Below are positions 1 to 64,000 of a DNA stretch of 64,000 bases, piece after piece; positions within the stretch are counted from its first letter, which is position 1; the number at the start of each line of letters is the position of its first letter. The position numbers and the translations under genes were made by a program. Location of the stretch: NCBI RefSeq assembly GCF_001314995.1, contig NZ_CP012938.1, positions 4,340,001 to 4,404,000 of the forward strand, written 5' to 3'. The notes beneath the pieces were generated by a model that saw nothing but the letters and a program-made list of their open reading frames with translations, did no database searches and was not told the DNA's origin. The stretch comes from Bacteroides ovatus (GTDB taxonomy: Bacteria; Bacteroidota; Bacteroidia; Bacteroidales; Bacteroidaceae).

Positions 1-1409
1 TTCAGACTGAAAATGAACAACTGGAATTTAAAGAAACCACCGGACAGTTGGAGCGAGGAATGGAAACACTTTGCGCTTTCCTTAATGGAGAAGGTGGAAC
101 GGTTTTATTCGGTGTTACTGACAAAGGGAAAATAATCGGACAAGAAGTTGCTGATGTAACTAAAAGGTGTATTGCGGAAGCTATTAACAGATTGGAACCA
201 ACAGCCACAGTGCAAGTTTCTTATATACCTGTTTCAGATAGCAATAAAAAGATAATAGCCCTTTATGTCGATGATTCAAGGTTAAATCGTCCGTTTTGCT
301 ATAAAGGTCGTCCTTATTATCGTGTAGAAAGCGTGACGTCAATTATGCCGCAAGCGGTGTACAACCGATTGCTGATGCTTCGTGACGAAGCGAAATACCG
401 TTGGGAATTGTTTGAAAACACCAAACTCTCTATACAGGATATGGATGAGAATGAGATTTTAAAAACGGTGAGGCTTGGAATAGAATGTGGTCGTCTACCA
501 GAGAACACGGGGAACAATGTTGCCGTTATTTTAGAGAGATTCGGGTTGCTGGCAAATGGTGTATTAAACAATGCCGCAGCCATACTGTTTGCTAATCGGG
601 AACTGATAGAATATCCACAATGCCTCTTGAGATTGGCACGTTTCAAAGGAACGGATAAAATGATCTTTATGGATAATCAGCGCGTGCAAGGTAATCTGTT
701 CAAATTGCTTGATGCAGCAATGGCCTTTATATTTAAGCATCTTTCTCTGTCGGGTACAACCGAAGGGTTGGAACGAGAAGAGCATTTGACGATTCCTTAT
801 AAAGCTATACGGGAAGGGGTTGTCAATTCGCTTTGTCATAGACAACTTCGAACTCCTGGCGGCTCTGTAGGAATAGCTATCTATGATGATCGTGTGGAAA
901 TCGAAAATCCGGGTACATTCCCTCGTGATTGGGATATGGAAAAGATGAAATCCGAACATTGTTCAGAACCACAGAATCCTTTAATTGCCAATGTGCTTTA
1001 CAGACGTAAATTATTAGAGAGTTGGGGGCGTGGTATAAGTTTAATGACGAAAGAATGTCAAAAAGCAAACTTGCCAGAACCGGAATTTGAGTTATCTAAT
1101 GGTTTTGTGAAACTTATTTTCCGATATGGGGAGGATAACCGCATAAGTACCGTACAAGTACCACATAAGTACCACATAAGTACCATACAAGTTCAGACTC
1201 TATTAAATGTTATTGAGTATAGCACATATTCCGTTAAGGAAATGATGGAACTTTTAGGCTTGAAAAATCGTAGTTACTTTTCAAAAGAATACTTAAGACC
1301 CGCTATTGAAATAGGAGTGCTAGAACCTATTTTCCCGGAGCAACTGAGAAGTCCAAAGCAGAAGTATCGCCTGACTGAAAAAGGAAAGTCTTTAATAAAG
1401 AAAGGATAA
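1..1409 (+). CDS. AlbA_2 (Schlafen-like) ATP-binding regulator, 5' end outside window
   Basis: The frame is already open at the first bases (codons in phase with base 3), so the true start lies upstream; the TTG at 48 is internal. The N-terminus carries the AlbA_2 signature (LEFKETTGQLERGMETL, then FLNGEGGTVLFGVTDKG), followed by a DUF4062/COG2865-like ATPase-type middle part (around IREGVVNSLCHRQL and ESWGRGI). A C-terminal winged-helix-like stretch ends the protein (VKEMMELLGLKNRSYFSKEYLRPAI). Proteins of this architecture are putative transcriptional regulators or accessory genes; the substrate and targets are unknown. Between the middle part and the C-terminal domain lie five 11-bp tandem units (1145-1193). 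The gene is followed by a small hairpin and a convergent WbqC-like gene. Confidence 0.85.
   Translation, partial: QTENEQLEFKETTGQLERGMETLCAFLNGEGGTVLFGVTDKGKIIGQEVADVTKRCIAEAINRLEPTATVQVSYIPVSDSNKKIIALYVDDSRLNRPFCYKGRPYYRVESVTSIMPQAVYNRLLMLRDEAKYRWELFENTKLSIQDMDENEILKTVRLGIECGRLPENTGNNVAVILERFGLLANGVLNNAAAILFANRELIEYPQCLLRLARFKGTDKMIFMDNQRVQGNLFKLLDAAMAFIFKHLSLSGTTEGLEREEHLTIPYKAIREGVVNSLCHRQLRTPGGSVGIAIYDDRVEIENPGTFPRDWDMEKMKSEHCSEPQNPLIANVLYRRKLLESWGRGISLMTKECQKANLPEPEFELSNGFVKLIFRYGEDNRISTVQVPHKYHISTIQVQTLLNVIEYSTYSVKEMMELLGLKNRSYFSKEYLRPAIEIGVLEPIFPEQLRSPKQKYRLTEKGKSLIKKG
1145..1194 (+). repeat. 11-bp tandem repeat inside the AlbA_2 gene
   Basis: AAGTACC or its variant AAGTTC recurs at 1145, 1156, 1167, 1178 and 1189, an exact 11-bp period (unit approximately AAGTACCACAT). 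It encodes an ISTVQVPHKYH-type 11-residue periodicity over 33 bp. Since 11 is not a multiple of three, gain or loss of one or two units shifts the frame. The two alternative frames meet stops at 1204-1206 (TAA) and 1214-1216 (TGA), which would remove the C-terminal helix-turn-helix. Confidence 0.9.
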
Positions 1410-1425
1410 CAAATGACAAGAAATG

Positions 1426-1442
1426 CAGTAATGGCATTACTG
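1426..1442. repeat. short hairpin between convergent genes
   Basis: CAGTAAT (1426-1432), GGC loop, ATTACTG (1436-1442) form a perfect 7-bp stem just after the AlbA_2 stop. There is no T-run, so a terminator role is only possible. Confidence 0.4.
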
Positions 1443-1501
1443 TGAGATATTCGGTAATTATAAAGACTTATGTAACTTTACATTCCGATAGAAAAGTGAG
1501 G

Positions 1502-2140
1502 TCATTGTTTGCCCAGTACCAACAGACTTTCCGGTCCCATATTGAACAACAGGTCTATGATACTCAAATTAGGCAGGAAACCCAGTTTGGACTCAAAAAC
1601 CTGATAGTAAGGTTGTGGGACAAATTCTGTATCTACTTCCCTGAAATCCTTTTTCGGATGAATTACTTCCCGAAAATCGGATTCTCCGGGAGCAAACTCC
1701 ATCTTATATTCGGAAGTGCGCTCAATGGTGGGGTGAATATCAATCAACTCACAGACCATCCGGCAGAGTTCTTCGTTGAAATCGATTAAAAACTCGTATT
1801 TCTTTTCATAGAAGGGGCGGAAGTCGTCCTTGTAGTACTCAAAGAAAGGAGTATTGTTGTAGGCCGATTCGATGGCGTTCCAATGTAGATGTCTCCAGTT
1901 GCCGTGGTCGGAGATGCGGATATCTTTCATCGGACACTTCAATGTGTCGGGTTTTACGGTTGGGATAGAAAGGGCTAACTCACCCGATGGGCCGGCAATG
2001 GTGCACCGGTTGCGGTAGGTTTGTTTTATATAGTGGTCGTATTGTTCTACAAATACCTTGTCATAAGCCAGTAGTTTGGTATAATATTCAACGGGAGCGA
2101 GATAGGCTGAAGATAAATAAGCGATGTTCATTTCTTTCAT
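1502..2140 (-). CDS. WbqC-like family protein
   Basis: This 212-residue protein starts MKEMNIAYLSSAYLAPVEYY, the N-terminal pattern of the WbqC-like family (IAYLPSxYLGPVEYY), and keeps the family's PxxxxRCxIxGxxGxLxLSIP region (NRCTIAGPSGELALSIP) and HLHWNAIESAYNNTPFFEYY. WbqC-like proteins occur in surface-polysaccharide and other loci; the reaction is not established. It is the last gene of a minus-strand run dapB-lepB-lepB-like-wbqC, 80 bp downstream of the lepB-like gene. ATG at 2140 or 2131 could start it. A plus-strand frame of 115 codons opposite its 3' end is a shadow. Confidence 0.85.
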   Translation of the reverse strand: MKEMNIAYLSSAYLAPVEYYTKLLAYDKVFVEQYDHYIKQTYRNRCTIAGPSGELALSIPTVKPDTLKCPMKDIRISDHGNWRHLHWNAIESAYNNTPFFEYYKDDFRPFYEKKYEFLIDFNEELCRMVCELIDIHPTIERTSEYKMEFAPGESDFREVIHPKKDFREVDTEFVPQPYYQVFESKLGFLPNLSIIDLLFNMGPESLLVLGKQ

Positions 2141-2220
2141 TTTAATTCGTTTAGGAGGCTCTGTTATTAAGGATATTATGAGATATTATGAAGGGGGTGT
2201 TTCTTTTATGATCCGGAAGA

Positions 2221-3162
2221 TCATTTCACTGTTCTGAAGAAACGCCTCCATCGATATCCGTCAAACAACCCTGTTTCTTTTTCTTTGGAGAACCAAATAA
2301 TGGAGGCTTTTCCGATGATATGGTCTTGCGGGACAAATCCGAAGAGCCGTGAATCGGAGAAGTTGACGGTATTGTTAGACCCCATCCAATAGTAATCTTT
2401 GGTGAAATAACAGTGTTGTGTGGGTTTTCCGTCCACGTATAGAGTGTCGTTCTTTATTTCTGCCTGTTTGCCTTCGTGCATCACGAGGGTATTCCGCAGC
2501 AAGGTCATGTTCCAGAGATAGACCCGGATAAATTTCCCTTTTCCGGGGACAATCAGCGGATTTGGTTCGGCATCTTCTTTGTTTGACAAAGGTTGAACGA
2601 AGCTCTCTTTCCCATTCATGGCCTGTTCCAACAGATAATATTCGTAACGGCTGAAACTGCGCACATGGGTGCTGTCATTACTTCCCATCAATCCGTCGTT
2701 GGTGATGGAAAGAGTATGCATGAGTGACGTAATCAGATTTTCTTTTGAAGCGGGGTACGAATAAAGTCTTTTCTTATCCGGATTAAACTGTGCCTCCGGA
2801 GAAATAACGGAGAAAAGAGAATCGACCAACAACGTATCTCCCGGAACTCCGAGACAACGGCTGATATAGATTTCCCGGCGGTCGATGACAGGTTGCCGGA
2901 TTCCGGCAGGATTATTGAACACTACGATTTCTTGCCGACGTACAGGACTCTCACACCAGCGATGATAAGAGAAAAGCGACATGAAAGGAACCCGCAGCCC
3001 GTAACTCCATTTGTTGACGAGGATACGTTCACCCTGAAAAATGGAATTCTCCATGCCGGTGGAAGGGATAAGGCAGGACGTGAAAGCAAATCCCCGGAGC
3101 AGAAGCACTACGACTACTGCTCCGGCAAATGCTAGTATCCATTTGAATTTACGAATGTTCAT
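2221..3162 (-). CDS. Signal peptidase I-like protein lacking the catalytic dyad
   Basis: This 313-residue protein (ATG at 3162; an upstream TTG at 3165 is less likely) has one N-terminal membrane segment and the S26 peptidase fold markers, but key positions are altered. Where active SPase I has Pro-Ser-x-Ser-Met, this has IPSTGM, so the nucleophile position is Gly36. Where the general-base Lys sits (YVKRCVGLPGD in the neighbour), this has YISRCLGVPGD, with Ser101. Box E, normally GDNRxNSxDSR, reads GSNNTVNFSDSR. It follows the canonical lepB gene by 42 bp in the same operon. A regulatory, chaperone-like or altered-activity role is inference; nearby Ser34 or Thr35 could still act as a nucleophile. 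Confidence 0.85.
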   Translation of the reverse strand: MNIRKFKWILAFAGAVVVVLLLRGFAFTSCLIPSTGMENSIFQGERILVNKWSYGLRVPFMSLFSYHRWCESPVRRQEIVVFNNPAGIRQPVIDRREIYISRCLGVPGDTLLVDSLFSVISPEAQFNPDKKRLYSYPASKENLITSLMHTLSITNDGLMGSNDSTHVRSFSRYEYYLLEQAMNGKESFVQPLSNKEDAEPNPLIVPGKGKFIRVYLWNMTLLRNTLVMHEGKQAEIKNDTLYVDGKPTQHCYFTKDYYWMGSNNTVNFSDSRLFGFVPQDHIIGKASIIWFSKEKETGLFDGYRWRRFFRTVK

Positions 3163-3204
3163 CAACTTTTATCACCTTATCACTCTATTCTATCCGTACA
3201 CTTA

Positions 3205-4689
3205 TCAGTCTACCCACTTGAAGAGGCGGTTCCAGCGAATCTTGCCGTCGAACCATCCACGGTCTTTGTCAAGCGATAGCCATACAACAATCGGTTTGCC
3301 CACTACGTGATCTTCGGGTACAAAACCCCAATAACGGGAGTCGGCGGAGTTGTGACGGTTGTCACCCATCATCCAGTAATAATCCATTTTGAAGGTATAC
3401 TCGTTGGTCTTTTCACCATTGATGTAGATACCGTCCGGTTTCACTTCCAGCTTATTGCCTTCGTAGGCTACGATGCAACGCTCATAGATAGGCAGGTTGT
3501 CTTCTGTGAGGGTAATGGTAGCTCCTTTGGCAGGAATCCAGATCGGACCGTAATTGTTGCGGTTCCATTTGGTATAAAGATTGAGCGGATACATCTGTCC
3601 GGCATAATCTTCGGGTTCCATTACTATTTTGCTGATTAGCTTTTTGTTGCCCAAAAGCGTTTCATACATCTTCTTGGTTAGCGGGAAATGATATACCGGA
3701 TTCAGTTTGCCCTGTGCATTCCGGCTGTCCAGTCCCATTTCCAGCAGTCCGCTTTCCCAGCCGGAGTCTTCTATCAGCATGGTGTCGTCCTTGCTGATAC
3801 CCAGTTCACGAAGCATATCTTCGGGAATGTACGGACCAGTGGTTTGTACGAAATAGTTGAATTGCAGGTTTTCGGGGTTCTCAATCGCTTTACCGTCAAT
3901 CATCACCTGTCCGTCTACAATCTGAAGGGTGTCACCGGGCAGGCCGACACAACGCTTCACATAATTCTCGCGACGGTCTACCGGACGCCAGAGGACTTCT
4001 CCGTAAGTACGCGGGTTGTTCATTATCTGTTTACGTCCGGCAGCATAGTACAAATCATAGATGGCACGTTGCTGAGCGCGTGTCAGACTATCCATTTCAA
4101 TCTGTTTGGAATAGATACGTTGTCCTTCGCCGTAAGCCAGCGTATAGAAGTCCGTTGTCTGTTGGTAGTTCACTGCTACCGTATCTCCTGCGGGGAAGTT
4201 GAAGACAACAATGTCATTCAGTTTCACTTTGCCGAAGCCTGGTACCCGTTTGTACTTCCATTGTGGCCACTTGATATATGATTTAGTATTGAAGACAGGC
4301 AGTGTATGCTGCGCCAACGGCATGGAAAGGGGAGTGTTCGGTACGCGGGGACCGTAACTCATCTTGCTCACATACAGGAAGTCGCCCACCAGCAATGATT
4401 TTTCCAATGAAGAAGAAGGAATCTGATAATTCTGGAAGATGTAGATATTGACGAAGTAGACAGCAACCAACGCAAACACGATGGCGTCTACCCAGCTCAT
4501 GATACTGCGGACAGCCGGATTCTTCGACTTCTTCCAAAAAGACCAGGGAATTTTCTTTGTGATATAAATATCGAAAATGAAAGGAACAACAATCAATCCC
4601 CACCAACTCCGTACCCAGATAAGGAAGATGAGGTAAAGTAGAATAGCAGTGGCACATTTGATCCATTGTGCGCGTGTGGCTTGTCTCAT
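3205..4689 (-). CDS. lepB: Signal peptidase I
   Basis: This 494-residue enzyme removes Sec signal peptides at the outer face of the inner membrane. Two hydrophobic segments lie near the N-terminus (about residues 8-45 and 65-85). The nucleophile motif IPSSSLEKSLLVGDF places the catalytic Ser at 94, the Lys is at 245 in NYVKRCVGLPGD, and box E is MMGDNRHNSADSRYWGF. It is longer than the E. coli enzyme (324 residues) because of inserts between the conserved boxes, as usual in Bacteroidetes. It lies 35 bp after dapB and 42 bp before the degenerate paralogue, so the genes are probably co-transcribed. Confidence 0.95.
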   Translation of the reverse strand: MRQATRAQWIKCATAILLYLIFLIWVRSWWGLIVVPFIFDIYITKKIPWSFWKKSKNPAVRSIMSWVDAIVFALVAVYFVNIYIFQNYQIPSSSLEKSLLVGDFLYVSKMSYGPRVPNTPLSMPLAQHTLPVFNTKSYIKWPQWKYKRVPGFGKVKLNDIVVFNFPAGDTVAVNYQQTTDFYTLAYGEGQRIYSKQIEMDSLTRAQQRAIYDLYYAAGRKQIMNNPRTYGEVLWRPVDRRENYVKRCVGLPGDTLQIVDGQVMIDGKAIENPENLQFNYFVQTTGPYIPEDMLRELGISKDDTMLIEDSGWESGLLEMGLDSRNAQGKLNPVYHFPLTKKMYETLLGNKKLISKIVMEPEDYAGQMYPLNLYTKWNRNNYGPIWIPAKGATITLTEDNLPIYERCIVAYEGNKLEVKPDGIYINGEKTNEYTFKMDYYWMMGDNRHNSADSRYWGFVPEDHVVGKPIVVWLSLDKDRGWFDGKIRWNRLFKWVD

Positions 4690-4724
4690 AATGTTATATT
4701 TGTTTAGAACTAGCTTCTGATATT

Positions 4725-5489
4725 TTAGTCATTCAAGAACGGGAATAAATCACTCATACCCAAAAAACCTTCGTGTGTGGCAGTATATTCGGCTGCCAAT
4801 ACGGCTCCCAATACAAACCCGCCGCGGCTCTTGGCATCGTGGGTGATAGAAATGGTGTCTACATCGGACTCATAACGGATGGTATGAAGTCCGAAAACTT
4901 CACCCTCACGGATGGAACTGATAGGAAGTTCGTTAGGAGCACAATCGTTGGTTCCGCTAATGGTTCCGTCCGGCGCAAGGAAAGTTCCTTTCACCCATTT
5001 GTCTTTACGGTCTATCTTTTCCAGAATACCTTCCGCCAGTGTAATGGCTGTTCCGCTGGGGGCATCCAGCTTGTGGATATGATGTGTCTCGCTCATGGTG
5101 ACATCATAAGCAGGGAACTGATTCATGATTTTAGCCAGATACTTGTTGAGAGCGGAGAAGATGCTGACTCCCAGGCTGAAGTTGGACGACCAGAAGAGTG
5201 TTTTGCCCTCTTCCGTGCAGAGCTTCTTGATTTCTTCGCCGTGCTCGGTCATCCATCCGGTACTGCCCGATACCAGTTTCACACCGGCTTTGAACGCTTT
5301 CATATAATTGCTGTAAGCTACCATCGGATTGGTAAACTCAATGGCCACATCGGCCGATTTGAATGCTTCCGATTCGAAGTCATCCTGATTATTGATGTCA
5401 ATGATGCAGACGATTTCATGTCCGCGACTACGGGCAACCTTTTCTATCTCTTTGCCCATCTTTCCGTAACCGATCAGTGCTATTTTCAT
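4725..5489 (-). CDS. dapB: 4-hydroxy-tetrahydrodipicolinate reductase
   Basis: DapB reduces the product of DapA with NAD(P)H in the lysine/meso-diaminopimelate pathway needed for peptidoglycan. MKIALIGYGKMGKEIEK is the Rossmann GxGxMG start, so the ATG at 5489 (254 residues) is chosen over the longer frame. ETHHIHKLDAPSGTAITLAE contains the catalytic His-His and the KxDAPSGTA signature. The first gene of the minus-strand dapB-lepB-lepB-like-wbqC run, it is read from a -7 box at 5522-5529, back to back with the promoter of the DUF2851 gene. Confidence 0.96.
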   Translation of the reverse strand: MKIALIGYGKMGKEIEKVARSRGHEIVCIIDINNQDDFESEAFKSADVAIEFTNPMVAYSNYMKAFKAGVKLVSGSTGWMTEHGEEIKKLCTEEGKTLFWSSNFSLGVSIFSALNKYLAKIMNQFPAYDVTMSETHHIHKLDAPSGTAITLAEGILEKIDRKDKWVKGTFLAPDGTISGTNDCAPNELPISSIREGEVFGLHTIRYESDVDTISITHDAKSRGGFVLGAVLAAEYTATHEGFLGMSDLFPFLND

Positions 5490-5521
5490 TGTTTTCTGAC
5501 TTATATTCAAAATAATAGTCG

Positions 5522-5529
5522 CAAAGATA
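5522..5529 (-). promoter_or_regulatory. -7 box for dapB operon
   Basis: CAAAGATA on the plus strand reads TATCTTTG on the minus strand, a match to the Bacteroides TAnnTTTG box, 33 bp before the dapB ATG. No clear -33 TTG. Confidence 0.65.
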
Positions 5530-5539
5530 AGATTTTTAT

Positions 5540-5547
5540 TACATTTG
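5540..5547 (+). promoter_or_regulatory. -7 box for DUF2851 gene
   Basis: TACATTTG matches TAnnTTTG, 25 bp upstream of the ATG at 5573 and only 10 bp from the divergent dapB box. Confidence 0.6.
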
Positions 5548-5572
5548 CAGCGCACATTAACGTCTTGTTAAC

Positions 5573-6856
5573 ATGGAACATCTTCTCCACTACGTGTGGA
5601 AACATAAATTATTTCCCCTGAAAGTACTGCAAACCACCAACGGCTTACCGGTAGAAGTGATTGACCCCGGTCTGCAAAACCCCAACGCCGGTCCCGACTT
5701 TTTCAACGCGAAACTAAAGATTGACGGCGCCTTATGGGTGGGAAACATCGAAATACATACACATTCTTCCGACTGGTTTCGCCACGGACATCATTCTGAC
5801 AAAGCATACGACTCTGTGATTCTCCATGTAGTGAGTGAAGCAGATACGGAAATAACCCGTACCAACGGTGAACAGATACCGCAACTGTTACTGACTTGCC
5901 CGGAAAATGTGCGATTGCATTACCATGAACTTTGTGTAGCCGATCAGTATCCGGCTTGCCATCCCATCCTTGCCTCTCTTCCCAAACTTACCATTCATTC
6001 CTGGCTGACCGCTTTGCAAACAGAACGTTTGGAGCAGAAAGCCCGATTAATCACACAGCGTCTCGCGCTTTGTAACCGTAATTGGGAAGATGCATTCTTT
6101 ATCACCCTTGCCCGTAATTTCGGTTTTGGCTTGAATGGGGATGCTTTCGAAACGTGGGCGGGATTACTGCCGTTTCGTGCGCTGGATAAGCACCGGAATG
6201 ATTTGTTTCAGATAGAGGCTTTTTTCTATGGTTTGGCGGGATTGTTGGAAGAAACGTTTCTGAAAAAGGAACAGGAAGACGAGTATAGTCTCCGTCTTTG
6301 CAAGGAGTTCCGTTATTTGCAGCGGAAGTTTGAAATCGGGCAGGGGATGGACGCTACGTTATGGCGTTTTCTACGGCTTCGTCCGGAAAACTTTCCGCAT
6401 ATTCGCTTGGCGCAATTAGCTTATCTCTATCAGAAAGGGGATAAGTTGTTTTCACGTTTGTTGGAAGCGGAAACTCTGGCGGATGTGAGAACCTTGCTGG
6501 ATGCCCGTACGTCTCCCTATTGGGAAAATCATTATTTATTCGGGCGACCGTCTTCACAAAAGGAGAAGACGATGGGAGAGCGTTCCAAGGATTTGATTAT
6601 CATTAATACAGTGGTTCCTTTTCTTTATACATACGGTCTGCATAAGACAGATGAACGAATGTGTGAACGTGCCGGACGTTTTCTGGAAGAATTGAAGGCG
6701 GAGAGTAATCATATTATCCGCTCGTGGAGCGATGCCGGGCTTCCGGTTGTCAGTGCGGCGGATAGTCAGGCATTGATACAGTTGCAAAAAGAGTATTGTG
6801 ATAAGCGAAAGTGTCTGTACTGTCGCTTCGGTTATGAATATCTGAAACATACATAG
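5573..6856 (+). CDS. DUF2851 family protein
   Basis: This 427-residue protein matches DUF2851 in its N-terminal pattern (LLHYVWKHKLFP, PGLQNPNAGPDFFNAKLKI, WVGNIEIHTHSSDW), where conserved Asp, Glu and His residues look like a nuclease or metal site; that reading is inference. Four Cys near the C-terminus (CDKRKCLYCRFGYEYLK) could bind metal. No signal peptide, so cytoplasmic. It is divergent from dapB with a short shared promoter region. The function of the family is not known to me. Confidence 0.85.
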   Translation: MEHLLHYVWKHKLFPLKVLQTTNGLPVEVIDPGLQNPNAGPDFFNAKLKIDGALWVGNIEIHTHSSDWFRHGHHSDKAYDSVILHVVSEADTEITRTNGEQIPQLLLTCPENVRLHYHELCVADQYPACHPILASLPKLTIHSWLTALQTERLEQKARLITQRLALCNRNWEDAFFITLARNFGFGLNGDAFETWAGLLPFRALDKHRNDLFQIEAFFYGLAGLLEETFLKKEQEDEYSLRLCKEFRYLQRKFEIGQGMDATLWRFLRLRPENFPHIRLAQLAYLYQKGDKLFSRLLEAETLADVRTLLDARTSPYWENHYLFGRPSSQKEKTMGERSKDLIIINTVVPFLYTYGLHKTDERMCERAGRFLEELKAESNHIIRSWSDAGLPVVSAADSQALIQLQKEYCDKRKCLYCRFGYEYLKHT

Positions 6857-6925
6857 ATTCGGGAAATTGATTATATAGACGCAAATATTTAGTTCTTAAA
6901 ATAACCAAGATGCCAAACTTGTCAT

Positions 6926-6933
6926 TATCTTTG
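6926..6933 (+). promoter_or_regulatory. -7 box for DUF4348-like lipoprotein
   Basis: TATCTTTG, 34 bp upstream of the ATG at 6968. No convincing -33 element. Confidence 0.65.
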
Positions 6934-6967
6934 CGCCGTCAATTAAACTCTTAATTTGTATAGTGTT

Positions 6968-7528
6968 ATGAGAGCTAAAAAGTTTGTATGCTGCTTGCTG
7001 GCTATGCTGCTGTTCGCCGGTGTTTCGTTTATCTCCTGCGGTAATAGTTCCAAGGCAAAAGCCGATAGTGAACTGACTACGCAAGACGGTGAAGATTTCA
7101 AATCATTTCTGGATAAATTTACTTCCAGTGCAGCCTTCCAGTATACTCGTGTCAAGTTCCCATTAAAGACCCCGATTACTTTATTGGCAGATGACGGCGA
7201 AACCGAAAAGACGTTCCCTTTCACTAAGGAAAAATGGCCGTTGCTGGATAGCGAAACCATGAAGGAAGAACGTATCACCCAGGAAGAAGGGGGAATCTAT
7301 GTCTCCAAGTTTACGCTGAATGAACCGAAACACAAAATCTTTGAAGCGGGCTATGAAGAGTCCGAAGTGGATTTGCGTGTCGAGTTCGAATTGCAGGCTG
7401 ACGGGAAATGGTATGTGGTGGATTGCTATACAGGCTGGTATGGATATGACTTGCCGATTGGGGAGTTAAAACAGACTATTCAGAATGTGAAAGAAGAAAA
7501 TGCCGCATTCAAAGAAATACATCCGTAG
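6968..7528 (+). CDS. Small lipoprotein, DUF4348-like
   Basis: The ATG at 6968 (186 residues) is preferred to the TTG at 6956 because it gives a clean lipoprotein signal: basic MRAKK, a hydrophobic core, then SFISC-GN with the lipidated Cys. The remainder is soluble and acidic, with FKSFLDKFTSSAAFQYTRVKFPL and a conserved-looking Trp/Tyr-rich end (WYVVDCYTGWYGYD). I recall this pattern as DUF4348, a Bacteroidetes family of unknown role with an NTF2-like fold; that naming is from memory. It has its own -7 box and ends at the large hairpin at 7546-7606. Confidence 0.75.
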   Translation: MRAKKFVCCLLAMLLFAGVSFISCGNSSKAKADSELTTQDGEDFKSFLDKFTSSAAFQYTRVKFPLKTPITLLADDGETEKTFPFTKEKWPLLDSETMKEERITQEEGGIYVSKFTLNEPKHKIFEAGYEESEVDLRVEFELQADGKWYVVDCYTGWYGYDLPIGELKQTIQNVKEENAAFKEIHP

Positions 7529-7545
7529 AGATAAGTATCAATATC

Positions 7546-7606
7546 AAGTATTAAGTATCAAGTATTAGCCAGTCATTTAATACTTAATACTTGATACTTA
7601 ATACTT
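7546..7606. terminator. Large inverted repeat, probable bidirectional terminator
   Basis: A perfect 22-bp stem (7546-7567 with 7585-7606) built from AAGTATT/AAGTATC units, with a 17-nt loop, fills the gap between two convergent genes. A/T-rich arms give T-runs on both strands. It resembles dispersed AT-rich palindromes of Bacteroides genomes. Confidence 0.7.
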
Positions 7607-7610
7607 ATTA

Positions 7611-8126
7611 TTAGGGTTCTCCTACATAATATCCTAGTTCGGATTCTTTTCCGTCTACCATTTCCCTGACAATGCCGTTTTTAGTGTTGAAATCCTGATA
7701 GAGTTCTTCATAATCACGTGTATAATCTGCGTCGGGGACTACGTTAACATCAAATTTTAGTTCTGCTTTTCCATTTGGGAGCATATTGCCGAAAATCCGG
7801 ATGCGGTGAACAACTTCGCCTACATTCTTGATGCTGTTGTAGGTTGCTTTGAATTGCCTGATACCGTCTTCGGGAATGATGATATGCGAACTTTTATCCA
7901 GAATGATACAGCCACAGGAAGGTTGCATTTCTGAAATGATTAACGGAGCGTCTCCCGTGTTGGTGATGGTAAACATGATATCGAGTTGCTGACCTTGCTT
8001 GATAGGGTAATAGTGTCTGACGGAATCTTTTATCGTCATGCTGGTGGGACGTACTTCCTTTCTGCACCCTGTAAAGTAGAGCGGAAGTGCCGTCAGTAGT
8101 AAAATATAGAATATAGATTTATTCAT
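7611..8126 (-). CDS. DUF1573 lipoprotein
   Basis: This 171-residue protein (ATG 8126; 8135 also possible) has a lipoprotein signal (MNKSIFYILLL...YFTGC) and one DUF1573 domain, an Ig-like fold recognisable by FTITNTGDAPLIISEMQPSCGC followed by I-PEDG and a beta-rich end. DUF1573 proteins are common surface or periplasmic proteins of Bacteroidetes without a defined reaction. It is the last gene of the five-gene exopolysaccharide-like cluster, 38 bp after the DUF4838 gene, which suggests a structural or scaffold role there. Confidence 0.85.
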   Translation of the reverse strand: MNKSIFYILLLTALPLYFTGCRKEVRPTSMTIKDSVRHYYPIKQGQQLDIMFTITNTGDAPLIISEMQPSCGCIILDKSSHIIIPEDGIRQFKATYNSIKNVGEVVHRIRIFGNMLPNGKAELKFDVNVVPDADYTRDYEELYQDFNTKNGIVREMVDGKESELGYYVGEP

Positions 8127-8164
8127 TGTTGCCATTTATTTTTGTTATATCACTTTTTCAGCAT

Positions 8165-10318
8165 TTAAGGGATGAATGCAATTTCATCGATACCCATTTG
8201 CGTTCCCGGCTTCTTTAAACAACTGATTTTTATGCTTAATTGTTCTGTTCCGTTCAAGTCTGCCGGAACGGTGGCTTTCATCATTTCTCCTTTTTCTGGG
8301 GAGTCTTCCGGTTTTAAGTCTATTGTTTTATAGGCTACTCCGTCTTTCAACAGTTGAACTTGCTGTGGAGCATAGATGCGATGGCGGGGAAGATTCAAAA
8401 AACTGATATAGAATGTTCCTGATGCATTGAGTCCTTTAACCGGCAGGTTGATGGTACATTCTTCTCCCGGAATGATAACCCAACCGCAATGATAGTCTCC
8501 GGGTAAACCGTGAGTGCCATCGGTCAGTTTCTTTGAATCATTTTTATTTAGTTTAGGGGTTGCGGAAGGATGCATTCCCAGAAACAAACTTTTCTTTATG
8601 TCGGAAGCAAGTATATATTGTTCCCATTCCTTTATATAATAGTCAATCTCATAAGCTGACTCATTATAATATCCCATTCCGGCAAATGCTTGATGCTCTT
8701 TGAGCTGGGTGACCCATTTACGAGCTTGGGGAAGCGGTTGAATATCCTTTCCATTCCGCTTGGCATATCCGTAAGCGTCGAAACTGTGGTCACGTGCTAA
8801 TTCCATGCGCGTGAAAGACAAGGCGGTCTGGAGCTCGTGCAGCTTTTTGCGCTCTTTCCCTTTTGCTTCGGATACAAAATCTCCCATTTCATCATAGAAT
8901 TTGATAAACTTCTCCGGATAGAGGAATCCTTTTTCCGATTCTCTGATACCGGCGTAAAGTCCGAGCCGCTTTCCGGATTGGGCGTTGTTTTCTAGCTCTG
9001 TGTAGTAATCGTACAGCCATTTTTTGGATACCGGGTATTCCTGATTGAAATAGCTTTTAATTAACTCATCAACCGGAAGCTCCGGGTTGATAAGAAGGGC
9101 TGATAATACAAAAGTCCTCATTTCATCGAAGGAAGAATAGCTGTAACCGCTTCCGTTGAAAAATATGCCGCTGGCTCCGTGTTGTTTGAAAAGTTGGAGT
9201 CTTTGCTGGGCTATCTTTAATATGGGGAAAGGAGTGAGGTAGTCGTCGAAGTTGTTGATATAGTCCCATATATAGATGTTGTTCGTTACTTTCTTCCAGT
9301 TGTCGAGTTGTTCCGCAAATTTCTTGTCTTGCTCGTCCTTGCCGTCTGTCCGGCGGAGCGGGTAGTCGATAGCGCTGACAATTACCCCGACGTTAGGCGG
9401 GAGCTGCTTGTCTGTGACTTGTTGCGTAGTCAGGTAGGAAGTCGTAAAGAACGTGTGTTTGGGAAAACGCTGCGACAGGCGGAGGATCAGTTCCGTAACG
9501 GCGGGAGTTGCGTTCTTCTCTGTATTTCCCAATGCGGTGCAGGTGGCACACGTACAGGCGTACGGAGTATCATCCGGTGCGATTACAAAACGGAAATTCC
9601 CCTTTTCACCGAAGTTATCTACGATGTAACTTTCTATCTGGCGATACATATCCTCGGAAGAGAAACACAGTTGTGAGTCATCTGTCTTCCCGTGAATGGT
9701 GGCATATACTTTCTCTGCATCTTTTCCCAAGACTTTTCGCAGGTTGTGTCCCCATATTCCCCAGCTGTCATCAAAGTTGTTCAGGCCGATAACGCCTGTA
9801 TGATCGGCGTTCAGGCCGTATGGAGAATAAATACTTTGATAGTCAAATGCAAAAGCTCCGCAAGTATCGTTGAGATTGATAAGGGCGGGAGGAAGATCCG
9901 AACCGTCTATACGCGGGTCTTCTTTGCTGATCTTCTTTATCAGTTGGTATTGCAGCCATAACATTTGTTTGTCGTCACTTGCGGTCAGTCTGATATCAGA
10001 GCCTTTGCAGGCTACTTTGAATCCTCTCTGCAATGTTGGGTCTATCTGTATGATGATGCGCCACATGTCCATTTCGGAAACGCCAAAAGCTACTATTTCA
10101 TCGTCGTTTGCACGCTTCTTGAGATGTTCGTACAGGTATTTCGCCCACCGGGTGTCTCTGTCGGTCGGATCCTCACCAATGGTGACGAGATACCCTTCTT
10201 TAGATGGGAACATCTCCGTGCGTGCCTGCATACGGCAGCCGGATAAAAGGCAGCAAATACATATCATTCCTGCCAATACAGGGCCAAGCGTATCAGAATG
10301 AAATATAAACTTGTGCAT
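8165..10318 (-). CDS. DUF4838 lipoprotein, glycoside-hydrolase-like
   Basis: The 717-residue product has a lipoprotein signal ending CCLLSGC and a DUF4838-type middle region (SIYSPYGLNADHTGVIGLNNFDDSWGIWGHNL; then APDDTPYACTCATCTALG, a paired Cys motif; then IYIWDYINNFDDYLTPFP). A C-terminal beta-rich region (about 600-717) looks like a carbohydrate-binding module. DUF4838 resembles catalytic regions of alpha-glucuronidase-type hydrolases, but no activity is assigned here. The start overlaps the end of the TPR/beta-barrel gene by 26 bp, implying translational coupling. By analogy with PgaB or other export-linked hydrolases it may trim the exported polymer; that is inference. Confidence 0.8.
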   Translation of the reverse strand: MHKFIFHSDTLGPVLAGMICICCLLSGCRMQARTEMFPSKEGYLVTIGEDPTDRDTRWAKYLYEHLKKRANDDEIVAFGVSEMDMWRIIIQIDPTLQRGFKVACKGSDIRLTASDDKQMLWLQYQLIKKISKEDPRIDGSDLPPALINLNDTCGAFAFDYQSIYSPYGLNADHTGVIGLNNFDDSWGIWGHNLRKVLGKDAEKVYATIHGKTDDSQLCFSSEDMYRQIESYIVDNFGEKGNFRFVIAPDDTPYACTCATCTALGNTEKNATPAVTELILRLSQRFPKHTFFTTSYLTTQQVTDKQLPPNVGVIVSAIDYPLRRTDGKDEQDKKFAEQLDNWKKVTNNIYIWDYINNFDDYLTPFPILKIAQQRLQLFKQHGASGIFFNGSGYSYSSFDEMRTFVLSALLINPELPVDELIKSYFNQEYPVSKKWLYDYYTELENNAQSGKRLGLYAGIRESEKGFLYPEKFIKFYDEMGDFVSEAKGKERKKLHELQTALSFTRMELARDHSFDAYGYAKRNGKDIQPLPQARKWVTQLKEHQAFAGMGYYNESAYEIDYYIKEWEQYILASDIKKSLFLGMHPSATPKLNKNDSKKLTDGTHGLPGDYHCGWVIIPGEECTINLPVKGLNASGTFYISFLNLPRHRIYAPQQVQLLKDGVAYKTIDLKPEDSPEKGEMMKATVPADLNGTEQLSIKISCLKKPGTQMGIDEIAFIP

Positions 10319-13262
10319 AGATGTTATATAAGTTTTTATAGCGTGTCGATATGGATTCTATCTGGTTGGACGGACTTGTCCCTCGCACCGTATTGGTTTG
10401 GTTATAATAGGTGTTCCAAGTGCCCATCAAGCCTATGGTAATGTTGGGACTGACCATATACTGACCTCCCAATCCCACCATGGTATTGGTGTGAGAGAAA
10501 GAGCCGGGCAGCGCATAGTCCAGTACGGCCGTTTCCGGTGCCGATCCGATGCTTGCCATGGCGTTGATATTTGTCTTTGTATCGCTCGCCGGGAAGTATT
10601 TGGCGCCAATCTGCGCATTGTAATAGAAGTTAGAGTTGAAGAAGTGCATATCGATCTTCGTGTTGAGACGAACCACTTCAATGGTCTTGGCTAATTCTCC
10701 GCCTACAGTGAGTAGGTTAGTCTTTGACTCATTCCAACCCGTAAACAGATAGCCATTGTCTCCGGTGCCACCTGCAAAGAATTCATCGTTCCATTCATAA
10801 CGCTTTGTGTAGGCGGCTACCCGTCTATAACCCACATGCGCACCTATTTCCCAATCATTCTTGAGATAATGCCGTAAAGCGACATCAGCCGTTATGTCCG
10901 GGAAGTATTTGGTCGCAAAGGCTGCATTGGCCGTGAGGCTCCACTTCGGTGAGAAGTGATGCGTCCACTCACCTTGTACCTGAATGCCGACTCCTCCCGG
11001 TGTCTGCTCTTCCGCTTCCATGCTGTCGCTTGCCGAGCCACTTCGCCCTGCATAGTTGAGACGTCCTGTATAGCTGTTCTTCTGGCCTTTTCGGGTATAT
11101 TCGGCTGTTGCAACAGAGGTAATGATATCTTCTTCTCCGTAGCGTGCACGGAGATAGGTCAAAGCAATCTCATTCTTGAGCATCATGCTTCTAAGGCCCG
11201 ATAAATGTCGTTGGAAAGAGCGATATTCCATGATGGATGGCTCGTAGTACTTTTGGTAATAATAGGCTGAATCCGCTTGACGGTTGGCTTCATATACCAC
11301 TCCCTTAGTGTACTTCAATGATTTGTTCTGACTGTCATAAAGCAAAGCTGTATCAAGAACAGCGAGAGCCTTTTCCGGTTCTTTGGCCTTTGTCAGTTGC
11401 AGGGCACGGTATTCACTGCTCTGTGAGAATGCGCCTATAATCTCTTTGTTGCTCGGGTATTTGTTGAGTATCGGCTTCAGGAATTCCAAAGAAGCTTCGT
11501 ATCTCTTGTCACGTTCAAGCACGGTAGCTCTTTTAGCCTGATAGAATGGTTCTTCAGGATAATAATTGATTCCTTGTGCTGTATATTTCTCGAATTCATC
11601 GTATTTTCCGAGTAAACCGGACGAATTGATGGCATACCGTAATCCGAGATCGCTTGATGGATTCAGGCTAATTAGCTTAACAGATTCCTCGTATGCTTTC
11701 TTCGTAGCTCCGGCTTCCATACATTTCTTGATGTACGGCACTGCTAGTTCCTCGTACCCGATAACATAGAAAATGCGCATATCTTCATCACTCTGCTCGA
11801 TGGCAGATAGATACAGTTGCAAAGCCTCTTCGGTTTTATCCATTTTATCGAGAATAAATGCCCTTTTCAACGTGCCGTTTTCGTAATCAGGGAAGTGAAG
11901 AGTGATGGTGTCCAATGTTGCAAGTGCTTCATTGTAACGTTTCATATTGATATAGCAACTCAAGGCTTTTTCCCATGCGGCACCGTTCACTTCATTGTCG
12001 TCTACATGTTTTTGAGAAACGAACAATACGTGCGGCAATGCTTCTGCGTACAGACCAAGTTCCATCAGTTTTTCAGCTTTCTTCATGTGTTGTGCGCTCA
12101 TGGCAAGCGTAATATCATAATCATCAGGATACATCTCATACATCTTTTTCAGCGTTGAATAGGCAAGATCATCCTCATTCATCTGGCGATAAAGCATATA
12201 TTCTTTATAAAGAATTCCTTTATCATTGTTGCCATATTGTTTTTTAGCTTCTCTGATATAGAAGAGTGCGTCATCGGTATATCCCCGGGTGACGGAAGTG
12301 TTCAGCAGGTAGTCTAATGCTTCCTTGTTCTTATTACCTCCTTCGTAGGCCATGCCATATAATACATAAGGATCCCGCTGCTTCTCTGCTCGGGCAGCCT
12401 CCATTAACAGGTCGTTATACATACGCCGTATGGCAGGGCTGTTGTTTCTTCGCATTTGCTCGCGTATAAACACCAGAGCTTCCGGATAACGTGCCAATTC
12501 ACTAAGGATACTCGCCCTTTTGACGATAAGCGCACCGCTTCCCGGTATGGCAGCCAAACCGTTGGATGACCAGCCTAGAGCAGCTTCCCGGTTTCCTTCC
12601 TGTAAATGCAGGTTAATGATGTCCAGATAATATTCTTCGTTTTGAGGAGATACTTTGATGAGCTCCGTCAGCTTTTCGATAGCCTCTTTTCGGTTACCAC
12701 CTTTTTTCATTTGCTGGTAGCCTACCTCCATGCTGTAGATATAATCCTTCCTTAGAATCGTATCGTTCGGGTAAATCTGATTGATTCGTTTCAACAGACG
12801 ATCTGCTTCCACATCGTTGTTCTGCTTGCGGTACAGTTCAATCTTTCTTCGCCATAAACCTCTCCAATACGGATTCACTTCCAGCAACTCATTAACGTAA
12901 CAAATAGCACTGGAATAATTCTCGGTGATATCTTCTACATCTACCAGCAGATGTTTGGCATTGACGTTGTTGTAATTGTCATCTATCGCTTTGACAAGAT
13001 GATAACGCGACTGGTCATAGTTCTTTTCGTGGAACCAGTATTTTCCCATGAGCCATTCAAGGTCAGAAACATTCGGGTATTTCTGAAGGCCCTCCTCCAA
13101 CAGCTCTTTCCCTGCTTCCCATTCCTCGTTCGCAAAATGCTCCTGTACAATCTGGGCATATTGCTCCGGTGTCTGGAATCCGTTGTCGGTCCCGGAGGAA
13201 GAGGTTATCAGTAAAAACAGACAACCTAATATGGTGATCTTATGGAGAAATTCTCTGTTCAT
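10293..13262 (-). CDS. TPR protein with C-terminal outer-membrane beta-barrel (PgaA/YaiO-like)
   Basis: The 989-residue protein has a signal peptide, about 650 residues of TPR-type helical repeats (for example LIKVSPQNEEYYLDIINLHLQEG, around 190) and a C-terminal beta-barrel of about 250 residues (from about 735) with alternating aromatic strands, ending in ...YAQVYISF with the terminal Phe typical of outer-membrane proteins. This layout matches PgaA and BcsC, which guide a polymer through the periplasm and outer membrane, and the barrel resembles the YaiO family. It lies between the GT2 gene (30 bp upstream) and the DUF4838 gene (overlapping), as an export pore should. Confidence 0.85.
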   Translation of the reverse strand: MNREFLHKITILGCLFLLITSSSGTDNGFQTPEQYAQIVQEHFANEEWEAGKELLEEGLQKYPNVSDLEWLMGKYWFHEKNYDQSRYHLVKAIDDNYNNVNAKHLLVDVEDITENYSSAICYVNELLEVNPYWRGLWRRKIELYRKQNNDVEADRLLKRINQIYPNDTILRKDYIYSMEVGYQQMKKGGNRKEAIEKLTELIKVSPQNEEYYLDIINLHLQEGNREAALGWSSNGLAAIPGSGALIVKRASILSELARYPEALVFIREQMRRNNSPAIRRMYNDLLMEAARAEKQRDPYVLYGMAYEGGNKNKEALDYLLNTSVTRGYTDDALFYIREAKKQYGNNDKGILYKEYMLYRQMNEDDLAYSTLKKMYEMYPDDYDITLAMSAQHMKKAEKLMELGLYAEALPHVLFVSQKHVDDNEVNGAAWEKALSCYINMKRYNEALATLDTITLHFPDYENGTLKRAFILDKMDKTEEALQLYLSAIEQSDEDMRIFYVIGYEELAVPYIKKCMEAGATKKAYEESVKLISLNPSSDLGLRYAINSSGLLGKYDEFEKYTAQGINYYPEEPFYQAKRATVLERDKRYEASLEFLKPILNKYPSNKEIIGAFSQSSEYRALQLTKAKEPEKALAVLDTALLYDSQNKSLKYTKGVVYEANRQADSAYYYQKYYEPSIMEYRSFQRHLSGLRSMMLKNEIALTYLRARYGEEDIITSVATAEYTRKGQKNSYTGRLNYAGRSGSASDSMEAEEQTPGGVGIQVQGEWTHHFSPKWSLTANAAFATKYFPDITADVALRHYLKNDWEIGAHVGYRRVAAYTKRYEWNDEFFAGGTGDNGYLFTGWNESKTNLLTVGGELAKTIEVVRLNTKIDMHFFNSNFYYNAQIGAKYFPASDTKTNINAMASIGSAPETAVLDYALPGSFSHTNTMVGLGGQYMVSPNITIGLMGTWNTYYNQTNTVRGTSPSNQIESISTRYKNLYNIYAQVYISF

Positions 13263-13292
13263 TCTATCTTGTCTTTAATCTTTCTTTCTTGT

Positions 13293-14768
13293 TTAAATCG
13301 TAGCAGGTTCGGGCTTCATTGCCGTTATATCAGTACCGTCTGCACTTTCTTCTTTCTGCTTGAATCCCTTACGTTCCATGTTCTTCCACTTGAAGTCTCT
13401 ATTGGTCAGATAACTGAGGTATCCTCTCAATGAACAGAAAGTGATGATGGGATGATAGAAGATAGGCTCTAATATGGACGCAATGATAATCCACAGGTAT
13501 TCATATCCTCTTTTATATAGCATCCCGACATAGTAGTCGTAGGTAATAACAACGATGGAAAGGAACTGGCAGAACGTATAGATCGTCAGGTAAATCATCC
13601 ATGCCGTGTTCCAGTTGACTGCTCCTGTAAAGGCCAGATAGATAAATACTATCAAACCGACGAGCTCGATGATCGGCGCCAGAAACTCAAAAACGAACAT
13701 ATAAGGCAGAGTTAACAGTCCCATCTGTTTATACGTCTTTTTGAAAATCATCTTACGATGGATATTAAGTGTCTGGAACAATCCCCGTGCCCAACGGGTA
13801 CGTTGCCGGTAAAGCATTGCCAGGTTGGGAGGTCCTTCCGTCCAACAACAAGTATCAGGAATCTGTACGATCTTATAAGGACGGGAGAAGTCGCACATAT
13901 ATCCTACCATGCGGGTGATGAGGTCCATGTCTTCGGCAAAAGAGGGGGCATCGTATCCTCCGGCTGCAATCGCTACCGAACGGTCGAAAAGACCGAATCC
14001 ACCGGAAACATTCGGCATACCATTGATTGCGGACCATCCCATCTTACCAATCAGATAGGAACGCATGTATTCCAGATTCTGGAAAAGTGGAATCGGTGTA
14101 CGGGGAGTTCTAACGTCTATGATTTGTCCGTCTTTCACGACGCATCCGTTAGCCATCAACATCGTTCCGCTGACTGCAATTACTTGTTTTTCTGAAGATA
14201 TAATGGGCGAGATACAACGATAAAGAGCATACTTTTCCAAAATGCAATCCACATCCGTGCAGATAAAATAAGGATGAGAAGCAACGTTGATACCCGCATT
14301 GGATGCATCCGCTTTAGTTCCTCCATTTTCTTTGTCTACAACGATGAGTCGGCTGTATTTCGGGTTGGAGGATTTGAGGAGTCTTCGGAACGGTCTGGTT
14401 TTGATTCGCTCGATATAAGCATAGGGCACTTCTACCAGTTCATAATATTCGGTCATCTTTTCCAATGTACTGTCCGTACTTCCATCATTTACAATAACCA
14501 CCTCGAAAAGCGGATATTCCAATGCAAGCATGGAGTTCACATTATCAATGATTGTCTTTTCTTCATTGAAGGCAGGAGCAATTACCGAAATGCCCGGTGT
14601 ATAGGGGGATTCCTTGATTGTTTTCCGCATATAGCTTTCCACATAGTAATCCTTTCTCCGTTTTAGAGAAATGAAAGAGAGGAAGGCGAATGTGACGAAG
14701 AATATCGCCAGCATGCTCGTATAAAAGAATACGAAATAATTGAAGAATGTAAATATTATATCTCTCAT
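13293..14768 (-). CDS. Membrane GT2 processive glycosyltransferase (PgaC/BcsA-like)
   Basis: This 491-residue protein has one N-terminal membrane segment, a GT2 domain and three or more C-terminal membrane segments. All four motifs of processive synthases are present: VNDGSTD, TDVDC with Asp172 and Asp174, AEDMD with Glu279 and Asp280 as the base, and QRTRW at 322-326. Such enzymes polymerise a sugar nucleotide in the cytoplasm and extrude the chain through the inner membrane. No PilZ domain is seen. It starts 5 bp after the HEAT-repeat gene. Poly-GlcNAc, cellulose or hyaluronan-type products are all possible from the sequence. Confidence 0.9.
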   Translation of the reverse strand: MRDIIFTFFNYFVFFYTSMLAIFFVTFAFLSFISLKRRKDYYVESYMRKTIKESPYTPGISVIAPAFNEEKTIIDNVNSMLALEYPLFEVVIVNDGSTDSTLEKMTEYYELVEVPYAYIERIKTRPFRRLLKSSNPKYSRLIVVDKENGGTKADASNAGINVASHPYFICTDVDCILEKYALYRCISPIISSEKQVIAVSGTMLMANGCVVKDGQIIDVRTPRTPIPLFQNLEYMRSYLIGKMGWSAINGMPNVSGGFGLFDRSVAIAAGGYDAPSFAEDMDLITRMVGYMCDFSRPYKIVQIPDTCCWTEGPPNLAMLYRQRTRWARGLFQTLNIHRKMIFKKTYKQMGLLTLPYMFVFEFLAPIIELVGLIVFIYLAFTGAVNWNTAWMIYLTIYTFCQFLSIVVITYDYYVGMLYKRGYEYLWIIIASILEPIFYHPIITFCSLRGYLSYLTNRDFKWKNMERKGFKQKEESADGTDITAMKPEPATI

Positions 14769-14773
14769 GTTCT

Positions 14774-15946
14774 CTAGTTTAACTGGTTGATTAACGGATG
14801 CTTGGTGTGGGCAAACAATATAGCTGTGTGGGAATCTGCTTTTCTTTCCAATTGATCGAATGTTTTCCTTCCCATTGCACTATACTCATAGAGGGCTTTG
14901 AGTATGACTCTCTTGGTTCCCCAGTTATCTGCTTCATCATAAGCATTGTAAAGAAATCCTAAAGCCTTATCGGTCTTTAGATCCGCAATAGCCGAAATGA
15001 TTTGTCGTTTGACTTCTTCCGGTTGTACATTATACATTTCAATCAGCTTAGGTTCAACCTCTTTGTATTTTAGTTTACCTAAAGTCTTGATCGCTTCACC
15101 TCGTATTTCCACAGAACGGGCATTGAGTTGCTTCGCGAGAATTGGGGCACTTTCGGTTTCATTATATAGCCGGATTTCGTTGATAAAGAATATCTTAACG
15201 TTTTCTTCAGCTGAAGTATTCACCCATTTAATAAAGGTGGGTGTGTTATATCCCACTTTCTTACGGTGCTCCAAGATAGCGTGTAACTCCATCATGTCCC
15301 ATTGCCTTAACTTCATGCCGATGTCTTCGTCGAAGAAGCGGAACGGGTCACCCTGGCTTAACCACATATAAGTATAGCGTGCCGAGTTTCTTAGTTCTAG
15401 TTCACGATGATAGAGGAAACGCACCAATACCGCTTCAGAGGCATAGCCATTGATGGACTGAATAAGTTTCAGAGCTTGTATCTTTGATCTTTTGGAACCG
15501 AATTGAAGTTCGCGTTCAAGGAAACGTGTGATTTGGAATACGGTTTGAATCGTTTGATAGTTTAGTTCATTGATCTCATCTTCATGCACACTCTTGATTT
15601 CTGTTAATAGTTGAGTGATAATGCGTAACTCGTTAGGTTTCGGGCGCTTTTTCGTATCATATTCTAATCTGTCAGCTATCTCTTCTTCACTCAATGTGTT
15701 GGAATCTAGTGAGATAGATTTCATTTCTTCATAATACTTATCAAATGCTTTATTGTATTTCCGCTTCTCTTTTCGCCTTTTAAATATACCATATATAATA
15801 TGGAATAGGAGAAATAAGTACGCAATAATACAAAACATTACAGCAATTGAGCATATTCTTATGATTAAAGGATAGCCAATAAACTTGTAATATATCCAAT
15901 AGAAATAATATTCTATGTAATCTATACCATACAGTACTTGATCCAT
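14774..15946 (-). CDS. Membrane-anchored HEAT-repeat protein
   Basis: This 390-residue protein has an N-terminal membrane segment (about 28-53) followed by a basic stretch (KRRKEKRKYNK), placing the remainder in the cytoplasm. From about 110 it is helical, with HEAT-like repeats (SVEIRGEAIKTLGKLKYKEVEPKLIEMY; PEEVKRQIISAIADLKTDKALGFLYNAY). The first gene of the cluster, it probably acts as a scaffold or partner of the GT2 synthase 5 bp downstream, in place of the small PgaD-type subunit. That role is inference. Confidence 0.75.
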   Translation of the reverse strand: MDQVLYGIDYIEYYFYWIYYKFIGYPLIIRICSIAVMFCIIAYLFLLFHIIYGIFKRRKEKRKYNKAFDKYYEEMKSISLDSNTLSEEEIADRLEYDTKKRPKPNELRIITQLLTEIKSVHEDEINELNYQTIQTVFQITRFLERELQFGSKRSKIQALKLIQSINGYASEAVLVRFLYHRELELRNSARYTYMWLSQGDPFRFFDEDIGMKLRQWDMMELHAILEHRKKVGYNTPTFIKWVNTSAEENVKIFFINEIRLYNETESAPILAKQLNARSVEIRGEAIKTLGKLKYKEVEPKLIEMYNVQPEEVKRQIISAIADLKTDKALGFLYNAYDEADNWGTKRVILKALYEYSAMGRKTFDQLERKADSHTAILFAHTKHPLINQLN

Positions 15947-15973
15947 TTCCCTTGATATATTTATATATAGAAC

Positions 15974-16004
15974 TTGTATATTCGGAATAAAAGTTCTATA
16001 TTTG
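15974..16004 (+). promoter_or_regulatory. Promoter for LruC gene side
   Basis: TTG at 15974-15976, a 20-bp gap, then TATATTTG at 15997-16004: the -33/-7 pair expected in Bacteroides. It would give a leader of about 260 nt before the ATG at 16272; a second box, TATTTTTG at 16172-16179, lies closer. Confidence 0.6.
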
Positions 16005-16028
16005 TTGTATTGAATGTTCTGTCTAATG

Positions 16029-16036
16029 CAAATATA
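16029..16036 (-). promoter_or_regulatory. -7 box for the five-gene export cluster
   Basis: CAAATATA reads TATATTTG on the minus strand, with an expected start near 16024, overlapping the opposing promoter and giving a leader of about 78 nt. Confidence 0.55.
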
Positions 16037-16271
16037 CGAAATAACTTGTATATATTATCCATTGTTCATGAACAGGCTTTTTGAGCCCTATTTTAGCTCT
16101 TGTGATTATTCTCGATGGAAAGGATTGAAATTACAAATAAAGGCAAGCAAAAAGCTATTAGGCGTTAAATATATTTTTGATAAGTTAACAAATGGAGCCT
16201 GAAAATAAGTGTGATAAGCCAGGTTCTCATGCGAAACAAAAACAAACAATAAATTTAAAAATTAAATTAAG

Positions 16272-17642
16272 ATGAAAATTAAAAGTTTGATGTATGTCCT
16301 TATGGGGACAATGTTGGTTACTACTTCCTGCTCTGATAATGAGTTGGAAAAAGGTAACGATGGTTCGGGAACTGTTGACCCGGTAAATGCTTCTACACTT
16401 GTGAATGTATATTCCGATAAAAGTGGTTCTGAAGCGAGTCTGCTTGTGGGAGATGTATTAGTGAAAGATTCCCGTACTCTTACGTTGAATGTTCCTGCTG
16501 CTTGCGAGAAAGTGTATATGAAATACAATACAGTTTCGGGAACAGAGGCTACAAAAGAATTTGCTTTGTCTCCTGTTAGTCGTGGTGTAGATCAGAGTAC
16601 TGGTTTCAATTTTGAAACAAACCGTCTGGCATCGGTAACTCTTGCGCTTCCTGAAGATGCAGTGCAGCCGACAAATGAAACGGACCAAGGCTATCTTTTC
16701 TATCATAACACAGGTGTGGTGATGTTCGAAGATGGTTGGCCTATTCAACTGGATTCATGGTATGATGAAGATTTCAACGATGTTGTATTCGAGTATGACT
16801 TGAAGGTGACTGAATGTCATAGTCAACAGATGATGGAGACTGTAGGAGGTAAAGAAGAATTGTTGTTGACTTTGGATGTTCGTGCTGTAGGTGGTATATA
16901 CCCGACTGTGTTAGGTGTTGTACTGGATGGTTTGAAAAGCGAGTATGTTGATCGGATTACTGCAAGCCTTATACTAAAAGGTGGTCAGGGAACAATGACA
17001 GACTTAGCTAAAGAGGAACTTTCTACAAAAAATATAGTGAAAGTTGAAAATAAAAATTGGAATTGGAGTAATGATACTCGCAAAGAACCGCGTTTCGCAA
17101 TATTGACAGTGGATAAAGCACAAGCGGAAGGAACTGTTATTACACTGGATGGTTTAACTTCTTTGATGGATAATAATCAGGATATGTTTCAGGTAACACA
17201 AGGAAAAGTAAGAGAAGGACTACCTATGTTGCGTGCTGAAGTTAGACTGATTGGTAAAGAAGGATTAACTGGAGCTGAAAGAGATGCTCAGCTTGCAGCA
17301 TTTAGAGAGTTGATTTTAGATACTAATAGACAGAATTTCTTTATTAAGGTGAACGGTGGTAAAGAAATACACATGAGGGGTTATGCACCGACTTCTGCTT
17401 ACAAAGCAGAATATGAAGCATTGGTTGCGGGTGACACTACACTGGATGCAAATGTTTATTATTCAAATACCAAAGGTTCCACTTGGGGAGTTAAACTTCC
17501 GGTTGGCACACGTCATGCTTATGAACGTGTACCATTTAGAGAAGCATATCCTGATTTTACTAAATGGGTAGATAGTAAGGGTGTTTCAAACCAGAAATGG
17601 TATGAGAACTTTGTTGATGAAAAAACTATAAGATATTGGTAA
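16272..17642 (+). CDS. LruC domain (DUF4842) lipoprotein
   Basis: The 456-residue product has a lipoprotein signal (MKIKSLMYVLMGTMLVTTSC). The LruC motif MFEDGWPIQLDSWYDEDFND lies near 155, and a DUF4842-type C-terminal half follows (EIHMRGYAPTS, then WGVKLPVG and a Trp/Tyr-rich end). These proteins are exported, acidic and beta-rich; Asp-rich loops suggest calcium binding. It is divergent from the exopolysaccharide-like cluster and ends at a strong terminator at 17690-17717. A matrix or adhesive role next to the polymer locus is inference. Confidence 0.8.
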   Translation: MKIKSLMYVLMGTMLVTTSCSDNELEKGNDGSGTVDPVNASTLVNVYSDKSGSEASLLVGDVLVKDSRTLTLNVPAACEKVYMKYNTVSGTEATKEFALSPVSRGVDQSTGFNFETNRLASVTLALPEDAVQPTNETDQGYLFYHNTGVVMFEDGWPIQLDSWYDEDFNDVVFEYDLKVTECHSQQMMETVGGKEELLLTLDVRAVGGIYPTVLGVVLDGLKSEYVDRITASLILKGGQGTMTDLAKEELSTKNIVKVENKNWNWSNDTRKEPRFAILTVDKAQAEGTVITLDGLTSLMDNNQDMFQVTQGKVREGLPMLRAEVRLIGKEGLTGAERDAQLAAFRELILDTNRQNFFIKVNGGKEIHMRGYAPTSAYKAEYEALVAGDTTLDANVYYSNTKGSTWGVKLPVGTRHAYERVPFREAYPDFTKWVDSKGVSNQKWYENFVDEKTIRYW

Positions 17643-17689
17643 TGCAAATTATCAGTCAATACGTTATTTGAGTTATTTTGTACAATTTG

Positions 17690-17717
17690 AACCCCTCTTT
17701 TTTCGAAAAGAGGGGTT
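17690..17717 (+). terminator. Intrinsic terminator after LruC gene
   Basis: AACCCCTCTTTT (17690-17701), TTCG loop, AAAAGAGGGGTT (17706-17717), then a T-rich tail. Confidence 0.9.
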
Positions 17718-17757
17718 TCTTTGTATTCGGAAGAATAATCTTTAAACTAATACCGTA

Positions 17758-18450
17758 ATGACGAAGCGATTTTTTATAGGCTACAGTTTGATTACTTTTT
17801 TTCTCTTAAATAGTGTGGTGCTTTTGGCACAGCACAAAGCTTCTTTTGTGCAGCAATGGAAAATAGAAGATGCATCCCATGCTTTGCAAATAATAGAAAG
17901 TGCAGATACATTAGAATTGATAGTTCCGGACGGACTGACTATGTGGTATCGGCAACGATTGACGGGCGATTATGAAATAAGTTATCGTATTTGTATGGTG
18001 ATGCAAGGTGGAAAGTATGACCGCTTGAGTGATCTGAACTGCTTCTGGGCTGCCAATGATCCTAAATACCCTGATGATCTTTTTGCCCGTAGTCAGTGGC
18101 GTGACGGCATCTTTAAAAACTATAACACATTAAACCTTTTCTACGTTGGATACGGAGGAAATGATAACTCAACGACCCGTTTCCGTCGATACAAAGGAGA
18201 ATATTATGGAGTGGCAGATGACAAGGTGAAACCTTTATTGAAAGAATATACCGATGCCTCTCATTTACTCGTCCCCAATCAATGGTATGAGATTCGGATT
18301 CGAGTGGAAAAGGGAATCACAACTTATTCTGTGAATGATGAAGAGTTGTTCCGCTATACCCTTGCGGGTAGTGAAGGTGACGGACACTTCGGTTTACGTC
18401 TTTTGCAGAATCACGTACTCTTTACAGATTTTAGAGCGACTATACTTTGA
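17758..18450 (+). CDS. DUF6250 family secreted protein
   Basis: This 230-residue protein has a signal peptide ending LLAQ and then a concanavalin-like beta-sandwich. The pattern LTMWYRQRLTGDYEISYRICM, DLNCFWAANDP and GYGGNDNSTTRFRRY is that of DUF6250, often found fused to or beside polysaccharide lyases and hydrolases. It lies 35 bp upstream of the PL8 lyase gene and is probably co-transcribed, so a glycan-binding or auxiliary degradative role on the same substrate is likely (inference). Confidence 0.75.
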   Translation: MTKRFFIGYSLITFFLLNSVVLLAQHKASFVQQWKIEDASHALQIIESADTLELIVPDGLTMWYRQRLTGDYEISYRICMVMQGGKYDRLSDLNCFWAANDPKYPDDLFARSQWRDGIFKNYNTLNLFYVGYGGNDNSTTRFRRYKGEYYGVADDKVKPLLKEYTDASHLLVPNQWYEIRIRVEKGITTYSVNDEELFRYTLAGSEGDGHFGLRLLQNHVLFTDFRATIL

Positions 18451-18485
18451 CTTATATACTGAAAACCTAATAAGACTATATTTCC

Positions 18486-21400
18486 ATGATGAAACAACCT
18501 TTTACTAAATTTGGAGTGACAACTCTGTTTTCTCTTTTGTGCTCAGCATTCCTTCATGCGCAAGTTGTAACAGATGAGCGGATGTTTTCTTTTGAAGAAC
18601 CGCAAATACCGGATTGTATCACCGCTACCCATTCCCGCCTGTCGGTATCTGATCTGCATTATAAAGATGGAAAACATTCGTTGGAATGGACATTTGAACC
18701 GGGTGGAATATTGGAACTCAAGAAAGACCTGAAGTTTGAGAAGAAAGATCCGACCGGCAAGGATTTATATCTTTCGGCTTTTATTGTGTGGGTTTATAAT
18801 GAAGTTCCCCAAGATGCGACCATTGAGTTTCAGTTTCTGAAAGACGGCAAACGATGCACATCTTTCCCTTTTGGTATTAATTTCAGTGGTTGGCGTGCCG
18901 CATGGGTTTGCTATGAACGTGATATGCAAGGCACACCGGAAGAAGGCATGAATGAACTCCGGATTATTGCTCCAAATTCAAAAGGAAGCCTTTTCATCGA
19001 TCATTTGATTACGGCTACTAAAGTTGATGCACGTCAACAGACGGCCGATCTGCAAGTTCCTTTTGTCAATGCCGGGACCACCAACCATTGGCTGGTTGTC
19101 TATCAACACTCGCTTTTGAAACCGGATATTGAATTGACTCCTGTAGACGATAAGCAAAGAGCAGAAATGCAACTGTTGGAAAAGCGTTTTCGTGATATGA
19201 TCTACACGAAAGGAAAAACGACTGATAAAGAAGTAGAAACCATCCGCAAGAAATATGATTTCTATCAGATAACTTACAAGAACGGCCAAGTATCGGGAGT
19301 ACCTATTTACATGGTACGTGCTTCAGAAGCTTATGAACGGATCATACCAAACTGGGATAAAGATATGCTGACTAAAATGGGAGTGGAAATGCGTGCTTAT
19401 TTCGACCTGATGAAAAGAATTGCCGTTGCATATAATAATGCGGCAAATCCGGTGATTCGGGAAGAAATGAAGAAGAAGTTCTTAGCAATGTACGATCACA
19501 TAACCGATCAGGGGGTAGCTTATGGTAGTTGTTGGGGAAATATCCATCATTATGGCTATAGTGTTCGCGGTCTGTACCTGGCATATTTTCTGATGAAAGA
19601 TGTGCTTAGGGAAACCGGGAAACTTCAGGAAGCCGAACGTACGTTACGTTGGTATGCGATTACTAACGAAGTATACCCTAAACCGGAAGTTAATGGAATT
19701 GATATGGACTCTTTCAATACACAGACCACAGGACGCATTGCCAGCATTTTAATGATGGAAGATACACCGGAAAAACTACAATATCTCCGGTCTTTCTCCC
19801 GTTGGATTGATTTTGGTTGCCGTCCTGCATTGGGATTATCCGGTTCGTTTAAAGTAGACGGAGGTGCTTTCCATCATCGAAATAACTATCCGGCTTATGC
19901 TGTGGGCGGACTCGATGGAGCAACCAATATGATTTATCTTTTCAGCCGGACGGAATTTGCTGTTTCCGAGTTAGCTCATGAAACAGTGAAAAATGTACTG
20001 TTGACCATGCGTTTCTATTGCAATAAGCTGAACTTCCCTCTTTCCATGTCCGGTCGTCATCCGGATGGAAAAGGTAAACTGGTTCCTATGCATTTTGCTA
20101 TGATGGCTCTAGCTGGTTCTCCCGATGGAAAGGAGGAATATGATAGTGAAATGGCTTCTTCTTACCTCCGTCTGATTTCAGACCCAAGTATTGAAAATGA
20201 CTCTCCCGAATATATGCCTAAGGTTTCAAATGCTGAAGAACGTAAGGTGGCAAAACGTCTTGTGGAGAAAGGTTTCCGTCCGGAACCGGATCCGCAGGGA
20301 AATATAGCGATGGGATATGGTTGCGTCTCTGTCCAACGTCGTAGTAACTGGTCGGCTGTGGCACGCGGACATTCCCGTTATCTATGGGCGGCAGAGCATT
20401 ATCTGGGAGCAAATCTATACGGTCGTTACCTGGCACACGGCAGTTTGCAAATATTGACTGCTGCACCGGGACAGACAGTAACTCCCGCCACTAGCGGCTG
20501 GCAGCAGGAAGGTTTTGACTGGAACCGTATTCCGGGAGTGACATCTATTCATTTGCCATTGGAGCAATTGCAGGCTAAGGTGCTCAATGTGGATAGTTAC
20601 TCTGGAATAGAAGAGATGCTTTACTCCGACGAGGCTTTTGCCGGTGGTTTGTCTCAACAGAAGATGAATGGTAATTTCGGAATGAAGTTACATGAGCATG
20701 ATAAGTACAACGGATCACATCGGGCACGTAAATCTTACCATTTCATCGATGGAATGATTGTCTGTCTTGGTTCGGATATTGAAAATACAAATACGGAGTT
20801 CCCGACAGAAACGACTATCTTCCAATTGGCAGTTACTGATAAAGCAGGGCATGATTATTGGAAAAATTATCAAGGAGATAAGAAAGTATGGGTGGACCAT
20901 TTGAGAACGGGTTATTATGTTCCAACTCCCATCCGGTTTGAGAAGAACTTTCCTCAATACTCGCGAATGCAAAATACAGGAAAGGAAACAAAGGGTGATT
21001 GGGTTTCTTTGGTTGTAGATCATGGAAAGGCACCGAAAAACGGAAGTTATGAATACGCTGTTCTGCCTCAGATGAATGAAACTCTGATGAAGAAATTTGC
21101 AAAGAAGCCCACTTATAAGGTATTACAGCAAGACCGGAATGCACATATTGTAGAGTCCGTTTCCGAACAGATCATTTCTTATGTGTTGTTTGAAACTCCT
21201 GAAACGACATTGCCGGGTGGTTTATTACAACGTGTGGATACTTCCTGTCTGGTTATGATTCATAAAGGATCTGCTGATAAGATTAAGTTGACGGTGGCAC
21301 AACCGGATTTAGCTTTGTATCGCGGTCCAAGCGATGAAGCGTTTGATAAAGATGGGAAACGCATCGAACGTAGTATCTATTCACGACCATGGATTGAAAA

Positions 21401-21557
21401 TGCCAGTAGTGAAATACCTGTGACTGTAACGATAAAAGGGCAATGGAATGTAGAAGAAACTCCGTTTTGCAAGGTGATTTCTTCTGATAAGAAGCAAACA
21501 GTTTTGCAGTTCAGTTGTAAAGATGGTGCTAGCTTTGAAGTGGAGTTAAGGAGATAA
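18486..21557 (+). CDS. PL8 chondroitin sulfate ABC lyase
   Basis: The 1023-residue enzyme with a signal peptide (ending LHAQ) cleaves chondroitin/dermatan sulfate and hyaluronan by beta-elimination, giving unsaturated disaccharides. The layout is an N-terminal jelly-roll, an alpha/alpha-toroid (about 210-600) and C-terminal beta-sandwiches. The catalytic set remembered for the B. thetaiotaomicron enzyme (His345, His454, Tyr461, Arg514) falls at an exact offset of 10: His355 (GNIHHYGYS), His464 and Tyr471 ([10 protein letters not shown]), Arg524 (SMSGRHPDG); Glu637 (WAAEHY) is the likely fourth residue. Composition and length match that enzyme closely. It lies apart from the SusC/D core on the opposite strand, separated by insertion sequences. 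Confidence 0.93.
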
Positions 21558-21597
21558 AAGTCAGACAATAGGAGATCATTTGCTTTTCCTGATAGGG

Positions 21598-21698
21598 GAA
21601 CACTAGTTTCTCTTGGAGAAACCATAGTTTCCATGCCGTTGAAACTATTGTTTCTCGGTGCTGAAACTACAGTTTCCCAATGCTGAAACTTTAGTTTC
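21598..21698. repeat. 22-bp-period palindrome array 1, left part
   Basis: Five palindromes of form GAAAC-n4-GTTTC start at 21598 (degenerate), 21618, 21641, 21663 and 21685; steps are 20, 23, 22 and 22 bp. The ideal core is close to GAAACTATAGTTTC. The array lies 40 bp after the PL8 stop and continues beyond the inserted elements at 24541-24578. Confidence 0.85.
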
Positions 21699-21737
21699 CC
21701 GGTACGAAAATGTACTGTACTGGATTTAGTTGACAAC

Positions 21738-23163
21738 TTCGCTTGTTATACCTAAGTTAGTTTACTCAATATTTTTTAAAACCTAAATAAGTTTACTTGT
21801 CCCTTTGTAATTCCTGTATAAGTTGTCATTTAAGATATTTTGCAAAATTATGTATCTTCTCTTATAAGTGCAAGACTTCGGGCTGTAAACTTTCATTAAA
21901 CAACAAAAACTCTTCGCTTGGGGATCGCCCTAGCGGCAACCTTAGATTTGCAGCATCAAAATATTTATCTTTGAATTGATATTGAAAGGAAAGCAAAAGG
22001 AAAACCATCAGCGGCAATAGAAGTCAAGTCTAAGTCCCTATTCGGTCCTTTTGCTCCTTCCTTGAACTCAAACCCATATAAGAATTTCAGTAAACCTGTT
22101 TAAGGTTATTAGGTCAAGTTCAGGTCCTTTCTTTTTTGTTTAATGTTCAAAAACAAAAGTATGAAAGTTTTTTATTTAGGAGTTGATGTGAGTAAGAAAA
22201 AATTGGATTTATGTTTAAGGAGTAACGGTAAGGACATCCTTTATGATGTTATTCCTAATGATCTATCCTCTATTAAATCTTGGTTAACAAGAACGTTTGA
22301 GAAATTTTTCCTCTCTGAGGACAGTTTGGTTGTCTGTGCGGAACATACAGGGCAATATACCTATCCTTTGGTCTGTGCAACAAAAAGTATAGGAGTCTAC
22401 TTATGTTTGGAAGATGCAGCTAAAATAAAATATTGTCATGGAATACCTCGTGGCAAAAATGATAAAATAGATGCCTGCCGAATAGCAATGTATGCAGAAA
22501 GATATAATGATTGCCTACAACCGTATACCGCATCAGAGCTTATAATACAAAAACTCAAAAACTTATCAACAGAACGCAGTATGCTTGTTGCAGATAGGGC
22601 TAAATATCAATCCCAGCTAAAAGATCAGGTAGACTATATGGAACACTCAATATATATTGCTAAATGCAATAGAGTTGAAGGGATTATCAATACATTTACG
22701 GATTACATAGCACAAATAGACCTTGAAATAAAAGAACTTATAAATCAGGCACCTGTCATTGCTCATCAAATGGATTTACTCATGTCTGTGGATGGAGTTG
22801 GGGAACGTGTTGCACTGAAGATGATCATGGAAACAGATGCTTTCACTTCTTTTACTGATCCCAGGAAGTTTTGCTGTCATGCAGGAGTTGTTCCGTTCGT
22901 CTATGTGTCAGGAAGTAGCCAACGTTCTAAAAATAGAGTATCTAATAGGGCTGACAAGAGCATCAAGCATTTGCTACATATGGCGGCACTATCTGTTTCA
23001 CAAGTGAAAAATAGTCCATTGAAGAAATATTATGACAGAAAGGTCGAAGAGGGAAAAAATAAGATGTCGGTTCTGAATGCAGTTAGAGCGAAATTAGTTA
23101 CGATTATGTTCGCTGTAATTAGGACGGATGCTTTTTTTTCGAGAAATTATCAAAATTCGCTTG
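21738..23163 (+). mobile_element. IS110-family element nested in IS3
   Basis: TTCGCTTG occurs at both edges (21738-21745 and 23156-23163), 1418 bp apart. Removing one copy and the intervening DNA restores the IS3 orfB ending (…DYASEVVN, then TAA lying inside the IS3 inverted repeat), which fixes the insertion point. The centre CT is a plausible core dinucleotide. About 400 bp of non-coding left end precede the transposase, as in IS110-group elements. Confidence 0.85.
21746..22142 (+). ncRNA. Candidate bridge-RNA region of the IS110 element
   Basis: This non-coding left end of the IS110 element is where the group encodes its bridge RNA. CTTCGCTTG at 21912-21920 equals nine bases at the target side of the left junction (21737-21745), as expected of a target-binding guide. 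Exact RNA ends and fold were not determined. Confidence 0.55.
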
Positions 23164-23168
23164 CGTAA
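22143..23168 (+). CDS. IS110-family transposase (DEDD/RuvC-like plus Tnp_20)
   Basis: The 341-residue recombinase has an N-terminal RuvC-like domain with Asp15 (YLGVDVSKKK), Glu in VVCAEHTGQY, and Asp/Asp in RGKNDKIDACR. A coiled-coil middle part and a C-terminal Tnp_20 domain follow (VDGVGERVALKM; FCCHAGVVPFVYVSGSS, with candidate catalytic serines at 256, 258 and 259). IS110 enzymes recombine DNA with a bridge RNA and leave little target duplication. The last codons and the stop (23166-23168) lie at or beyond the element edge, so the C-terminus is partly set by the IS3 target and overlaps the IS3 orfB end by 19 bp. Confidence 0.92.
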   Translation: MFKNKSMKVFYLGVDVSKKKLDLCLRSNGKDILYDVIPNDLSSIKSWLTRTFEKFFLSEDSLVVCAEHTGQYTYPLVCATKSIGVYLCLEDAAKIKYCHGIPRGKNDKIDACRIAMYAERYNDCLQPYTASELIIQKLKNLSTERSMLVADRAKYQSQLKDQVDYMEHSIYIAKCNRVEGIINTFTDYIAQIDLEIKELINQAPVIAHQMDLLMSVDGVGERVALKMIMETDAFTSFTDPRKFCCHAGVVPFVYVSGSSQRSKNRVSNRADKSIKHLLHMAALSVSQVKNSPLKKYYDRKVEEGKNKMSVLNAVRAKLVTIMFAVIRTDAFFSRNYQNSLA

Positions 23169-24127
23169 TCCATAAGAATAGGGGCGGGAGCACCCGTCCC
23201 GACGAGCGGGACTTCAACTACCTTTCCCCTGCCGTTACGAATATATTCCATCGGTGTTTTCATTTGTATGCCTTGATGGGGTCGAAGATAATTGTATGCA
23301 TATATGGCATCGGCTATACGTTTATCCAACTGTTCAAAGCTATCATCTTCGCAGTCAAACAGCCACCCATTCTTGATCGTGTTATTCATCCGTTCAGCCA
23401 GGGCATTATGTAGCGGATCTCCACACTGAGTCATACTAATATTGATATGATGTTTCTTGAGCATGCCCACATACAGTTTTGAGCAGTATTGCACTCCCCG
23501 GTCAGAATGGTGTATGAGACTACTCAAATCAACATTGTATCTGTTGTAAAAGTCCATAGCCATCCTAAGTGCCTTTAAGGGACCTTCCGCTTCAAGTGTT
23601 TTGCACAGTGCATATCCGACTATGGCCCGACTGCCCGCATCGGTAAGAAGAGACAGGTAAGCCCATCCCTGGCACGTGGCAACATAGGTTATGTCCGCTA
23701 CAACCATTGAACCGAATGTGTCAGCTACAAATTTAGGAGTGACATTCAGCAAGTCCGGATAAATGTAATAATTATGATTGGAATTTGTTGTCTTTGGTCT
23801 CACATGCCTGACACGTTGACACAGGCCATTAGCACGAAAAATATTATAGCATTGATCACGCCCAATGACCATCCTGACACCAAACTTGCGGAGGCAGCAT
23901 GCATAGAGTTCACGCATACCAGCCTTAGGCATAAGTTTACGTAACTCATTACAATACAGCACAATGCTTGATGTGAGGATGTCTATTTCCTTTTTTCTGT
24001 TGACATGCTTATAATAACCTTGTCTGGTTATGCCGAAGTAATCACAGAGGAACTGCAGACTGCCGCGCATATGACGGGCAGAGTTCCCCTGTGACAAGGT
24101 GTCGATTACTTGGCATCGGAGTTTTTT
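23150..24127 (-). CDS. IS3-family transposase OrfB (DDE domain), expressed by -1 frameshift
   Basis: This rve-type integrase domain has an HTH_21-like start (MRGSLQFLCDYFGITRQGYY) and the DDE triad: Asp in VVADITYVA, Asp in HHSDRGVQY, Glu in HNALAERMNNTIK. No ATG with a ribosome site fits; it lies in the -1 frame of orfA and is entered at the slippery site 24121-24127. The IS110 insertion replaced its last three residues (VVN) by Phe-stop, so the protein is probably still functional. Translation is therefore as an OrfAB fusion. Confidence 0.88.
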   Translation of the reverse strand, partial: KKLRCQVIDTLSQGNSARHMRGSLQFLCDYFGITRQGYYKHVNRKKEIDILTSSIVLYCNELRKLMPKAGMRELYACCLRKFGVRMVIGRDQCYNIFRANGLCQRVRHVRPKTTNSNHNYYIYPDLLNVTPKFVADTFGSMVVADITYVATCQGWAYLSLLTDAGSRAIVGYALCKTLEAEGPLKALRMAMDFYNRYNVDLSSLIHHSDRGVQYCSKLYVGMLKKHHINISMTQCGDPLHNALAERMNNTIKNGWLFDCEDDSFEQLDKRIADAIYAYNYLRPHQGIQMKTPMEYIRNGRGKVVEVPLVGTGAPAPILMDYASEF

Positions 24128-24486
24128 CGAACCTTGATGTGATAGGTGGACTCCGCAAGATTAATCAATTCCTCACAAGCTTCATGACGAAGACTTTCCT
24201 CCTGAAGGGCACGCTGAAGTTTGCGGTTTTCGGCACGCAATGCAGCGAGTTCTTTTTCCAGTTCATTGAGAGACTCATCAGAGGCTTTGCTTAAAGAGGG
24301 CTGTTCTGTATTCATAACTTTATCATTTATATGATACTTTTCGAGCCAAAGAATCAGCAGACGTCGGCAAATACCGGTACGCTTAGCAAACTGATACTTC
24401 GTTTCGGAAGTCGATAAATACTCACGAATATAAGACATTCGTTCAGATTCTGTGTAAGGAGTGTACTTCTTTTTTAATTCTTCCAT
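24106..24486 (-). CDS. IS3-family transposase OrfA
   Basis: The 126-residue protein (ATG 24486, MEELKKKYTPYTESERM; the TTG at 24513 lies in the terminal repeat) has an HTH for end recognition (KYQFAKRTGICRRLLILWLEKY) and a leucine-zipper coiled coil (LNELEKELAALRAENRKLQRAL). It stops at 24106, overlapping the start of the OrfB frame, as usual for IS3. Confidence 0.88.
   Translation of the reverse strand: MEELKKKYTPYTESERMSYIREYLSTSETKYQFAKRTGICRRLLILWLEKYHINDKVMNTEQPSLSKASDESLNELEKELAALRAENRKLQRALQEESLRHEACEELINLAESTYHIKVRKNSDAK
24121..24127 (-). promoter_or_regulatory. Programmed -1 frameshift heptamer A AAA AAC
   Basis: In the orfA frame the codons are CGA AAA AAC, giving the slippery A_AAA_AAC. 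A -1 slip continues as KKLRCQVIDTLSQGN into OrfB. No downstream pseudoknot was checked. Confidence 0.75.
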
Positions 24487-24540
24487 GTGAATTTCGAATT
24501 TGAGAAGTGTCAACTTATTCAGTACACTACAAAACCTTTG

Positions 24541-24578
24541 GTTTCAAGCCTTGAAACTAAAAGTTTCCCCACGAGAAA
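24541..24578. repeat. 22-bp-period palindrome array 1, right part
   Basis: GTTTC at 24541 and 24563 (22 bp apart), GAAAC at 24553 and 24574 (21 bp apart). This is the same unit family as 21598-21698, on the far side of the IS3 element. Confidence 0.7.
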
Positions 24579-24669
24579 CAAAGGTAATGCATTCATGAAA
24601 TAAATAGGATTGCCTGGAGCTTCCAGAGTGAATACCTCCGCGTTGTGAAATGTAGTTTATCTGTTTCTG

Positions 24670-24768
24670 GTGACAGCATTATTGTTGTCACACTGCTGTC
24701 ACCTATTGCTGTCACGGTGTTAATTGTTAATAATCAAACCGTTAAGCAGCAATCGGTGACAAGTGACA
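24670..24768. repeat. Cluster of six GTGACA/TGTCAC hexamers
   Basis: GTGACA at 24670, 24756 and 24763; TGTCAC at 24686, 24697 and 24710. It lies between the IS3 element and the 3' end of the porin gene. The role is unknown; it could be a protein-binding cluster or alternative hairpins. Confidence 0.6.
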
Positions 24769-24799
24769 GATATATAATTAAAATAATTGTATAGAGAGG

Positions 24800-26035
24800 T
24801 TAGAACATAAACATGGCAACGGCAACAATACGGTTGTTACATACGGCATGGGTATCTTGAATTTTCCCATTGGACGTATTGAGCGAACCATACCATGCAG
24901 AGCTTAATGTATATTCCAACCCGAATTTCCAGTGGGGGACATTGTAGGTCAGTTCTGCTCCTGCCGTAACTAATTGGTTAAGGTCTGTTCCTGTTCCATA
25001 AAGTTTTGCATCATTTCCTTTGGGAGCATATAGTGCATCACTTGTTCCCAGATTCTTGGCATAGCCTACGAAGATTCCCGGCTTCCATTTCTGTCCGTAG
25101 ACAACGTTGAACCAAGAGCTGGAGAAACGTATCGGAGTATATTCTTGTTCTCCCGTTTGTTCGTTGACAGACTTGATCCCGAATCCACCCAAACCGGAAG
25201 CTTGTGTCAGATTGGATCCTAATACACTCTTCGCAGCGATGAACCAGTCTTTGTTGGTGTATTTCACATGAGCTTCGTATGAAAGAGTTGTGATGCGTTC
25301 GTCTACTTTGTATTTATCTGTATTTACTATAGACTCCGTACGTGGTTTCAATGATAACAACTCAATGCCTACGCCGGCCAGCAAACCGCCATTCTTATAA
25401 TCAGCTCCGACATAAAATTCGGGAATACAGCTTTGCTTCAGATACTTATGTGTTTTCCCTTCCGGTCCTTGTGAAGTATATTGTGATTGCCACACTGCGG
25501 CTCCGGTAAGTTGGAAATTCTTGTTTGTATAGCGATAACGAATTTGTGGCGCACGGCTGAAGGGCTGAAACGGTGCTCCTACGGAGAGATTAAGAATCTG
25601 CGGAGACACATCTCCGAATAAGGGATGCCAGTTCTGTCCGAGTAATAAAGCTGATTTTCCCCAATCCAGATTCAAATAAGCATGACGAAGGCGAATGACC
25701 GAATAAGAAGTGCCTGTGCCGCGGAAGTCGACTTCTACTTTGGCAGATGTCTTGGCTGTTCCCAGTTTTGGACCGGCAACGTCTACTCCAAGGCGCGAAT
25801 ATAAAGTATAGAAGTTACTGTTGGGTGTTGAGTTCAAATCGTTCCCCTCCGGATCACGCACTTTGTCTTTTGGATACATATAAAACAATCCGTCTACGGT
25901 TTCTTCGTTAGCACGACTATTATAATAGAAGTCAGTACGAATCTGTCCATAGAATTTGAACTTGAAATCCTGCATTTGTGCGAAACTGCCTGATACGGTT
26001 ATCAGACAAAGAAAGATTAGAATGTATTTTTTCAT
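24800..26035 (-). CDS. Outer-membrane beta-barrel porin, DcaP-like
   Basis: The 411-residue protein (ATG 26035, MKKYILIFLCLI) has a signal peptide ending SFAQ and then a barrel of alternating strands (FKFYGQIRTDFYYNS; SAKVEVDFRGTGTSYSVIRLRHAYLNLDW; ALLLGQNWHPLFGDVSP), ending in VAVAMFMF with a C-terminal Phe. The pattern resembles DcaP-like trimeric porins; the substrate is unknown. It lies 54 bp after the dus gene on the same strand but has its own -7 box. Possibly unrelated to the neighbouring glycan locus. Confidence 0.75.
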   Translation of the reverse strand: MKKYILIFLCLITVSGSFAQMQDFKFKFYGQIRTDFYYNSRANEETVDGLFYMYPKDKVRDPEGNDLNSTPNSNFYTLYSRLGVDVAGPKLGTAKTSAKVEVDFRGTGTSYSVIRLRHAYLNLDWGKSALLLGQNWHPLFGDVSPQILNLSVGAPFQPFSRAPQIRYRYTNKNFQLTGAAVWQSQYTSQGPEGKTHKYLKQSCIPEFYVGADYKNGGLLAGVGIELLSLKPRTESIVNTDKYKVDERITTLSYEAHVKYTNKDWFIAAKSVLGSNLTQASGLGGFGIKSVNEQTGEQEYTPIRFSSSWFNVVYGQKWKPGIFVGYAKNLGTSDALYAPKGNDAKLYGTGTDLNQLVTAGAELTYNVPHWKFGLEYTLSSAWYGSLNTSNGKIQDTHAVCNNRIVAVAMFMF

Positions 26036-26059
26036 AATGTGCATGTTTGTAAACGGGCG

Positions 26060-26067
26060 CAAAATTA
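26060..26067 (-). promoter_or_regulatory. -7 box for porin gene
   Basis: CAAAATTA reads TAATTTTG on the minus strand, 24 bp before the ATG at 26035. Confidence 0.5.
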
Positions 26068-26089
26068 CGTAAAATTACTGGTTATCAGT

Positions 26090-27034
26090 TCATCGTTGAT
26101 TAAAAAAGGCAAGGATTGCCTGATTATATTTGTTGAGACTTGTGCTTTTATGAATTGCTTTCAGTAATTTTCTGTCTGCTTGCGGCATTAAATATTCCCA
26201 GAAAGTTTTCATTTTGTTCAGAAGTTGTTCGTCTCCTCCTTCCAACTGTTCTGCATATTGATTGTATACGCATTTGTGCATAGATTGCAATTTTTCTCTC
26301 ATTTCATCGAACTCGAGTGCACGGTTTTGTCTATACTCCAAAGCTAATGCCGGGTTGGCAAGTAATCCCCGTCCTATCATAATTCCGGCTAGTCCGGGAA
26401 ACTGTTCCTGAATGCGGTGAATATCTTCTACACTATTGATATCTCCATTATAGATGAGCGGATGCTTGCAGGCATTCTGAAAAGCCTCAAACGCTTTAAG
26501 GTCAACTTCTCCTTTGTATTGCTGTTTTCCCAAGCGGGGGTGCATAACCACTTGTCGCAAGGGTAGCTCATTGATAATCGGAGCCAGTTTCAGACATTCT
26601 TCCGGATCTTCCCAGCCCAACCTCATTTTGATGGAGAAACTTATTTGCGGATATTCTGTAATCAGGCTAAGTAACGTCTGAACTTCTTCGGGATAAGGAA
26701 GAATGCCGGAACCATTGTGGCGTTTAGCTAGCATGGGAAAAGGACATCCCATATTGATGTCGACTTCCTTATATCCCTTTTCAATGAATAGGGATAAGAT
26801 TTTTTCTGCTTTTTCAAAAGAAGGGGCTATCAGTTGGGGAATCAGATGGGCTACCTGATTATTCCCGGGGTCGATTCCGCGGACATCTCTATGGCGGAAT
26901 CCGCCTTTTTCGAGTCGTACAAATGGGGTATAATAAGTATCTATACCTCCGAAGCAGGCAGCATGAGCATTACGGTAAAACACTTCGGTGTAACCTTGTA
27001 ATGGGGCAAAATGAATAGGAAGAGTCTTTGGCAT
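26090..27034 (-). CDS. tRNA-dihydrouridine synthase family protein
   Basis: This 314-residue FMN enzyme reduces uridines in the tRNA D-loop. The TIM barrel starts IHFAPLQGYTEVFYR, the catalytic Cys is in EVDINMGCPFPMLAKR, and the FMN phosphate site is IYNGDINS ... GIMIGRGLLANPAL. Its own -7 box lies 17 bp upstream and a terminator precedes it, so it is insulated from the SusC/D operon. A housekeeping gene within the glycan locus. Confidence 0.93.
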   Translation of the reverse strand: MPKTLPIHFAPLQGYTEVFYRNAHAACFGGIDTYYTPFVRLEKGGFRHRDVRGIDPGNNQVAHLIPQLIAPSFEKAEKILSLFIEKGYKEVDINMGCPFPMLAKRHNGSGILPYPEEVQTLLSLITEYPQISFSIKMRLGWEDPEECLKLAPIINELPLRQVVMHPRLGKQQYKGEVDLKAFEAFQNACKHPLIYNGDINSVEDIHRIQEQFPGLAGIMIGRGLLANPALALEYRQNRALEFDEMREKLQSMHKCVYNQYAEQLEGGDEQLLNKMKTFWEYLMPQADRKLLKAIHKSTSLNKYNQAILAFFNQR

Positions 27035-27050
27035 TATTTTTATTTTTGTG

Positions 27051-27058
27051 CAAAGATA
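27051..27058 (-). promoter_or_regulatory. -7 box for dus gene
   Basis: CAAAGATA reads TATCTTTG on the minus strand; the predicted leader is only about 12 nt. Confidence 0.65.
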
Positions 27059-27069
27059 CAGAAAAAGTA

Positions 27070-27099
27070 AAAGAGAGGAACCTCGCGGTCCCTCTCTTT
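27070..27099 (-). terminator. Intrinsic terminator of the SusC/D operon
   Basis: 13-bp stem (27070-27082 with 27087-27099, one mismatch), TCGC loop, followed on the minus strand by TTACTTTTTC. Confidence 0.85.
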
Positions 27100-27178
27100 C
27101 TGATGTTAAATTGATTAAAGTCTGATTTTTATAAACGTTTTCTATGATTGAAGGTTAGAAAAATTGGGGGATATATTT

Positions 27179-28279
27179 TTATTCTACAACGTTTATAGTC
27201 AGTTCACGTACTACTTGACCACCTTGATGGACGTAGTTTGCATTGTTGGCTACGAAAGTAGCGGTATATGTACCGGCCTCTTCATAGGTATGTGAGTATA
27301 TCTCCAACGATTGCGAGATATTCTTGATAGCTACACCAGCGTCAGGATCGCAGGAACCGTTAAGGAGGATGGAATTGGAGATAAGCCAAGTATCTCCTTT
27401 TGTATACCCTGCTGCTCCGCCACTGGTTACGAAATCGCTTGGCTGGCTAATTCTCCAGAAATAAGGAATATTACCGTCTACAGTAGCATATGCTATTTTA
27501 TCTGCATATTCTGCGCTTTTCATCTCTTCAAGTGTGAGGTTTTTATTTCCTAATGCTTCCTTCAATTTGGTAAGATGAGTGTTGTTTTTTGAAAGATCAT
27601 CTAAATTGTAGGTTACATTTAAAGCCGAGAATTCGAAGTTCTTTGCATTAATTGTGGTTGATTTTCCATTGTTGAACTCCAGATTAAGCTGTAAGCCTTT
27701 AATATGTATTACAGGCATTGTGCTGCTATTATCAAGAGGGTTGAGGCGGAAAGCAATGCTGATTTCTTTACCCAAGTAAGATATTAAAGGACAAGAATAG
27801 TCTTTAGTATCTTTGGTTGCTTTAGGAAGCTCATCTTGGCTGACAAGTTCTGTCCATTCGCAATTAGTAACTGCTTCTTTGTCTTTTTCCACATTGTTGC
27901 CACTAATTCCTTCGAATTGATCGGATATTAATATGTGAGTAGAACCTTCGATGGTTTTCGCACTACCATAGTCATATACTACGGAGAAGTTGATTTCACA
28001 TTTTTCTACGTCTTCCGGTTGCATTTCAATTCTGTTCCGGTGTTTGTATTCGTGCCCTATCTCACCGCTGAAGAAACTGATAAAATCAGGGTCACCATCG
28101 AAGCTGAACGTTACAGGGTTTCCTTTCTTTACAGTCACAGTTTTGCCATCGAAGCTGACATTGCTGTCTGTCACCACACCCACTTCCATTGCTGTTTCTT
28201 CTTTTAATTCCTTGTCGCATGAAGCCAGGGATAGTCCGGCAAAAGCGATAGTCATCAAACTTTTATATATTATTTTCAT
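27179..28279 (-). CDS. DUF5017-type surface glycan-binding lipoprotein
   Basis: The 366-residue lipoprotein (signal ending LSLASC-DKELKEE) has a PKD/Ig-like N-terminus (VTVKKGNPVTFSFDGDPDFISFFSGE) and a DUF5017 pattern, with WRISQPSDF and a C-terminal Ig-like strand set ending RELTINVVE. In SusC/D loci such proteins sit on the cell surface and bind polysaccharide. It is the last gene of the operon, 30 bp after susD and before the terminator at 27070-27099. It occupies the position of BT3330 in the B. thetaiotaomicron chondroitin locus (from memory). Confidence 0.8.
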   Translation of the reverse strand: MKIIYKSLMTIAFAGLSLASCDKELKEETAMEVGVVTDSNVSFDGKTVTVKKGNPVTFSFDGDPDFISFFSGEIGHEYKHRNRIEMQPEDVEKCEINFSVVYDYGSAKTIEGSTHILISDQFEGISGNNVEKDKEAVTNCEWTELVSQDELPKATKDTKDYSCPLISYLGKEISIAFRLNPLDNSSTMPVIHIKGLQLNLEFNNGKSTTINAKNFEFSALNVTYNLDDLSKNNTHLTKLKEALGNKNLTLEEMKSAEYADKIAYATVDGNIPYFWRISQPSDFVTSGGAAGYTKGDTWLISNSILLNGSCDPDAGVAIKNISQSLEIYSHTYEEAGTYTATFVANNANYVHQGGQVVRELTINVVE

Positions 28280-28309
28280 GTCCTTTTCTTTTTAAAGTTA
28301 TTAAGAGAA

Positions 28310-30082
28310 TTACCAACCCGGATTATTCGTCTTGATAGCACCGTTTGATCCTATTTCATTGGCAGGAATCGGGAAATAATTGTAAGACTTCGGAATATTG
28401 AAGTAAGTATATACATTGATTCCGAATTTCCAGGATTCGTCAGCCTGTGCCTTGTCCACTTGTTCCTGCATCAGTTTGTGATAGTCTCCCCAGCGGATCA
28501 GGTCGAAACGGCGTGTATATTCGAAGCAGAGTTCCATAGCACGTTCGTCTTTGATAGCCTTACGGAAGCCGGTTTCATCCAGATTTGCTGCAAGCTTGTT
28601 GATTCCTGCACGTTCTCTTACCGCATTGATACATTCATAAGCCAGATCATTAGGACCATGGTTGACTTCATTTTCAGCTTCTGCAATCATCAGCAGAATG
28701 TCAGAGTAGCGGAGAAGAGGGAAGTTGATGGAAGTATCGTTCTTGCTCTTCTTGTCTGCCTCATATTCTCTACGATATTTGGCAGCAGCTCTATTGCGGT
28801 TCTTATTGGCATCATTCTTCGATTCGCGATCACCGTAAGTAGAACCGGGCTCTGTTTTGCCATAGCTGAAGGATTGATTCCAATATTGTTGTTCCACTTC
28901 ATCTCTTTTTCCTTTCACAAATTCACGACCGTCTACCGGAGTACCTTCTCCTGCTGACTGGGTGTAAGTGAATGGAGCGATGTTCCAGTTGCAACGGTCA
29001 ATGTCACCGTTTGCTTCATACAATTCGAGCAGTTTAGGAGTATTCCAGATAAAAGCGTATGCATAACCCGGGTCACCTTTACCGGTGATGGATGCTTTGG
29101 AAGAAAGATCTTTACCCTGAATACCAATGATATTACCGATTCTACCTTCTGCACGTACATCCGTTGAACGGTTACCTGCAAATTCTACTTCCCAAATACT
29201 TTCATTAGCCTTGGCACCATCCTTATTGAGAGCAGTGTTATACTTATCAGAACAAATGTCGATAAAGAAGTCCCAATATTTGGCAGTTAGTGAATGACCC
29301 TCATTCTTGACTAACTGTGCATAGTAACTTGCTTTTTTGAAATATTCTGTAATCTCGGCACTAGTCGTGTTGTTAGCCAAACCCACTTCCTTGTCACGTT
29401 TAGGTTCACCGGCCCGGAACATATATACACGCGCCAACATTCCCCAAGCAGCCGATTTGGAAACACGTCCCGGTAAATAGTTCAAATCTTGAGCAGATTT
29501 GAGATCCTCGGCAGAACCATACATCTCTTTGATGATAAAATCATAAATCGTCTGTTTGTCCGTACGTGGAATGGAGAGGTTATAGGCATCTTCTGTAGAA
29601 GTAGTCTTGAAAGGTACATCTCCCCAACATTCTACCAAAGTAAAATAATAGAATGCGCGTAAGAAACGGGCTTCGGCTTTGTACTGCTTGCGGGTATCGT
29701 CGTTCATATCGGGCACTGCATCAATATTTTCCAGGAAAATATTGGCTCTGTTGATGCCGGAGTATAATGTGTACCACAATGCTGCAACGGCCGGATCACT
29801 TGTGTTGGCATTGTTACAGATCAACCCACTTTTGTTAGGTCCGCGGTTGGCACCACCATAGTGTCCCAGATCGTCACCTCCTACAAGGTATAAGAACTCA
29901 TTTCCGTAGAAGGAACTTTGTCCCAGAATGGCATAGGTTCCTGTCAGCCAAGAGGTAGCGTCCGCTTCATTTTTGAAGAAGTTTTCAGGAGTGGTGTATG
30001 TCGGGTCTTTTTCCAAGAAATCGCAGGAAGTCAGGTTAAGTCCGACAAGAAGTGATATGATGATTATTTTTATTGTTTTCAT
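28310..30082 (-). CDS. SusD-like glycan-binding lipoprotein
   Basis: The 590-residue lipoprotein (signal ending LNLTSC-DFLEKDP) has the RagB/SusD fold: PTYTTPENFFKNEADATSWL near the start, TPR-like helices (KAEARFLRAFYYFTLVECWGDVPF), RYSDILLMIAEAENEVN, and the family ending PIPANEIGSNGAIKTNNPGW. It caps the SusC transporter and binds oligosaccharide at the surface. It lies 27 bp after susC. Probable ligand: chondroitin or hyaluronan, from the PL8 and sulfatase context. Confidence 0.95.
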   Translation of the reverse strand: MKTIKIIIISLLVGLNLTSCDFLEKDPTYTTPENFFKNEADATSWLTGTYAILGQSSFYGNEFLYLVGGDDLGHYGGANRGPNKSGLICNNANTSDPAVAALWYTLYSGINRANIFLENIDAVPDMNDDTRKQYKAEARFLRAFYYFTLVECWGDVPFKTTSTEDAYNLSIPRTDKQTIYDFIIKEMYGSAEDLKSAQDLNYLPGRVSKSAAWGMLARVYMFRAGEPKRDKEVGLANNTTSAEITEYFKKASYYAQLVKNEGHSLTAKYWDFFIDICSDKYNTALNKDGAKANESIWEVEFAGNRSTDVRAEGRIGNIIGIQGKDLSSKASITGKGDPGYAYAFIWNTPKLLELYEANGDIDRCNWNIAPFTYTQSAGEGTPVDGREFVKGKRDEVEQQYWNQSFSYGKTEPGSTYGDRESKNDANKNRNRAAAKYRREYEADKKSKNDTSINFPLLRYSDILLMIAEAENEVNHGPNDLAYECINAVRERAGINKLAANLDETGFRKAIKDERAMELCFEYTRRFDLIRWGDYHKLMQEQVDKAQADESWKFGINVYTYFNIPKSYNYFPIPANEIGSNGAIKTNNPGW

Positions 30083-30109
30083 ATACGTAATTGTTTGAAG
30101 GATGATTGA

Positions 30110-33100
30110 TTAGAAACCTAAGTTTATACCAAAACTGATAGAGTAGGCTCTCGGATAAGCGGAGAAGTCCAGTCCCGGAGTCAGTGCGCCTTCACGGATA
30201 GATACTTCCGGGTCGTAACCGGAATACCCTGTACATGTCCATAGATTCTGACCGGCAACGAATACGCGTGCATTGTCTATCTTCCATTTCTTGGTCAGTT
30301 GTTTCGGCAGTGTATATCCTAAAGACACGGTCTTCAGACGAAGGAACGAACCATCTTCGATAATACGTGTAGAGAACACTTTGTTAGAACCGGAGTCGGT
30401 AGCTCTCGGAATATTACTTTCCGGATTTTCCGGTGTCCAGCGGTCTGCGTAACTTGCGTATTGGTTCAAGTCACGTGTTTTATTGCTGTTCTCGAAGAAC
30501 AGGCGGTTGGCATTCAATACATCGTTTCCATACGACCATTGGAAGAAGATGCTCAAGTCAAATCCTTTGTATTCGAAATTGTTGGTAAATCCGCCTGTAT
30601 GTTTCGGCATACCGTTACCGATCATAGTACGGTCGTTATCGTCAATGATACCGTCACCATTCAGGTCTGCGTATTTCGGCATACCCGGTTGTGTGTTACT
30701 TTCGGAAGAGAAATACGGAACATTGCGTTTCAGTGTATATGTATCACCCACTTTGTCGAAATCTTCGTATTTGTATGTACCTTCATAGATGAATCCGTAC
30801 ATCATTCCCATCGGATAACCCACTTTGGCAATGTAGCTGTATTGGGAGTTATAGTTTTGGTCAAATTTGGCTGCACTCAACAGAGAAGATTGGTTTTCGG
30901 CCAATTCTAAAACTTTGTTCTTGTTGAATGCAATATTAAAGTTAGTAGTCCATGAGAAATGACGGTTCTTGATATTGGTCGTGTTCAATGTGAACTCGAT
31001 ACCTTGGTTGCGTACCTTTCCTACATTCTTCATGGCACTGAAATAACCGGAAGAGGTGGGAAGCGCAGTATTCAGCAACAGGTCACGAGTTGTTTTACGA
31101 TACCAGTCTACGGTTAATCCGATACGTTCGTCCAGGAAGCCCAAGTCCAGACCCAGGTTCCACTGTTCAGTAGTCTCCCATTTCAGTTTTCTGTTTCTTA
31201 AGGAAGTAGGCACTGTACCTACACTTGTCAGACTGTTCTCGAACGGATATACACCACTCGGTAGGCTACCAATCGAAATAAAATCCCCAACTTTATCTTT
31301 TAATATCTGATATAAAGCGTACGTATCATACTCGCCTACGCGATTGTTACCGGTCAATCCCCAGCTTACTCTTAATTTACCGGAAGAAACAACAGATTTC
31401 AATGGTTTCATGAAATCTTCTTCCATGAATCCCCAAGCCAATGAACCGGAAGGGAAATAGCCGAAACGGTTATCACCACGGAACTTGGAAGAACCGTCGG
31501 AACGGAAAGAAACCGTTGCATAATACAATGATTTATAGTTGTAGTTCAAACGTCCCAGGAAAGAAAGCATAGACCAGGAACTCTTTAATGATTTGGTCGT
31601 ACTGGGAGTTCCTTCACTCATTCCTGCCATCCCGAGTGCTTCGTTTGGAATTTGCACTGTCTTGTATGAATAGTATTCATAGTCGGAATTTTGCAGAGTT
31701 ACACCTACCATACTATTAAAGAAATGCTTCCGTTTGATATTGGTCTGATAGGTTAGAATATTTTCGTTCAACCACGTTGCACGTTGAGAATGGTAGATTT
31801 CTGCATTCACCTTATCGGATGATTTCGGATTACCATAACGAGTTTTCGAGTTGTTGAATGTTTCCCCTTTGCGGGTATCGAACGTGTAACCGCCGGAAAC
31901 TTTCAACTTCAATCCTTTGATAAATTCATATTCTGCGAATCCGTTGAACTGGATATAGTTCGCATACGTCTTGCGATATTCGTTTTTCAAAGACATGATA
32001 GGGTTGAAACGATAGTCGTTGGTATTGTTTATCGCGTCGTCCATAATATTGTCCATCAACGAGTTTAATGGTCTGTCCGGTTCTGTCACAGGGCGATATC
32101 CCCATACACTATAGAACAGGTTATTCATACCACTGTATGAGTTCTGGGAAGGAGAACCACCGGTAGTTGTAGTACTGGAATAGTTGGTCGTCAGATAGAT
32201 TTTCAGTTTTTTCTTTTGGATGGTAGTACCCATACGGCCTTGTACGCGCTTGTAGTTTGATTCCAACAAGATACCGTCCTGGTCATAATAAGATAAAGAA
32301 GCGTTGTAACGAACTCCTTCCGAACCACCGGTCAGGCTGACATTGTGGCTTTGCATCCATGCGCTGCGGAAGATTTCATCCTGCCAATTATATTGCGGAA
32401 TATTCCTATAATCTTCCAGTCCCCATTTCTTGCCGTCATAATTCATGAAGTAGGTAGTTTCCATATCTTTGGGACTACGTTCTGCCTGTAGTTTGACGAA
32501 TTCATAGGCATCCATCATCGGGATCGTTTTGGTGATATGCTGAATACCGAAACTTCCGTCGTATTTAATTTTAGGTTGGCCGATTGTTCCTTTCTTGGTT
32601 GTAATCATCACGACACCGTTGGCACCACGAGCACCGTAGATAGCGGTAGCAGAGGCATCCTTCAGGAAGTCGAGTGACTCGATATCGTTCTGATTAATGG
32701 CTGCGGCTATGGAGGGGTCTTCCACCGGGAAACCGTCAATGACATAAAGAGGAGAGTTGTCCTGTGTCAAAGAGTTGTTACCACGGATGACGATGTTCAT
32801 CTGTCCGCCCGGCATACCTTCGCCCGAACTTACGTTGACACCGGCAATACGTCCGCCCAATGTCTCGCCGAAAGAAGCAGTCGGAGTGCTAAGTAGTTCC
32901 GCCATACTGGCTTTGGCAACAGAGCCAGTCAGATCCTTCTTGCGTATCTCCTGATAGCCGACTACTACCACTTCGTCCAATGTCTTTGTGTCTTCCTTTA
33001 ATGTGATAACCATTGGCTTTTGAGTGTCCACCTTCATTTCTACTGTGACATAACCAATGAAAGAAATAACCAATATCGAATTTTTATTGGGCACGTTAAA

Positions 33101-33304
33101 AGCAAATTTACCGTCAAGGTCAGTGATTGTTCCTTGCGAAGTACCTTTTACCTGGACACTGGCTCCCGGCACTCCTTCTCCTAAGTTATCCTTCACTGTA
33201 CCTTTAACAAGTACCTGTGCAAGTACAAAAGAAACAGAAAACAGGATCAGTCCGATGGAGGAGAGCATCCTTTTTCTAGTTTGAGTGGATAAATGTTTTT
33301 TCAT
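30110..33304 (-). CDS. SusC-like TonB-dependent glycan transporter
   Basis: This 1064-residue outer-membrane transporter has a signal peptide, a CarboxypepD_reg-like domain (VKGTVKDNLGEGVPGASVQV), a TonB box region (DEVVVVGYQEIRKKDLTG), a plug with IVIRGNNSLTQDNSPLYVIDG and SATAIYGARGANGVVMITTKKG, and a barrel ending AYSISFGINLGF. It imports oligosaccharides with TonB energy. Own -7 box at 33343-33350; susD and the DUF5017 gene follow in one operon. Confidence 0.96.
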   Translation of the reverse strand: MKKHLSTQTRKRMLSSIGLILFSVSFVLAQVLVKGTVKDNLGEGVPGASVQVKGTSQGTITDLDGKFAFNVPNKNSILVISFIGYVTVEMKVDTQKPMVITLKEDTKTLDEVVVVGYQEIRKKDLTGSVAKASMAELLSTPTASFGETLGGRIAGVNVSSGEGMPGGQMNIVIRGNNSLTQDNSPLYVIDGFPVEDPSIAAAINQNDIESLDFLKDASATAIYGARGANGVVMITTKKGTIGQPKIKYDGSFGIQHITKTIPMMDAYEFVKLQAERSPKDMETTYFMNYDGKKWGLEDYRNIPQYNWQDEIFRSAWMQSHNVSLTGGSEGVRYNASLSYYDQDGILLESNYKRVQGRMGTTIQKKKLKIYLTTNYSSTTTTGGSPSQNSYSGMNNLFYSVWGYRPVTEPDRPLNSLMDNIMDDAINNTNDYRFNPIMSLKNEYRKTYANYIQFNGFAEYEFIKGLKLKVSGGYTFDTRKGETFNNSKTRYGNPKSSDKVNAEIYHSQRATWLNENILTYQTNIKRKHFFNSMVGVTLQNSDYEYYSYKTVQIPNEALGMAGMSEGTPSTTKSLKSSWSMLSFLGRLNYNYKSLYYATVSFRSDGSSKFRGDNRFGYFPSGSLAWGFMEEDFMKPLKSVVSSGKLRVSWGLTGNNRVGEYDTYALYQILKDKVGDFISIGSLPSGVYPFENSLTSVGTVPTSLRNRKLKWETTEQWNLGLDLGFLDERIGLTVDWYRKTTRDLLLNTALPTSSGYFSAMKNVGKVRNQGIEFTLNTTNIKNRHFSWTTNFNIAFNKNKVLELAENQSSLLSAAKFDQNYNSQYSYIAKVGYPMGMMYGFIYEGTYKYEDFDKVGDTYTLKRNVPYFSSESNTQPGMPKYADLNGDGIIDDNDRTMIGNGMPKHTGGFTNNFEYKGFDLSIFFQWSYGNDVLNANRLFFENSNKTRDLNQYASYADRWTPENPESNIPRATDSGSNKVFSTRIIEDGSFLRLKTVSLGYTLPKQLTKKWKIDNARVFVAGQNLWTCTGYSGYDPEVSIREGALTPGLDFSAYPRAYSISFGINLGF

Positions 33305-33342
33305 ATATTAAAAATTAAGTGATTTTATTGAATCTACGCTTG

Positions 33343-33350
33343 CAAAGATA
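33343..33350 (-). promoter_or_regulatory. -7 box for SusC/D operon
   Basis: CAAAGATA reads TATCTTTG on the minus strand, 38 bp before the susC ATG. Confidence 0.65.
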
Positions 33351-33427
33351 GATGGATTGAATATTCTAATATGGATAGAATTATTCAAGATTGGTGCAAA
33401 ATCATACAATTTTTCTGTTCTCATAAA

Positions 33428-34963
33428 CTATTTTTCTTTTACGGATTCTAGTAATTCAGATAATTCTTTCACTATGTCGGGATATTGTTTTGATACATTC
33501 GTTTTCTCCGATGGATCGGAGGATAAATCGTAAAGTTGAGGCTGTTTGTCGTTGCCTAACTCCATTTTCGTCCAATACTCGATAGCGGGGCCGTCGCTCG
33601 GTTCGATGTATTTCCATTGACCTTTTATGATGGCAAGTGTGTTATTGAGATTCTGTTGAACGACATACTCACGGTTTGTATTATTTTTGCCGAGGAGTAC
33701 GTTCAGATGTTCTTGACTATCGGGAGCAGCTCCTTTACGTAAAGGTTGGTCCAAAAGGGAGGCGAGCGATGCATACACATCTATTTGAGAGAAAAGAGCT
33801 TGTTGCTTGTTCGGCTTTACTCGGGCAGGCCAGCGGACGATAAATGGAACGCGTGTCCCCGCTTCGTAAGCACTGTATTTCCCACCACGGTAGATCCCCA
33901 TCGGAGTATGCCCGTTGAGAAGTTCGTAAGCTTGGTCTTGATAGCCGTCGTCGATAACAGGACCGTTATCGCTGGTAAAGATCAGGATGGTGTTGTCTGC
34001 GATGTGGAGGCTGTCCAGTGTGTGCATGATTTCACCGATGGTCCAGTCCAGTTGCAGGATGACGTCGCCACGAGTGCCGAGCCCGCTTTTGCCTGCGAAA
34101 CGTGGGTGGGGGATGCGTGGTACATGTACGTCTTGCGTACCCATATATAAGAAGAAAGGTTCTTCCTGATGGGATGCAATGAAATTCTTAGCCTTATGAG
34201 TGATGATATCGGCTATGTCTTCATCTTTCCAAAGGGCGGATTTTCCTCCGGTCATCCAACCGATGCGGGGAATGCCGTTGATAATTGTATTGTTGTGTCC
34301 CTGGCTGGGTTTTAAAGTGACGAGCTCTGGGTTCTCTTCTCCCGTAGGCCAGTCGCCGACTTTGTGGTCGTAACTTACGGTGATAGGATCATTGGGGTCA
34401 AGTCCTACGACATGTCCGTTTTCTACAAATACACAAGGTACACGGTCTACGGTAGCCGGAATAATAAATTCGTAGTCAAAACCAATGCTTTGTGCGTTAG
34501 GGGTAATCCGGTTGTTAAAGTCGGTTCCACCTTTCGGACCGAGTCCCAGATGCCATTTGCCTACTGCACCGGTTGCGTATCCTGCATCTTTCAGCATATC
34601 TGCCATGGTGATGCAGGTAGTGTCGATAATGAGTTCAGAGTTGCCGGGAGCGATTCCTGTGTTTTCCTGTCTCCAAGGATACATACCTGTCAGGAGTCCG
34701 AAACGGGAAGGGGTGCTGGTGGCAGAAGTTGCATAAGCATTGGTGAATTGTACTCCTTGTCCTGCCAACCGGTCGATGTTGGGAGTGCTCACTTTTGTTG
34801 CTCCATAACAACTTAAATCACCAATGCCGAGATCATCTGCAAATATATAAATAATGTTAGGCTTTTGGCTATTCTGCCCATTGTTCTTTTGGGGTGCATG
34901 ATTGCATCCTGACAGCGTGACGATGCCGGACAATAGGGGAATTAGACGCGAAACGTTTTTCAT
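33428..34963 (-). CDS. S1-family sulfatase, serine type, lipoprotein
   Basis: The 511-residue protein (ATG 34963 gives signal ...GIVTLSGC; upstream frame lacks support) removes sulfate esters. IIYIFADDLGIGDLSCYG supplies the metal-binding Asp pair. The formylglycine motif is S-T-P-S-R with Ser83, so maturation needs an anaerobic Ser-type maturase, not encoded here. FTSDNGP and GHTPMGIYRGGKYSAYEAGTRVPFIVRWP are typical active-site strands. Close in position and pattern to BT3333, remembered as a GalNAc-6-O-sulfatase, which fits the PL8 lyase. Probably periplasmic or surface facing. Confidence 0.9.
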   Translation of the reverse strand: MKNVSRLIPLLSGIVTLSGCNHAPQKNNGQNSQKPNIIYIFADDLGIGDLSCYGATKVSTPNIDRLAGQGVQFTNAYATSATSTPSRFGLLTGMYPWRQENTGIAPGNSELIIDTTCITMADMLKDAGYATGAVGKWHLGLGPKGGTDFNNRITPNAQSIGFDYEFIIPATVDRVPCVFVENGHVVGLDPNDPITVSYDHKVGDWPTGEENPELVTLKPSQGHNNTIINGIPRIGWMTGGKSALWKDEDIADIITHKAKNFIASHQEEPFFLYMGTQDVHVPRIPHPRFAGKSGLGTRGDVILQLDWTIGEIMHTLDSLHIADNTILIFTSDNGPVIDDGYQDQAYELLNGHTPMGIYRGGKYSAYEAGTRVPFIVRWPARVKPNKQQALFSQIDVYASLASLLDQPLRKGAAPDSQEHLNVLLGKNNTNREYVVQQNLNNTLAIIKGQWKYIEPSDGPAIEYWTKMELGNDKQPQLYDLSSDPSEKTNVSKQYPDIVKELSELLESVKEK

Positions 34964-34998
34964 AATGCTGAATGTTTTAGGAAATAATGTAATGAACA

Positions 34999-35006
34999 CA
35001 AAGATA
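34999..35006 (-). promoter_or_regulatory. -7 box for sulfatase gene
   Basis: CAAAGATA reads TATCTTTG on the minus strand, 36 bp before the ATG at 34963. Confidence 0.6.
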
Positions 35007-35130
35007 AGCGAATGGAACAAAAAGAATGAGTAGGAATGTACAAGTGAAGTACAAAATAGTACACTTAAGAAGTTACCTTCTTTATTCGGGCGAAGATGTC
35101 CGGACTAAAAAACCGTTTATATCATAAATT

Positions 35131-35212
35131 TAGGCACGGATTACACGGATTAACGCTGTTGTTTTCATACTCATCGTTTTTTAATCCGTGAAATCCGTGT
35201 GATCCGTGCCTA
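35131..35212. repeat. Inverted repeat with GGATTACACGGATT motif
   Basis: 35131-35150 pairs with 35193-35212 over 20 bp with one mismatch; ATCCGTG is repeated three times in the right arm. It lies just after the HTCS stop and before the sulfatase promoter, so may terminate HTCS transcription. Similar dispersed palindromes are familiar in Bacteroides genomes. Confidence 0.7.
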
Positions 35213-35255
35213 ATAATATAAGATTATTTTGCAAGAGTGCTTGTATAGTTGCCTG

Positions 35256-38200
35256 CTAATCTGTTTCTTCTCCGTCCCCTTCTTCTTCGCTCTCTTCTCC
35301 TTTACGATAAGCCAGCGGACTGACGTGATAAATCTCCTTGAAACATTTACTGAAATAGCGGGAGGAGGAGAACCCAATCCGGTCAGAGATCTCCGTGATA
35401 TTCAGCTCCGGGTTATTCCTTAACATGACAGCGCCTTTTTTGAGACGTATGCTTAGGATGAAATCATTCGGGGTCTGGCCTGTAACTGCTTTCAGTTTAG
35501 TGAATAGGTTCGTACGTGCCATACCCATTTCGCGGGCGAAGATATTAACGTTGAAATCCGTATTGTCCAGATGACGTTCGATAATGGCCATCGCGCGGTC
35601 GAGCATCTCCTTATCCATCGGGTTGGTAGCCAACATTTGGGCAAAAGCCTGTGGTTGTTTGCTGAACTTCTCTTGCAATAGCCGGCGGGAATTAACCAGG
35701 TTATTGCAGCGGGAAATCAGAAGATTGGTATTAAACGGTTTCGTGATATAATCATCCGCACCAATCTTCAAACCTTCGATATTGTGCTCTATAGCAGTAC
35801 GTGCGGTTAATAATACCACCGGAATATGGCAAGTGTTAAAGTCCGTCTTGATCTGTTTGCAAAGTTCCGTACCCGACATGCGTGGCATTACGACATCACT
35901 TAAAATGATGCTCGGCATATCCTTCTGTATCATCTCTAATGCTTCTACTCCGTCGGAAGCCGTACTGACTTGATAGAATGTTTCGAAAATACCGACTAAC
36001 ATCTGTTTGATAGATTCATTGTCTTCCACTATCAGCATTTTGGCGTCTTCGATGCGCTTGTTATCTTCTTCTTTCCATTCCGAATCAGGGATTATTTCTA
36101 CTGAAGGAACAATAGTCTCTGTTTGCTGGATGGTTTCCGTATCATCTTTCGCTATTTGCTCTTCTGTGAAGTGTTCCTTGCCTAGTTTGAGGGTGATAAT
36201 GAAACTGCTTCCTTTGCCCGGTTCGCTTTCTACCCGGATTGTGCCGTGATGAAGTTCCACAATACCTTTTGTCAGTGCCAGTCCGATGCCTGTACCGGCT
36301 CCGGTATTCAGCGAGTTGAGATGTTCGGTCTGATAGAAACGGTCGAATATCTTATCAATTTCGGCAGCGGCGATACCTGTCCCGGTATCTTTTATTTCAA
36401 TGATGACATGGTCTTTCTCCTGCGATACATTAATCGAAATTGTATCTTCGGCCTTGGTATGCTTCACTGCATTAGACAGCAGGTTGTTTATTACTTTCTG
36501 CATCTGCTTTTGGTCATACCATACTTCAATGTCATCCTTCTGTTTGTTGAACTTGAAGTTGATTTGTTTACTGCTCGCATATTCGAGGAAGAGCAGATAA
36601 TTCTCATACAGGAAGTTAACCAGATTGTGCTGGCTAACTTTGATCTTCATGTGACCCTGTTCCTGTTTACGGAAATCAAGTAGTTCCGTAATCAGTTCCC
36701 GTAATTGGAGACTGTTCTTGTAGATTCCCAATACCTTATTATATATGTTAGGCGTAAATGTCTGCACCTGCAACAAAGTTTCCACTTGTCCCACGATCAG
36801 CGTTAACGGTGTGCGGAATTCGTGCGAGATGTTAGTGAAGAAACGGAGTTTCGACTGGTTCAATGCTTCGAGGTCTTCAATATGCTTCTTTTCGTACTTC
36901 AAAGACTCACGGAGTTTGATGCGCGAATTATAGTTCTGAATAAGATACCATAACAGGCTGATAGTGACAATGGTATAAATCAGGTAAGCCCACCATGTCT
37001 CATACCATGAAGGGAGTACGATAATCAGCAGTCTGGCCTCTTTTATTCCTTCCCTCTGTGATTTGATGACAAGGGTATATTTACCCGGATTCAGGTTTGT
37101 ATAAGTAATCAGCGTTTGCTTCCGGTAAGTATGGTTCCATTCGTCTGAGAAACCCTCCAGGCGATAGAGAATTTCATCTCTGTTGGCAGGGATGAAGTTG
37201 GAAGTGGCATATTCGATGCTAAACATCGATTGATTCGCTTTCAGACTGATTTCCGGAGTATGACAGATCGACTGTTCCAGGATGCCGCTTTCATCTCCCG
37301 GAACTACTTCTTTTCCGTTGACAAACAGGCGGGAAAGAATGATATTATATGATTTGGGAGTGAAATGTAATTTTTTCTCCCAGAAAGAAATCATTCCCTG
37401 AATACCGCCAAGGAATACTTCTCCGTCATGTGTCACAAATAGTGCGTTTTCATTGACGGCAGTCAACGGGAATCCATTCTCCGTACCGTAATTATAGAAT
37501 TTCTTGCTTGGATAGTTGAACTGTGAGAATCCCTGATTGGTAATCAGCAATAAGTCTCCTTTCTGTATGGACGATTCGCATACTTCGTAGATACAGTCGC
37601 TGGATAAACCATCTGTCTGTACATCGAAGTTTTCAAAGTCATCACTTGCCTTACGGTAACGGTCGAGACCGCTTCCGGAGGTGCAGAACCACAGATTACC
37701 GTTACTGTCCTGCATGATACTGTTGATATTATTGTTGCTAAGACTGTTCGGATTAGCGGGATTGTGTGGATAATTAGTAAGTTTACCGCTGTCGAACCGG
37801 TAAGAATAAACACCCTCCCCGGTAGCCGCAATCCACAATGTACCGTCTTTATCAATGCAAAGACTGGCTACCATGCCAATACCTCTTCCTTCTTTAGTCT
37901 CTTTGAAGAGCTGTTGGCAAGCGCCTGTTGCCGGATTGAAAAGACAAACACCGTTTTGTGTGGCGACAACCAGCTTGTCCTTATAAGGTACAATGTCTCG
38001 GACGATATCCGAAGGTAGTGAGGTTGGGTCTCCGGCTTTCATTCGGTAGACTGTGAAACGGTTAGTACGCAGGTCGAGTTTGTTCAATCCTCCCAAGTGT
38101 GTACCTATCCACATGATTTCATTAGTCCGGTCGTAGTAGATTGCTTTGACATTGTTATGGGAAATGCTATTTTTGCCCTCTTCGTGGCGATACCACCGAT

Positions 38201-39314
38201 AGGTGTTATCCTTCCGGTTATACACATTCACGCCGCCGCCTTCGGTACAAATCCACAGGTTTCCGTCCTTATCTTCAGTCATTCTACCGACGATCGGACT
38301 ACTTAGACCTTCTTTCTCTGTATCTCCGGTTTTGTAACGGGTATAGATTTCATATTCTGGATTGAAATAGTTGACACCTCCGAAATAAGTACCCAGCCAA
38401 ATTGTTCCTTGTTCATCTTTGACGATGCACCAGATGGAGGAGTGGGTAAGTCCGTCGGGTTTGTTCGCGTTGGCAGTGTAAAGTTGGAATTTACCTGTGC
38501 TCTTTTCATAGCGATTTAACCCGTGAAAGGTTCCTATCCACAGATTTCCTGCATTATCTTCACAGCAACTCCTTACGAAGTCGGCACAAATACTGTTTGG
38601 ATTTTTAGGATCATGACGGAAGTTCTCAATGGTACTATCTGTTTTTATCCGGTAGAGTCCTTCTTCCCAGGTACAGATCCATAATTCTTTAGACGAATCT
38701 TCGTAAATACTCGCGATATTACCTCTTGTGACAGGTTGGGAAATCTTTTTGTCTCCCGATAAACAGTAAAGTCCGTTACTGGTAGTTCCCATCCACAGAT
38801 TTTTCTTTTCGTCCAGGTGGAGGCAGGAGAGGGTGATATCTTTTCCGGCAAGATGATAGTAGAGATCGAAGTTTCCGGTACTTTCATTATATACAAACAC
38901 TTCTTCTCTTTTCCCGATATATAATTTCTCGTTGAAATAAATAGCATCCACATTGCCTTGCAGCAACGTTTTGAATCTTTGTGTGGTCAGATCGAACTCT
39001 GCTACCCCGTCCGTACAGAGCAGGTATACCTTCCCGTTTTTGTTTCCGGTGATACGCAGCACTGTATTGCTGAACAAACTGTTCGGATCGTTTTTATTAA
39101 GTTTGAAACTTTTGATATCGTTACCGTTATACCGGTTCAGTCCTTCACGCGTGCCAATCCATATAATCCCCCGTTCATCAATATAAAGGCTATTGACAGA
39201 AAATTGGGAGAGTCCGTCGTCCGTGGTCAAGTGGCTAAAAGTGATGTTTTGACCTTGTGTGCGGACTCCAGCTACGCTTAAAAATAGCAGAAATAAAAGA
39301 ATTACTTTTCTCAC
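35256..39314 (-). CDS. Hybrid two-component system regulator (HTCS)
   Basis: This 1352-residue one-protein sensor and regulator has a signal peptide, a two-propeller Reg_prop sensor with repeated DxxGxLWIGT-type blades (about 25-670), a Y_Y_Y domain (about 680-765), a membrane segment near 780, a histidine kinase with His831 (NISHEFRTPLTL) and ATP boxes (NLLSNAVKHT, DTGTGIAAAE, GTGIGLALT), a receiver with Asp1140 (SDVVMPRMSG), and a C-terminal AraC HTH (about 1240-1340). It should sense oligosaccharides in the periplasm and activate the adjacent SusC/D, sulfatase and lyase genes. The start is GTG at 39312-39314. Divergent from the CBM9-like gene. Confidence 0.95.
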   Translation of the reverse strand: MRKVILLFLLFLSVAGVRTQGQNITFSHLTTDDGLSQFSVNSLYIDERGIIWIGTREGLNRYNGNDIKSFKLNKNDPNSLFSNTVLRITGNKNGKVYLLCTDGVAEFDLTTQRFKTLLQGNVDAIYFNEKLYIGKREEVFVYNESTGNFDLYYHLAGKDITLSCLHLDEKKNLWMGTTSNGLYCLSGDKKISQPVTRGNIASIYEDSSKELWICTWEEGLYRIKTDSTIENFRHDPKNPNSICADFVRSCCEDNAGNLWIGTFHGLNRYEKSTGKFQLYTANANKPDGLTHSSIWCIVKDEQGTIWLGTYFGGVNYFNPEYEIYTRYKTGDTEKEGLSSPIVGRMTEDKDGNLWICTEGGGVNVYNRKDNTYRWYRHEEGKNSISHNNVKAIYYDRTNEIMWIGTHLGGLNKLDLRTNRFTVYRMKAGDPTSLPSDIVRDIVPYKDKLVVATQNGVCLFNPATGACQQLFKETKEGRGIGMVASLCIDKDGTLWIAATGEGVYSYRFDSGKLTNYPHNPANPNSLSNNNINSIMQDSNGNLWFCTSGSGLDRYRKASDDFENFDVQTDGLSSDCIYEVCESSIQKGDLLLITNQGFSQFNYPSKKFYNYGTENGFPLTAVNENALFVTHDGEVFLGGIQGMISFWEKKLHFTPKSYNIILSRLFVNGKEVVPGDESGILEQSICHTPEISLKANQSMFSIEYATSNFIPANRDEILYRLEGFSDEWNHTYRKQTLITYTNLNPGKYTLVIKSQREGIKEARLLIIVLPSWYETWWAYLIYTIVTISLLWYLIQNYNSRIKLRESLKYEKKHIEDLEALNQSKLRFFTNISHEFRTPLTLIVGQVETLLQVQTFTPNIYNKVLGIYKNSLQLRELITELLDFRKQEQGHMKIKVSQHNLVNFLYENYLLFLEYASSKQINFKFNKQKDDIEVWYDQKQMQKVINNLLSNAVKHTKAEDTISINVSQEKDHVIIEIKDTGTGIAAAEIDKIFDRFYQTEHLNSLNTGAGTGIGLALTKGIVELHHGTIRVESEPGKGSSFIITLKLGKEHFTEEQIAKDDTETIQQTETIVPSVEIIPDSEWKEEDNKRIEDAKMLIVEDNESIKQMLVGIFETFYQVSTASDGVEALEMIQKDMPSIILSDVVMPRMSGTELCKQIKTDFNTCHIPVVLLTARTAIEHNIEGLKIGADDYITKPFNTNLLISRCNNLVNSRRLLQEKFSKQPQAFAQMLATNPMDKEMLDRAMAIIERHLDNTDFNVNIFAREMGMARTNLFTKLKAVTGQTPNDFILSIRLKKGAVMLRNNPELNITEISDRIGFSSSRYFSKCFKEIYHVSPLAYRKGEESEEEGDGEETD

Positions 39315-39345
39315 TAATTTATTTTTTAAGGTGTTTACATCTATG

Positions 39346-39353
39346 CAAATATA
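39346..39353 (-). promoter_or_regulatory. -7 box for HTCS gene
   Basis: CAAATATA reads TATATTTG on the minus strand, about 31 bp before the GTG start. Confidence 0.5.
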
Positions 39354-39397
39354 TTGTTTTTATTCGATTTCAGTGAACCTTATTAGAAGAAAGTAAC

Positions 39398-39405
39398 TAT
39401 ATTTG
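39398..39405 (+). promoter_or_regulatory. -7 box for CBM9-like gene
   Basis: TATATTTG, 21 bp before the ATG at 39427. Confidence 0.5.
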
Positions 39406-39426
39406 TATCATTCAAACGAAAGATAT

Positions 39427-40068
39427 ATGAAAGTAAAGAAAATTAGTGCGGCTAACGTGGAGGCTTGTTCGCTTCCTAAACTATTCGATGAAGAAAAAAT
39501 AGATTTTCAGCCGATCCAGTGTGTCAATTGGGCTGAATATCCTTACAAACCTAAAGTGAGTTTTCGAATTGCTCACACGCAGAACTCAATCTTGCTACAT
39601 TTTAAAGTGAAAGAGGAGAGTGTACGTGCCAAGTATGGAGAAGATAACGGTTCTGTATGGACTGACTCTTGTGTGGAATTCTTTTCTATACCTGCAGGCG
39701 ACGGGATCTATTATAATATAGAATGTAATTGCATCGGAACTATCCTGATAGGTGCCGGCCCAGTTCGTAACAACCGGGAACATGCACCGAAAGAAGTGAC
39801 TGCTCTCGTACAACGTTGGTCTAGTCTGGGTAATCAGCCTTTTGCAGAACGTGTCGAGGAGACAGACTGGGAAGTTGCTCTCATCATTCCGTATGCTGTA
39901 TTCTTTAAGCATCAGATTGAATCACTCGATGGAAAGGAGATAAAAGCTAATTTCTATAAGTGTGGTGATGAGTTGCAGACTCCTCATTTTCTTTCATGGA
40001 ATCCGATAGAGATTGACCAACCGGATTTCCATCGCCCCGATTTTTTCGGTACTTTGGAATTTGAATGA
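39427..40068 (+). CDS. CBM9-like carbohydrate-binding protein
   Basis: The 213-residue protein (ATG 39427; the TTG at 39403 is within the promoter) has no signal peptide. The pattern WAEYPYKPKVSFRIAHTQNSILLHFKVKEESVRAKYGEDNGSVWTDSCVEFF and NIECNCIGTILIG is that of the DOMON/CBM9-like fold found in short Bacteroidetes proteins. Its cytoplasmic location makes a sugar-sensing or unknown role as likely as polymer binding. Ends before the strong hairpin at 40162-40220. Confidence 0.8.
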   Translation: MKVKKISAANVEACSLPKLFDEEKIDFQPIQCVNWAEYPYKPKVSFRIAHTQNSILLHFKVKEESVRAKYGEDNGSVWTDSCVEFFSIPAGDGIYYNIECNCIGTILIGAGPVRNNREHAPKEVTALVQRWSSLGNQPFAERVEETDWEVALIIPYAVFFKHQIESLDGKEIKANFYKCGDELQTPHFLSWNPIEIDQPDFHRPDFFGTLEFE

Positions 40069-40161
40069 TGAATTGAATTTCTGGATTTGAAGATGAATCA
40101 CTAGTGTTGCTGAATCACTGAAGTATCCTCCATTTGTAAAAATATTATCTATTGCGTCATC

Positions 40162-40220
40162 CATCTATAAAAAAGAAGGGTGACGCTTTTTTTGAGCATC
40201 ACCCTTTCTTTTTATAGATG
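40162..40220. terminator. Bidirectional terminator between convergent genes
   Basis: A nearly perfect 25-bp inverted repeat (left arm from 40162, right arm to 40220) with A/T tracts on both sides of GAAGGGTGA-type stems, separating the CBM9-like gene and the lpxA paralogue. Confidence 0.9.
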
Positions 40221-40229
40221 TTATATTGT

Positions 40230-41000
40230 TTATTTCACAATCCCTCTTTCCGAGTTCTTCACGAAATTTACAATATTCTCGATTTCTTCACTCATAGGAA
40301 CCTGGTCGATAATCTTCTGTACGGCATCCTGAACGCTGAAATTACCCTGATAAATCAAACGGTATGCGTTAGCGATGTGACGAAGGATTCTTTCCGATGT
40401 ATTGTGATGTTGAGAAAGAACTACAGCGTTTACACCATGATATGTTACCGGATTTCCTGACATGATAACGTATGGAGGTACATCTTTAGATATACGGCAG
40501 CCGCTTTGTACCAGTGTCCAGCTTCCGATGTGACAATATTGATGTAAAGTGACATTTCCACTTAGGATAGCGCAATCATCCAACGTACATTCTCCTGCAA
40601 TAGTGGTGCCGATACCTACCACACAGTTATTGTTGATTTGTACGTCATGGCAAAGATGTACTTTATCCATCAGGTAGTTTCCGTTTCCGATTTTGGTAGC
40701 ATTGCCGGCAAATGTAGCGCGGCTGATTACTACATTCTCACGAATATCGTTATTATCTCCGATAATCAGGCTGCTTTCTTCTCCAGTATAGTGGAAATCT
40801 TGTGGTTCCGCTCCGAGGACAGCATTCTGATGTACCTTGTTTCCTTTTCCCATTTTAGTACCTTGCAGGATACTAGCGTAAGACATGATGACGCAGTCAT
40901 CCCCGATCTCTACATTCTTTTCAATGTAGGCAAAAGGCAGAACGGTTACATTCTTGCCCAGCTTTGCTTCGGGATCTACGTAAGCTAACGGACTAATCAT
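40230..41000 (-). CDS. lpxA: LpxA-type acyl-ACP--UDP-GlcNAc O-acyltransferase
   Basis: This 256-residue protein has a left-handed beta-helix of hexapeptides (ISPLAYVDPEAKLGKNVTVLPF; VEIGDDCVIMSYASI), the family signature NKVHQNAVLGAEPQDFHY, the catalytic-His region (NYLMDKVHLCHDVQI) and a helical C-terminus. It transfers the first hydroxyacyl chain in lipid A synthesis. It sits 18 bp after the TolC-like gene of an efflux operon, not beside lpxC-fabZ, so it is probably a second copy; the paralogue claim rests on knowledge of Bacteroides genomes and not on this window. Confidence 0.88.
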   Translation of the reverse strand: MISPLAYVDPEAKLGKNVTVLPFAYIEKNVEIGDDCVIMSYASILQGTKMGKGNKVHQNAVLGAEPQDFHYTGEESSLIIGDNNDIRENVVISRATFAGNATKIGNGNYLMDKVHLCHDVQINNNCVVGIGTTIAGECTLDDCAILSGNVTLHQYCHIGSWTLVQSGCRISKDVPPYVIMSGNPVTYHGVNAVVLSQHHNTSERILRHIANAYRLIYQGNFSVQDAVQKIIDQVPMSEEIENIVNFVKNSERGIVK

Positions 41001-41018
41001 AATAGTATATGTTTAAAG

Positions 41019-42422
41019 TTATTCTTCTCTTCCACCACCCAGTGCCTGGTAAAGGCTTACTACAGCCTGCATCCGATCAAAGCAATCGGAAACCTGTGAG
41101 ATTTGTGCGCTCAAGTAAGCCTGCTGTGCAGACAATACTTCCAGGTAGGTTGAAGTCCCTAAGTTAAACAATTCTTTTGTATCTTCCGAAGCTTTTTTGG
41201 CAGATTCTACTTGCATTTGACGAGATTCTACCTTTTCACTCGTCTTTTGGTATAAACTTAGCGCATTGCTGACTTCACTACCGGCATTCAACAGCGTTTG
41301 CTGGAAGGAGAGTTTCGCCTGTTCTTCCTGCGCTTTGGCCATTTTCAGTTTAGCGATATTTGCTCCGTGATAAAAGAGAGGCTGTGTCAGTGAGCCGATG
41401 GCAGTAGCCAGGAATTTTCCCGGATTAATGATAGCAGAGCCTGCGCTGTTTGTCCATCCGGCAGATCCACTAAGTGTAATTTGTGGATAGAAAGCGGAAC
41501 GTGCGGAGTTCGTGTTATAATAAGCAGAAGCTAGTGACATTTCAGCCGCTTTTACATCCGGACGGTTGGATAATAATTGGATAGGTATGCCTACTGAAAA
41601 TTCGGATGGTAGAATTTGCTTTTCGATGGTACCGCGTTGGATATGGCGGGGAGCTTCTCCAAGAAGAGTTGATAGAGAATTTTCCACTTCGCGGATGCTC
41701 TGTTCTATTTCCGGAATAGAGGCCATCACTTGTGCATAAGCCGCTTTACTCTGTTCGACACCTGCCGAATTGATATTATACATAGCAGCATTTTTCATTG
41801 CTTCCATTGTTTCGGCATTACGCTTTAATATTTCTGCTGTCTCTCTGGTGATTTCCAGTTGGCGGTCAAGCATTAATAAAGTGTAATACAGATTAGCAAC
41901 ATTGGCAATAATCTGCGTTTGTACAGCTTGTTTGTAAGCTTTGGCCTGCTTAACGGCAACATCTGCACCTCGTTTGGCATTTAGCAAGCCTCCAAAGAGA
42001 CTAATCTCCCAACTGGCGGTTACCGGAAGTGAATAAGTCTTACTTGCTTTACTATTATCAAAACTGCTGATAGTACCTTGTGGGGACAAGGCCAGAGCTG
42101 GAACATAGGCTAGTTTGGCTGCCAACAACGGAGCCTGGGCTGCTTTGATTGATAGTATTGCACTCTGCAGGTCAGTATTTTGTTTCAGTCCCGTTTCGAT
42201 GAGTGACTGGAGTTGCGGGTCGGTGAAGACTTCTCTCCACGGCAGATTACCGAAGTTGGCTGTATCCGAAACCAGTGTATCATTATCCGCTACCGGATCG
42301 CGATACAGGCCGGAAGTAGTGATATCTTCGGGTCTGTCATACGACTTATAGATGTGGCAGCTGCTCAAGAGAGCAGTTGCGCACAACATATATAGAATCT
42401 GTTTCTTCATATCGAATTTCAT
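41019..42422 (-). CDS. TolC-like outer-membrane efflux lipoprotein
   Basis: The 467-residue protein of the NodT/OprM type has signal MKKQILYMLCATALLSSC with lipidated Cys, two OEP repeats with long coiled helices (LQSLIETGLKQNTDLQSAIL; SNRPDVKAAEMSLASAYYNTNSARSAFYPQITLSGSAGW) and ends near YLSAQISQVSDCFDRMQAVVSLYQALGG. It forms the outer-membrane exit duct. The ATG overlaps the RND stop by one base (TAATG), indicating translational coupling; ATG at 42410 is the alternative. Confidence 0.93.
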   Translation of the reverse strand: MKFDMKKQILYMLCATALLSSCHIYKSYDRPEDITTSGLYRDPVADNDTLVSDTANFGNLPWREVFTDPQLQSLIETGLKQNTDLQSAILSIKAAQAPLLAAKLAYVPALALSPQGTISSFDNSKASKTYSLPVTASWEISLFGGLLNAKRGADVAVKQAKAYKQAVQTQIIANVANLYYTLLMLDRQLEITRETAEILKRNAETMEAMKNAAMYNINSAGVEQSKAAYAQVMASIPEIEQSIREVENSLSTLLGEAPRHIQRGTIEKQILPSEFSVGIPIQLLSNRPDVKAAEMSLASAYYNTNSARSAFYPQITLSGSAGWTNSAGSAIINPGKFLATAIGSLTQPLFYHGANIAKLKMAKAQEEQAKLSFQQTLLNAGSEVSNALSLYQKTSEKVESRQMQVESAKKASEDTKELFNLGTSTYLEVLSAQQAYLSAQISQVSDCFDRMQAVVSLYQALGGGREE

Positions 42423-45400
42423 TATTTAGCGTATTGTTCAATCTCTGTTACGGCATCTGCATTGTCAATATCTTCCCATTCCATCGGTTTAACTTTCTCT
42501 TGCAGATACTGGAAGATAACAAACAAGGCAGGAACGATGAAAATTTGGCAAATCATACCGATTAACATACCACCGATAGAGGCAGTACCTAGTGTACGGT
42601 TACCGTGGGCACCTACACCGAAGGCAAACATCAACGGAAGCAAACCGACTACCATCGCCAATGATGTCATCAGAATCGGGCGGAGACGAGCACCGGCACC
42701 CAATACAGCTGCCCAAGTGATACTCATACCCATCTTGCGACGATCTAGGGCGAACTCTACGATCAAGATGGCATTCTTCGCCAACAGACCCATCAACATG
42801 ATTAACGCGATCTGCATATAGATATTGTTTGACATCGTACCCAGAATCATCTTCAATGCTGAAATATTACCGATAGCACTTACACCATTCACAAACAGGA
42901 AACTGCCTAATAGACCGAACGGAATGGATAATAATACGGCCAATGGAAGAATGTAACTTTCGTACTGTGCACTCAACAATAAGTAAACGAATACAAAACA
43001 GAGTACAAAAATCAGTCCGGTAGCACTTCCGCTACTTTGAGCCTCTTCACGCGCCATACCTCCTAGTTCATACGTATAACCGGTAGGCAGGTTTTCTTGA
43101 GCAACTTCGGCAAGAGCCGTCAATGCCTGACCGGATGTATAACCACTTGCCGGAGCTACCATTACTTTCATAGAGGTATAAAGGTTGAAACGACTAATAA
43201 TATCCGGACCATATACTTTCTCCACAGAAATGAACTGGGCAATCGGGGCCATCTCGCCTGCACTATTACGCACCTTGATATTTTTTAAAGATTCCAGGTT
43301 TTTGCGTGATAACGGATCTGACTGAATCATAACACGATACATCTTACCGAAACGATTGAAGTTGGATGCGTACAAACCTCCGTAATATCCTTGCATAGTA
43401 GTGAGGATATCGCTCGGGCTGATGCCAGCTTTTTTACAAGCTGCCGCATCAATGTCAATCATGTATTGCGGGAAATTCGGGTTGAAGGAAGTCTTTGCTG
43501 AATTAATTTCCGGACGTGCTTCCAATGCTGCCGTATAATCATTAACCACATCGAAGAATTTGTTCAGATCACCACCGGTCTTATCTTGCATATTGACCTC
43601 AATATCCGTAGATGCCGAGTAACCCGGGATCATAGGAGGAGCGAAGAACAATACCTGTGCTTCTTTGATAATCTTTTGTGCACGCATATATAAGGAACCG
43701 ACTACAACGTCTGAATTCTGTATCATGGAACGTTCGTCCCAGTCTTTCAGTTTGATGATGAAAGAACCGTATGATGGTCCCTGGCCACCGATAAAGCTGA
43801 ATCCGGAAATCATGGTACGTGACAATACCGCAGGATCGGAAGCGATCAGACTGTCTACACGTGCCAGGATTTTTTCAGAACGGTCTTGGGAAGTACCCGG
43901 AGGTAATGTCACTGCTCCCATCAGCGTTCCGGTATCTTCATTAGGCACCATACCTGTCGGAGTGGTGTTCATGAAGAATACAAGTATCGCAATGGAAGCG
44001 ACAACTAATCCCATAGACAACCATTTCTTCTGGATAAAGAACAGTACTCGTTTCTTATAACGTTTCAGGATTGATTCGTATGTATCGTTGAATCTGTTTT
44101 TAAACTTCTTCGTACTCATTCCGATCAGTGCCAGAATACTAAGCACTACGAAAATTGCAGTGACTATCGGATTGATACTGAACAAACCAAAGATCATGCC
44201 GAGAATGGCAATAAGCGTCAAAGTAAGTGTAATTCCCGGATGCAACATCTTTCCGATAGCTTCGGTATATCTGTTGATCATAGTTGTATGGGCTGCCGTA
44301 TAGGCTACTTTCATACGTTCTTTCAATGTGGAGTCTTCCGTTGTTCCATCTTCTTTTTTGTGAGGTTTCAGAAGAACGGCGCACAAAGCCGGACTCAAAG
44401 TCAATGCGTTCAATGCGGACAGACCGATAGCGATAGCCATAGTCATACCGAACTGACGATAGAATGTTCCTGCTGTACCTCCCATGAAACTTACCGGAAC
44501 GAATACGGCCATCATAACCAGCGTAATAGATACGATAGCACCACCCAATTCATTCATGGCATCGATAGAAGCCAGACGGGCAGATGTATAACCTTGGTCA
44601 AGCTTGGCATGCACACCCTCGACGACCACAATCGCATCATCGACCACAATCGCAATAGCAAGCACGAGCGCACATAACGTCAACAAGTTCAGACTGAATC
44701 CTACCAGGGACAGGATGAAGAAAGTACCGATCAGAGCTACCGGAATGGCGATAGTCGGAATCAATGTGGAACGTAAATCCTGCAAGAAGATATACACTAC
44801 GATAAACACCAGGATAAATGCTTCGATCAACGTCTTCACCACTTCATGGATAGAAGCGAAAAGGAAGTCATTGGCATTCATGGAGATGTTCAGTTTCAAT
44901 CCGGTAGGCAACGTTTTTGATGCTTCATCCAACAATGCCTCAATATCACTGATGGTTTGTGTCGCATTGGTTCCTGCCATCTGGTATACGATACAAGTCA
45001 CAGATTTGTGACCGTCTACCCGGTTGGTAAAGTTATATCCCAAACGGTCCAGCTGAATTTCTGCTATATCTTTCAGACGGAGTACTTCACCGTCAGGAAG
45101 AGATTTGATAACGATATTTTCAAACTCTTCAGGCTGTTGCAAGCGTCCTTTATAACGGATGGTATATTGGAAAGTCTGGTCACTGCGTTCACCGAACTGT
45201 CCTGGAGCAGCTTCGACATTCTGTTCTGCCAGAGCAGCGGAAACATCACCGGGAACGAGCTTGTATTGTGCCATGACATCCGGTCGTAACCAGATACGCA
45301 TAGAATAATCCTGACCTAAAACGTTGGCATCACCTACACCCTGTACACGTTGAACTTGAGGAATCAGGTTGATCTTAGCATAGTTTTCAATAAACGATTC

Positions 45401-45853
45401 GCTATAGGTATCCGTCTCGTCATAAAGAGAGAATACTACCAACATGGAAGTCTGGCGTTTTTGAGTGGTTACACCGACTTTAGTTACTTCGGCAGGCAGC
45501 AGACCTTGTGCCATAGAGACACGGTTTTGTACATTGACGGCGGCCATGTCCGGATCTGTTCCTTGTTTGAAATATATGGATATATCACCGGAACCCGTGT
45601 TTGACGCAGTTGAGGTCATATACATCATGTTTTCTACACCGTTGATTTGTTCCTCCAACGGAGCAATCACGGAATTCAATACGGTCGATGCACTGGCTCC
45701 CGTATAGGTGGCTCTTACCGAAACGGTAGGAGGCGCGATGTCCGGATACTGCGTGATAGGCAGTGTCGCCAATCCGATAGCCCCCAGGATGACTATCAGG
45801 ATAGAAATAACGGTTGATAGTACCGGACGGTTAATAAATCTATCTAATTTCAT
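42422..45853 (-). CDS. RND (HAE1/AcrB) efflux pump with extra membrane insert
   Basis: This 1143-residue proton-driven transporter starts MKLDRFINRPVLSTVISILIVILGAIGLATLPITQYPDIAPP. The proton-relay residues are present: Asp-Asp in AIVVDDAIVVVEG (TM4) and Lys in LLAKNAILIVEFA (TM10). Between TM6 and TM7 (about 494-578) is an insert with two more hydrophobic segments (GITLTLTLIAILGMIFGLF; IVTAIFVVLSILALIGM), explaining the length over the usual 1040. It lies between MFP and OMF genes with 16 bp and -1 bp spacing. The substrate is unknown. Confidence 0.94.
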   Translation of the reverse strand: MKLDRFINRPVLSTVISILIVILGAIGLATLPITQYPDIAPPTVSVRATYTGASASTVLNSVIAPLEEQINGVENMMYMTSTASNTGSGDISIYFKQGTDPDMAAVNVQNRVSMAQGLLPAEVTKVGVTTQKRQTSMLVVFSLYDETDTYSESFIENYAKINLIPQVQRVQGVGDANVLGQDYSMRIWLRPDVMAQYKLVPGDVSAALAEQNVEAAPGQFGERSDQTFQYTIRYKGRLQQPEEFENIVIKSLPDGEVLRLKDIAEIQLDRLGYNFTNRVDGHKSVTCIVYQMAGTNATQTISDIEALLDEASKTLPTGLKLNISMNANDFLFASIHEVVKTLIEAFILVFIVVYIFLQDLRSTLIPTIAIPVALIGTFFILSLVGFSLNLLTLCALVLAIAIVVDDAIVVVEGVHAKLDQGYTSARLASIDAMNELGGAIVSITLVMMAVFVPVSFMGGTAGTFYRQFGMTMAIAIGLSALNALTLSPALCAVLLKPHKKEDGTTEDSTLKERMKVAYTAAHTTMINRYTEAIGKMLHPGITLTLTLIAILGMIFGLFSINPIVTAIFVVLSILALIGMSTKKFKNRFNDTYESILKRYKKRVLFFIQKKWLSMGLVVASIAILVFFMNTTPTGMVPNEDTGTLMGAVTLPPGTSQDRSEKILARVDSLIASDPAVLSRTMISGFSFIGGQGPSYGSFIIKLKDWDERSMIQNSDVVVGSLYMRAQKIIKEAQVLFFAPPMIPGYSASTDIEVNMQDKTGGDLNKFFDVVNDYTAALEARPEINSAKTSFNPNFPQYMIDIDAAACKKAGISPSDILTTMQGYYGGLYASNFNRFGKMYRVMIQSDPLSRKNLESLKNIKVRNSAGEMAPIAQFISVEKVYGPDIISRFNLYTSMKVMVAPASGYTSGQALTALAEVAQENLPTGYTYELGGMAREEAQSSGSATGLIFVLCFVFVYLLLSAQYESYILPLAVLLSIPFGLLGSFLFVNGVSAIGNISALKMILGTMSNNIYMQIALIMLMGLLAKNAILIVEFALDRRKMGMSITWAAVLGAGARLRPILMTSLAMVVGLLPLMFAFGVGAHGNRTLGTASIGGMLIGMICQIFIVPALFVIFQYLQEKVKPMEWEDIDNADAVTEIEQYAK

Positions 45854-45869
45854 AATGATTATCTGATTA

Positions 45870-47045
45870 TTAGTTGAAGGCTGTGGCTAAATTACCGTCG
45901 TGTTGGTCTTTCAAATGTTGTTGATAGTTTGCTTCTTTTTGCGCCGGTGTGATAGGCTGAACCTTCTGGCCATCTTTCAGGTTTTGTACTCCTTCGATTA
46001 CGATTTTATCTCCTGAATTCAGACCGGAAGTAACCAAGTAGTCTTTTCCGTTATCCAGATTGAAGATTTTGATTTCTGTATATTTTACCGTGTTGTCCGG
46101 TTGCAGAACATAAACGAACTTCTTATCCTGGATTTCTACTGTTGCAGACTGCGGTATAGTGATTACATTCTCCATAGCATAAGGAATCAGAACGTTTGCA
46201 GTACCTCCGCTACGCAATACATGTTCCTTATTCGGGAAGATGGCACGGATGCTTACCGAACCGGTAGATTGGTCGATAACGCCTGTGATAGCATCCACTT
46301 TACCCTCTATATCGTATGTGGAACCATCGATTAATTGTAGTTTGATAGTCGGTATTTTGCTGATTTCTTCTTTGATAGTGCTACCGGACTTGGTCATTGC
46401 CAGCAATTCCTTTTCTGTCATTGAGAAGTATACATATACTTCGTCAATCTCGGAAACAGTAGTCATCGGTGTAGCGATAGAAGGGCTTACCAATGCTCCT
46501 ACACGATAAGGGATATTGTTGATAACGCCATCTGACGGACTTTTAACCTGTGTGAATGACAAGTTCTGTTGAGCAGTGGTCAGTTGTGCTTTTGCTTGTG
46601 CCAGCTGGGCTTTGGTCTGTGCCAGGGAGTTTTCTGCCATTGCCAGGTCATAGTCACTGATGATTTGCTTTTTGTTCAACTCTTTCTTATTGTCATACGT
46701 CATCTGTTGAGTGCTCACTGCTGCTTCTGCTGTAGCCACTGCTGCTTTGGCAGTGCGTACAGCTGCTTCGTATTGAGTCGGATCAACAATGAACAACACT
46801 TGTCCTTTACGTACAGCTGCTCCTTCGTCTACACAGAGTTTTGTGATGAAGCCTGATACTTGGGGGCGGATTTCTACATCTTGTTTACCTTTGATGGTAG
46901 CCGGATAGGCAGTTGTTAAATTAGCGGTCGTCTTTTGTAACTCTTGTACTGCATATTCAGGAACCTTTCCTGTGTCATTGCCCTTATTGCCACAACTTGA
47001 CAAGAGGGCTACGCAAAATGCAAATAAAACAATTCTACTTTTCAT
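45870..47045 (-). CDS. RND membrane-fusion lipoprotein (AcrA-like)
   Basis: The 391-residue lipoprotein (signal ending ALLSSC-GNKGND) shows the barrel-sandwich/lipoyl start (TTAYPATIKGKQDVEIRPQVSGFITKLCVDEGAAVRKGQVLFIVDP), a helical hairpin rich in Ala and Gln (about 95-155), the second lipoyl half (LSFTQVKSPSDGVINNIPYRVGALV) and the beta-barrel/MP domains. It links the RND pump to the TolC-like duct. First gene of the operon; no regulator gene adjoins it. A weak -7 box (TACTTTTG on minus, 47169-47176) overlaps the preceding terminator. Confidence 0.93.
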   Translation of the reverse strand: MKSRIVLFAFCVALLSSCGNKGNDTGKVPEYAVQELQKTTANLTTAYPATIKGKQDVEIRPQVSGFITKLCVDEGAAVRKGQVLFIVDPTQYEAAVRTAKAAVATAEAAVSTQQMTYDNKKELNKKQIISDYDLAMAENSLAQTKAQLAQAKAQLTTAQQNLSFTQVKSPSDGVINNIPYRVGALVSPSIATPMTTVSEIDEVYVYFSMTEKELLAMTKSGSTIKEEISKIPTIKLQLIDGSTYDIEGKVDAITGVIDQSTGSVSIRAIFPNKEHVLRSGGTANVLIPYAMENVITIPQSATVEIQDKKFVYVLQPDNTVKYTEIKIFNLDNGKDYLVTSGLNSGDKIVIEGVQNLKDGQKVQPITPAQKEANYQQHLKDQHDGNLATAFN

Positions 47046-47131
47046 ACTTATAAATATCTGTTTTTTAATTTAATGCATTTGTTGCCAGTGTGCTGTTCGT
47101 CCATATAGATTAAGGAGGTTAAGGAAGAAAA

Positions 47132-47167
47132 AGCCGGAAACTAATTCGGTTAAATTAGTTTCCGGCT
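47132..47167 (-). terminator. Terminator after GH2 gene
   Basis: Perfect 15-bp stem (47132-47146 with 47153-47167), 6-nt loop, followed on the minus strand by a T-rich TTTTCTTCC stretch. Confidence 0.85.
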
Positions 47168-47228
47168 GCAAAAGTACTTTAAATTCGGTATTCTTGTTCT
47201 CTGATACCGTGTTTTTTAACTATGTTTT

Positions 47229-50411
<3,183 letters not shown>

Positions 50412-50769
50412 CTAATAGGTATGTCAATAGTTCAATTTTAATTTATTTATGAACTATTCAATGGAGTCTGGTAATGGTATGTGGAGTTGGCATAGATTTA
50501 CGGTGAAAGAAGAACTTGGTAAATTAACTTTTTGAGTATCACCTCTCGAGTATGGTAAAGTCAAGAAGAAACGATGAATAGGCTGTATTTTTCTAGCGTG
50601 ACATCCTGATACTATGAGTAATACAGCTAATTTTAATGCTTTTTATTTCTTATTTTGTACTATTTTGTCCCTTTTTAGTATGATAATTGTATCTTAAAAA
50701 CTATTACAATCACTTAATTTGTGGCGAGTGTTTTTAACAAACCTATTTCAAATTCTTAAATTTATTATT

Positions 50770-53700
50770 ATGAACAAACTGACGAGACTAAAAAGATGCA
50801 AGAGGTGCATCAGTACGTTAATGCTTATGTGTTGTTCGCTCTTGGCATGGGCGCAAAATACAGTAACGGGAACTGTATTGGATGAATCTAACTTAGAGGT
50901 GATTGGTGCCAATGTAAAGGAAAAAGGCACGGCCAACGGTGCTATTACTGACATGAATGGTGTTTTCCATTTAAAAGTAAGCAATCTTCAAAAAGCAGTT
51001 CTGCAAATTTCGTTCATGGGATATGAACCTCAAGAAGTGCCATTAAATGGACGCAAACAACTGAAAATTATTTTAAAAGAAACGGCCAATGAACTTCAGG
51101 AAGTTACAGTTGTGGCCTATGGTACACAAAAGAAAGAAACTCTGACAGGAGCTATTTCTGCTGTAAACAATGAAGCGTTGATACGTTCGCCGAATGCAAG
51201 TGTGGCCAATTCCCTGGCGGGTCAGATTACAGGACTCTCATCCGTCCAGACTAGCGGTCAGCCGGGACAGGAAGACCCTAAGGTGTTTATTCGCGGAGTG
51301 GGGTCCTTGACAGAAAGTGCTTCCTCTCCTTTGATTTTGGTGGATGGTATAGAACGTTCGTTTTATCAAATGGACCCGAATGAAATAGAGAGCGTGACGG
51401 TTCTGAAAGACGCTTCTGCTACTGCCGTGTTCGGTGTGCGTGGTGCAAATGGCGTAATTTTGGTGACTACACGTCGTGGTAAGGAAGGCAAAGCGAAAAT
51501 TTCCGTAAATTCTTCAGTTGGTATCCAGATGCCCACCCGTATGCTTGAAATGGCAGACAGCTATACGTATGCTACTTTAAGAAACGAGATTATAACAAAT
51601 GACAAACCAAATGCTACCGAGAACGATTTGGTGTTCAATAATTATGCAGTTGAACGGTTCAGATTGAATGATGAACCTATTATGTATCCCAGTATCGACT
51701 GGAGAAAGTATCTGCTTAATAAAACATCTATGCAGACACAGCATAACCTGAATATTTCCGGAGGAACAAAGGATATACGTTACTTCATATCTTTAGGTTT
51801 CTTATATCAGAATGGTCTGTTGAAACAGTTTGAAGGAGTGGGGTATGATAATAATTATAAATACAAAAGATACAATTATCGTGCGAATTTAGACTTTAAT
51901 GTAACTAAGACTACCACGCTGAAGATTGGTATCGGCGGCATTGTAGGTAACCGGAATGAGCCGATGATTAATGATGCGACTAATTCGATCTGGACACTGA
52001 TTAATCAGACAACTCCGTTCAGTAGTCCGGGTGTAATTGACGGACAACTCATAGTTACCCCCGAGGAACGTTTTGATAATAAAATAAATCTGGGCAACAG
52101 TGCTTTGCCTAAATGTTATGGAACGGGTTACTCAACTGCTATTAATAATACGATGAATCTGGACCTTCTGTTAAATCAGAAGTTGGACTTCATAACCAAA
52201 GGATTGTCGGCGGAAATAAAAGGTGCTTATAATACGAGTTATGGTTTTACCAAAAAGCGTAAAGGGCAAGTGGAACAATTTATGCCTTTCTATCAATCTT
52301 CTTTGGAAGATCCGTCACTTGGTTATGATTCGCCAGATTTCAACAAGAATATTGTTTATAAGATCAAAGGAGAAAATAAGAGCTTGCAATATGAGGAAAC
52401 TTCCTCGCGGGCACGAGACTGGTATCTGGAAGCAAGCTTGAGATATAACCGTAAGTTTGGTTTTCATAATGTCGGGGGATTGTTCTTGTACAATCAGAGT
52501 AAGAAATACTATCCCGCTCAATGGGTGGGAGTACCGTCTGCTTACATCGGTTTTGTAGGCCGTCTGACGTATGATTACAAATCCCGCTATATGGCAGAAG
52601 TTAACTTCGGTTATAATGGTTCTGAGAATTTTGCTCCGGGTAAGAGATTCGGTGCGTTTCCTGCCGGTTCCATCGGTTATATCCTGTCGGAAGAGGCCTT
52701 CATGAAAAAACAGAAGGTGGTTGATTATCTGAAATTCCGTGCTTCTGTCGGCTTGGTCGGAAATGACAATCTTGGAAATAACCGCTTCTTATTCCTGCCG
52801 GATTCTTATGATGTGAATCTGAGCGGAGTAGACGGGTGGAATAACAATAAGTATGGATTCAACTTTGGTTATAACAGCAAGGCGTTAATTCTGGGTGCAT
52901 TGGAGAAGCGTCTGGGCAATCCGAACGTGACTTGGGAAACTGCGCTGAAACAGAACTATGGATTGGACGTTCATTTCTTGAAGAGCCGTCTGAAAATCTC
53001 TTTGGACTATTTCCTCGAAGAACGTAAGGATATTCTCATCAATCGTAAGACAGTACCTTTATTAACGGGGTTGACTTCATCAATTCTACCTGCTGTAAAT
53101 ATGGGTAAAGTGAAAAACCGTGGATATGAGGTAGAAGTGAGGTGGAATGACAAGATCGGGCAGGTTCAGTATAATGTTCAGGCAAACGTTTCCTATTCAA
53201 AGAATAAGATTATTTTCCAAGACGAAGTTGAGCCTAATGAACCTTATATGTGGCGGACAGGAAATCCGGTCGGGACACTCTTCGGGTATGTGGCGGACGG
53301 TTTCTATACAGAAGCGGACTTCGGAGAGAACGGCAAACTGGTGGCAGGTCTGCCCGATCCGGGTGTGTCCGTGAAGCCGGGTGATGTGAAATACCGGGAT
53401 TTGAACGGTGATGAGGAAATTACTTCCGACGACCAGACTATCATTGGAAACCCGACTCGTCCGGCTTATACATTCGGATTGAATTATGGTATCAATTACA
53501 AAGGCTTTTTCCTGACGATGAACTGGACTGGTGCTGCACAACGCTCTTTGTTGCTGGACGGAGCTTTCAGAGAACCTTTTGGTAATGGTAAAATCCGTGG
53601 TTTGATGCAGTTCCATGCAGATACGCGCTGGACACCGGAAACGGCTAATACAGCTACTACACCGCGGTTTACAGAGACAAATGCAGTCTATAATATGCGT

Positions 53701-53946
53701 TCCTCCTCTTTGTGGGTGCGAGACGGTTCTTATTTGAAGCTGAAGAATGTGACAATAGGATATAACTTCACAGATAAGAAGATGTTGAAGAAACTGGGTA
53801 TCCAGCAGTTAGGTATAAAACTGACAGGCTATAATCTGCTGACTTTTGATAAGTTTGACATCATGGACCCTGAATGTAATCCGAATAATGCGGATTCTTA
53901 CCCTATCATTAAAATATATAATTTAGGTATTAATCTAACCTTTTAA
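50770..53946 (+). CDS. SusC-like TonB-dependent transporter, second locus, first copy
   Basis: The 1058-residue transporter (ATG 50770, MNKLTRLKRCKRC) has a signal peptide ending LAWAQ, a CarboxypepD_reg-like domain (VTGTVLDESNLEVIGANV), TonB box region (LQEVTVVAYGTQKKETLTG), plug (VFIRGVGSLTESASSPLILVDG; SATAVFGVRGANGVILVTTRRG) and a barrel ending IKIYNLGINLTF. First gene of a four-gene operon (SusC-SusD-SusC-SusD) with gaps of 11, 27 and 8 bp. Likely a host-glycan importer; ligand unknown. Confidence 0.95.
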   Translation: MNKLTRLKRCKRCISTLMLMCCSLLAWAQNTVTGTVLDESNLEVIGANVKEKGTANGAITDMNGVFHLKVSNLQKAVLQISFMGYEPQEVPLNGRKQLKIILKETANELQEVTVVAYGTQKKETLTGAISAVNNEALIRSPNASVANSLAGQITGLSSVQTSGQPGQEDPKVFIRGVGSLTESASSPLILVDGIERSFYQMDPNEIESVTVLKDASATAVFGVRGANGVILVTTRRGKEGKAKISVNSSVGIQMPTRMLEMADSYTYATLRNEIITNDKPNATENDLVFNNYAVERFRLNDEPIMYPSIDWRKYLLNKTSMQTQHNLNISGGTKDIRYFISLGFLYQNGLLKQFEGVGYDNNYKYKRYNYRANLDFNVTKTTTLKIGIGGIVGNRNEPMINDATNSIWTLINQTTPFSSPGVIDGQLIVTPEERFDNKINLGNSALPKCYGTGYSTAINNTMNLDLLLNQKLDFITKGLSAEIKGAYNTSYGFTKKRKGQVEQFMPFYQSSLEDPSLGYDSPDFNKNIVYKIKGENKSLQYEETSSRARDWYLEASLRYNRKFGFHNVGGLFLYNQSKKYYPAQWVGVPSAYIGFVGRLTYDYKSRYMAEVNFGYNGSENFAPGKRFGAFPAGSIGYILSEEAFMKKQKVVDYLKFRASVGLVGNDNLGNNRFLFLPDSYDVNLSGVDGWNNNKYGFNFGYNSKALILGALEKRLGNPNVTWETALKQNYGLDVHFLKSRLKISLDYFLEERKDILINRKTVPLLTGLTSSILPAVNMGKVKNRGYEVEVRWNDKIGQVQYNVQANVSYSKNKIIFQDEVEPNEPYMWRTGNPVGTLFGYVADGFYTEADFGENGKLVAGLPDPGVSVKPGDVKYRDLNGDEEITSDDQTIIGNPTRPAYTFGLNYGINYKGFFLTMNWTGAAQRSLLLDGAFREPFGNGKIRGLMQFHADTRWTPETANTATTPRFTETNAVYNMRSSSLWVRDGSYLKLKNVTIGYNFTDKKMLKKLGIQQLGIKLTGYNLLTFDKFDIMDPECNPNNADSYPIIKIYNLGINLTF

Positions 53947-53957
53947 TAGTGCTGACA

Positions 53958-55754
53958 ATGAAAAACTATAAAAAATATATAGGCTGTCTTTCTCTCTCTG
54001 TATTGACACTGATAGGGTGCGAAGACCTTAAATTTGGAGAGAAATTTCTGGATAAGCCGATAAGTAACGAACAGAATATCGATTCTGTTTTTAACAAAAA
54101 GGTATATGCTGAGCAGGCACTGGCGGAAACTTATCATTCCCTGCCGGATTATCTGCCGATGCAAGGACGTCTGGGATATGGCGTTCTGGAAATGCTAACC
54201 GATCTGGGTGACTGGACGAAAAAGGGAGCGCCTAAATTCTATACAGGAACAGTGGACGGAACAAATACATATCTGGAACATCTTCCATATCGGTTGGATG
54301 TCGCCAGTGCTACGATAGGAGTAGGGCCGGTTTATGGTATTCGAAGAGCCTACATTTACATTGAGAATGTGGATAGAGTGCCGGATATGACTGCGGATGA
54401 GAAAGCGATAGGAAAAGCGGAAGCGCAAGTAATCATTGCCTATCATTATTCTCAAATGCTCCGTTATTATGGTGGTATGCCGTGGATAGACCATGCATAT
54501 ACGGCAGAAGATGCGATGAAATTTCCTCGTATGACAGTGGAAGAAACCGTACAGAAGATTGTTGGATTACTGGATGCGGCAGCCTCTGTACTGCCTTGGC
54601 AAGTGAATGCAGATAATGACGGACGAATGACGGCTGCTTCTGCTTTAGCGTTAAAGTCCAGGGTGCTTCAGTTTGTGGCGAGTCCTTTATTTAATGCTGA
54701 AAAACCCTATCTGGAAGGAGATGCTTCGTCTCAATTCCTTACCTGGTATGGTAACTATTCACCGGACAGGTGGCAGAAGGCGTTGGATGCCGGATTAGAA
54801 TTTATGCGGGCTAATAAAAAGAACTCGGACGCTTATCAACTGGTGAATACAGGTAATCCCCGCGATGATTTTGCAGCAGGATATTTCAATCGCCATAACG
54901 GTGAAGTTTTGATTTCTTCCAGAAGATTCACCACTTATGCTACGGGAAAGCTTCCGTTTGCCCAGGTGCGTTATGGAGTTGCTTCTCCTACATTGACTTA
55001 TGTCGATATGTTTCAGATGAAAGACGGAACAGAATTCGACTGGAACAATCCGGACCATAATAAATTCCCTTTCTTTGATAAGGACGGAAACCCCAGAAGA
55101 GACATCCGCTTATATGAAACGGTTGCTGTGAATGGAGATAAGTTTAAGGGCGCCCAGAAAGTGCAGATTTATGAAGGAGCCACCCAGGCGCCTTATAAAG
55201 ACGGACGAATGAGTTACAATGGGGTTGCCATGAGAAAATTTATACGAAACTTCAATGACGAAGTGAATGGCAAATTTTATTCTTGTCCGTTGATCCGCCT
55301 TCCGGAGGTTTATTTGAATATGGCCGAAGCGATGAATGAATTGAATAAGGCGGAAGTCCGTGATGAGTTTGGCAATACGGCTTATGATTATCTGAATAAA
55401 ACCAGACTGCGTGCAGGTATGCCTGCGATTTCGGCAACAGATGTTCCGGCTGGCAAACCGTTGCGTGAAGCGATATTACGCGAAAGAGCCATTGAATTCG
55501 GCTATGAAGAAGTACGCTATTTCGATCTGGTACGTTGGAAACGCGCAGATATATTTACCGGACAATTATCACGTCTGATTATTAAAAAAGCGGCCGGTGA
55601 GCCAAGCGGCTTTTCTTATGCCGTATCTCATGCAATGGCGGAAACGCGTCAGTATGCAAAACCTGAAAAGTGGAACGACAAGTATTTCCTGTTGCCTCTG
55701 CCTATAGATGAGATAAACAAGAAATATGGATTGATTCAGAATCCGGGTTGGTAA
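53958..55754 (+). CDS. SusD-like lipoprotein, second locus, first copy
   Basis: The 598-residue protein (ATG 53958; a GTG at 53949 is less likely) has lipoprotein signal LTLIGC-EDLKFGEKFLDKP, SusD helices (RRAYIYIENVDRVPDMTADEKAIGKAEAQVIIAYHYSQML), LIRLPEVYLNMAEAMNELN, ERAIEFGYEEVRYFDLVRWKRAD and the ending PIDEINKKYGLIQNPGW. It forms the lid of the preceding SusC. Confidence 0.95.
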   Translation: MKNYKKYIGCLSLSVLTLIGCEDLKFGEKFLDKPISNEQNIDSVFNKKVYAEQALAETYHSLPDYLPMQGRLGYGVLEMLTDLGDWTKKGAPKFYTGTVDGTNTYLEHLPYRLDVASATIGVGPVYGIRRAYIYIENVDRVPDMTADEKAIGKAEAQVIIAYHYSQMLRYYGGMPWIDHAYTAEDAMKFPRMTVEETVQKIVGLLDAAASVLPWQVNADNDGRMTAASALALKSRVLQFVASPLFNAEKPYLEGDASSQFLTWYGNYSPDRWQKALDAGLEFMRANKKNSDAYQLVNTGNPRDDFAAGYFNRHNGEVLISSRRFTTYATGKLPFAQVRYGVASPTLTYVDMFQMKDGTEFDWNNPDHNKFPFFDKDGNPRRDIRLYETVAVNGDKFKGAQKVQIYEGATQAPYKDGRMSYNGVAMRKFIRNFNDEVNGKFYSCPLIRLPEVYLNMAEAMNELNKAEVRDEFGNTAYDYLNKTRLRAGMPAISATDVPAGKPLREAILRERAIEFGYEEVRYFDLVRWKRADIFTGQLSRLIIKKAAGEPSGFSYAVSHAMAETRQYAKPEKWNDKYFLLPLPIDEINKKYGLIQNPGW

Positions 55755-55781
55755 TAATCAAATCGTTGAACAATAAGAAGA

Positions 55782-58553
55782 ATGATTATGAATAAATCAC
55801 TTTATATCGTAGCTTTCTCGTTGGCATTTGCCACTACGGGTATAGCGCAAAATAATGAAGGACAAGATAAGGTAATCGATCTGGGCACACAGACGACCAC
55901 CGAATTACGGAAGACACAGGCTGTCTCTACCATTTATTCGGATGAATTAGATAAAAATGCTACCACTAGTCCTTACAATGCCATTTATGGCCTGTTGCCG
56001 GGATTGAGTGTGATGCAGAACACTAGTTGGGGCACAGATAAATCTCGTCTCAATGTGCGGGGACGCGGTTCTTTGAATGGAGATACACCTTTATTTGTAG
56101 TAGATGGTTTTGCACGCCCTCTCGAATATATCAACCTTTCGGAAATAGAATCAATATCCGTTTTGAAAGACGGTGCTGCTACTGCTCTTTGGGGAGGCAG
56201 AGGCGCCAACGGAGTGGTATTGATAACTACCAAACGCGGTATATATAACCAGAAGGATATAAAAGTAGACTACAAGTTCGGTTTAGGCTTACCTGTTAAT
56301 CAGCCGGAATTTGCCGATGCTTATACCTATGCCAAAGCCCGTAATGAAGCATTGAGATATGATGGCTTGCAACCGGACATGGATGAGGCTTCTTTCCTGT
56401 CCGGAGGCAATAGCGATCTTTATCCGAATGTGGACTGGCAGAAAGAAGCGTTACGCAATCATACAACCAGTCATCAACTGGACATCACTTTCCGCGGAGG
56501 TGGCAAGCGGCTTCGTTATTTCAGTGTCCTCAATTACAAAAACGATATGGGACTGCTGAATAGCAAGTACACTGATTATACAGATCGCTATAACTCCCAG
56601 ATGAAGAAATACTTCCTCAATCTTCGCATGAATCTGGATGTGGATATTACGGACGCGACAAAATTGAAATTGAGTATGCTCGGTATGCTGCGAGAGACCA
56701 AGCGTCCCACCACATCGGAAGCTACTTTGTTTGAACAGATTTTCAACACCCCGTCCGCTGCATTTCCCGTGCAGACACAGAATGGATTCTGGGGCAGTAA
56801 CAATGTGCTGAAAACAAACCCGATAGCCAATCTGGCGGACGTAGGTTATTATAAACTGAATCAGCGTATGTTGCAGGCGGATTTGCGGTTGGTGCAGGAT
56901 TTGTCTGTATTGACTCGCGGGTTGAGTGCGGAACTCGCTATTGCTTATGATAATAATGCAACCTATCAGGAAACAGCCAAGAAAAGTTTTATGTACCAGA
57001 CCATTGAAAAAGGCACAGACGGAGAACCGATTTACACGAATTACGGAAATCCTAACGATGAACTGGAAATCAGCAACAAAGGATTGGCCAATCAATACAT
57101 ACATGCCAATTTTGAAGCGAAGGTCAATTATCACCGGACATGGGATAAACATGATTTTACGGCCAGTGCTATGTTTCGTCAAGAATCAATGACGTTGACA
57201 GGGGCTAATAACAGTCGTTACCGTCAATACATCATCGGAACCGCAGGTTATAATTTTGACAACCGTTATATGGTGGATATCGTAGCCAACTGTTTTGGCA
57301 GCAGCGTATTGGGGAAGAACGACAAGTATCGTGCATATCCCGCCATTTCTGCCGCCTGGATACTTTCGAACGAGAATTTCATGAAAGAAATTTCCGCTTT
57401 TGATTATCTGAAACTTCGTGCTTCTTACGGACGCTCCGGATATGATATTTATGATTATGACATGGATAAGCAATATTGGATAGGAAGCGGTGCTTACTAT
57501 TTTCAGGCCGGAAATACTTCTGCCGGAAGTAGCCTGAAGGAAGGAGTGTTGGCAATGGAACAACTGGATCTGGAAGTTGCGGATAAATATAATATCGGTT
57601 TGGATATGAGCCTGTTCAAGGGACTGACTTTTTCTATTGACGGTTTTTATGACAAGCGCACTAATATCCTGATTGACGGAAGTGGGCTGATCTCATCGGC
57701 AATCGGGGTTACTATTCCGCAGATGAATGCAGGAAAAGTGGAAACAAAAGGAACGGAACTCTCTGCCATGTGGAAAAAGGAATACAAGGACTTCAACTAT
57801 TATATCGGAGCCAACTTCTCCTATGCCAAAAGTAAAGTCGTAGAAAATGGTGAGGGATATCAGCCGTATGGCTATTTGTCTAAAAAAGGTTACCCTGTCG
57901 GGCAGTGTTTTGGCTGGGAGGCTATCGGTTATTTCAGAGATGAGGCGGACATAAAGAGCAGTCCTGTGCAGAAATTCTCGGAAGTACGTCCGGGTGATGT
58001 CAAGTACAGAGATCTGAATGGCGATAACGTGATTGACAACAATGACCAGAAGGCGATAGGATATTCCACTGCCATACCGGAGATTTATTATGGCATTAAT
58101 TTGGGATTTGAATATAAAGGTTTCGGCGTGGATGCTCTGTTTCAAGGAGTAGCCCATTATAGTGTGATGTTGAACACTGCCAGCGTATACTGGCCGTTGA
58201 GAAACAACACGAATATTTCCAGCTGGTATCTGAACGACAGAATCCGCTGGACGGAAGAAACGAAAGATATCGCAAATGTCCCCCGCCTGACTACGCTGGA
58301 TAATGCCAATAACTTCAGAAACAGTACACAGTGGTTGGAGAACGGTAGCTATTTCAAACTTCGTAACCTGAATGTCTACTATAACCTTCCTTCCTCTTGG
58401 GCGAAGAAAGTGAAAATGGAAAAGATTCAGGTATATGCGAGAGCTAACAATCTTTTTTCGCTCGATCATGTGAAGTATATGAACAGTGAAGATCTGAAAA
58501 TCAATTATCCGGATATGACTTCCGTTTATTTCGGGTTGAATATTAACTTCTAA
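55782..58553 (+). CDS. SusC-like transporter without N-terminal CarboxypepD domain
   Basis: The 923-residue transporter (ATG 55782 or 55788) has a signal peptide ending GIAQ and goes almost directly to the TonB/plug region (TQTTTELRKTQAVSTIYSDEL; RLNVRGRGSLNGDTPLFVVDG; TALWGGRGANGVVLITTKRG), then a barrel ending TSVYFGLNINF. It lacks the usual 80-100-residue CarboxypepD_reg-like domain and is shorter than its neighbours. Third gene of the operon, 27 bp after susD. Confidence 0.94.
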   Translation: MIMNKSLYIVAFSLAFATTGIAQNNEGQDKVIDLGTQTTTELRKTQAVSTIYSDELDKNATTSPYNAIYGLLPGLSVMQNTSWGTDKSRLNVRGRGSLNGDTPLFVVDGFARPLEYINLSEIESISVLKDGAATALWGGRGANGVVLITTKRGIYNQKDIKVDYKFGLGLPVNQPEFADAYTYAKARNEALRYDGLQPDMDEASFLSGGNSDLYPNVDWQKEALRNHTTSHQLDITFRGGGKRLRYFSVLNYKNDMGLLNSKYTDYTDRYNSQMKKYFLNLRMNLDVDITDATKLKLSMLGMLRETKRPTTSEATLFEQIFNTPSAAFPVQTQNGFWGSNNVLKTNPIANLADVGYYKLNQRMLQADLRLVQDLSVLTRGLSAELAIAYDNNATYQETAKKSFMYQTIEKGTDGEPIYTNYGNPNDELEISNKGLANQYIHANFEAKVNYHRTWDKHDFTASAMFRQESMTLTGANNSRYRQYIIGTAGYNFDNRYMVDIVANCFGSSVLGKNDKYRAYPAISAAWILSNENFMKEISAFDYLKLRASYGRSGYDIYDYDMDKQYWIGSGAYYFQAGNTSAGSSLKEGVLAMEQLDLEVADKYNIGLDMSLFKGLTFSIDGFYDKRTNILIDGSGLISSAIGVTIPQMNAGKVETKGTELSAMWKKEYKDFNYYIGANFSYAKSKVVENGEGYQPYGYLSKKGYPVGQCFGWEAIGYFRDEADIKSSPVQKFSEVRPGDVKYRDLNGDNVIDNNDQKAIGYSTAIPEIYYGINLGFEYKGFGVDALFQGVAHYSVMLNTASVYWPLRNNTNISSWYLNDRIRWTEETKDIANVPRLTTLDNANNFRNSTQWLENGSYFKLRNLNVYYNLPSSWAKKVKMEKIQVYARANNLFSLDHVKYMNSEDLKINYPDMTSVYFGLNINF

Positions 58554-58561
58554 AATGTGAA

Positions 58562-60217
58562 ATGACCATGAGAAAATATATCCTTTTATATACAGGTTTG
58601 CTATTATCCGTATCGGGGTGTAGCTTGCTCGAATTGGACGAATCGACAGGCTTGGACAGGGAAGAGGCCTATTCCTACTTTAGCAATGTGAAAGGTTTGG
58701 CTACCTACGTTTATAGCCAGTTGCCCGGAGATCTCGGAGTGCTCGACGGGGCTTTGAGGGAGTCTGCAACGGATAATTCTGTTTATGTCTGGAGTGATAA
58801 TAGTGTTCACGACTTTTATAACAATGCCTGGAGTCCCAACAATGCAGTCGATAATATGTGGTCGAAGTGCTATGGAGCTATCCGTTCCGTCAATTCATTT
58901 CTTGAAAACTATTCACAGGAAAAACTGGAGCGTTTCCGCTGGAACGACACGTATGAAGAAGACATTGCCAAAGCTACCATGTATCGTGAAGAATTACGGG
59001 TGTTGCGAGCTTTTTATCTGTTCGAACTGGCTAAACGATACGGTGATATTCCACTTTTGACACGTACGTATGCTTTGGATGAAATCAACGGCGTGGAAAA
59101 GACTTCTTTCAATGAAGTGATAAAATATATCTGTGACGAATGTAGTGACGCGGCCAAAACTCTGCCTGTCAGTCATCAGGACTTTTGGGCGGAGACGGGA
59201 CGTGTGACCAAAGGTACAGCGTTGGCATTGAAATCCCGTGCTCTTCTTTATGCGGCGAGTTTGTTGCATAATCCCGCACAGGATGCCGATAAATGGAAAG
59301 CGGCTGCCGATGCGGCTTATGCTATCATAAAAGAGAACTGGTACAGTTTGCCGAAGACGAATGTAGATCCTTTGTATGACAAGAATGGTGGAAACGATGT
59401 ATTGAAATCTCCGCAATTAATTTTTGAACGTAGAAATGGGGAAAGCTTTGATTTTGAAGCTAACAATTTGCCTATCAGTTATGAAAAGGGGAAAACAGGC
59501 AACGTGCCCACCCAGAACCTGGTGGATGCCTTCCAGATGACTAATGGAAAAGACTTTGACTGGGAACAGATTACACCGGGGCAGAATCCGTATGAAGGCA
59601 GAGACCCGAGATTCTATAAAACGGTGCTTTGCAATGGCGATACATGGATGAACTCGACCATCCAGTCTTATGAAGGAGGAAAAGACGGTGCCGGAACAAC
59701 CGGAGCGACTACTACAGGTTATTATTTGAAGAAGTATATGAATGAGACTGTTTCTCTAGCTCCTTCCAATGAGAAAAAGAAACCGCACCATTTCATCATA
59801 TTCCGTTATGCGGAAATTCTCCTGAACTATGCGGAAGCAATGGATGCCTGGAAAGACGCTGATTATACGGATAATGATCATCCGTTGTCTGCACGTGCGG
59901 CACTGAATCAGGTGCGTGCTGCTGCTGATATGCCCGCCATTACAACAAGCGGCAATGCGTTTACTGAAAGCGTCCGTCGTGAAAGACGAGTGGAACTTGC
60001 GTTCGAAGACCATAGGTTCTGGGATATCCGCCGTTGGAAAATCGGTGATAAAACCAAAGCTATTTATTGCATCAAGATCACTATGGAAAACGGCTTGCCT
60101 GTTTATAAGAAAGAATTGCTTGAAACACGTAACTGGGATGATAAGATGTACTTATATCCTATACCACAGACTGAATATTATAAGAATCCTAATTTAGGTC
60201 AAAATACAGGCTGGTAA
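58562..60217 (+). CDS. SusD-like lipoprotein, second copy
   Basis: The 551-residue protein has lipoprotein signal LLSVSGC-SLLELDE, SusD features (MYREELRVLRAFYLFELAKRYGDIPLLT; FIIFRYAEILLNYAEAMDAW; RRERRVELAFEDHRFWDIRRWKIGD) and ends PIPQTEYYKNPNLGQNTGW. It starts 8 bp after the shorter SusC and ends 12 bp before the operon terminator. Confidence 0.94.
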   Translation: MTMRKYILLYTGLLLSVSGCSLLELDESTGLDREEAYSYFSNVKGLATYVYSQLPGDLGVLDGALRESATDNSVYVWSDNSVHDFYNNAWSPNNAVDNMWSKCYGAIRSVNSFLENYSQEKLERFRWNDTYEEDIAKATMYREELRVLRAFYLFELAKRYGDIPLLTRTYALDEINGVEKTSFNEVIKYICDECSDAAKTLPVSHQDFWAETGRVTKGTALALKSRALLYAASLLHNPAQDADKWKAAADAAYAIIKENWYSLPKTNVDPLYDKNGGNDVLKSPQLIFERRNGESFDFEANNLPISYEKGKTGNVPTQNLVDAFQMTNGKDFDWEQITPGQNPYEGRDPRFYKTVLCNGDTWMNSTIQSYEGGKDGAGTTGATTTGYYLKKYMNETVSLAPSNEKKKPHHFIIFRYAEILLNYAEAMDAWKDADYTDNDHPLSARAALNQVRAAADMPAITTSGNAFTESVRRERRVELAFEDHRFWDIRRWKIGDKTKAIYCIKITMENGLPVYKKELLETRNWDDKMYLYPIPQTEYYKNPNLGQNTGW

Positions 60218-60229
60218 CTATGACTAAGC

Positions 60230-60264
60230 GAACCCTAAAAGTTTTTGTCTAACTTTTAGGGTTC
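60230..60264 (+). terminator. Intrinsic terminator of the SusC/D-SusC/D operon
   Basis: Perfect 14-bp stem, GAACCCTAAAAGTT (60230-60243) with 60251-60264, 7-nt loop, then ATTTTTAT. Confidence 0.92.
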
Positions 60265-60313
60265 ATTTTTATGGGAAGAAGTCCTTTTCTATGTGTGGTC
60301 CCTTGTTCCAGTT

Positions 60314-60790
60314 TTATGCTGCAGGATCCGGGGCCTCACCGCTACCGCCTTCGTCCGGATTTTCCGGTTTATTTCCCCCTCCATTTCCGGAAGAGGTGCC
60401 GCCGTTTCCTTCCGTCTTGTAAATACTTACATTATCCAGCATATCCTTAAATTTATATCCCGGCGTAAATACAATTTTCACCCGACGAACGGTATCGGCA
60501 TCTACATCTTTTTCCTCTTTCTGGCTTTTGCAACTCATGCCCGGACGGAAACATCCGAAGTCACCTAATTGCACAGACAATCCTTTGTTGAGGTTCGTGT
60601 TCAACGCATCAATCAGTGCGTCAATCACGTGTTTCACTGCGCCTTCGGGAATCATACCGAACATGGATACTTCCTTGCATAAATCTCTGAAATTTACCGT
60701 ATTGGTAATTACATTCTGTGCTACATACTTTTCAGTCTTTGTTTTGTCAAAGCCGAAAACTCTTTTCTTGACAACATACTTTAATGCCAT
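60314..60790 (-). CDS. HU-like DNA-binding protein with Gly/Pro-rich tail
   Basis: This 158-residue protein has an HU_HIG-type domain: MALKYVVKKRVFGFDKTKTEKYVAQ at the N-terminus, the helical dimer part (FRDLCKEVSMFGMIPEGAVKHVIDALIDALNTNLNKGLSVQLGDFGCFR) and a beta-arm, RRVKIVFTPGYKFKDML. From about 125 it is a disordered Gly/Asn/Pro/Glu tail. Such short HU variants are abundant in Bacteroides and differ from the housekeeping HU. Own -7 box at 60850-60857. Confidence 0.88.
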   Translation of the reverse strand: MALKYVVKKRVFGFDKTKTEKYVAQNVITNTVNFRDLCKEVSMFGMIPEGAVKHVIDALIDALNTNLNKGLSVQLGDFGCFRPGMSCKSQKEEKDVDADTVRRVKIVFTPGYKFKDMLDNVSIYKTEGNGGTSSGNGGGNKPENPDEGGSGEAPDPAA

Positions 60791-60849
60791 AGTCTTTCTT
60801 CTTTTAATAGTTAGTCAATCTGTTTTATTGTTGTTTTGTGATCACGACG

Positions 60850-60857
60850 CAAAGATA
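60850..60857 (-). promoter_or_regulatory. -7 box for HU-like gene
   Basis: CAAAGATA reads TATCTTTG on the minus strand, 59 bp before the ATG. Confidence 0.6.
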
Positions 60858-60976
60858 TGGTTTCCGAAATTCATGACCAAGCTGAAAAAGAATTGTGCGT
60901 TAATAAATTAGTTAATAAGTAGAATACTGCTGTATTGGGGAATTTTATGTAAAAAAGATTTGGCAGAAAGATAGAA

Positions 60977-61032
60977 GAAGAGGATGCCGATCAAGATATT
61001 GGGGTATCAAGTGTGGGGAAGGCATCCTCTTC
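60977..61032. repeat. 12-bp inverted repeat with long loop
   Basis: GAAGAGGATGCC at 60977-60988 pairs perfectly with 61021-61032 around a 32-nt loop. It lies between two minus-strand genes; without a T-run, termination is uncertain. Confidence 0.6.
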
Positions 61033-61123
61033 GAAGATAGAACGAAAGGACTACTTGCACAAGCAATCTTTTTCGCTTTGTTGTCTATCTTCTATATATA
61101 CTGGTAAGGAGTATGATTCTGAA

Positions 61124-61468
61124 TTATTCCGTATCTTCTTTGGTTCGCAGGCTGACTAACTCTGTCCACTTGCTTATACTTAAGTCGAACCCTCCTTTCT
61201 CCAGATGTTGGAGGGCGGTTCTAAAATGTCGTATTACTTTTTCTGTATCATTGGTTGTTTTATACTCAAGCTCTCCAAGTGCATATTCAAGACGTGCCAT
61301 TTGGATGTAATCTAACAAGGTATAGTTTTCGTCAACGGATAAAGTTGAAAGATAGTTCAACAAGTCGAATGCTTTTTCTCGTTCTTCATCTGATAAGTTG
61401 GAGATGGGGCGGCGCGCGATAGGGTGCTGCATTAATAGAATAATGTTTTCTTTCAAGTCATCGTACAT
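61124..61468 (-). CDS. Small unknown helical protein
   Basis: This 114-residue acidic protein (MYDDLKENIILLMQHPIARR...) has no signal peptide, is predicted helical, and its end (LEYALGELEYKTTNDTEKVIRHFRTALQHLEKGGFD) is TPR-like. I do not recognise the family. Its start lies about 45 bp after the terminator-like end of the candidate RNA at 61514-61758, and no minus-strand -7 box is visible in between, so it may be read from the same promoter. Confidence 0.6.
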   Translation of the reverse strand: MYDDLKENIILLMQHPIARRPISNLSDEEREKAFDLLNYLSTLSVDENYTLLDYIQMARLEYALGELEYKTTNDTEKVIRHFRTALQHLEKGGFDLSISKWTELVSLRTKEDTE

Positions 61469-61513
61469 ATCTTTGTTATGTTTGTCGCATCATTTCCCTG
61501 TGGTGCGCGGTTT

Positions 61514-61758
61514 AAAAAAGAGAGCGTGGGAAACTACCAACTGTACGCCAACCATAGGCTCGGCAAAGACCCTCCGCGACATAAGTGATAGTCCCACGCC
61601 CATTGGGTATATAAACAAATTATATACAGAAGTGTGCACGAGACCTGACATCACTTATTGCCATTCGCGGTAAATTTTTGCCGAATTTATGGTTGAATGC
61701 AATAAATAATCGTTCTCTGTAAAAAAATAAAATGTTCCTCTCTACGTATGAAAGGAAA
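61514..61758 (-). ncRNA. Candidate structured RNA or leader
   Basis: On the minus strand a promoter (61765-61794) precedes about 245 nt with several stems: ATAAGTGAT/ATCACTTAT (61581-61589 with 61650-61658), an inner 8-bp GTATATAA/TTATATAC stem (61607-61614 with 61620-61627), and a terminal stem GCGTGGGA/TCCCACGC (61524-61531 with 61592-61599, extended by CTA/TAG) followed by TCTCTTTTTT. The last hairpin and T-run form an intrinsic terminator. It is not recognisable as tmRNA, SRP RNA or RNase P RNA. It may be a free small RNA or an attenuating leader of the 114-residue gene. Confidence 0.6.
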
Positions 61759-61764
61759 CCGCTA

Positions 61765-61794
61765 CAAAAGTAGCAATAAATATTGATAAAGCAA
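61765..61794 (-). promoter_or_regulatory. Promoter of the candidate RNA
   Basis: On the minus strand TTG (61792-61794), 19 bp, then TACTTTTG (61765-61772): good -33/-7 spacing for Bacteroides. Confidence 0.65.
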
Positions 61795-61944
61795 GTAATC
61801 TTGTTTTATAATTTCATAGATAGTTCTGATTTACTAAAAGTCAGTATAAATATGATTAATATAAAAAGAACCCTACACTGAATTATTGTTTTTTTGTTCA
61901 GTTCAGAATTGGAATTCTAGGTAATTCTGCTAGATGATTTTAAC

Positions 61945-62556
61945 TTAACTTTCTGTTTCCTTTGCATAAACCACCTGTTTGCCTGTTCCATAACGGATTA
62001 AGAGTCCACGTTCGATAAAAGCATTCAGTTCTTTCAAAGCACGTTTTTTGTCGTGTCCTGTCAATCGGCTATAGTCGGTGCGGGTCAGGCAGGGATATTT
62101 GTTCAGATGCTGGTTGATTATTGTCAAACATTCTTCTTCACTGTGCCCTTTCCCATGGTGACGAGTCATCGATTCTCCACGTTCTAGTCTCATTTGCTGG
62201 CCTACTTCTTTCTTAAACTGGCTGCCTACCCGGAAATTGACATTCTTCAGCTCAATAGATTGTGCGTGCACATCTTTTTTCTTCATTACACGAGGTCCCT
62301 TTAAAGACACTGAAAAATATCCGATATCTCCCAGTTCCACAATCCATCCGTTGGCAATCAGATCTCTCAACTCGTTTTGGAAAGACTGCATAGCACCTGC
62401 CAGTAAACTGCGACTTATTCCTGTGAATTTGTGTACACGGTCTAGAAATTCTTCCTGATCGACGGTTCCTTTGAATACTACGCGGGGATGAAGCGGTTGT
62501 GCGTCGCCTGTTTGTTGAATGTCAGGCGTGTCGTAAAGGTCATATTGTATACTCAT
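61945..62556 (-). CDS. HU-like domain fused to a C-terminal winged helix
   Basis: The 203-residue protein has an HU_HIG-type domain at about 25-125 (RVVFKGTVDQEEFLDRVHKFTGISRSLLAGAMQSFQNELRDLIANGWIVELGDIGYFSVS; NVNFRVGSQFKKEV). After a basic linker (RHHGKGHS) comes a second, winged-helix-like domain at about 140-200 (CLTRTDYSRLTGHDKKRALKELNAFIERGLLIRYGTGKQVVYA). This suggests a sequence-specific or architectural DNA-binding regulator. The palindrome array at 62635-62718 lies 80 bp upstream, between the gene and a -7 box at 62736-62743. Confidence 0.82.
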   Translation of the reverse strand: MSIQYDLYDTPDIQQTGDAQPLHPRVVFKGTVDQEEFLDRVHKFTGISRSLLAGAMQSFQNELRDLIANGWIVELGDIGYFSVSLKGPRVMKKKDVHAQSIELKNVNFRVGSQFKKEVGQQMRLERGESMTRHHGKGHSEEECLTIINQHLNKYPCLTRTDYSRLTGHDKKRALKELNAFIERGLLIRYGTGKQVVYAKETES

Positions 62557-62634
62557 ATTCGTTTTTATTTAGTGTAGGCACATTGATAAATCCGTTTGCC
62601 TATCCGGATTTACTTCACTTGCTACTTTTATTTC

Positions 62635-62718
62635 GTTCCACTATAGTTTCTCTTTCGTCCCACTATAGTGCTCCGCAAGGGAAACTATAGTGTTCTTTGC
62701 GGAACACTATAGTGGAAC
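62635..62718. repeat. 22-bp-period palindrome array 2
   Basis: ACTATAGT occurs at 62640, 62662, 62684 and 62706, exactly 22 bp apart, each in a larger imperfect palindrome (for example GGAACACTATAGTGGAAC). The two outer units are also inverted copies (CGTTCCACTATAG and CTATAGTGGAACG). Same period and related core as array 1 at 21598-21698. Confidence 0.9.
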
Positions 62719-62735
62719 GAAAAAAGATTAGGCAA

Positions 62736-62743
62736 CAAAGGTA
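62736..62743 (-). promoter_or_regulatory. Possible -7 box for HU-winged-helix gene
   Basis: CAAAGGTA reads TACCTTTG on the minus strand. If used, array 2 lies in the 5' leader of the gene at 61945-62556. Confidence 0.4.
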
Positions 62744-62881
62744 ATCTCTTTAGGCAATAAAACTAATTATATTAGCAGGAAAGAAATAAAAACGTCGCAA
62801 ATATTGTTTATTACCTTAAGTCACCCTTTCCTTTTTTAATAAATTAGCTAGAAAGTGTGGTGTTTATTGAATAAGAACCCT

Positions 62882-62889
62882 TATTTTTG
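62882..62889 (+). promoter_or_regulatory. -7 box immediately before the last gene
   Basis: TATTTTTG ends 4 bp before the ATG at 62894, which would give an almost leaderless transcript if used. Confidence 0.4.
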
Positions 62890-62893
62890 CAGC

Positions 62894-64000
62894 ATGTTAC
62901 AATTTGAGAATCAAAAGATAAAGCAAATAGTTCGCAAGGTGCTTCCGGTAGTAACGCTGGGAGCTATGTTATATTCCTGCGCCAGTATTGGACGGCCGGA
63001 CGGAGGCCCTTATGATGAGACGCCGCCCCGTTTCATCGGTAGTACTCCTGCTGCGGGCGCTCTGAATAATGAAAGGACTAAAATTTCTTTGATGTTTGAT
63101 GAGTTTATTAAGCTGGAGAAAGCAACCGAAAAAGTCGTTGTTTCTCCTCCCCAGATACAGCAACCGGAAATCAAGGCTTCCGGCAAGAGAATACAAGTCA
63201 ACCTACTCGACTCTTTGAAGCCTAACACGACCTATACGATTGACTTCTCGGATGCAATTGTCGACAATAATGAAGGTAACCCGCTAGGGAATTTTGCATT
63301 TACGTTTTCTACCGGTACGGAAATCGATACGATGGAAGTAGCAGGAACAATGCTCGACGCCTCTAACCTGGAACCTATTAAAGGTATGCTTGTCGGACTA
63401 CATTCCAACCTGAATGATTCGGCTTTCAACAAATTGCCTTTCGACCGTGTGGCACGTACAGACAGCCGTGGACGTTTCTCCATCCGTGGTGTAGCTCCCG
63501 GCAAATATCGCATCTATGGATTGATGGATGCCGACCAAAACTTTACTTTTAATCAGAAGAGCGAGATGATCGCTTTCCATGATTCGTTGATTATCCCCCG
63601 CATGGAAGAACGTATCCGCATGGATACTGCTTGGGTGGACTCATTGACCTACGACACGATTGTTGAGAAGAAATATATGCATTATTTGCCGGATGATGTC
63701 ATCCTCCGTGCCTTTAAAGAGCTTAATTATTCGCAATATCTTATCAAGTCGGAAAGACTGGTTCCTCATAAGTTCACTTTTTATTTTGCCGGTAAGGCGG
63801 ACACTTTGCCAGTCTTGAAAGGCTTAAACTTCGATGAAAAGGATGCTTTTGTCATCGAAAAGAATCAGCGGAACGATACAATCCATTATTGGGTGAAAGA
63901 TTCTTTGCTCTTCAAACAGGATACTCTTGCCATGAGTCTGACTTATCTTTATACAGATACTTTAAACCAATTAGTACCCCGTACAGATACGCTGAATCTT
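62894..64000 (+). CDS. Ig-like (Big_5) domain lipoprotein, 3' end outside window
   Basis: The frame is open from the ATG at 62894 to the window end (369 codons). The start MLQFENQKIKQIVRKVLPVVTLGAMLYSC gives a lipoprotein signal (Cys29). An N-terminal Big_5-like domain follows (PPRFIGSTPAAGALNNERTKISLMFDEFIKL; LLDSLKPNTTYTIDFSDAIVDNNEGNPLGNFAFTFSTG), then a CarboxypepD_reg/SpaA-like unit (IKGMLVGLHSNLND ... FSIRGVAPGKYRIYGLMDAD). Large Bacteroidetes lipoproteins of this type are probably outer-membrane associated; function unknown. Confidence 0.85.
   Translation, partial: MLQFENQKIKQIVRKVLPVVTLGAMLYSCASIGRPDGGPYDETPPRFIGSTPAAGALNNERTKISLMFDEFIKLEKATEKVVVSPPQIQQPEIKASGKRIQVNLLDSLKPNTTYTIDFSDAIVDNNEGNPLGNFAFTFSTGTEIDTMEVAGTMLDASNLEPIKGMLVGLHSNLNDSAFNKLPFDRVARTDSRGRFSIRGVAPGKYRIYGLMDADQNFTFNQKSEMIAFHDSLIIPRMEERIRMDTAWVDSLTYDTIVEKKYMHYLPDDVILRAFKELNYSQYLIKSERLVPHKFTFYFAGKADTLPVLKGLNFDEKDAFVIEKNQRNDTIHYWVKDSLLFKQDTLAMSLTYLYTDTLNQLVPRTDTLNL

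Follow-up and report, generated by a model that had tools for sequence, protein, structure and literature searches.

The window, that is, the whole 64,000-nucleotide stretch of Bacteroides ovatus DNA that was analyzed, has five tightly packed ORFs on the minus strand between positions 7611 and 15946. An earlier note, made from the sequence alone, had described them as a compact exopolysaccharide synthesis and export locus, and all five ORFs were found at these positions when the coordinates were checked. The five genes (the cassette) and the features around them are as follows:

14774..15946, minus strand: HEAT-repeat inner-membrane subunit, 390 aa (Pfam HEAT_2, 1e-11; hydropathy)
13293..14768, minus strand: processive-type GT2 synthase, 491 aa (Pfam Glycos_transf_2, 1.7e-21; PgaC_IcaA, 121.7 bits)
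10293..13262, minus strand: TPR protein with a YaiO-type barrel, candidate outer-membrane exporter, 989 aa (Pfam YaiO/TPR; AF2; Foldseek)
8165..10318, minus strand: DUF4838 lipoprotein with a predicted GH20/GH84-like fold, 717 aa (Pfam, 5.6e-38; AF2; Foldseek; conservation)
7611..8135, minus strand: DUF1573 lipoprotein, 174 aa (Pfam, 1.2e-14; alignments)
16272..17642, plus strand: divergently transcribed LruC/DUF4842 lipoprotein, probable sixth component (match to the solved chain 3oqq)
15947..16271, no strand: divergent intergenic region between the HEAT and LruC genes, with matches on both strands to TAnnTTTG, which we take to be the promoter consensus
7529..17757, no strand: presence/absence unit, absent in relatives, between the gene at 6956-7528 and the DUF6250/PL8 genes

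The genes are closely packed in the relatives as well, where the median intergenic gaps are -4, 3, -26 and 1 bp (79, 78, 71 and 66 gene pairs, respectively), i.e., neighboring genes overlap or abut.

The HEAT protein has a single hydrophobic segment by hydropathy (residues 33-51, positions 15794-15850), which together with the HEAT_2 match agrees with its earlier description as a membrane HEAT protein. Because the stretch KRRKEKRKY comes after this segment, the positive-inside rule for membrane topology would place the HEAT domain in the cytosol. The GT2 protein carries the complete D, DxD (14247-14255), ED (13929-13934) and QRTRW (13791-13805) motifs, as the earlier note had reported, and residues D95, D172, D174, E279, D280, Q322, R323, R325 and W326 are identical in all 78 aligned sequences, of which the window GT2 is one. 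By hydropathy, this protein has one or two hydrophobic segments at its N terminus and three or four at its C terminus. A membrane GT2 with D, DxD, ED and QxxRW motifs and several transmembrane helices is what is expected of synthase-dependent secretion, and we predict that the enzyme is processive. The GT2 is only 25.5% identical to PgaC over 368 aa; its best match in a PDB profile search is a chondroitin synthase, and its profile overlaps with solved synthases only in the initial portion of the GT domain. The family also has an insert at about residues 104-140 (14349-14459).

The 989-aa protein begins with a signal-like stretch and matches TPR_14 (1.1e-20) and the YaiO barrel PF19413 (1.5e-10; 41.7 bits, above the gathering score of 23.9), which places it in the YaiO family. 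The AF2 model (pLDDT 87.1, pTM 0.53) has a TPR superhelix at residues 32-694 (11181-13169) and a C-terminal barrel with 14 predicted strands at residues 697-988 (10299-11174), so the TPR and barrel parts of the earlier description stand. Its secretin-like part does not; a secretin identity was rejected because the Pfam domains are YaiO and TPR. In a Foldseek search with the whole model, TPR proteins dominate, BcsC (9b8a) appears at rank 45 and the barrel is matched only together with TPRs; all of the 60 matches listed in the PDB profile search appear to be repeat proteins. A custom barrel model built from six other members matched no more than 16 of the 79 cassette exporters. An outer-membrane barrel with a periplasmic TPR scaffold is thus our prediction from sequence and model alone.

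The DUF4838 protein has a lipobox cysteine (Cys28) and a well-modeled fold (pLDDT 91.8, pTM 0.90) that resembles GH20, GH84, GH115 and GH138 enzymes in Foldseek, with modest TM-scores (0.20-0.43) among the 50 matches listed. PDB profile searching with this protein gave one weak match to a beta-hexosaminidase (6q63, 1.5e-4), which spans 83 residues and misses the catalytic part, as well as three others at chance level. The candidate catalytic pair D249-D250 (9569-9574) lies close to a cysteine cluster, C255/C257/C260 (9539-9556), and D250 is kept in all of the aligned DUF4838 proteins: 60 of 60 from cassettes, 9 of 9 of flavobacterial type and 10 of 10 stand-alone, a class that also has one gene in the window genome. 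The DUF4838 domain, a glycosidase-type fold and a conserved Asp are together what GH163 membership calls for, and they suit the earlier label of a hydrolase-like lipoprotein, with hydrolysis itself presumed; the equation of DUF4838 with GH163 follows the authors' label in PMC9870897. Two positions near the predicted active site set the cassette proteins apart. N388 is present in 56 of 60 cassette proteins, and the 19 others all have Q; D358 is present in all 60, where the nine flavobacterial-type proteins have T or S and most of the ten stand-alone ones have T, R or A. Since the model resembles GH20/GH84 enzymes, the fold hints that an N-acetylhexosamine polymer may be trimmed in the periplasm; this hint is weak, because GH115 and GH138, also top fold classes, are to our knowledge not hexosaminidases.

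The DUF1573 protein is a lipoprotein, as had been noted, with lipobox Cys24 and a Cys74-Gly-Cys76 motif, and all three cysteines are nearly invariant in the alignments. Across the loci, only 55 of 68 DUF1573 proteins and 41 of 61 DUF4838 proteins passed the lipobox test. Residues 23-456 of the LruC/DUF4842 protein match PDB chain 3oqq. Of the 80 best named loci, 22 have a match to an LruC model next to the cassette; the model was trained on the window and 15 of these 22 loci, and seven are new finds. The same model found no LruC at the cassette-less sites of five relatives described below. Because it flanks the cassette in these 22 loci and is gone from the cassette-less sites, LruC/DUF4842 is probably a sixth part of the cassette.

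All five genes occur in the same order in 68 of the 80 best named GT2 relatives, taken from at least 449 confirmed candidates, so that the near clade was sampled; two of the named loci (L102 and L103) are from the same MAG. Nine of the remaining 12 loci are broken by a contig end and three lack only DUF4838. A search for the gene order across Bacteroidota had been suggested in the earlier note, with its absence to count against the idea, and the order is conserved. Among 574 genes outside the cassettes in the same loci, there were no matches to the HEAT or barrel models and one match to a short response regulator. The recurrence of the five-gene order therefore exceeds chance. In a tree of 187 sequences, the 74 DUF1573-bearing synthases lie within one clade of 85 tips (support 1.0), and the other 11 tips are nine contig-cut loci plus L086 and L087, where tblastn found DUF1573. 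When pairwise identities are compared across 53 loci, those of the five proteins are correlated with one another (0.81-0.93); this comparison was made without an unrelated core gene as a control. An apparent GT2-exporter fusion in L079 was ruled out; the GT2 there ends at its own stop.

The cassette also behaves as a presence/absence unit among relatives. The GT2 has a match at 1e-20 in 12 of 61 relatives. Sites were inspected for eight of the other 11 GT2-positive relatives, with three weak matches (G003, G025 and G038) left out: the set of five genes is complete in five loci (L015-L019), HEAT and GT2 follow a YaiO gene in L020, L021 and L022 (from the same genome) lie at contig ends, and in L023 the GT2 sits among other genes. 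Five relatives picked from 28 DUF2851-bearing ones for having no GT2 match all lack the cassette at the equivalent site, and in three of them the flanks adjoin (the 6956-7528 gene plus PL8 or DUF6250-PL8). A B. finegoldii "plasmid" record that carries the cassette looks chromosomal, since dapB and signal peptidase genes flank the cassette in the window order. GC content was not informative as a sign of foreign origin.

The window cassette belongs, as one branch, to a wider HEAT-GT2 family. We counted 104 phylum sites from 106 match rows; G442 was left out, and G261, which has an interrupted frame, fell below the threshold. The HEAT, barrel and response-regulator models were partly built from loci of this set, and the counts made with them are mildly circular. 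HEAT is immediately upstream of GT2 in 97 of the 104 sites, a YaiO barrel is nearby in 74 on either strand and in 50 on the same strand, a short response regulator is at most six genes away in 80, and DUF1573 is present in only four. The family also occurs on plasmid pMESCI01 of Mesorhizobium ciceri. The window genome has no match to GGDEF in a profile search in which the controls matched, and none to PilZ in one in which controls matched in 5 of 14, so the absence of PilZ noted earlier for the locus extends to the whole genome. One tentative possibility, which we put forward with reserve, is an undescribed class of synthases free of c-di-GMP in which a cytosolic HEAT subunit would be the control point; a stand-alone response regulator would dock there in most relatives, and the window branch, a more elaborate one, would instead use the periplasmic and surface lipoproteins DUF4838, DUF1573 and LruC. 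Such a class would cover Bacteroidota and at least one Mesorhizobium plasmid.

Taken together, the cassette is probably a c-di-GMP-independent, synthase-dependent exopolysaccharide secretion system. This fits the function originally proposed for it, with a multi-membrane synthase, a TPR-barrel and a glycosidase-fold lipoprotein in one operon; secretion itself we infer. We envisage that the GT2 would polymerize a sugar, most likely an N-acetylhexosamine, at the cytosolic face, and that the membrane helices of the GT2 itself would form the path for the polymer. Next to the GT2 would sit the HEAT subunit, with its cytosolic repeat domain serving as an assembly partner, a regulatory partner or both. 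In the periplasm, the DUF4838 lipoprotein may trim or cut the polymer, as the hydrolase half does in PgaB, and DUF1573 would likely be a scaffold. The TPR superhelix would lead the polymer to the YaiO-type barrel as its exit, and LruC, where present, would probably bind or tether it at the surface. Gene content and order, motifs, predicted folds, co-inheritance and the missing PilZ and GGDEF matches are the computed results on which this picture of processivity, export, sugar, hydrolysis, scaffold and tether is built.

The cassette could instead be a Bacteroidota form of PgaABCD that makes poly-beta-1,6-GlcNAc, with deacetylation lost or located elsewhere. Among NCBIfam models, PgaC_IcaA matches the GT2 best, and the TPR-barrel and glycosidase-fold proteins occupy the places of PgaA and PgaB. 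However, the GT2 score of 121.7 bits is far from the equivalog cut-off of 422.3, the GT2 insert is absent from PgaC, DUF4838 has no BLAST or profile match to PgaB, and a scan of the five genes plus five neighbors showed neither PgaD nor a deacetylase, the lack of the latter having been remarked on before. We regard this explanation as improbable. Somewhat more improbable is that the product of the GT2 is not a free exopolysaccharide but a glycan linked to a lipid or anchored to the cell, for instance a lipoglycan or a chain of teichoic-acid type. In the wider family, 11 of the 104 sites have a GT2 fused to PF00884, the sulfatase domain known from LTA synthases, and in 35 this domain is at most six genes away, and one Emticicia neighbor is annotated as LTA synthase family. 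Against this, PF00884 is within six genes on the same strand in none of the 84 long-exporter tree entries, and a conserved TPR-barrel protein suits a polymer that leaves the cell.

Expression data are available for what may be a related cassette. In PMC9870897, two Polaribacter dokdonensis genes are induced with an alga versus the glucose control, MED152_03905 (GT2) 8.8-fold and MED152_03915 (DUF4838, labeled GH163 by the authors) 18.5-fold. Their spacing of two tags fits the gene order of Polaribacter loci L136, L138 and L141 (the GT2 ORF is split in L141), and so the pair fits the cassette as far as tags and annotations tell. The authors of that paper count the induced genes as substrate-use CAZymes, which, with the PL8 lyase next door and stand-alone DUF4838 genes elsewhere, would favor a catabolic locus that degrades host or algal glycans with an incidental GT2; this is very unlikely, as the five genes have no SusC/SusD-type domain, DUF4838 goes together with the exporter and the GT2 in 68 of 80 named loci, and PL8 stays in three of the five cassette-less sites. 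If the secretion system is as we propose, the interpretation of DUF4838/GH163 induction data, e.g., from Polaribacter-alga co-culture, could shift from glycan consumption to matrix production.

Searches of open-licence PMC text gave no description of the cassette in the papers listed or in passages of PMC8280789, PMC12419801, PMC9870897 and PMC10154615. The cassette is defined and one accessory structure is solved (3oqq), which would open matrix formation in Bacteroidota to simple gene deletions. Known synthase-dependent systems are often interpreted through c-di-GMP; the window genome has no GGDEF or PilZ match.

Several known systems share parts with the cassette. Its DUF4838 proteins resemble GH163 endo-beta-N-acetylglucosaminidases in the DUF4838 domain, conserved Asp and Cys cluster; unlike the other DUF4838 proteins aligned, they have D358 and mostly N388, and endo-beta-N-acetylglucosaminidase would be their candidate activity. 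The E. coli yaiO-yaiP-yaiS genes also place a YaiO protein close to a GT2, but they lack HEAT, DUF4838 and DUF1573 genes, and YaiP aligns with the cassette GT2 over 63 residues only. The response regulator-HEAT-GT2-YaiO loci of other Bacteroidota and pMESCI01 have HEAT directly before GT2 and YaiO nearby; they differ in the length of the exporter, which is shorter there (about 400-440 aa in the loci scanned). Like Bcs, the cassette pairs an inner-membrane synthase with a TPR-barrel exporter; unlike Bcs, it has no PilZ at the synthase or in its vicinity, and the remaining Bcs parts (BcsB and GH8) are lacking. PgaABCD of E. coli is a further parallel, its operon likewise encoding a membrane GT2, a TPR-barrel protein and a periplasmic lipoprotein with a glycosidase fold. 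In contrast to PgaABCD, the cassette has HEAT for PgaD and DUF4838 for the deacetylase-hydrolase PgaB, adds DUF1573 and LruC, has a GT2 far under the PgaC equivalog cut-off and has a barrel of 14 predicted strands rather than the 16 of PgaA. The cassette is therefore Pga-like but not a Pga member, and the functional parallel to PgaABCD or Bcs drawn at the outset is supported, with HEAT, DUF4838 and DUF1573 setting the cassette apart.

The cassette is real, its gene order is conserved, and it has been patchily gained and lost. The window lies in a genome of 6,472,489 bases that forms a single contig, and the five minus-strand open reading frames described in the earlier note are all present at the place given there (listed below together with the neighbouring LruC gene), with each domain backed by Pfam; their locus tags are presumably BACOVA_00962-00966.

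7611-8135, minus strand: DUF1573 gene
8165-10318, minus strand: DUF4838 gene
10293-13262, minus strand: TPR-barrel gene, candidate exporter
13293-14768, minus strand: GT2 synthase gene
14774-15946, minus strand: HEAT gene
16272-17642, plus strand: LruC/DUF4842 lipoprotein gene, probable sixth part

A search of 61 relatives with the window GT2 gave matches in 12 genomes (E<=1e-20). Among the sites fetched from it, six loci including the window have all five genes in order, and the remaining sites have a different gene content or are cut. The window's neighbour genes recur at L015 only and are absent at the other four loci (L016-L019). A scan of named genomes provided 80 loci with flanks, the best 80 of 449 confirmed candidates, including loci from Bacteroides, Alistipes, Prevotella, Paraprevotella, Muribaculaceae, Dysgonomonas, Flavobacterium, Polaribacter and Pedobacter. 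The conservation check proposed in the earlier note was run on these 80, and the five-gene order is kept in 68; contig ends cut nine, and DUF4838 alone is missing in three (L122, L131 and L132). The cassette genes abut or overlap one another in the named loci. A FastTree phylogeny of 187 GT2 sequences, with PgaC as the root, puts all 74 DUF1573-associated synthases into a single 85-tip clade (support 1.0); its 11 remaining tips are the nine loci cut by contig ends together with L086 and L087, both of which give a tblastn match to DUF1573. When the five cassette proteins are compared only with each other, their pairwise identities correlate at 0.81-0.93 over 53 loci.

Two records deserve comment. 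L217 (NZ_OY725906.1), named as a B. finegoldii plasmid, has dapB and two signal peptidase genes adjoining the cassette in the window order, and it is probably a chromosomal piece. L117, from a metagenome-assembled genome labelled Limnohabitans (Pseudomonadota), has a cassette whose GT2 shares 87% identity with the Flavobacterium covae one; this genome is likely a mixed bin.

Five relatives with no GT2 match were chosen for a look at their DUF2851 sites. In each, dapB, DUF2851 and the 6956-7528 gene are retained; none has a cassette-gene match (1e-5) or an LruC match (1e-3), and PL8 or DUF6250-PL8 is the next gene in three. Because the cassette genes and LruC are jointly missing from these sites, the presence/absence unit spans about 7529-17757, LruC included. 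Some cassettes from nominally the same genus have a GT2 only 46-48% identical to the window's, versus 55% in a genome of another family, Dysgonomonas judging by its contig, which suggests either horizontal transfer or old paralogy. In one relative (G012:C12:865319-866665), the DUF2851 gene that adjoins the cassette in the window is matched as two pieces and is possibly frameshifted.

Residues 23-456 of the LruC-domain protein align with PDB chain 3oqq (982 bits), and we take the two to be the same protein, which would make the window's source strain B. ovatus ATCC 8483. LruC model matches adjoin the cassette in 22 of the best 80 of 449 loci, usually as the gene just upstream of HEAT and in its orientation, and sometimes after DUF1573; 15 of the 22 supplied the model's seeds and seven are new. 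Pfam DUF4842 confirms all four members tested. Two further families of apparent lipoproteins, with no Pfam match in the one member tested of each, occupy like positions in 10 and 7 of these 80 loci, so that 39 have one of the three families. Among 104 GT2 sites sampled across the phylum, LruC is matched in the window only.

In that phylum set, HEAT is immediately upstream of GT2 at 97 of 104 sites. Within six genes there is a short response regulator at 80 (in 61 of them as the gene just before HEAT), either a YaiO barrel or a long exporter at 74 (50 on the same strand) and a PF00884 sulfatase domain at 35 (fused to GT2 in 11); DUF4838 occurs at 14 and DUF1573 at four. A cruder earlier pass gave 95 for HEAT, 84 for the regulator, 48 for same-strand exporters, 37 for the sulfatase, 13 for DUF4838 and 4 for DUF1573. 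In L050, L054, L058, L145 and L148, a single reading frame joins GT2 to an LTA synthase-like PF00884 domain, as judged by Pfam for L050 and by purpose-built models for the others, a hint that the polymer may be decorated. Outside Bacteroidota, Mesorhizobium ciceri plasmid pMESCI01 (L219) has in a row an ATP-binding protein, two response regulators, YaiO, HEAT and a GT2 37.6% identical to the window's, followed by an opposite-strand Hpt gene.

No short response regulator is near the window cassette, and only five of the best 80 of 449 loci have one. The earlier note had seen no PilZ domain, and this holds for the whole genome, where neither PilZ nor GGDEF is matched by searches positive in 5 and 8 of 14 control genomes, respectively. 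Outside the window branch, most of the relatives sampled have a response regulator close to HEAT, and the HEAT subunit would thus be the natural candidate for the control point of the synthase. The HEAT protein has a single hydrophobic segment (33-51) with a highly basic stretch after it, so that its repeats are predicted to be cytosolic. The exporter model has helices to residue 694 and 14 strands over 697-988 (pLDDT 87.1, pTM 0.53); a purpose-built barrel model matches only 16 of 79 cassette exporters, and so these barrels are divergent.

The structure of DUF4838 is modelled with confidence (pLDDT 91.8, pTM 0.90). It has 134 Foldseek matches at E<=0.001, the best being BT0459 (a beta-hexosaminidase) and GH115, GH138, GH84 and GH20C enzymes. 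In GH20 and GH84 the catalytic pair is at barrel strand 4, which we take to be strand 243-245 of the model; D249-D250 come after it and, by placement without residue-level superposition, are a candidate pair. Position 388 is N in 56 of 60 cassette proteins, whereas it is Q in all 19 flavobacterial-type and stand-alone proteins; with D358 in 60 of 60, this pattern makes the cassette proteins a distinct subfamily. The window's genome has a second, stand-alone DUF4838 gene (L043, G000:C1:695665-696930) with Q at this position.

In one paper, the DUF4838 protein MED152_03915 of Polaribacter dokdonensis is labelled GH163, and it and MED152_03905 (GT2) are treated as CAZymes outside PULs, with 18.5-fold and 8.8-fold increases, respectively, with Micromonas versus the glucose control (PMC9870897). 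The two-tag gap, judged from tags and annotations, fits a cassette in which the exporter gene separates the two. According to a review (PMC10154615), the GlcNAc-beta-1,2-Man linkage of complex N-glycans is cleaved by a GH163 of B. thetaiotaomicron. This specificity and the PgaC-like GT2 weakly favour a beta-linked N-acetylhexosamine polymer.

Over 368 residues the GT2 shares 25.5% identity with PgaC. Between its first Asp and the KADxxNAG stretch it carries an insert that is missing from PgaC and is common to the Mesorhizobium and flavobacterial-type relatives. The cassette is most likely a synthase-dependent exopolysaccharide system, Pga-like in its working, although two tested features place it outside PgaABCD. 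We rate it as a variation on synthase-dependent exopolysaccharide secretion, a kind of system already known.
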